Part shown: positions 1-23,116 of the stretch, piece by piece
How positions within the stretch are numbered: position 1 is the stretch's first letter
Layout of the letters: the number at the start of each line of letters is the position of its first letter
Assembly (NCBI GenBank): GCA_016928125.1
Contig: JAFGLK010000293.1
Location: 1 to 23,116 of the forward strand
Direction: 5' to 3'
DNA length: 23,116 nucleotides
From: Anaerolineae bacterium
Lineage (GTDB): Bacteria > Chloroflexota > Anaerolineae > UBA1429
Notes under the pieces: generated by a model
Seen by the model: only the letters and a program-made list of their open reading frames with translations
The model's database searches: none
What the model was told of the DNA's origin: nothing
Made by a program: the position numbers and the translations under genes

Positions 1-476
1 GCGCCCTCTCTGCGGATACGCGCCAGAGCCGGGCTGGCGCTGTCGAGCACGCTGCCGTCGGCATCCAGACAGCGATCGATCTCGTCGATCAGATGCGAGA
101 GCGGCTCGATCTCGGCGGCTAGTCCGGCCAGCAAGGGGTACTCATCAGCCACCCGCTGCAGCCGGTAGCGCAATGTGCGGGCGCTGAAGATCGTTGAGCG
201 GATGTCAACCAACTCGGGGGGCTGCAACTGCGCGCCGCGGTCCGCGCGATCGGCCAGGGCGCGCACATCGTGAGCACCGCCCACGGTCACATCGGGGTGC
301 ACTGCCAGCAGGGCCTTGGCCTCGTCCGTTTCTTGCAGGCGCTGACGCACCTCGTCGGCGTCCGGGCTTGGCCGCAGGGCATGGGCCAGAGCCCGGCTGG
401 CCGAGAAGGCGGTGTGCTCCTCGAGCTGCGCGATGATCTTGAAATACTCGAGCGTGATCAGATACTTGTCATCCAC
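1..476 (-). CDS. mutS2: Endonuclease MutS2 (RqcU), N-terminal part, runs off the window
   Basis: Only the first 158 codons are inside the window; the gene continues past position 1. The protein starts V/M-DDKYLITLEYFKIIAQLEE, the usual opening of MutS2 proteins. It continues with the family pattern ETDEAKALL, then GGAHDVRALADRADRGAQL, then LVDIRSTIFSARTLRYRL. MutS2 proteins are MutS-like ATPases with a C-terminal Smr nuclease domain; in Bacillus they act on collided ribosomes and may limit recombination. The ATPase and Smr domains would lie outside the window. I chose the GTG at 476 because the family begins with this M-D-x-K motif and because AGGG lies 8 bases upstream. No in-frame ATG is present nearby; a TTG at 518 is possible but unlikely. 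A near-consensus promoter lies upstream. Confidence 0.85.
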   Translation of the reverse strand, partial: MDDKYLITLEYFKIIAQLEEHTAFSASRALAHALRPSPDADEVRQRLQETDEAKALLAVHPDVTVGGAHDVRALADRADRGAQLQPPELVDIRSTIFSARTLRYRLQRVADEYPLLAGLAAEIEPLSHLIDEIDRCLDADGSVLDSASPALARIRREG

Positions 477-564
477 GGATTCAGCCCTACTCTCCGTACC
501 TGTGCAGAGCGCCAACCTGGCCCATGCGCGCGATGCGGCCAGCAGGCACACGTGCCAACAAGTG

Positions 565-593
565 AGTATAGGGTCGTGTCAGACTGGTGTCAA
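565..593 (-). promoter_or_regulatory. Sigma-70 type promoter of mutS2
   Basis: On the minus strand, TTGACA (588-593) and TATACT (565-570) are separated by exactly 17 bases. The predicted transcript starts near 558 and has a leader of about 80 bases before the mutS2 GTG at 476. The rest of the gap 477-657 holds no gene that I can see. Confidence 0.8.
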
Positions 594-657
594 AACGCGA
601 CCGCCACGCGTCCAGTGCCGATGCGATGCGACTCGCGGGCTCGGGGGATCGATTCAG

Positions 658-1497
658 CTACAGATCGCGTCGCGAGAATGAGAGGCTGGCGCCCACGATG
701 CACAGCACGATATAGGCCAGGGCATAGACCAGCATAGCGGGGCTGGGCGGGGTAGCCATGGCAAAGGGCGAAAGCTGCAGGCTGGTGATGGCCGCGGGCT
801 GCATCTCGTATGCAGCCATAGTCCACATCGCCTGGCTAGGTACCAGCAGGCTGGTCAGAATGCCAATGTCGACCATGGTCTCGTTGTGAGACACCGCCCC
901 GATCTGTTCCAGCCAGCTCCCCACAAAGGCCAAGCCGTAGAGCATAAAGCAGGTGACGCCATTCGCAACGGTGGACAGCCTTGTGCCCCCCAATATACTG
1001 AGGGCCAACAAAACCTCGGCCTGCACGATCATTAACCCGGCCCCGAGTAAGATGCCAGGGGGCAGATAGCCCGAGATCAGATAGGTGGTGAGCGTGATCC
1101 CGCCCATGAGAAAGGCGATATAGAGTGCGATCATGGCCGAGAGTCCGACCCACTTGCCCAGCACCAATACGCACCGGCGCATGGGCTTGGCGGCCAGAGC
1201 CTGGATGGTATGCGAGTTAATCTCCCCGGACAGGGTACCCACCGAGGCCAGCACAGCCAGCATCACCCCCAAGAAGCTGATCGCATAGAAGCCAGCCATC
1301 AGGGTGAAATTAAAGCCAGAATCAAGCACGAAATCACCGCCGCGCATATAGCGCATCATATCACGCATCATAAAGTAAAAGCCTGTGCTATAGAGTGCGA
1401 TAAAGACCGCACCCAGCCCAAGCCCCACCCAGACGATCTTGCGTCGTCGCGCTTCGCGCCAGGTCAGGCCCGCGATGATGCCGATCTCACGGATCAT
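658..1497 (-). CDS. ABC-2 type transporter permease
   Basis: A 279-aa integral membrane protein with about six hydrophobic segments. It begins with a short cytoplasmic stretch (MIREIGIIAGLTWREARRRK) and then the first membrane helix; this opening is typical of ABC-2 permeases related to the NatB/CcmB-like exporters. The motif SGEINSHTIQALAAKPMRR (around residues 90-108) matches the cytoplasmic coupling region seen in this family (usually E-x-x-x-x-T-x-x-L-x-x-P-x-x-R). Its ATG overlaps the TGA of the upstream ATPase gene by four bases (ATGA, 1494-1497), so the two are translationally coupled. Together they form one exporter. The substrate cannot be told from the sequence. Confidence 0.85.
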   Translation of the reverse strand: MIREIGIIAGLTWREARRRKIVWVGLGLGAVFIALYSTGFYFMMRDMMRYMRGGDFVLDSGFNFTLMAGFYAISFLGVMLAVLASVGTLSGEINSHTIQALAAKPMRRCVLVLGKWVGLSAMIALYIAFLMGGITLTTYLISGYLPPGILLGAGLMIVQAEVLLALSILGGTRLSTVANGVTCFMLYGLAFVGSWLEQIGAVSHNETMVDIGILTSLLVPSQAMWTMAAYEMQPAAITSLQLSPFAMATPPSPAMLVYALAYIVLCIVGASLSFSRRDL

Positions 1498-2414
1498 GCG
1501 CCCCCCTCCACGATGTTCACAAAGATCTCCTCCAGCGTCAACGCTTGGGGAGCGATCTCGTACAGATCGGCGCCATAGCTCACGATCCAGCGCGCGATCT
1601 CGGGCAGAGCGTGATCGTCGGCAAGCTGCAGAACGAGCGTGCCATTAGCTGGGGAGACCTCGATGTGTTGACTCCACTGACCGAGGCCGGCCAGCAGGCC
1701 GTCGTCTAGATGACCCACGCGCACACGCACCCGAACTAGCCCATCACGGTAGGCATGAGGCTCGGTCACCAGGCGCACGCGCCCCTCAGCCACAAAGGCC
1801 ACCCGCGTGCAAGTGATCTCCACCTCGCTCAAGAAGTGCGAATTCAAGAATACGGTGGTGCCCTTGTCGCGGAGATGCGCGAGGATGCGGCGCACCATGC
1901 GCCGCCCCAAGGGGTCGAGGCCGCTGGTAGGCTCGTCGAGAAAGACGACGTCAGGATCATTCACCAGCGCCTGAGCCAGCCCGATACGTTGCAGCATACC
2001 TTTGGAGTAGGTGCCCAGCAGACGTTTGCCCGCCTCTCGCAGGCCCACCAGCTCAAGCAACTCTGGGATACGCTGAGCGCGGAGCGCCTTGGGGACCCCG
2101 TGCAGCCGCGCGTGCAGATCCAGCAGTTCCTCGCCCCGCAGCCAATCGTGAAAGCGGAAATCCTCAGGCAGAAAGCCTATCCGCTGTCGACAGCGCGGAT
2201 CCTCGATGGGCATGCCAAGCAGCCTGCCCGATCCGGCGGTGGGTTTGACCAGGCCCAACAGCATCTTGACCGAGGTGGTCTTGCCGGCGCCGTTAGGACC
2301 CAGGAAGCCAAAGATCTCGCCGCGCTCCACGGTCAGCGAGAGCGACTCGACGGCCACCTTCTGCTCATATTCTTTGCGCAGTTCGAACACCTCAATGGCT
2401 GGCATGTCCGTCAT
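1494..2414 (-). CDS. ABC transporter ATP-binding protein
   Basis: A 306-aa ATPase. It has Walker A GPNGAGKT (residues 39-46), the Q-loop region around IGFLPEDFRF, signature YSKGMLQRIG (136-145), Walker B VVFLDEPTSGLDPLGR (156-171) and the switch histidine in LNSHFLSEVE. The C-terminal 80 residues form the extra domain found in ATPases paired with ABC-2 permeases. It powers the permease encoded immediately downstream (four-base overlap). An upstream ATG at 2453 would add 13 residues that do not resemble the family. The ATG at 2414 has an AGGAGG nine bases upstream, so I prefer it. Substrate unknown; the adjacent sigma/anti-sigma pair does not settle it. Confidence 0.93.
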   Translation of the reverse strand: MTDMPAIEVFELRKEYEQKVAVESLSLTVERGEIFGFLGPNGAGKTTSVKMLLGLVKPTAGSGRLLGMPIEDPRCRQRIGFLPEDFRFHDWLRGEELLDLHARLHGVPKALRAQRIPELLELVGLREAGKRLLGTYSKGMLQRIGLAQALVNDPDVVFLDEPTSGLDPLGRRMVRRILAHLRDKGTTVFLNSHFLSEVEITCTRVAFVAEGRVRLVTEPHAYRDGLVRVRVRVGHLDDGLLAGLGQWSQHIEVSPANGTLVLQLADDHALPEIARWIVSYGADLYEIAPQALTLEEIFVNIVEGGA

Positions 2415-2453
2415 GGACACAGGCCTCCTGTGGTGCGTATTCCTGGCAGGCAA

Positions 2454-2492
2454 ACTGGCCTCGGCGTGAATCTATGGTACACCGAGGCCAGT
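2454..2492. repeat. Inverted repeat upstream of the ABC exporter genes
   Basis: ACTGGCCTCGG (2454-2464) and its exact complement CCGAGGCCAGT (2482-2492) flank a 17-base loop. The repeat lies between the anti-sigma gene end (2580) and the ABC ATPase start (2414). On the minus strand a possible promoter (TTGGCA, 18 bases, TACCAT) would run through it, with the -10 inside the loop. No T-run follows, so it is either a weak terminator of the sigma operon or an operator for the exporter. Confidence 0.55.
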
Positions 2493-2511
2493 CTGGATGC
2501 CAAGTCGGTCA

Positions 2512-2580
2512 AACTCAAGCCATGCTGGGACCCACATGCATTGCTGCAGAGAACCTGCCCGCTTTATCCTGGCTTGAGTT
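2512..2580. repeat. Second inverted repeat, abutting the anti-sigma stop codon
   Basis: AACTCAAGCCA (2512-2522) and TGGCTTGAGTT (2570-2580) are perfect 11-base complements separated by 47 bases. The right arm ends at the stop codon of the anti-sigma gene. There is no T-run of terminator quality. It could fold at the 3' end of the sigma/anti-sigma mRNA. Function unknown. Confidence 0.5.
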
Positions 2581-3686
2581 CAGAACATCGAGGCGGCAAC
2601 CTTCACGAGTCTTTCTGCGCCAGCGCGCGCCGACACAAGATACACGACCTCATCCCTCTGCCAGAGCAGGGCCGCGTCCTCTTCACCGTCAACTGGCCTG
2701 AGGAGAAACGCCTCTGCCCCCGCCACATCCGTCTCTTGCACCGAGGCCATATTGGCCGGCACCGGCAGCAGCAACGTGTTCGACCAGTCGATCGATTGAC
2801 TGATGCGCTCTGCATCCTCCTCTGAGAAGCCGAGCAAGCTCAGCCCTGCCTGGCCAATGGACTGGGGATCCAGCCCCTCTGGATACTCGACCGTCGGCTC
2901 GAGCACCTGCACGACGGTGTAGGGCTCGCGGGTGATGCCCACCATGACGGGCGCGATGGCCCGCACCTCCCCTGCCTCGAAATCAGCGGGCACCAAGGCG
3001 GGATCAAGGCCCGCCACCTCGTAGAGCAACGTGAGGCTCTCGCGCTTGAGGGGAAAGCTGACCTCGGTGCGCCCTTTGACGCTGAACCGCAGCGGTCCTT
3101 CGCCGGGGAGATAGGCGGGCATGCGCACATCGAATCCGGCCAAAGCCCTGGCCTCCTCGAGGCTGTCTACGGTGGTCTCCGGTTCGTCTACCACCACTTG
3201 CGGCTCCTGGTCGCTGAGCACGTCCCTGAACGTCTGCTCGATGGCCTCCAACTGGCTCTCGCTCGGGTCGATCTGTATCACCGCGAACTTGTGTACGCGA
3301 AAGACGGACAACAACTGCCGCGCTAGCGTTCGGGTCGGGGCAAAGCTAAACGTGCCCACAACCAAGGCCAAAGCGGTTAGCCCGATGGCGACGGCGCGCC
3401 ACGATTTGTTTCTCATGACCATGTCCCTCCAATGGATGATCTTGTTCTGTGATTCATCATCAGCCTGCGATGCAAGCGCCTGCAGCGCCCGCCGCGGATC
3501 GGGCGCCGTCGGCGGCGTCAGTGATGACAGGCATGTGCCGGCCAGGGCCGCACGGGACCTGAGTGCGTCCAGACGCTCTCTGCACCTGGCGCAGCCGTCC
3601 AGATGGGCCGCCACGGCTTGGCGCTCCGGGATGCTCAAGGCATCATCCAGATAGGCGCGCAGCTTGCCTTCCGTTGTGCAGCTCAT
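2580..3686 (-). CDS. Membrane anti-sigma factor with zinc-finger (zf-HC2) domain
   Basis: A 368-aa protein. The N-terminal 50 residues are an anti-sigma zinc-binding fold with the H-x3-C-x2-C motif (HLDGCARCRERL), preceded by LRAYLDDALSIPERQAVAAH. One membrane helix follows (around residues 100-120, AVAIGLTALALVVGTFSF). The remaining ~240 residues would be outside the membrane and include a stretch resembling the DUF4367-type sensor fold (GFDVRMPAYLPGEGP). It lies 26 bases downstream of the ECF sigma gene, the usual layout for a cognate pair: the cytoplasmic zinc finger holds the sigma factor until a surface signal releases it. The ATG at 3686 is chosen because GGAG lies seven bases upstream; the ATG at 3716 lacks such a site. 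Confidence 0.85.
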   Translation of the reverse strand: MSCTTEGKLRAYLDDALSIPERQAVAAHLDGCARCRERLDALRSRAALAGTCLSSLTPPTAPDPRRALQALASQADDESQNKIIHWRDMVMRNKSWRAVAIGLTALALVVGTFSFAPTRTLARQLLSVFRVHKFAVIQIDPSESQLEAIEQTFRDVLSDQEPQVVVDEPETTVDSLEEARALAGFDVRMPAYLPGEGPLRFSVKGRTEVSFPLKRESLTLLYEVAGLDPALVPADFEAGEVRAIAPVMVGITREPYTVVQVLEPTVEYPEGLDPQSIGQAGLSLLGFSEEDAERISQSIDWSNTLLLPVPANMASVQETDVAGAEAFLLRPVDGEEDAALLWQRDEVVYLVSARAGAERLVKVAASMF

Positions 3687-3712
3687 GGGCCAGCTCCTTC
3701 CATCTCTTGCGC

Positions 3713-4306
3713 TCACGCTTCTTCCCCCACGAGGCTTCGGTAGGCTCGGGCAAAGGCCGCCTCTGCGCGAGCTAGCAGAGTCCCCACAGACCCCGGCGCC
3801 ATCTCGAGCGCCTGGGCGATCTCGCGATACGATAGCCCACTGTAGCGCAGCGTCAGGATGGCCGCCTGGCGCTGATTGAGGAGCGCCAGCGCCTGGCGCA
3901 CGCCAAACTGCGCCTGATCGCGCTCGAGCTCCGTCGCAGGATCAGGGACTGCCTGCGCCCAGCCGACCCCGTCGGTGGAGGCCGCCAAGCGGTCGCGGCG
4001 CTTTTCCAAACGCCGGCGGGCGCGCAGCGCGTTGTAGCCTAGGCGCGTGGCCACCCGATAGAGCCAGGCGCGAATCTCGGCCTCGCCGCCTCGGGGCGGA
4101 CGATCATGTAGCCGCAGAAAGACTTCTTGGGCCACGTCATCCGCCTCATCGCCGACCATGCGATAGAGGGCGCGGTAGATCGCGTCATAGTGGCCTCGAA
4201 ACAGGGCCTCAAAGGCGGCCTCATCTCGGTCTCGAGACCACGCCAAGAGCAGCGCTTCTGTGCTCATCTGTGACTCGTGGGAACTTGAGCGTCTGTCATC
4301 ACTCAT
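3713..4306 (-). CDS. RNA polymerase ECF-type sigma factor
   Basis: A 197-aa sigma-70 family protein of ECF type. Region 2 spans roughly residues 15-80 (AAFEALFRGHYDAIYRALYR, DEADDVAQEVFLRL, IRAWLYRVATRLGYNALRAR). Region 4 lies at the C-terminal end (LLNQRQAAILTLRYSGLSYREIAQALEMAPGSVGTLLARAEAAF), with the helix-turn-helix that reads the -35 box. It is followed by its probable anti-sigma factor. The start is uncertain: ATGs at 4351, 4306 and 4267 are all in frame and none has a convincing ribosome binding site. The conserved region only requires the 4267 start; 4306 is a compromise. Confidence 0.88.
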   Translation of the reverse strand: MSDDRRSSSHESQMSTEALLLAWSRDRDEAAFEALFRGHYDAIYRALYRMVGDEADDVAQEVFLRLHDRPPRGGEAEIRAWLYRVATRLGYNALRARRRLEKRRDRLAASTDGVGWAQAVPDPATELERDQAQFGVRQALALLNQRQAAILTLRYSGLSYREIAQALEMAPGSVGTLLARAEAAFARAYRSLVGEEA

Positions 4307-4397
4307 AGAACACCGCTGGCCCCGTGTTTGTGACAGCAACTCGGGCGTCATTCGTCATTGTGCACCATCGGGAGACGGATCACAAGCAGGGGCTCGG

Positions 4398-4418
4398 GGC
4401 CACCTCATGTTGGTGGCC
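4398..4418. repeat. Short palindrome between sigma gene and TPR gene
   Basis: GGCCACC (4398-4404) and GGTGGCC (4412-4418) are perfect complements around a seven-base loop. It sits about 50-90 bases upstream of the possible sigma-gene starts, where an operator or leader hairpin could act. I see no clear minus-strand promoter next to it, nor a classic ECF autoregulatory promoter. Confidence 0.4.
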
Positions 4419-4470
4419 AAGATGCTTTTGCCAAGAGACGGCTCGGCCCTCTGTCCAGACGTCACCCAAT

Positions 4471-4498
4471 TTGCGCCCGGTAACGGCCATGCTATAAT
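4471..4498 (+). promoter_or_regulatory. Promoter for the TPR protein gene
   Basis: TTGCGC (4471-4476) and a perfect TATAAT (4493-4498) are 16 bases apart. Transcription would start near 4505 and leave a GC-rich leader of about 200 bases before the preferred ATG at 4704. I recognise no riboswitch or known small RNA in that leader; it has only small hairpins such as CGTGC-GA-GCACG. Confidence 0.65.
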
Positions 4499-4703
4499 CT
4501 CCTATGCGCGCGGGCTATGCTGGCGCTTGTGCGTCGCCTGGGCTGCCACATGGGATAGGGTATTCCCGCAACTGGCGTCTGCTGGCTGCCCCACGACCTG
4601 AGTTGTGCCCCTGGCGTGTGCGCGTGCGAGCACGTCGGCCCCGGCTAACTCTGAGGGTGGCTTGAGGTCCCCGAGCGACGGCACTGGAGGTGCATGGGTC
4701 GAG

Positions 4704-5855
4704 ATGTACCTGGAGCCCGCCAGGAGACGGCGACAGAAGAAGCCGATCTGGCCCTGGATCTTCTCCGTTTTGATCGCTCTGTCGGTTGCCTCTTATCTCT
4801 ACGCCAAAAGACCACGGGATCTGAACGCAGCGCTCGTCATTATCGAGGCCATCAGCGGCCCTTTGCCCACCCCGACGCCAACGGAGGTCAGCGCCTCTGA
4901 GCACGTGGCGCTAGGGGATCGCCTCTTCGCGGCCGGGCAATATGACCTGGCCATCGAGGAGTACCGTCGCGCCACAGAGCTCGACCCCACGCTTGCATCC
5001 GCGTTTGCCCGTTGGGGTCGCATCTTGTCCCTTAGGCATCAAGGGGCAGAAGCCTTGCGGTTGGGTCGGCGGGCCGTGGAGTTGGATGCCGAGTCGGCGG
5101 AGAACCAAGCCATCCTTGGCATGATCCTGGACTGGAATGGCCAGCCTGCCGAAGCGGTAGGAGTCTGTCTCAAGGCGACCAAGATCGACGCCAGCTATGC
5201 TTTGGGATATGCCTATCTCGCCGAAGCCTACGGCGATTTCGGTCGCCTGCAAGAGGCGATCGAAATGGCTGAGCGCGCCATGGAGCTTGACGCGGCCAGC
5301 GTCTTTGTCCGGCGTAACCAAGGCTACATCCTCGAGTTGCTCGGTCGCTATGAGGACGCCATAGCCGAATACGAGGCCGCGCTGGAGATCAATCCGCATC
5401 ACGCCTACATCTACTTGGATCTGGGCCGCAACTTGCGCGTGCTAGAGGATCTTGAGGGGGCGACATTCTACTTTGAGCGCGCGACAGAGGTCGATCCTGG
5501 TGATCCGCATGCATTTGACCAGTTGGGATGGACCTATTTCGCCCAAGGCATGTATGAGTTGGCGTCCGATGCGCTCGAACGGGCCGTGAGCCTCGATCCC
5601 ACCAATCCGACTTTCCTTGGCCATCTGGGCATGGCTTACTACGGCCGCCGTCACTATGAAGAGGCCATTGTCTATCTGCGCCAGGCGATCGATGTCGGAG
5701 GGGCTTCGGAGGAGTATTGCTACGAGCTTGGCTTTTGCTATGCTTACCTGAATCAATGCGAACAGGCGAATGAATGGTTCCACAAGGCGCTGGAGGTCAA
5801 TCCGAATTCGACGATCGCTCGCCAGGGTCTAGCCTACTGTGAGCAGGTCCAGTGA
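4704..5855 (+). CDS. Membrane-anchored tetratricopeptide repeat (TPR) protein
   Basis: A 383-aa protein. A short basic N-terminus (ARRRRQKK) is followed by one membrane helix (PIWPWIFSVLIALSVASYLYA, about residues 15-35), a proline/threonine linker (GPLPTPTPTEV), then about ten tandem 34-residue TPRs to the C-terminus. Repeats such as GRYEDAIAEYEAALEINPHH and GMYELASDALERAVSLDPTN show the W/G/Y/A/P spacing of the family. TPR arrays are protein-binding scaffolds; the partner is unknown. The basic N-terminus predicts the repeats lie outside the membrane, but this is not certain. An in-frame GTG at 4605 would add 33 low-complexity residues; the ATG at 4704 places the helix at a normal distance and has a GGAGG 13 bases upstream. 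A 51-aa membrane peptide follows 33 bases downstream. Confidence 0.85.
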   Translation: MYLEPARRRRQKKPIWPWIFSVLIALSVASYLYAKRPRDLNAALVIIEAISGPLPTPTPTEVSASEHVALGDRLFAAGQYDLAIEEYRRATELDPTLASAFARWGRILSLRHQGAEALRLGRRAVELDAESAENQAILGMILDWNGQPAEAVGVCLKATKIDASYALGYAYLAEAYGDFGRLQEAIEMAERAMELDAASVFVRRNQGYILELLGRYEDAIAEYEAALEINPHHAYIYLDLGRNLRVLEDLEGATFYFERATEVDPGDPHAFDQLGWTYFAQGMYELASDALERAVSLDPTNPTFLGHLGMAYYGRRHYEEAIVYLRQAIDVGGASEEYCYELGFCYAYLNQCEQANEWFHKALEVNPNSTIARQGLAYCEQVQ

Positions 5856-5888
5856 GCTCTTGGCGCCATCGGTTCCGAAAGGAGCGCT

Positions 5889-6044
5889 ATGAAAAAGGGG
5901 TTGCCCCTCACACGTCAGACGCTGATCTGGGTGCTGAGCCTGCTGGTGGTCATCTCGATGATCTGCAGTTTTCTGTTCACGTTGCGGCCGCCGCGCGCAC
6001 CGGCTGCGCCGACGGCCATTCCTACCCAGAGCCTGAGCCGCTGA
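5889..6044 (+). CDS. Small single-pass membrane protein, 51 aa, unknown function
   Basis: A short ORF starting at ATG 5889 with AAAGGAG ending about four bases upstream. The peptide begins MKKGLPLTRQTL, continues with one strongly hydrophobic helix (IWVLSLLVVISMICSFLF, residues 13-30) and ends with a proline/alanine/threonine-rich tail. It lies 33 bases after the TPR gene and before the obgE promoter, so it is probably the last gene of the TPR operon. Both proteins have one N-terminal membrane helix and a Pro/Thr linker, which makes a partnership plausible but unproven. I know no family for it. The good ribosome site and clean helix argue that it is real. Confidence 0.6.
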   Translation: MKKGLPLTRQTLIWVLSLLVVISMICSFLFTLRPPRAPAAPTAIPTQSLSR

Positions 6045-6057
6045 GCTCGATCCCAGG

Positions 6058-6085
6058 TTGACATATTGAGAGATGCGAGTATAGT
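6058..6085 (+). promoter_or_regulatory. Promoter of obgE operon
   Basis: TTGACA (6058-6063), 16-base spacer, TATAGT (6080-6085). Transcription would start near 6092, giving a leader of about 90 bases before obgE. Confidence 0.75.
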
Positions 6086-6111
6086 TTGGTGTTCGCCGAT
6101 CTGACCTATTG

Positions 6112-6140
6112 TCTGGGGACAGGCCTATGCCGGCCCCAGA
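6112..6140 (+). promoter_or_regulatory. Hairpin in the obgE leader
   Basis: TCTGGGG (6112-6118) pairs exactly with CCCCAGA (6134-6140), and an inner GGC/GCC pair closes a four-base loop. It is inside the predicted 5' leader. No T-run follows, so it is not an intrinsic terminator; it may be a stability or attenuation element. Confidence 0.4.
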
Positions 6141-6184
6141 GAGATCTTCAAACGAGGCATGAGTGAACGCGCTCAGGGTGTGCT

Positions 6185-7450
6185 ATGTTCTTTGATGAAG
6201 CCGAGATCACGGTCCGAGCAGGCGCCGGTGGCGATGGGGCGATGAGTTTCCGGCGCGAGAAGTATATACCCTTTGGGGGACCCGATGGCGGCCACGGCGG
6301 TCGGGGTGGTCATGTCCTGCTGCGGGTCGATTCCCAGATGAACACGCTGGTTGCTTTTGCGCGCCGGCGGCACTTTGCGGCTACCGACGGCGCCCCGGGC
6401 CAGGGGCAGAGGATGCACGGCAAGAACGGTGAGGACCTGTACATTGATGTGCCGGCCGGCACGGTGGTCCGTAATGCCGAGACAGGCGAATTGCTGGGTG
6501 ATCTGGTTGAGGAAGGAGATACGCTGCTCGTGGCTCGCGGCGGGCGAGGTGGGCGTGGCAATGACTTTTTCAAGTCGCCCACGTTGCAGACGCCGCGCTT
6601 TGCTGAGCTGGGGCAGCCCGGGGAAGAGCTCACGCTCGAGCTAGAGTTGCGGCTCATCGCCGATGTGGGGGTGATCGGCAAGCCGAATGCAGGCAAATCG
6701 ACGCTCTTGGCCAGCGTCACGGCGGCCCGCCCCAAGATCGCTGAGTATCCCTTTACGACGCTCAGCCCCAACCTGGGAGTCGTCGAGATCGACAATCGCT
6801 CCTTTGTGATGGCCGATATTCCTGGGTTGATCGAAGGCGCTCACGATGGTGCTGGTCTAGGCATCCAATTCCTGCGCCATATTGAGCGCACACGATTGCT
6901 TGTGCACCTGCTGGATGGCATGAGCACCGATCCTCTGGAGGATCTACAGGCCATCAACCGCGAGCTGACGCTCTACAGCCAGCAGCTGGCGTCCACGCCG
7001 CAGATCGTCGTGCTGACCAAGATGGATCTACCCGACGCCCGGGCGATGTGGGAGCTGTTGCGGGAAGAGGCCGCGGAGGAGGTCGAAGAGTTGCAGGCTA
7101 TCTCGGCCGTCACCCATGAGGGCATCTCCGAGCTGCTGCGGCTCATCGTCCGTCGTTTGGACGCTCTTCCTGCAGAAGAGGAAACGGCGGACACGTTGTA
7201 TACATTTCGGCCGCACAAGGTCCGAGAAAGCCAGACGTTTCAGATCACCAGGGAGGGCGATGCCAGATACCGCCTATCTGGCGCCGAGATCGAGCGCCTG
7301 GCGATCATGACCGACTGGGGCAGCATGGAGGCCATGGAGCGCTTTGAGCGCATCCTCATCTCGCGAGGCATTGCCGACGAACTTGAGCGGGCCGGCGTAT
7401 CGTTGGGCGACACCGTTATGATCGGGGAGATCGAGCTTGAGTGGCGTTAG
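6185..7450 (+). CDS. obgE: GTPase Obg/CgtA
   Basis: A 421-aa protein of the usual three-domain Obg layout. The glycine-rich Obg domain (residues 1-158) includes [17 protein letters not shown] and the repeated G-G-x-G-G turns. The GTPase domain has G1 GKPNAGKST (165-173), switch TT at 191-192, G3 DIPGLIEGA (211-219) and G4 TKMD (278-281). A C-terminal OCT domain follows (about 341-421, starting at YTFRP). Obg binds the 50S ribosomal subunit and takes part in its late assembly and in stress control; it is normally essential. The gene overlaps the possible start of nadD, forming an obgE-nadD pair common in bacteria. Upstream sequence CAGGGTG is a modest ribosome site. Confidence 0.97.
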
Positions 7451-8102
7451 TGAGGGCGTGTGCTTGCGGGAAGCAGCCGAGCCCACGTTGCGCGTCGGGC
7501 TACTCGGCGGGACTTTTGACCCGATCCACATTGGTCATCTGATCATAGCGGAGGAGGCGCGGGTTCGAGTGGGGCTCGACCGCGTCGTGTTTATCCCGGC
7601 GCGCGTATCGCCGCTCAAGCGAGATGGAACGTTCTTCGCGATTGGTGAGCGCTGCGAGATGGTCCGACTGGCCATCGCCGACAATGTCCATTTCGGTCTG
7701 TCGCGTGTCGATATCGATCGTAAGGGACCCTCCTTCACGGTGGATACACTGCGGGCGCTCAAGGCCGAATTCGGGCAGCGCGTCACCCTTTTTTTCATCA
7801 TGGGCATGGATTCCCTGCTGAGCCTGAATCGTTGGCATCGCCCTGATGAGATCATCCGCCTGGCGCGCATCGTAGCGATCAGCCGCCCGGGATTCGAACC
7901 CGATCTGGCGGCGCTCGAAGCCGACGTGCCCGGGATCTCTGCGGCCACCGAGATCATCTCCACGCTCCGGATCGGCATCTCCTCTACGGATATCCGGCGT
8001 CGCATCGTCCAGGGATTGCCCATCCGCTATCAAGTGCCTGCTGCGGTTGAGGCCTACATCGCCACCCATGCGCGCACCGAGAGCGAGAACCGTGCCTCCT
8101 AG
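7437..8102 (+). CDS. nadD: Nicotinate-nucleotide adenylyltransferase
   Basis: A protein of up to 221 aa that makes deamido-NAD from nicotinate mononucleotide and ATP. The nucleotidyltransferase signature [11 protein letters not shown] is at residues 24-34, and the second signature [10 protein letters not shown] is near the C-terminus. [20 protein letters not shown] matches the substrate-binding segment of NadD. The start is uncertain: the TTG at 7437 has GGGGAG seven bases upstream and overlaps obgE by 14 bases; a GTG at 7458 is an alternative. The next gene starts inside its 3' end, so the operon continues. Confidence 0.95.
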
Positions 8103-8988
8103 CACTGTTAAGCTGAGCCTCTCAACCGCTTGCCTCTTCCCACTGCCTCTGCGCAGCGTGTGTCGGCTCGCGGCCGAGACAGGTTACCAGGGGATCGAGT
8201 GGGTGATGGGCCCCGGGGCCTGGCTGCGAGAAGCACATGCCCTCAAGCGCCTGGCTGTAAGCTACGATCTCTCTATCTATAGTGTCCATCAAGCGCTGTG
8301 GCGTCCGCGTCCGGCCGGTTGGGGGCCAGAGCGTATGCTCGCTGCAGCACACATGGCGCTGGAGCTCGAGTGCTCTCGCGTCGTCATCCATGGTCCCTGG
8401 GTTTCTGATTGGTCGGAGCCTGAGGCGCAGGATTGGCTCCAGGACTTGGAGGCGTGTCAGAAGCGGCTGCTGGGCACCCCTGTCCGCTTGGCCCTTGAGA
8501 ATCCAGGCATCTACTCGGCCTTGGATGGACAGAATGTGCTGGGATCGTTTCCCGTCCTGCTGAGCTTTGCGCGCGGGCACGATCTGGATCTCACTCTTGA
8601 CACCTGTCACGTAGGCACGCGCCATGCGCCCTTGCTCGAGGCTTATGCTGCGATTCGCGAGCGGCTGGTCAATATTCACGTGAGCGATTTGCGAGAGGGG
8701 CACCATCAGGGCAGCCGGCTCTTGCGTTCCGTGTATGCCCATCATCAGCTTCCAGGGGAAGGTCATCTTCCCCTGGTCGATTTGTTGCGCTGCTTGACGC
8801 TGGATGACTATGATGGCATCCTGACGGTGGAGGTCAGCCCCTTTGCTCTGCGCGCCTGGTCGTCGGGCAAAAGGCGCGAGCGACTCACACGAACCCGTGG
8901 TTACCTGGTGCGCAATCTGACGGGGCCGCATGCGCAAACGCGGCGGGCACCATCTCCTGTGGCGGCCGGTCGATCTCTTGGGGGCTAG
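8092..8988 (+). CDS. Sugar phosphate isomerase/epimerase-like TIM barrel protein (AP endonuclease 2 fold)
   Basis: A 298-aa protein of the xylose isomerase-like / AP endonuclease family 2 fold. The candidate metal-ligand strands appear in order: VVIHGPW (around residue 100), LALENPG, LDLTLDTCHVG, LVNIHVSDLREG and ILTVEVSP near the C-terminus. The beginning KLSLSTACLFPLPLRSVCRLAAETGYQGIEW is typical of these enzymes. Members are isomerases, epimerases or DNA repair nucleases, and the exact reaction cannot be assigned here. The GTG at 8092 overlaps the nadD stop by 11 bases and begins just before the first strand; an ATG at 8068 is also possible. No terminator is visible after it. Confidence 0.8.
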   Translation: MPPSTVKLSLSTACLFPLPLRSVCRLAAETGYQGIEWVMGPGAWLREAHALKRLAVSYDLSIYSVHQALWRPRPAGWGPERMLAAAHMALELECSRVVIHGPWVSDWSEPEAQDWLQDLEACQKRLLGTPVRLALENPGIYSALDGQNVLGSFPVLLSFARGHDLDLTLDTCHVGTRHAPLLEAYAAIRERLVNIHVSDLREGHHQGSRLLRSVYAHHQLPGEGHLPLVDLLRCLTLDDYDGILTVEVSPFALRAWSSGKRRERLTRTRGYLVRNLTGPHAQTRRAPSPVAAGRSLGG

Positions 8989-9041
8989 ATGGCCTTGTGC
9001 AGGGTCAAAAGCGGCGCTGGATTCGCGAGTGCGTATCCATA

Positions 9042-9070
9042 TTGACAAATCGGGCGCGTGGTGCTATAGT
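9042..9070 (+). promoter_or_regulatory. Promoter of tRNA-Leu
   Basis: TTGACA (9042-9047), 17-base spacer, TATAGT (9065-9070). Transcription would start near 9077, six bases before the tRNA. Confidence 0.85.
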
Positions 9071-9082
9071 GTGCCCTGCCCA

Positions 9083-9167
9083 GCCGAGATGGCGGAATCG
9101 GTAGACGCACTACGTTCAGGGCGTAGCGGGTATTAGACCCATGAGGGTTCGAATCCCTCTCTCGGCA
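9083..9167 (+). tRNA. tRNA-Leu, anticodon CAG
   Basis: An 85-base class II tRNA. The acceptor stem GCCGAGA (9083-9089) pairs with TCTCGGC (9160-9166), followed by discriminator A. The anticodon arm CTACG-TTCAGGG-CGTAG gives anticodon CAG, which reads leucine codon CUG. A long variable arm (GGG-T-ATTAG-A-CCC type) and the T arm GAGGG-TTCGAAT-CCCTC are complete. CCA is not encoded; CTC follows. It has its own promoter and an intrinsic terminator. Confidence 0.97.
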
Positions 9168-9170
9168 CTC

Positions 9171-9207
9171 AAAACCCTAGTTTAGGCTGGGGTTTTCTCT
9201 TTTTTTG
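9171..9207 (+). terminator. Intrinsic terminator after tRNA-Leu
   Basis: AAAACCCTAG (9171-9180) pairs with CTGGGGTTTT (9187-9196) through ten pairs including one G-T, with a six-base loop. CTCTTTTTTT follows. Confidence 0.9.
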
Positions 9208-9239
9208 CGGCTGACTCCTTGTATGGGAAGCGTGTGACC

Positions 9240-9866
9240 ATGGCCAATTCCCCAACTTTTGCCTCTGGGAAGGCGTCAGGCTCCTCCAAAGGGGATCCCG
9301 CCTCATCCTCAGGAGAGCTCGAGATCGTCCTTGTCCGCAGCGCACGCCGCAAGAAGACCGTCAGCGCGCGTTTCATCAACTGGTACACGCTCGAGGTCCG
9401 AGCTCCAGCGCAGATCCCCGATGACGAGCTTCAAAAGATCATCGATGATTTGGTGCAGAAGGCGCTCAAGCGTAGAGGCGAACGGCGGCAGTTCTCCTCC
9501 CATGAGGATCTTGAGCGACGCGCCCAGATCCTGAATCGGCGCTATTTTGAGGGCGAACTGCGTTGGCAGAGCGTCCGCTATGTCACGAACCAGAACACGC
9601 GCTTCGGCAGTTGCACCCCCGTGGCGGGGACGATTCGTATCTCGCATCGTCTGGCCGGCGCGCCCTCCTTTGTCCTCGATTACGTGATCATGCACGAATT
9701 GGCTCATTTGCTGAAGCATGGCCATTCCCAAGCCTTCTGGGATCTGGTCTATCGCTATCCGAAGACCGAGCGCGCACGAGGCTATCTCCTGGCTCTGGGC
9801 ATGGAATCGGACCTGGTCGCCGGCCAAGGCGATCCATCCAACGAGGAGTCGCCTGATGAGAACTGA
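9240..9866 (+). CDS. YgjP-like (DUF45) zinc metallopeptidase domain protein
   Basis: A 208-aa protein with the zinc peptidase motif HELAH (residues 152-156) and a further histidine at 162 in HELAHLLKHGHSQAFW, followed by the Y-P-x-x-E...Y-L segment of the YgjP/DUF45 family. RFGSCTPVAGTIRISHRL (around 121-138) matches the conserved segment before the active site. The first 25 residues are low-complexity Ser/Gly and probably disordered. No substrate is known for most members. The ATG at 9240 has GGGAAG nine bases upstream. The 3' end overlaps the next gene by 11 bases, so the two are co-translated. The tRNA terminator just upstream suggests a separate promoter, but none is obvious. Confidence 0.85.
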   Translation: MANSPTFASGKASGSSKGDPASSSGELEIVLVRSARRKKTVSARFINWYTLEVRAPAQIPDDELQKIIDDLVQKALKRRGERRQFSSHEDLERRAQILNRRYFEGELRWQSVRYVTNQNTRFGSCTPVAGTIRISHRLAGAPSFVLDYVIMHELAHLLKHGHSQAFWDLVYRYPKTERARGYLLALGMESDLVAGQGDPSNEESPDEN

Positions 9867-11265
9867 GATCGACTCGCTGGGAGAGGTGCAGGTCCCGGAT
9901 CAGGCGCTGTGGGGGGCCCAGACACAGCGGGCGGTCGACAACTTTGCGATTAGTGGGCTCAGGCAGTCGCCTGATCTGATCGTGGCCAGCGCGATGGTGA
10001 AGCGGGCGGCCGCAGAGGTGAACATGTCACTCGGGCTCCTGGATGAGCCTCGGGGGCGGGCCATTGTCGACGCCGCCACCCAGATCATGCAGGGGCGCTG
10101 GCACGATCAATTCGTCGTGGATCCCTTCCAGGCTGGGGCCGGGACCTCGCACAACATGAACACCAACGAGGTGATCGCCAACCTGGCCAACGAAGCCTTG
10201 GGCGGCGTGCGTGGGCAGTACAAGCCCATCCACCCAAACGACCATGTCAACCTGGCCCAATCGACCAACGATTTTATGCCCACTGTGATGCGGGCCTCGG
10301 CTGCCCTCAAGCTCCGCGCGTTGCTGCCCGTTGTAGACGCATTGGCGGAGGCCCTTGAGGACAGGGCGTGCGCCTTCGACACGGTGCTCAAGTCTGGGCG
10401 TACTCACCTGCAGGACGCCGTGCCCGTGCGACTCGGCCAGGAATTTGGCGCCTATGCTCAGGCTGTGCGCCTGGATCGGGAGCGCCTTGAGCATACGGGA
10501 GAGCGCATCGCCCGGCTTGGCATTGGCGGCACGGCCACCGGCACGGGGCTCAACTCGCATCCTGACTACCACGCGGCGATGGTGCGAAAGCTGACCGAGT
10601 TCACCGAGATCCCATTCAGAAGCTCGGGCGATCTGTTCGAGGCTATGCAGAGTACGGCCGACTTTGTGGATCTCTCCGCGGCCTTGCGCACGCTGGCGGT
10701 GACTCTGACGCGCATCGCCAACGATGTGCGCCTGCTCAGCTCTGGACCCACCACCGGGTTAGGAGAGATCCGTCTGCCAGCCGTGCAACCCGGTTCGTCC
10801 ATCATGCCGGGCAAGGTCAACCCCGTCATGGCCGAGATGCTCAACATGGTCTGCTACCATGTGATGGGCAACGATCTGACGGTGATGACCTGCGCCCAGG
10901 CCGGGCAGCTCGAACTCAATGTGATGATGCCGATCATGGCCTATAATCTACTGCAGTCGCTCGAGATCCTGACCCATGGCATCCAGGCTTTCACCGAGCG
11001 CTGTGTGAGGGGCATCGAGGCCAACGTCGAGCGCTGTCGTGAGCTCGCGGAGCGCAGCATGGGCCTGGCCACCGCGCTCAATCCCTACATCGGGTATCTG
11101 GCCGCCGCAGAAGTGGCCAAGGAGGCCTTGGCTCGCGGCGTGTCGCTGCGGCAGGTGGTGATCGAGAAGGGCTACCTCTCGCGCGAACAGCTGGATCGGG
11201 TGCTGGATCCGCTTACGATGACCGAGCCCGGCATCCCCGGGCGCAACCTAGAGGAGCAGGCCTGA
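9856..11265 (+). CDS. Class II fumarase/aspartase family lyase, probable aspartate ammonia-lyase
   Basis: A 469-aa enzyme of the fumarase/aspartase superfamily, which adds or removes water or ammonia across fumarate. It has GTSHNMNTNEVIANLA (residues 96-111), HPNDHVNLAQSTND (127-139), GRTHLQDAVP (181-190) and the flexible active-site loop GSSIMPGKVNPVMAEMLNMV (313-332). Several positions favour aspartase over fumarase: M-N-T-N, Q-S-T-N-D instead of Q-S-S-N-D, and V-N-P-V-M where fumarases usually have V-N-P-T-Q. Fumarase remains possible. The ATG at 9856 has GAGGAG seven bases upstream and overlaps the metallopeptidase stop. The longer frame from 9718 is out-of-family sequence. Its last 18 bases overlap the convergent mutY gene. 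Confidence 0.88.
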   Translation: MRTEIDSLGEVQVPDQALWGAQTQRAVDNFAISGLRQSPDLIVASAMVKRAAAEVNMSLGLLDEPRGRAIVDAATQIMQGRWHDQFVVDPFQAGAGTSHNMNTNEVIANLANEALGGVRGQYKPIHPNDHVNLAQSTNDFMPTVMRASAALKLRALLPVVDALAEALEDRACAFDTVLKSGRTHLQDAVPVRLGQEFGAYAQAVRLDRERLEHTGERIARLGIGGTATGTGLNSHPDYHAAMVRKLTEFTEIPFRSSGDLFEAMQSTADFVDLSAALRTLAVTLTRIANDVRLLSSGPTTGLGEIRLPAVQPGSSIMPGKVNPVMAEMLNMVCYHVMGNDLTVMTCAQAGQLELNVMMPIMAYNLLQSLEILTHGIQAFTERCVRGIEANVERCRELAERSMGLATALNPYIGYLAAAEVAKEALARGVSLRQVVIEKGYLSREQLDRVLDPLTMTEPGIPGRNLEEQA

Positions 11266-12357
11266 TCCGGGCCAGGGCACCTTGGCGAGGATCTTGACCG
11301 TCACACCCGTGAGCCCGAACGCCTCGCGTTCGTCAGCGGCCAGCCAGTGGAAGCGATCCCATTCGCCTTGTGGCCTCGGCTCTCCTTGCGACGTGCATCG
11401 ATACACCGCTACGACAATCTTGAAATGGGTGTAGGCGTGCCTGATCGTGGCCAGGCGCTCGCCGACGCTCGTCGAGATCCCAAGTTGCTGTCTCAACTTC
11501 TGGGCCAGCGCTGCGCCCTCCGAGCCAGGTGGCTCGACCTCAGCCATAGGCAGATCCCAGAGGCCGCCCAACAGGCCTTGGGGTCGGCGATGCACGATCA
11601 GAATGCGCTCTCTCGCCACGATCAGCGCGGCAGCCAACGCTTTCTCGGGCACCGGTGCCCGGGCCTTGGGGATCGGTCGGAGATACTGGGTCTGATTGCA
11701 TCTGGCGAGACACTGGGGCGCCAGCGGGCATGCGTCACATAGCGGCGCTCGCGAGACGCACAGAGTGGCCCCCAACTCCATGAGGGCCTGATTGAACTCG
11801 CCCGGTTGAGCGCTTCCAAGCAGCTTCTCGGCCATCTCGCGAATCGCTCGCTTGCCCGCGACTCGGGAGGGATCCTGCGCATAGTCGAACAGGCGACAGA
11901 TCACCCGCACCACATTGCCGTCGACGGCCACCGTCCGCTGACCGAAAGCGATGCTGAGGATGGCGCCAGCCGTATACGCGCCGATGCCCGGCAGTGCCAG
12001 CAAGGCCTCTTGATCGCTCGGCAACACACCCCCATGAAGCGTGCACACTCGCTGCGCCGCTGCGTGCAGATGCCGCGCACGTCCATAGTAGCCGAGCCCC
12101 TCCCACAGAACCAGCACACTGTCGAGGGATGCGTCGGCTAGCGCGCGGATCGTAGGGAACCGCTCGAGAAAGCGCGAATAGTATGGGATGACCGTCTCAA
12201 CCCGAGTCTGCTGGAGCATGACCTCCGAGACCCAGATGTGATAAGGATTCGTGGTGCGACGCCAGGGAAGATCGCGCTTGTGCCCAGCGTACCAGGCGAG
12301 CAGCGCGGCAGTCATGCTTTCCAAGGGGGTCATGTGGCGGTCTGGCATGCTGGCCAT
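11248..12357 (-). CDS. mutY: Adenine DNA glycosylase MutY
   Basis: A 369-aa base excision repair enzyme that removes adenine mispaired with 8-oxoguanine. Glu45 in VSEVMLQQTRVETVIPYY and Asp146 in AVDGNVVRV are the catalytic residues. LPGIGAYTAGAILSIAFG (122-139) is the helix-hairpin-helix. The [4Fe-4S] cluster cysteines are C200, C207, C210 and C216 with the standard C-x6-C-x2-C-x5-C spacing. The last 120 residues form the NUDIX-like domain that recognises 8-oxoguanine (RPQGLLGGLWDLPMAEVE, RHAYTHFKI). Length is normal. The ATG at 12357 has AGGA four bases upstream. The gene converges on the aspartase gene with an 18-base overlap. Confidence 0.96.
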   Translation of the reverse strand: MASMPDRHMTPLESMTAALLAWYAGHKRDLPWRRTTNPYHIWVSEVMLQQTRVETVIPYYSRFLERFPTIRALADASLDSVLVLWEGLGYYGRARHLHAAAQRVCTLHGGVLPSDQEALLALPGIGAYTAGAILSIAFGQRTVAVDGNVVRVICRLFDYAQDPSRVAGKRAIREMAEKLLGSAQPGEFNQALMELGATLCVSRAPLCDACPLAPQCLARCNQTQYLRPIPKARAPVPEKALAAALIVARERILIVHRRPQGLLGGLWDLPMAEVEPPGSEGAALAQKLRQQLGISTSVGERLATIRHAYTHFKIVVAVYRCTSQGEPRPQGEWDRFHWLAADEREAFGLTGVTVKILAKVPWPGSGLLL

Positions 12358-12391
12358 GTGATCCTATGTGTCATCCAAGACGTCCGCCGAA

Positions 12392-12420
12392 TTGTGCCCT
12401 GCGGGGCAGCTATCTATAAT
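12392..12420 (+). promoter_or_regulatory. Promoter of the 50-aa membrane peptide gene
   Basis: TTGTGC (12392-12397), 17-base spacer, perfect TATAAT (12415-12420). Transcription would start near 12427, about 32 bases before the ATG at 12459. Confidence 0.7.
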
Positions 12421-12458
12421 GGAAGCCAAGCGGCCGACTCGCGGGGAAGGTGAGAGCG

Positions 12459-12611
12459 ATGTACGTTTCGCTGCTTCGCATGTATGTAGAGGTCTCTCAG
12501 CAAAGCCCAATCCTCTATGTTGGGCTGATCGTTCTGCTCATGGCTTCGTGGGGGGTGATGGTGAGCGCCATCACAGAGATCGCCATCCGGCTCTTTGATG
12601 CGCACGAATGA
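12459..12611 (+). CDS. Small single-pass membrane protein, 50 aa, unknown function
   Basis: A short ORF with GGAAGGTGA five bases before its ATG and its own promoter 40 bases upstream. The peptide starts MYVSLLRMYVEVSQQSP, has one hydrophobic helix (ILYVGLIVLLMASWGVMVSAI, residues 18-38) and ends with an amphipathic TEIAIRLFDAHE tail. It is placed alone between divergent mutY and convergent hom. No family is recognised. Promoter, ribosome site and helix together support a real gene. The 30 bases between it and the hom stop contain only weak hairpins. Confidence 0.6.
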   Translation: MYVSLLRMYVEVSQQSPILYVGLIVLLMASWGVMVSAITEIAIRLFDAHE

Positions 12612-12641
12612 TCGCGTCTTCGCGCGCCAGCTTGCCGCTGA

Positions 12642-13685
12642 CTACTGAGCGGCGTAGATGTTGATCATGTCCCGCAAGACCGCAGCCGAGGTCGGTACAG
12701 GGCCCTTTTCCTCGATGACTGCGCTGATGATCCCCATGAAATCGGTGTGATACACCACACCCATGTCCCATCGCCCGATGCGCGCCAGCGGATGGCTCTG
12801 ATCAAGGGCAGTCACCTGCACGCTCAAGCTAAAGTCGTCGCCTTCCCTCTCGGCCAAAGCCAGCAGTTTGAGCACCTGGCCTCGGGCCCTGGCGCTCTGC
12901 AGGTCCTCGAGAGTGGTGCGGCGAATGCCCTCCACACGCACATGCTCCAACGTGGTGGGGCGCCGCAACACGCTGTTGGCGATGATGACCAGCTTGTTGG
13001 CGGCATCCCAGCCGTCCACGTCCAAGCTGGGGTCGGGCTCGGCGATACCGGCCTCCTGGGCTCCCTTGAGCGCCTCCTGATAGCTGATCTGCTCCTCCTC
13101 CATGCGCGTGAGGATATAGTTGGTGGTACCGTTAAAGATACCCTCGATACGCTCGACCCCACTGCCAGCCAGGTCGCGCACCCCGATGTTCACCGTGGGC
13201 AAGCCGCCAGCCACGGTGCCGCTGTAGAGCAAGCAGGTCCCAGTTCGCCGGGCTAGATCACTCAGGGCATCAAAGGCCAGCACCAGCGGGCCTTTGTTGG
13301 CCATCACCACGTGCAGACCAGAGCCTAAGGCTGTACGCACGCAACTCAGGCCGGGCTCGCCATCCTGGAGATTGGTGGGCGACGCATCCACAAAGAGCTC
13401 AGCTTTGGTCGAGAGGATCATCTCCAGGCCGGTCATGCCCGGCCGCCCCAGCATCGGGTAGCGGCTCACGCTCTGGCCGGCGAGCTTGAGCGCGCGCACC
13501 CGCACGGGATCCAGTCCGTTGGCGTCGATGGCGGCACCCTGTGAATCGGCCGCCCCCACCAACACAAAGCGCAGGCCATAGTCGCGGGCTATCTGTGCCT
13601 CGCGATGTGTGTATACATCCAGCAGGTTATGACCGATGTTTCCCAGACCTATGAGCAGATAGGGGATCTCTCTCGGCTCTGACAT
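12642..13685 (-). CDS. hom: Homoserine dehydrogenase
   Basis: A 347-aa NAD(P)-dependent oxidoreductase that reduces aspartate semialdehyde to homoserine in threonine/methionine synthesis. The nucleotide-binding loop GLGNIGHN is at residues 13-20, NKGPL (130-134) follows the Rossmann part, and SGTVAGGLPTVN and GIFNGTTNYILTRM are family motifs. The signature AEPDPSLDVDGWDAANK (215-231) carries the substrate Asp and Lys. The protein ends without the ACT regulatory domain found in longer bacterial forms, so threonine feedback through that domain is not expected. The ATG at 13685 has GGAGGAGG ten bases upstream. The gene is probably monocistronic, with the selW-like terminator just upstream. Confidence 0.93.
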   Translation of the reverse strand: MSEPREIPYLLIGLGNIGHNLLDVYTHREAQIARDYGLRFVLVGAADSQGAAIDANGLDPVRVRALKLAGQSVSRYPMLGRPGMTGLEMILSTKAELFVDASPTNLQDGEPGLSCVRTALGSGLHVVMANKGPLVLAFDALSDLARRTGTCLLYSGTVAGGLPTVNIGVRDLAGSGVERIEGIFNGTTNYILTRMEEEQISYQEALKGAQEAGIAEPDPSLDVDGWDAANKLVIIANSVLRRPTTLEHVRVEGIRRTTLEDLQSARARGQVLKLLALAEREGDDFSLSVQVTALDQSHPLARIGRWDMGVVYHTDFMGIISAVIEEKGPVPTSAAVLRDMINIYAAQ

Positions 13686-13766
13686 GCGTGCCTGACCTCC
13701 TCCATCGGCCCCCATCGTGACCGATGCCTCTTTTCCCGGTGATGATCAGCAAGCGAACGAGAGTCT

Positions 13767-13794
13767 ACCATAGAAGCGGGCACGGGCCAATCAA
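13767..13794 (-). promoter_or_regulatory. Possible promoter of hom
   Basis: On the minus strand, TTGATT (13789-13794) and TATGGT (13767-13772) are 16 bases apart. It lies between the upstream terminator and the hom start at 13685. Match is moderate. Confidence 0.5.
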
Positions 13795-13810
13795 GGCTAC
13801 ATCATGAGGA

Positions 13811-13848
13811 AAAGAAAAAAGACGACACCTTGCGCCGAGATGTCGTCT
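13811..13848 (-). terminator. Intrinsic terminator after the SelW-like gene
   Basis: On the minus strand AGACGACA (13848-13841) pairs with TGTCGTCT (13827-13820) around a 13-base loop, and the RNA continues with TTTTTCTTTT. It starts 24 bases after the stop codon of the SelW-like gene. Confidence 0.85.
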
Positions 13849-13871
13849 CTGTCACTGCAATCGGTTGGACC

Positions 13872-14111
13872 CTAGAGCTTGGCGTTCAGATCGCTGAGCA
13901 CACTGCCTTCGCTGGGGAAACGCCCTGTGGCGAGTTTGGAGTAGACCCCCTCGCCGTCGGCGGTGATCTCAAAAGCCCCCCCGCTGGAGGGGATCAACGC
14001 CACTTCTCCAACACCCGTCTTGAACCTATCCAGTATCTTGGTCGCCAGACTGGCGGCCCGAGGCAGATAGCCTCAAGAGGTGCAGTAGCGGATCTCGATC
14101 CTTGCGCTCAT
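13872..14111 (-). CDS. SelW/Rdx-type selenoprotein, UGA read as selenocysteine
   Basis: An 80-codon frame from ATG 14111 to TAG 13872, interrupted only by TGA at 14075-14073 (codon 13). Read with selenocysteine it gives a 79-aa Rdx-family protein: IEIRY-C10-T-S-U13-GYLPRA, then ASLATKILDRF, VALIPSSGGAFEI, DGEGVYSK and GRFPSEGSVL. Every block matches the thioredoxin-like Rdx/SelW family, whose redox motif is C-x-x-C or C-x-x-U. The TGA falls exactly at the second redox position. A hairpin meeting bacterial SECIS criteria lies just downstream. The start has AAGGA seven bases upstream. The gene has its own promoter and terminator. Known members are thought to act in thiol redox control. A broken CxxC gene is the alternative, but the reading frame before and after is intact and conserved. 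Confidence 0.83.
14040..14058 (-). promoter_or_regulatory. Candidate bacterial SECIS hairpin
   Basis: On the minus strand GGCCGCCA (14058-14051) folds onto TGGCGACC (14047-14040), with a single C-A mismatch and the apical loop GUC (14050-14048). The loop begins 22 bases after the UGA and its first base is G. Both fit the published bacterial SECIS pattern as I know it: a small loop with an early G, about 16-37 bases from the UGA. A second small hairpin (GAGGC-TATCT-GCCTC, 14074-14060) includes part of the UGA itself. Confidence 0.65.
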
Positions 14112-14175
14112 GCTGCTTTCCTTTCTTTGCTTCCCTGAATGACTGAACGGAGCCTGCCACTCGCCATAGAGTGTG

Positions 14176-14204
14176 ATTATAATGAGGTTCGGACAAGAGC
14201 ACAA
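14176..14204 (-). promoter_or_regulatory. Promoter of the SelW-like gene
   Basis: On the minus strand TTGTGC (14199-14204), 17-base spacer, TATAAT (14176-14181). The same -35/-10 pair occurs upstream of the 50-aa peptide gene at 12392-12420. The -10 is part of the self-complementary ATTATAAT, so the opposite strand also carries a TATAAT. Confidence 0.65.
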
Positions 14205-14240
14205 AAAGGTTGCTCATACAATGAACAATGAACCAGGTGC

Positions 14241-14269
14241 TTGCTATTGGATCAAGAGTCCGCTATAAT
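14241..14269 (+). promoter_or_regulatory. Promoter of the glycosidase-like gene
   Basis: TTGCTA (14241-14246), 17-base spacer, TATAAT (14264-14269). It is divergent from the SelW-like promoter. The preferred ATG is at 14383, leaving a leader of about 105 bases. Confidence 0.6.
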
Positions 14270-14382
14270 AGAGGCAGTTGATGGCCAGCGTGTCCTCTGA
14301 TGCGCTGGTGTGTTGCTTGGCGTGTGACCCAAAAGCGACCCTCTTCGTTTGGTCTCATAGCAACTCCTTGGACGTGGAGTCT

Positions 14383-15816
14383 ATGCTGAGACGATTGATC
14401 GCCGCGATGCTCACCATGGCCACGCTGCTGCTCCTCGGCAGCGTGATTGTGCATGCTGAAGATGAGGCAGACCTTCCATCCATCGAGGTGGTCGCTACCG
14501 CTGAGTTGCCTGAGCGCGAGATGTATCCGCGCATGCTCGTCCAGGCTACATCGTGGTCTGGCGGGCCACAGGTGTACATTCTCACGATCACCAACCTGTC
14601 AGATTGGCAGATGCCAGCGCTACGCGTGATTGACCGCTACATCCCCGCCGATGTCGATCGTGAGGAAGAGATCTATGATTGGTTCCCCGAGCCGCTCCAG
14701 CCGGGCAACGCTGTGGCGAAGGCGATCCCCTTGCTGGAGCCAGATGCCGACAGTTGCCATCAGATCGAGATCTCCCTCAGGGACGGACTAGGCATTGTGC
14801 TCATGGACTGCAGCGCTCCGGGCTCCTCAACCATTTGGGATGTAGGGCTCACTGAGGAAATGATCAGCTATCTGGACCAGAAGCCGCTGACTCAGCCAGA
14901 GCCGAGCGGTCCCAGCAAGATCGGTGTCCACGTCACCCGCAATAGCTCTGCGACGATTATGGAGTTCGTCAAGGCTGCGCAGCCCGCGGTCGTCGTAGCG
15001 GTGGGCGATCTCGGGTGGCTGACAGAGGTGAAAAAGGCCTCGCCCGCTACGGTCACACTGGGGCGGCTCATCGAGGGAGATCAGTCTTTCGAAGGTGATC
15101 CACAGGAGAGAGCGCGCGATTTTGTACAGGCCAACCTCTCGACCTACGCGGCCAACACAGGAGTGGACTATTGGCTAGGATGGAATGAACCTGGGATCGA
15201 TGAGCTCTGGCAGATGGAGTGGTATGCCTCATTTGAGTCTGAGCGTATCATCGCTATGGCAGAGCATGGCTTTAAGGTAGCCACCGGCAACTTTTCCGTG
15301 GGCACGCCAGAGGCTGAGGAGTTCAAGGCCTTCTTGCCAGCCGTGGCGGTGGCCAAAGACTATGGGGCTATCCTTGCTGTACACGAGTACTCGGCGCCCA
15401 CCTTGCTGGATGGCGTGGGGGCTGCCATCCCCGGTTTTCAAGGCGGCGAAGGGTTTGGTGCCCTAACGCTCCGCTATCGCTACTGGTACGAACATCTGCT
15501 GCGGCCCCACGACCTGGTCATACCGTTGGTAGTCACCGAAGCCGGGATTGATGGGGGCGTGCTGCGGCTGGGCAGCGCGAGTCTTCTTGGCTGGCGCGAC
15601 TTTGCTGTAGACGAGAGATTGCCCGAAGCCATCATCGTCGAGCGCCAGGAGAGTTACCTCGAGCAGCTCTCATGGTACGATGATCGACTTCGCTGTGACC
15701 CCTATGTCCTGGGCTTCGCCATCTTTAACGTCGGCGACGACGACGGCGAGTGGGAGAGCTTTGACATCACCTCGCTCCTCCCCGACCTGGCGGGTCTAGC
15801 CCAGACCAAGAACTGA
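14383..15816 (+). CDS. Secreted glycoside hydrolase-like TIM barrel protein
   Basis: A 477-aa protein with an N-terminal signal peptide (MLRRLIAAMLTMATLLLLGS, then VIVHAED with a likely cleavage after HA). Residues about 30-150 form a domain that could be a beta-sandwich (YILTITNLSDWQMPALRVID). From about residue 185 (KIGVHVTRNSSATIMEFVK) a TIM barrel follows. It carries two acidic motifs expected of clan GH-A hydrolases: WNEPG (acid/base Glu) and TEAGIDGG (nucleophile Glu), with HEYSA between them. No precise glycosidase family is recognised; substrate unknown. The frame extends upstream to 14278, but the ATG at 14383 places the signal peptide at the N-terminus and has GGAG close upstream. 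A strong terminator follows, so the gene is monocistronic. Confidence 0.75.
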   Translation: MLRRLIAAMLTMATLLLLGSVIVHAEDEADLPSIEVVATAELPEREMYPRMLVQATSWSGGPQVYILTITNLSDWQMPALRVIDRYIPADVDREEEIYDWFPEPLQPGNAVAKAIPLLEPDADSCHQIEISLRDGLGIVLMDCSAPGSSTIWDVGLTEEMISYLDQKPLTQPEPSGPSKIGVHVTRNSSATIMEFVKAAQPAVVVAVGDLGWLTEVKKASPATVTLGRLIEGDQSFEGDPQERARDFVQANLSTYAANTGVDYWLGWNEPGIDELWQMEWYASFESERIIAMAEHGFKVATGNFSVGTPEAEEFKAFLPAVAVAKDYGAILAVHEYSAPTLLDGVGAAIPGFQGGEGFGALTLRYRYWYEHLLRPHDLVIPLVVTEAGIDGGVLRLGSASLLGWRDFAVDERLPEAIIVERQESYLEQLSWYDDRLRCDPYVLGFAIFNVGDDDGEWESFDITSLLPDLAGLAQTKN

Positions 15817-15836
15817 CCTACGAGGAAGGCACCTGT

Positions 15837-15872
15837 GGGGCGCGATGCGCGGATCGCGCCCCCCTTCTTTTT
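15837..15872 (+). terminator. Intrinsic terminator after the glycosidase-like gene
   Basis: GGGGCGCGAT (15837-15846) pairs perfectly with ATCGCGCCCC (15853-15862) around a six-base loop, followed by CCTTCTTTTT. Confidence 0.92.
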
Positions 15873-15954
15873 GGGCCCAGCTTGATCGGCGACCGGCCAC
15901 GCCAGAGACAGAGCCAAATAGCGAACTGCTTAGATCGTCTTGACCAAGGCCAAG

Positions 15955-15983
15955 TTGACAGCGTACGATCCCCTGCCTATGAT
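15955..15983 (+). promoter_or_regulatory. Promoter of the complex I-like membrane operon
   Basis: TTGACA (15955-15960), 17-base spacer, TATGAT (15978-15983). Transcription would start near 15990, about 70 bases before the first gene at 16062. Confidence 0.78.
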
Positions 15984-16061
15984 CTCCCCACTTGCCTGTA
16001 GCTGGGTCCAAACAGCTGGTGCCAGCCGCGGGCAGACCGATCAAAGAAACGGAGCGCCCAA

Positions 16062-16325
16062 ATGGGCTCTGATCTTCTTCGTAGTGATGTGTCTTCTGAG
16101 GAAACGCCGCGGCGGGCTCGGGACCCCGACTCTGGCGCGCAGCAGACCTCCCTGGCTCAAATATTCTGTGCTCTGCCGGTTGCCCTCTATCTGTTCGCCT
16201 GGGCCTTGGCTGGCCATCAGCTTCTCTGGACAGGCGCCCTGATCGCACTGGCCAATCTGGTCATCCTGGGAATCATGGTGTTGGTACTGGCGGCAGACCG
16301 TGTGCCGGCTGATGACGACTCCTGA
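16062..16325 (+). CDS. Small two-helix membrane protein, first gene of complex I-like operon
   Basis: An 87-aa protein. The first 30 residues are polar and charged. Two membrane helices follow (about IFCALPVALYLFAWALAG and LLWTGALIALANLVILGIMV), and it ends with an acidic tail (RVPADDDS). The ATG has GGAG seven bases upstream. It is the first gene after a strong promoter and sits directly before the NuoH-like gene. It does not look like NuoA, which has three helices, and I recognise no family. Position suggests an accessory subunit of the complex encoded downstream. An overlapping frame (15940-16242) has no comparable support. Confidence 0.6.
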   Translation: MGSDLLRSDVSSEETPRRARDPDSGAQQTSLAQIFCALPVALYLFAWALAGHQLLWTGALIALANLVILGIMVLVLAADRVPADDDS

Positions 16326-16359
16326 TCTGCGTGGGTGCTGGTTCGTTCTGGACGGCTAT

Positions 16360-17328
16360 ATGATGATCGCCGCGAAACAGGGCGCGCTAATCCTATCGGT
16401 CGCCATCGGCTTGTGGGTGCTATATGCCTACCTGCTCCGCTTTGAACGGCTTGTGATCGGTAGATTACGGCTGCGAGGAGCCCCAGAATGGGGCCTCGCC
16501 TGGCCTCTGGTGGACGCCTGGCGCGCACTGACGAAAAGACCCAGTCTGCCAAGTCATGGCCGCAGAACGTTGCTTCGCGTGGCCCCGCTCCTCACCTGCG
16601 GCCTGGCGCTGAGCGGGCTACTGAGCGTGCCTTCCGTTCCGAACGACGTTAGCGCTTCGATCCTGACGGTCCTGCCGAACCTCTCTGATCGCCCTCTGCT
16701 GTTCCCGCTCTTGGTGAGCTTGGGCTCCCTTTCGGGCACGGCCCTCTTTGGCTGGGCGGCCAGACAGACCGAACTCTCGGAGCAGAGTCGCGCCATCGTG
16801 AGCTGGGGATTGCTCTTCTGGCTGCCTACCTTGCTATCTCTGGCCGGCGTCGTGCTGCTGTCGGCCTCGCTCGATCTGCGCCACATGGTCGAGGCGCAGA
16901 TTCGCTCGCTGCCCTACCTCGTCTATCAGCCGCTGGGCTTGCTGACGTTTGCCCTCTCCTTCGTCGCGAGCGGCCGGCGCATGCCCATCGCCGTGCAGGC
17001 TACCCCCAAGCCGCAGTTGGCGGACTTTACCCTGCAACATGCTGGAAGCACGTGGGCCCTCTACCATCTGGGAGAGTACCTGCACCTGCTGATGGGCAGC
17101 GCTTTGGTCACGGCAATCTTCGCTGGGGGCTGGTGGGGGCCATGGCGTCAGGGCATACATTGGTTCATCGCCAAAATGCTGCTCGCAGCTCTGGGGCTCG
17201 TTTGGCTAAGAGGCGGTTGGCTCTTGAGGTTGCAAGCGCACCAGTTGCGCGCACTATGGGTCAAGATGACGCTGTTGTCGCTGGGCAATCTCTTGCTCAC
17301 AGCCATCATCATGCTCAGAGGCCAATGA
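16360..17328 (+). CDS. Divergent NuoH-like (complex I subunit 1) membrane protein
   Basis: A 322-aa protein with about eight membrane helices. FERLVIGRLRLRGAPEWG...PLVDAWRALTKR (residues about 28-60) corresponds to the NuoH opening WLERRVLGR-x-Q-x-R-x-GPN...QPLADGxKLLTKE. The end, WFIAKMLLAALGLVWLRGGWLLRLQAHQL, matches the NuoH segment with W-x-R and the DQL-like motif. In the loop where NuoH carries PFDLxExExELVAG, this protein reads MPIAVQATPKPQLADF, so the acidic residues linking the quinone site to the proton path are absent. The following HLGEYLHLL keeps the A-E-Y-like glutamate. The start is uncertain: ATG 16360 gives a normal NuoH N-terminus, while ATG 16312 would overlap the previous gene. 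It overlaps the NuoJ-like gene by four bases. Confidence 0.72.
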   Translation: MMIAAKQGALILSVAIGLWVLYAYLLRFERLVIGRLRLRGAPEWGLAWPLVDAWRALTKRPSLPSHGRRTLLRVAPLLTCGLALSGLLSVPSVPNDVSASILTVLPNLSDRPLLFPLLVSLGSLSGTALFGWAARQTELSEQSRAIVSWGLLFWLPTLLSLAGVVLLSASLDLRHMVEAQIRSLPYLVYQPLGLLTFALSFVASGRRMPIAVQATPKPQLADFTLQHAGSTWALYHLGEYLHLLMGSALVTAIFAGGWWGPWRQGIHWFIAKMLLAALGLVWLRGGWLLRLQAHQLRALWVKMTLLSLGNLLLTAIIMLRGQ

Positions 17329-17834
17329 TGTCTCCAGCACACATCGCCCTGAGCGCAATCGTGGTGGCCCTAGCTGTAGTCAGCGTGGCGAGTCGGCGCC
17401 GCACCCAGGCCGGGATAGCCTTGGCGCTCTGCACGCTCAGCTTGGCGGGCGTGCTTCTGACCCTCTCAGCCGAGTTTCTGGCCCTGATCTGGGCGTTGAT
17501 GGGCACCGGCATGCTGTTGATGTACCTCGCCGCAGATGTCCGGGGTGGGGACGAGCTGACCACCTCATCGCGCCACGCGTGGTGGGGGCGTCTATGGCCC
17601 CTACTCGGTGCGCTTCTCCTTTGGGCGGGCCTATTGGGAGGATTGGTTGTGGAACATATCCCGGGAGAGACCTTCGCGCCGCTCCTCCGCCCTGGCGAGG
17701 CGATCCCCGAGCCAGTCTCCGCGGAGCTGCTCTCTACAGCTATCCACGGTCGCTACGCGCCAGCCCTGATAGGCCTCTCGCTGACCTTATTAGCCGCCTC
17801 GATGGCCGGCCTTGCGGCGAGGAGAGAGCGCTGA
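17325..17834 (+). CDS. Divergent NuoJ-like (complex I subunit 6) membrane protein
   Basis: A 169-aa protein with about five hydrophobic helices. SAEFLALIWALMGTGMLLMYLAADV (around residues 44-68) corresponds to the NuoJ segment S-A-E-F-L-A-x-x-Q-V-L-V-Y-x-G-A-I-x-V-L-F. The usual V-Y-x-G-A motif of the pi-bulge helix is changed to LMGTG. ATG 17325 overlaps the NuoH-like stop (ATGA); the ATG at 17328 has slightly better spacing to AGAGG. The stop overlaps the start of the NuoK-like gene. Size and order after the NuoH-like gene support the call, although sequence similarity is low. Confidence 0.68.
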   Translation: MMSPAHIALSAIVVALAVVSVASRRRTQAGIALALCTLSLAGVLLTLSAEFLALIWALMGTGMLLMYLAADVRGGDELTTSSRHAWWGRLWPLLGALLLWAGLLGGLVVEHIPGETFAPLLRPGEAIPEPVSAELLSTAIHGRYAPALIGLSLTLLAASMAGLAARRER

Positions 17835-18133
17835 TGCCACTGCAGTTGTGTGGGCTGATCAGCGCCACGCTCTTTGCGCTGGGACTGCTTGCAGCGGGCT
17901 CTCGCCGGTTTGCGCATCGCCGCGCCATCGGCATGGGACTGATGCTGCAGGCGGGGCTCCTCCTGATGGTCGCAGCGACGAGACAGCTCGGCCAGACAGA
18001 CGGCTATGTCGTGGCGCTTTTGGGAGTAGGCCTTCTGCCGCTGATCGGCCTGCCCATGCATCCTAGTGGCTCCGAAGCCAACCGCTCTGAAGAGGGCACG
18101 TCGTCGGGCACAGACCCACGAGAGGAACCCTAG
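17834..18133 (+). CDS. Divergent NuoK-like (complex I subunit 4L) membrane protein
   Basis: A 99-aa protein whose ATG overlaps the stop of the NuoJ-like gene by one base (TGATG), so translation is coupled. The first 75 residues form three hydrophobic helices (LCGLISATLFALGLLAA, IGMGLMLQAGLLLMVAA, YVVALLGVGLLPLIGLP), matching the size and topology of NuoK. In helix two NuoK has I-x-x-E-L-M-L-N-A; here it reads GMGLMLQAG, so the glutamate needed for proton transfer is missing. The C-terminal 25 residues are polar (SEANRSEEGTSSG), longer than in typical NuoK. The frame is open further upstream, but this start fits the operon. Confidence 0.65.
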   Translation: MPLQLCGLISATLFALGLLAAGSRRFAHRRAIGMGLMLQAGLLLMVAATRQLGQTDGYVVALLGVGLLPLIGLPMHPSGSEANRSEEGTSSGTDPREEP

Positions 18134-18136
18134 CCT

Positions 18137-19498
18137 ATGGCTGACGTCCTCACGGGGAGTAGCGTGTGGCTTGCGCTGCTGCCTTTGCCCGTAGCGGCGT
18201 TGTTCCTGGCGGTCTGGCAATTGGGCTGGCCGCGTGCGCCCAAGGGGTCGGCTGCCTACATCGCCCTGGGAAGCCTGGCTCTGTCCTTGGCTGCGGCCAT
18301 CAATCCCAGCAGGCTGGGCGTTGACGGTGGCGACACCTGGGCTCTGGACAGCATCGGCTATGTGTCACGCGCATTCTACCTGGGCGCTGCGATCATCGCC
18401 TGGTTGCTCAGACCCCAGCCGCCGGCATCGCGAACCGCAAGCGCGCTCGAGCTCCTCTCGCTGTGGGGCGGATTGCTGGCCCTCTCGACCCTGGATCTGG
18501 TGACTCTGTGGGTGGGACTGGGCCTCTATGTGTTGCCCACTCTGTCGGGATCTCTACTCTCACAGGCGCTCGATGATTGGGTGGTGCGCCGGCCCGCGAT
18601 CATGATCCTGCTCTTTGGGCTAGCGTTGCTCTATGTCAGCAGCGGCACGCTGAACCTCGCGACGCTCAATCGTCTGCTTTGGTTGCACGGCGGCCCACGC
18701 CCGGCCTTGCTTTATCTGGGCTTGGGGCTGTCAGTGTATGGCATCGGCGCCGGAACGGGCTTGTTGCCGCCCTATGGCCCTCAGAACGCCGCAGCGGATA
18801 GCGTGTCACCCTTGCTTGGCGCGGGCTTGCTCATGCGCGTGAGCCTAGGAGGAAGCGCTGCGATGGCCTGGGAATGGTCATGGTTGCTGCACGGTCTTGG
18901 GGCGTTGGCACTGATCTGGGCCCTCGCAACGGCCCTACACACGGCCGAGCGCGAGGCCTATCTGGGACGCTTGGTGGTCTCACAGCGCGGCTTCCTGCTC
19001 TGGGCCGTGGCGCTCGGCTTGGGCCCGCAAGGACACGAGATCGTGATCTTTGTCAGCAGCGCTTTTCTGTTGGGTCAAGCGGTGGTTTCAGCAGGAGTCC
19101 AGAGGATTTCAGCCGCCAGAGAGAGCGACATGAGCAGCCCTCTGGTTGGACTCGCGCGGCACTCGCCCTGGCTCGGCCTGCCCTTCCTGATTGCCCTGCT
19201 GAGTCTGGCTGCCTTTCCCATGACGCTCGGCTTTGTGGGGCGCATCTTGTCCATCTGGGCAGCGCGCGACCAATTGGCGCCCTGGATCGCTTGGAGCGGC
19301 CTGGGCGCATCGGTTGTGTGCGCCTTGTTCTACCTGCCGAGCCTTCTGGCGATCCTCAGGCGGGGGAGCAGACGAGCCTATGTGGAGACGCCGCCCTCCC
19401 TTCTGGGTGGCCTCATCCTGGCGGCGTTTGTGCTCCTGCTGCTGGGTGTTTATCCTCGGCCTCTTCAGTTGCTGGCCGCCTGGATCTCCGGAGGCTGA
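18137..19498 (+). CDS. Divergent NuoN/antiporter-like (complex I subunit 2) membrane protein
   Basis: A 453-aa polytopic membrane protein with about twelve hydrophobic segments. The best match to NuoN/NuoM is near the C-terminus: LSLAAFPMTLGFVGRILSIWAARD (about residues 353-376) corresponds to SLAGIPPTxGFxGKxxxF. Where antiporter-type subunits carry the lysine and P-F-H-x-W-x-P-D-x-Y region, it has GTGLLPPYGPQNAAADSVSP. Where they carry W-E-L-M-S, it has LWVGLGLYVLPTLSG. Essential charged residues of a proton channel are therefore not seen. It starts four bases after the NuoK-like stop with AGAGGA ten bases upstream. It is the last gene of the operon and converges on ftsK with 39 bases between, where no clear terminator is visible. 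Confidence 0.7.
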   Translation: MADVLTGSSVWLALLPLPVAALFLAVWQLGWPRAPKGSAAYIALGSLALSLAAAINPSRLGVDGGDTWALDSIGYVSRAFYLGAAIIAWLLRPQPPASRTASALELLSLWGGLLALSTLDLVTLWVGLGLYVLPTLSGSLLSQALDDWVVRRPAIMILLFGLALLYVSSGTLNLATLNRLLWLHGGPRPALLYLGLGLSVYGIGAGTGLLPPYGPQNAAADSVSPLLGAGLLMRVSLGGSAAMAWEWSWLLHGLGALALIWALATALHTAEREAYLGRLVVSQRGFLLWAVALGLGPQGHEIVIFVSSAFLLGQAVVSAGVQRISAARESDMSSPLVGLARHSPWLGLPFLIALLSLAAFPMTLGFVGRILSIWAARDQLAPWIAWSGLGASVVCALFYLPSLLAILRRGSRRAYVETPPSLLGGLILAAFVLLLLGVYPRPLQLLAAWISGG

Positions 19499-19537
19499 TA
19501 GGCCAGCCTAAGGCGCCTCATGTCGGAAAGTGCGTCT

Positions 19538-21802
19538 CTAGTCGCCACCGGCCGATTTCTTTGCTTCTTGATCAGCGTCCGGGCCAAGATCAAGCACCTC
19601 GCGCGATCGTCCCCCGGTCTCGGGCGGCCCCACGATCCCCATCTCCTCCAACTGATCGATAAGCCGCCCCGCGCGAGGATAGCCAATGTGCAGATGGCGT
19701 TGCAGGAATGAGGCCGAGGCGTGTTCATGCTGGCGTACGAGATCGATCGCTTTCTGGAGCATGCCGTCATCCGTGTCATCTTGGGCGAGCGACATATCCT
19801 CCCAGGGCGGAGCTTCGGCGATAGACTCCCAATCGGCTGGCGCCTGATTGCGCCAAAAGGCGACCACAGCGTCAATTTCGCTGTCAGACACAAAGCAGCC
19901 CTGGATGCGCTGTAGTTTGGCCGAGGCGGGCGTCATGAACAGCATATCGCCCCGCCCCAATAGGTTCTCCGCACCAGGCGCATCCAGAATGACTCGCGAG
20001 TCGACCTGCGAGGTCACCGCAAAGCTGATGCGTGCGGGGAAGTTGGCCTTGATGAGGCCTGTGACCACGTCTACCGAGGGCCGCTGAGTCGAGATGACCA
20101 GATGGATTCCCGTTGCTCGGGCCATCTGGGCTAGGCGGCAGACGGTGCGTTCGACATCCTCGCCCGACGTGAGCATGAGATCAGCGAGCTCGTCCACGAT
20201 CACGACGATCAGGGGCAACGGCTCAAGCCCCTTGCGCTTGGCCAATCGGTTGTACGCCGCCAAGTTCCTCGCGCCATGCTCCGCAAAGGTCCCATAGCGA
20301 CGGTCCATCTCCTGCATGACCCAGCGAAGAGATAGGATCACCTTTTCCGCGTCTACCACCACTGGCGCAACGAGATGTGGCGTCCCGTTGTATTTGGTTA
20401 ATTCAACACGCTTGGGATCGATCAGCAGAAGCTTGAGCTGATCAGGGGTGTTGGTCATGAGCAATGAGACGATGATGGCATTGAGGCAAACGCTCTTGCC
20501 CGAGCCGGTCGCGCCAGCGATGAGCAGATGGGGCATCTTGTCGAGATCGGTTACAACCGGCCCACCAGAGACATCCCGGCCCAAGGCGAACTTGAGTCGG
20601 CTCCGCAGCTTTTGGAAATCGGGCGACGCCAGCACGCCGTGCAGGCCCACAAGCGTCTTTTCGCTGTTCGGGACTTCGATGCCCACGACGGCTCGGCCCG
20701 GCACGGGCGCCTCAATGCGAATCGGCGCCGCAGCCAGAGCCAGGGCCAGGTCGTTCGATAGGGAAAGGATCTTGCTCACCCGAATCTTGAAGCGACGCGT
20801 GTTGCCCTCGCGATCTTGCCGCTCGATGAACCCGGGCTCGACGCCGAACTGGGTGACCACTGGCCCTCGATGCCATTCCACCACCTCAGCTGGAATGCCA
20901 AAGGCATCCAGCGTTTCCTCAATGATCTGGGCCCTGTGCCGTGCATCGGCGTCGTCTTCGCTCCCCGCCTGATCGGGGGTGAGGAGATCGAGAGAAGGCA
21001 GGCCCGGCGCCGTGCGATACGCGCGCGTGGCCGTCGCACGCGCCGCGCTAGGCTTGGGCGCGCGGGAGCGCGATCTAGGCTTCACTGTGTGTGGAGGGGG
21101 GGACGGTGCGACCTTGCTGCGCGGCGCGCCGGTTCGCGCTGGTGTGGTGCTCGGGGCCTGAGCCGGGGTGGAGGTCCTATGCGCGATTCGTTCCGGCCTC
21201 ATCGCGATTAGCCTGCGCAGACGCATACCGAGTTGGGCCCAGAGCCATCGCCCCCGCCAGACGATCAACGGCCAGGGCACACCCAAGCCGAGATAGCCCC
21301 CACCCAGCATGATCCCGATCAACAAGAGCACGCCCAGGGGCTTGCCCAGTAAGGATACAAATGTATGGGCCAGAGCCCAACCGACATAGCCGCCACGCTT
21401 GCCCTCGCGGGCGAGCTCCCAGTAGGATCCCGAGGCCGTGATGTGTATGAGGCCGAGGCCGGCGAAAAAGAGCAATTCCCATCCTACCAGGGTCTGCCAG
21501 CCGGGAAGATGGAGCGTCTGAAGGGCTTGCCGGAGCAACAGGACCGTGCCCACCCCAATGATGAGCAGCGCTACTGGAAAGGCGCCCAAGCCAAAGATAC
21601 GCCGGAGGAAGAGGGCCCAGGCGGCGGTGAGCCTGCCCTGGCTACGTGAGGCGAGCGATATGAAAGTAACTAGACCGAGAGCCATCAGAACCAGGCCCCA
21701 AACCTCCCAGTTCAGAGCCAAATGCTCAGATTGCTCGGCGCCAGCCCGGGCTGTTCTGGAGCTTTTCGATTTGCTTCGGCTGGCGCTCGATCGACGGGCC
21801 AT
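19538..21802 (-). CDS. ftsK: DNA translocase FtsK/SpoIIIE
   Basis: A 754-aa protein. The N-terminal part has about four membrane helices (residues 33-52, 72-90, 105-123 and 138-182). A basic, proline/alanine-rich linker follows (about 200-265). The alpha/beta motor domains come next, with Walker A GATGSGKS (430-437) and Walker B LIVVIVDELADLM (531-543). The C-terminal gamma winged-helix domain (DDGMLQKAIDLVRQHEHASASFLQRHLHIGYPRAGRLIDQLEEMG) reads polar DNA sequences. FtsK pumps chromosomal DNA at the closing septum and helps resolve dimers. The length is typical of the short-linker SpoIIIE-like class. ATG 21802 has AGGAT directly upstream. It lies 91 bases after the S1-domain gene; no convincing promoter was found in between, so co-transcription is likely. 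Confidence 0.96.
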   Translation of the reverse strand: MARRSSASRSKSKSSRTARAGAEQSEHLALNWEVWGLVLMALGLVTFISLASRSQGRLTAAWALFLRRIFGLGAFPVALLIIGVGTVLLLRQALQTLHLPGWQTLVGWELLFFAGLGLIHITASGSYWELAREGKRGGYVGWALAHTFVSLLGKPLGVLLLIGIMLGGGYLGLGVPWPLIVWRGRWLWAQLGMRLRRLIAMRPERIAHRTSTPAQAPSTTPARTGAPRSKVAPSPPPHTVKPRSRSRAPKPSAARATATRAYRTAPGLPSLDLLTPDQAGSEDDADARHRAQIIEETLDAFGIPAEVVEWHRGPVVTQFGVEPGFIERQDREGNTRRFKIRVSKILSLSNDLALALAAAPIRIEAPVPGRAVVGIEVPNSEKTLVGLHGVLASPDFQKLRSRLKFALGRDVSGGPVVTDLDKMPHLLIAGATGSGKSVCLNAIIVSLLMTNTPDQLKLLLIDPKRVELTKYNGTPHLVAPVVVDAEKVILSLRWVMQEMDRRYGTFAEHGARNLAAYNRLAKRKGLEPLPLIVVIVDELADLMLTSGEDVERTVCRLAQMARATGIHLVISTQRPSVDVVTGLIKANFPARISFAVTSQVDSRVILDAPGAENLLGRGDMLFMTPASAKLQRIQGCFVSDSEIDAVVAFWRNQAPADWESIAEAPPWEDMSLAQDDTDDGMLQKAIDLVRQHEHASASFLQRHLHIGYPRAGRLIDQLEEMGIVGPPETGGRSREVLDLGPDADQEAKKSAGGD

Positions 21803-21893
21803 ATCCTACTTTACGGATCAAGCTAGAGGCACTCACCACGGCACATTGGACGCGCGGAGCTAGCACCCGACGGCTTTCGACAACGGCTGTGTC

Positions 21894-22901
21894 TCAGTAC
21901 AGGAACGCGCGCCCCGCCTGCTGGTCTCCCTGGCTGGGTCCTTGGTCGGTCTGCGCCTCGCCTGCCTGGCGCATACTGAGTCCCAGGCGATGATTGGCGC
22001 TATCGATCCTCAGAATGCGCACCATGACCTGGGCGCCTACGCTGACGACATCGCTGGGGTGGCCAATCTGTTCCTCAGAGAGCTCAGAGATATGCACAAG
22101 ACCTTCGAGGCCCTCTTGGATCTGGGCAAAGGCCCCAAAGTCGACCAGATTGGTGATGACGGCCGGGATCACCTGGCCGACATAGTGCTCTCTCTCAACC
22201 ACAGTCCAGGGATTGGGCTGCAGACGTTTCAGGCTTAGGCCAACACGCCGCTTTTCCTTATCCACGCTCAGCACATGCACATCCACTGGCTGGCCCAGCG
22301 TCAGCAACTCGCGCGGGTGGGTCACCCGCCCCCAACTCAGCTCCGAGATATGGATGAGGCCATCCACGCCTCCCAGATCGACAAAGGCGCCGAAATCGCA
22401 CAGGTTGCTGATGTATCCTTGGCGAACCTGGCCAGCTTCGATGTCCTCTAACACGCGATCGCCTTCCTCAGGGGCCCAGATCGTGGCCCGCTCGGAGAAG
22501 ACGAGTCGATTGCGCCCTTGGTCGAGCTCTATGACGCGGAGCTCCAACTCCTCGCCAACCCAGCGCGCGAGCTGCTCATCACGCGCCGAATCGTCTTCGA
22601 ACACGGGGATCTCCCGAAGCTGGGAAACGGGTACGAAACCCTGTAGACCTTGCCAGCGCACCAACAGCCCACCACGATTCCACCCAGTGACGATAGCCTT
22701 CACGCTCTCACCGGCATCGAATATGGTCGCGGCACGATCCCAATCTGCGTTGCTCAAAAGCTCCGAGGCGACTTCCGAAACGGTATCGTGGCGCTCAACT
22801 GGTCTGGCGATGGTCTGTTGACGGTCGTTCCTCTCAAACCTTCGCAGCGCCATGTCGACAAAACTAGAGAGCGTACGCAAGTTATATCCGTTGATCTCCA
22901 T
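21894..22901 (-). CDS. S1 RNA-binding domain protein (RpsA-like)
   Basis: A 335-aa protein with at least three S1 domains. The first is around residues 60-100 (GESVKAIVTGWNRGGLLVRW, GFVPVSQL). A less typical repeat follows (VGEELELRVIELDQGRNRLVFSER). Then come two canonical repeats: VRQGYISNLCDFGAFVDLGG...GLIHISELSW...VDVHVLSVDKEKRRVGLSLKRL, and VIPAVITNLVDFGAFAQI...GLVHISELS...VRILRIDSANHRLGLSMRQ. It resembles the shortened ribosomal protein S1 forms of several phyla. The frame is open to 23108, but the ATG at 22901 has GAGAGGGA eight bases upstream and begins at the first family-like residues. Upstream is a GC-rich leader with potential to fold. Confidence 0.88.
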   Translation of the reverse strand: MEINGYNLRTLSSFVDMALRRFERNDRQQTIARPVERHDTVSEVASELLSNADWDRAATIFDAGESVKAIVTGWNRGGLLVRWQGLQGFVPVSQLREIPVFEDDSARDEQLARWVGEELELRVIELDQGRNRLVFSERATIWAPEEGDRVLEDIEAGQVRQGYISNLCDFGAFVDLGGVDGLIHISELSWGRVTHPRELLTLGQPVDVHVLSVDKEKRRVGLSLKRLQPNPWTVVEREHYVGQVIPAVITNLVDFGAFAQIQEGLEGLVHISELSEEQIGHPSDVVSVGAQVMVRILRIDSANHRLGLSMRQAGEAQTDQGPSQGDQQAGRAFLY

Positions 22902-22926
22902 CCACTTTTCCCTCTCGCTCCCATAT

Positions 22927-23007
22927 GCAATCGACACGGCAGGCCTCCCACTCCGAATACATCGCCACCCGCGGCAGATGCCCCGCTGAGCCTGCCCACC
23001 AGATTGC
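22927..23007 (-). promoter_or_regulatory. Structured 5' leader of the S1-domain gene
   Basis: On the minus strand GCAATC (23007-23002) pairs with GATTGC (22932-22927), and GGCAGGC (22996-22990) pairs with GCCTGCC (22944-22938). This gives one nested stem with a symmetric five-by-five internal loop. An inner GGCA-TC-TGCC hairpin lies in the apical part. The helix ends about 25 bases before the start codon, just ahead of the ribosome binding site. Autogenous control of an RNA-binding protein is possible but not shown. Confidence 0.45.
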
Positions 23008-23035
23008 TTATATATCATAGCCGAAATCGCCGCAA
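23007..23035 (-). promoter_or_regulatory. Possible promoter of the S1-domain gene
   Basis: On the minus strand TTGCGG (23030-23035), 17-base spacer, TATAAG (23007-23012). An overlapping TATGAT (23014-23019) is an alternative -10, which would start the RNA near 23007, exactly at the base of the leader stem. The match to consensus is moderate. I see no gene in 23036-23116. Confidence 0.45.
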
Positions 23036-23116
23036 GATGTCCAACTCGTGTGTTCATTCGGCCCAGAATATCACGTGGGGGCAAGATGTGTGCAAACGGA
23101 AACGTCACCGAGGGGA

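Follow-up and report, generated by a model that had tools for sequence, protein, structure and literature searches.

In the GOS marine survey, the SelW-like family, whose members carry selenocysteine (Sec) at the second position of a CxxU motif, is given as the largest selenoprotein family, with 427 Sec-containing and 56 Cys-containing homologues (PMC2398784), and a survey from 2021 also names SelW-like proteins first, at 11.3% (PMC9402790). A survey from 2006 reports three selenoproteins in Chloroflexi and notes that, in organisms that use Sec, Cys forms of SelW-like proteins and of a few other families are very few or absent (PMC1794560). Selenocysteine genes have been described in published genomes of Anaerolineales, and thermophila UNI-1 is described there as encoding a Sec elongation factor (PMC4959059). 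In genome bins of sponge symbionts belonging to various phyla, SelA and SelB are reported to occur together in most cases (PMC5649159).

The window analyzed here, a stretch of 23,116 nucleotides from an Anaerolineae bacterium, contains on its minus strand a small gene that almost certainly encodes a bacterial selenoprotein W, with an internal UGA that is read through as selenocysteine. No categorical difference separates it from the SelW-like CxxU bacterial selenoproteins (PF10262/TIGR02174), with which it shares its size, its family profile, and the UGA at the second motif position; the copy described here lies on a Chloroflexota contig. As a member of an established family it is unremarkable; it is a gene of the kind that gene callers miss, and it adds a well-supported selenoprotein to the SelW family. 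The bacterial group to which the contig belongs is already known for its use of selenium. The proposal in the initial annotation that its use of selenoproteins may have gone unrecorded in this organism is not supported, since published work reports selenoproteins from Chloroflexi (PMC1794560) and Sec genes from Anaerolineales (PMC4959059), SelW-like CxxU proteins are reported as a major known family (PMC2398784), and genomes of the sampled class often carry Sec genes whether or not they have SelW. Knowledge of which organisms use selenocysteine is unchanged by this gene. Among the papers listed in literature searches, no title concerned SelW in Chloroflexota, and we make no claim that the gene is unpublished.

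Reading frame and family membership

The selW-like gene occupies positions 13872..14111 (−) and encodes 79 residues followed by a TAG stop codon. Its frame contains a single TGA, at codon 13 (14073..14075, minus strand, read 14075-14073), and no other stop or frameshift, which agrees in frame, codon number, and position with what had been described from the sequence. The TGA lies within the redox motif C10-T-S-U13 near the N terminus, which corresponds to the CxxU motif of Rdx and of the SelT/SelW/SelH family TIGR02174. As the initial annotation had anticipated for standard gene calling, the list of open reading frames of at least 60 residues has nothing in the SelW frame and instead contains two overlapping frames, 13830-14138 (+) and 14026-14217 (−).

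Alignment of the protein to the Pfam family PF10262 (Rdx), which had been suggested as a check, scored 82.9 bits over residues 4-73 (cut-off 22.6, E 1.9e-23), so that the sequences on both sides of the TGA fit the family, and a match that spans the TGA in this way rules out a chance reading frame. TIGR02174 was matched with 69.1 bits against a cut-off of 34.2. For the equivalog NF041051 (SelTWH_Campy) of NCBIfam, the score of 83.7 bits is below the cut-off of 88, and the protein is therefore not placed in that group. Cys-type Rdx proteins with solved structures were also matched by sequence (2fa8, E 1.5e-16; 2obk, E 9.9e-14); they belong to the same family, but their motif is CxxC, whereas that of the window gene is CxxU.

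Conservation of the internal TGA

Related genes were searched in two main samples, the class of genome G528 (396 genomes) and the phylum of genome G304 (301 genomes), which, judging from SelW identities of up to 73%, gene order, and named proteins, probably represent Anaerolineae and Chloroflexota, respectively. In the class sample, 154 of the 396 genomes have a match at E 1e-8 or better, and among the 150 matches listed, 145 contain one TGA and five contain none by our own count, the placement of the TGA having been read in the fetched loci. The ten best matches are 56-73% identical to the window protein over nearly its full length and have one TGA each, the closest relative reaching 73% identity over residues 1-79. 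The 29 best-scoring new loci (L110-L138) were read codon by codon, as the initial annotation had advised for related genomes: in these loci, presumably of Anaerolineae, the same codon is TGA in 27 and the Cys codon TGT in the two others, which are more distant. A conserved in-frame UGA at a site equivalent to cysteine, by which bacterial selenoproteins are recognized, is thus found here.

In the phylum sample, 58 of the 301 genomes match at E 1e-12 or better; 55 of the 59 matches have one TGA, three have no stop, and one (G403) has a TGA together with a TAG, with the TGA placement again read in the fetched loci. This last SelW-like match (G403:C40:2812-3027) is possibly a decayed copy. Two TGA codons and one TAA were also seen inside a match to Obg in genome G342 (L075). 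In a wider draw of 392 genomes, 19 reached E 1e-17 or better; a single TGA is present in 17 of them, and two are stop-free. A scan of genome contigs found two SelW loci, one of them titled Marinimicrobia, while no SelW relative was found in a scan of viral contigs, and the three genomes from the phylum of G260 were uninformative.

Among the relatives of a Marinimicrobia genome, the gene is present in 48 of 61 genomes, and the TGA lies in C-x-x-U in all 49 loci. These Marinimicrobia-type genes (searched in Marinimicrobia bacterium TCS55, bacterium TMED144, and 59 relatives) encode proteins that are 33-52% identical to the window protein, and they have the UGA at the same codon and a hairpin in the same place.

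Pooled over the comparisons of the window gene with ten relatives from the class sample (L110-L119), pN is 0.249 and pS is 0.603, which points to selection on the protein. For codons 1-12, located 5′ of the TGA, the pooled values are 0.213 and 0.518, calculated on only 12 codons, and in the single comparisons with L111 and L116 pN is nearly equal to pS over this stretch.

A SECIS-type hairpin downstream of the UGA

In bacteria, the SECIS is a stem-loop just 3′ of the UGA, and such an element is found in the window gene in the form of a hairpin with a core of four base pairs and a five-nucleotide loop, A-G-U-C-U (14043..14055, −). The core takes up columns 21-33 counting from the U of the UGA, a spacing of 17 nucleotides between UGA and core. 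As folded, the window RNA (G-G-C-C-G-C-C-A-G-U-C-U-G-G-C-G-A-C-C) has two outer G-C pairs in addition (14040..14058, −), which are poorly kept in relatives. The stability of the window hairpin is unremarkable (z −1.30 and −1.74), and a longer stretch of RNA has a different lowest-energy fold around the same core.

The evidence for the hairpin comes from its covariation. On the Chloroflexota side, 48 sequences were aligned, namely the window and 47 loci drawn from the 59 loci L080-L138, leaving out one missed by the search pattern (L091), three Cys loci, and eight repeated 60-nucleotide stretches. In this alignment, 97.4% of the cells of the core are paired, compared with 89.9% in shuffles, and two-sided changes, which occur in all four pairs, number 24, compared with 1.5 in shuffles; neither value was reached in 500 shuffles, a control that is inflated by the relatedness of the sequences. 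The number of further pair types, reached in 34 of the 500 shuffles, is less telling. The outer two pairs are kept in 14 and 9 of the 48 sequences.

In the Marinimicrobia-type alignment, which includes the window and has 43 rows, 42 of them distinct (seven of the 49 loci were missed by the search pattern), the first pair of the core forms in 38 of 41 sequences, with six pair types, and joins mostly the third codon positions of two alanine codons. This same pair is C-G in 46 of the 48 sequences on the Chloroflexota side, in contrast to its variability in the Marinimicrobia-type genomes. The number of further pair types in this second alignment was reached in 23 of 500 shuffles. When the pairing partner was slid by 1-3 columns, paired cells were at most 54.7% on the Chloroflexota side and at most 49.7% in the Marinimicrobia-type alignment, and the covariation score was at most 0.119 and 0.112, respectively, compared with 0.358 and 0.372 unslid. 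Changes at third codon positions and compensated amino acid changes are nevertheless difficult to explain in other ways. The element is best regarded as a putative bacterial SECIS, with predicted binding by SelB.

One pair of the core appears to leave its mark on the protein as well. On the Chloroflexota side, this pair is C-G in 19, U-A in 18, and U-G in 11 of the 48 sequences, and SelW positions 19 and 22 change together along the series C-G, U-G, U-A, with the combinations Val/Thr (17 sequences), Ala/Ala (15), Val/Ala (11), Thr/Val (3), Ile/Met (1), and Thr/Ala (1). We lean toward the view that these two residues evolve together because of the decoding hairpin rather than the protein fold, while direct contact between them within the protein could also account for the pattern. 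If the former is true, the protein sequence of a selenoprotein has been shaped by its decoding RNA.

Selenocysteine machinery in related genomes

SelB, SelA, and tRNA-Sec were searched in 20 class-sample genomes with SelW, the best-scoring ones (G829, which has Cys, was left out), and in 20 genomes that gave no match at 1e-8, taken in the order of the list. SelB is over the cut-off in 19 of the 20 genomes with SelW and in 15 of the 20 without, SelA in 18 and 17, and tRNA-Sec scores above 60 bits in 14 and 16, respectively. The 60-bit line is our own, placed in the gap between scores of 63.1 and 52.0 bits, and was chosen because the 47-bit cut-off also responds in controls such as Caulobacter, Thermus, and Thermotoga, which to our knowledge do not use Sec. 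In the 14 genomes whose SelW is closest to that of the window, SelB was found in 14, SelA in 13, and tRNA-Sec in 11. The closest relative (G811) has SelB and SelA over the cut-off and no tRNA-Sec above 60 bits, its best score being 45.1. Contig numbers in the hundreds suggest that the sampled genomes are fragmented drafts.

As a marker of genomes with SelW, the machinery fails, being about as common in the 20 genomes that lack a SelW match; throughout the class sample, Sec genes occur widely and independently of SelW. Among the 61 Marinimicrobia-type genomes, 50 have SelA and 47 have tRNA-Sec over the cut-off, and a tRNA-Sec of at least 57 bits was found in 40 of the 48 genomes with SelW and in 6 of the 13 without. 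SelB was searched in two of these genomes and was over the cut-off in G002 and not in G001, which has a SelW with TGA.

The proposal of the initial annotation that the TGA is read as Sec in a protein of the SelW family is strongly supported by the TGA of the orthologues, by the covariation of the hairpin, and by the Sec genes found in most of the 20 relatives; the many database relatives that begin only after the UGA fit the same reading. In the organism of the window, the UGA of codon 13 would be decoded by tRNA-Sec and SelB, the latter being recruited through the small intragenic SECIS hairpin whose core starts 17 nucleotides after the UGA. The product would be a small protein of the Rdx family whose redox motif is C-x-x-U, probably a selenol/thiol oxidoreductase. 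The best explanation overall, and one we hold with great confidence, is a selW-like selenoprotein gene on an Anaerolineae-like Chloroflexota contig, the UGA of which is decoded as Sec.

Database proteins and other readings of the UGA

A search of a protein collection with the single sequence found 30 relatives, 25 of which start after the TGA site, while one has tryptophan and four have cysteine there. A search with an alignment found 4,877 relatives, and 101 of the 120 matches listed were new. The alignment query consisted mostly of truncated sequences and is hence biased toward truncated hits, a bias of which the single-sequence query is free. Taken together, 113 of the 131 relatives listed (30 and 101) start at residues 16-34, after the UGA, 14 have tryptophan at the site, and four have cysteine. 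The SelW relatives that bear an organism name (P0011, P0174, P0177, and P0214) are assigned to Chloroflexota, Chloroflexi, or Anaerolineae, and the named ones among the 120 listed relatives of the Obg protein encoded in the window are assigned to these groups or to Anaerolineales, which is the basis for describing the contig as Anaerolineae-like.

The tryptophans raise the question of whether UGA has been reassigned genome-wide in these bacteria, or is read by suppression as some other residue, for instance Trp, Gly, or Cys. The 14 entries (P0028, P0197, P0199, P0205, and ten others) are probably gene calls that translated TGA with genetic code table 4. In the window itself, TGA terminates 11 of 19 other likely genes, hand-picked from the list of open reading frames, which argues against a reassigned code, as do the covarying SECIS-type hairpin that follows the UGA and the presence of SelA, SelB, and tRNA-Sec in most of the related SelW genomes searched. 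This reading is very improbable.

The late starts of the database proteins could be taken to mean that the UGA mainly terminates translation, either as a selenium-responsive switch or as the end of a short leader followed by an independent downstream reading frame. Such starts are also what gene callers give when they take a start codon after a stop, and five database entries match, at every residue except the first, parts of the TGA-bearing genes in L111, L113, and L116, so that entries of this kind can be fragments of UGA-containing genes. The stretch 5′ of the TGA, including the C-x-x-U motif, is moreover kept in relatives. Termination as the main fate of the UGA is accordingly still less probable than reassignment; regulated termination could act as an additional effect beside decoding as Sec.

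Equally improbable is that an ordinary Rdx gene of the Cys type has acquired a nonsense mutation, has become a pseudogene, or was misread in sequencing: cysteine does occupy the site in some distant homologues (four of the 131 database proteins listed and two of the 29 loci) and the G403 gene has a TAG besides its TGA, but the TGA is found at the same codon in nearly all of the presumed Anaerolineae loci and in every Marinimicrobia-type locus, the window gene is otherwise intact, pN is lower than pS, and the hairpin covaries.

With decoding as Sec, the predominance of fragments among the close relatives of the family in the searched collection means that the annotation of this gene in Chloroflexota is often truncated.

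Flanking elements and neighboring genes

A promoter, a ribosome-binding site, and a terminator of its own had been ascribed to the gene. The terminator is consistent with a hairpin followed by a T-run that a scan located 3′ of selW (13818..13850, −), and the ribosome-binding site with an AGGA (14119..14122, −) seen by eye seven nucleotides 5′ of the ATG. The promoter is weakly supported: a possible −10 element, TATAAT (14176..14181, −), was seen by eye and is absent from the promoter scan, the −35 candidate TTGTGC agrees with the consensus at three of six positions, and the scan placed its two promoter-like sites on the plus strand and none on the minus strand.

Elsewhere in the window, a tRNA-Ser(cga) predicted by ARAGORN (7879-7947, −) is probably spurious, as it overlaps a likely coding frame (7437-8102, +) and has no Rfam listing at the gathering score. 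The gene-poor stretches contain five further read-through frames of at least 60 residues with one or two TGA codons, none of which resembles known selenoproteins by eye.

Downstream of selW, the list of open reading frames has a gene (12642..13715, −) that we take to be homoserine dehydrogenase-like. In L110 and L111, which are the closest relatives, the same neighbor lies downstream of selW, and the window copy is 67% identical to that of L110.
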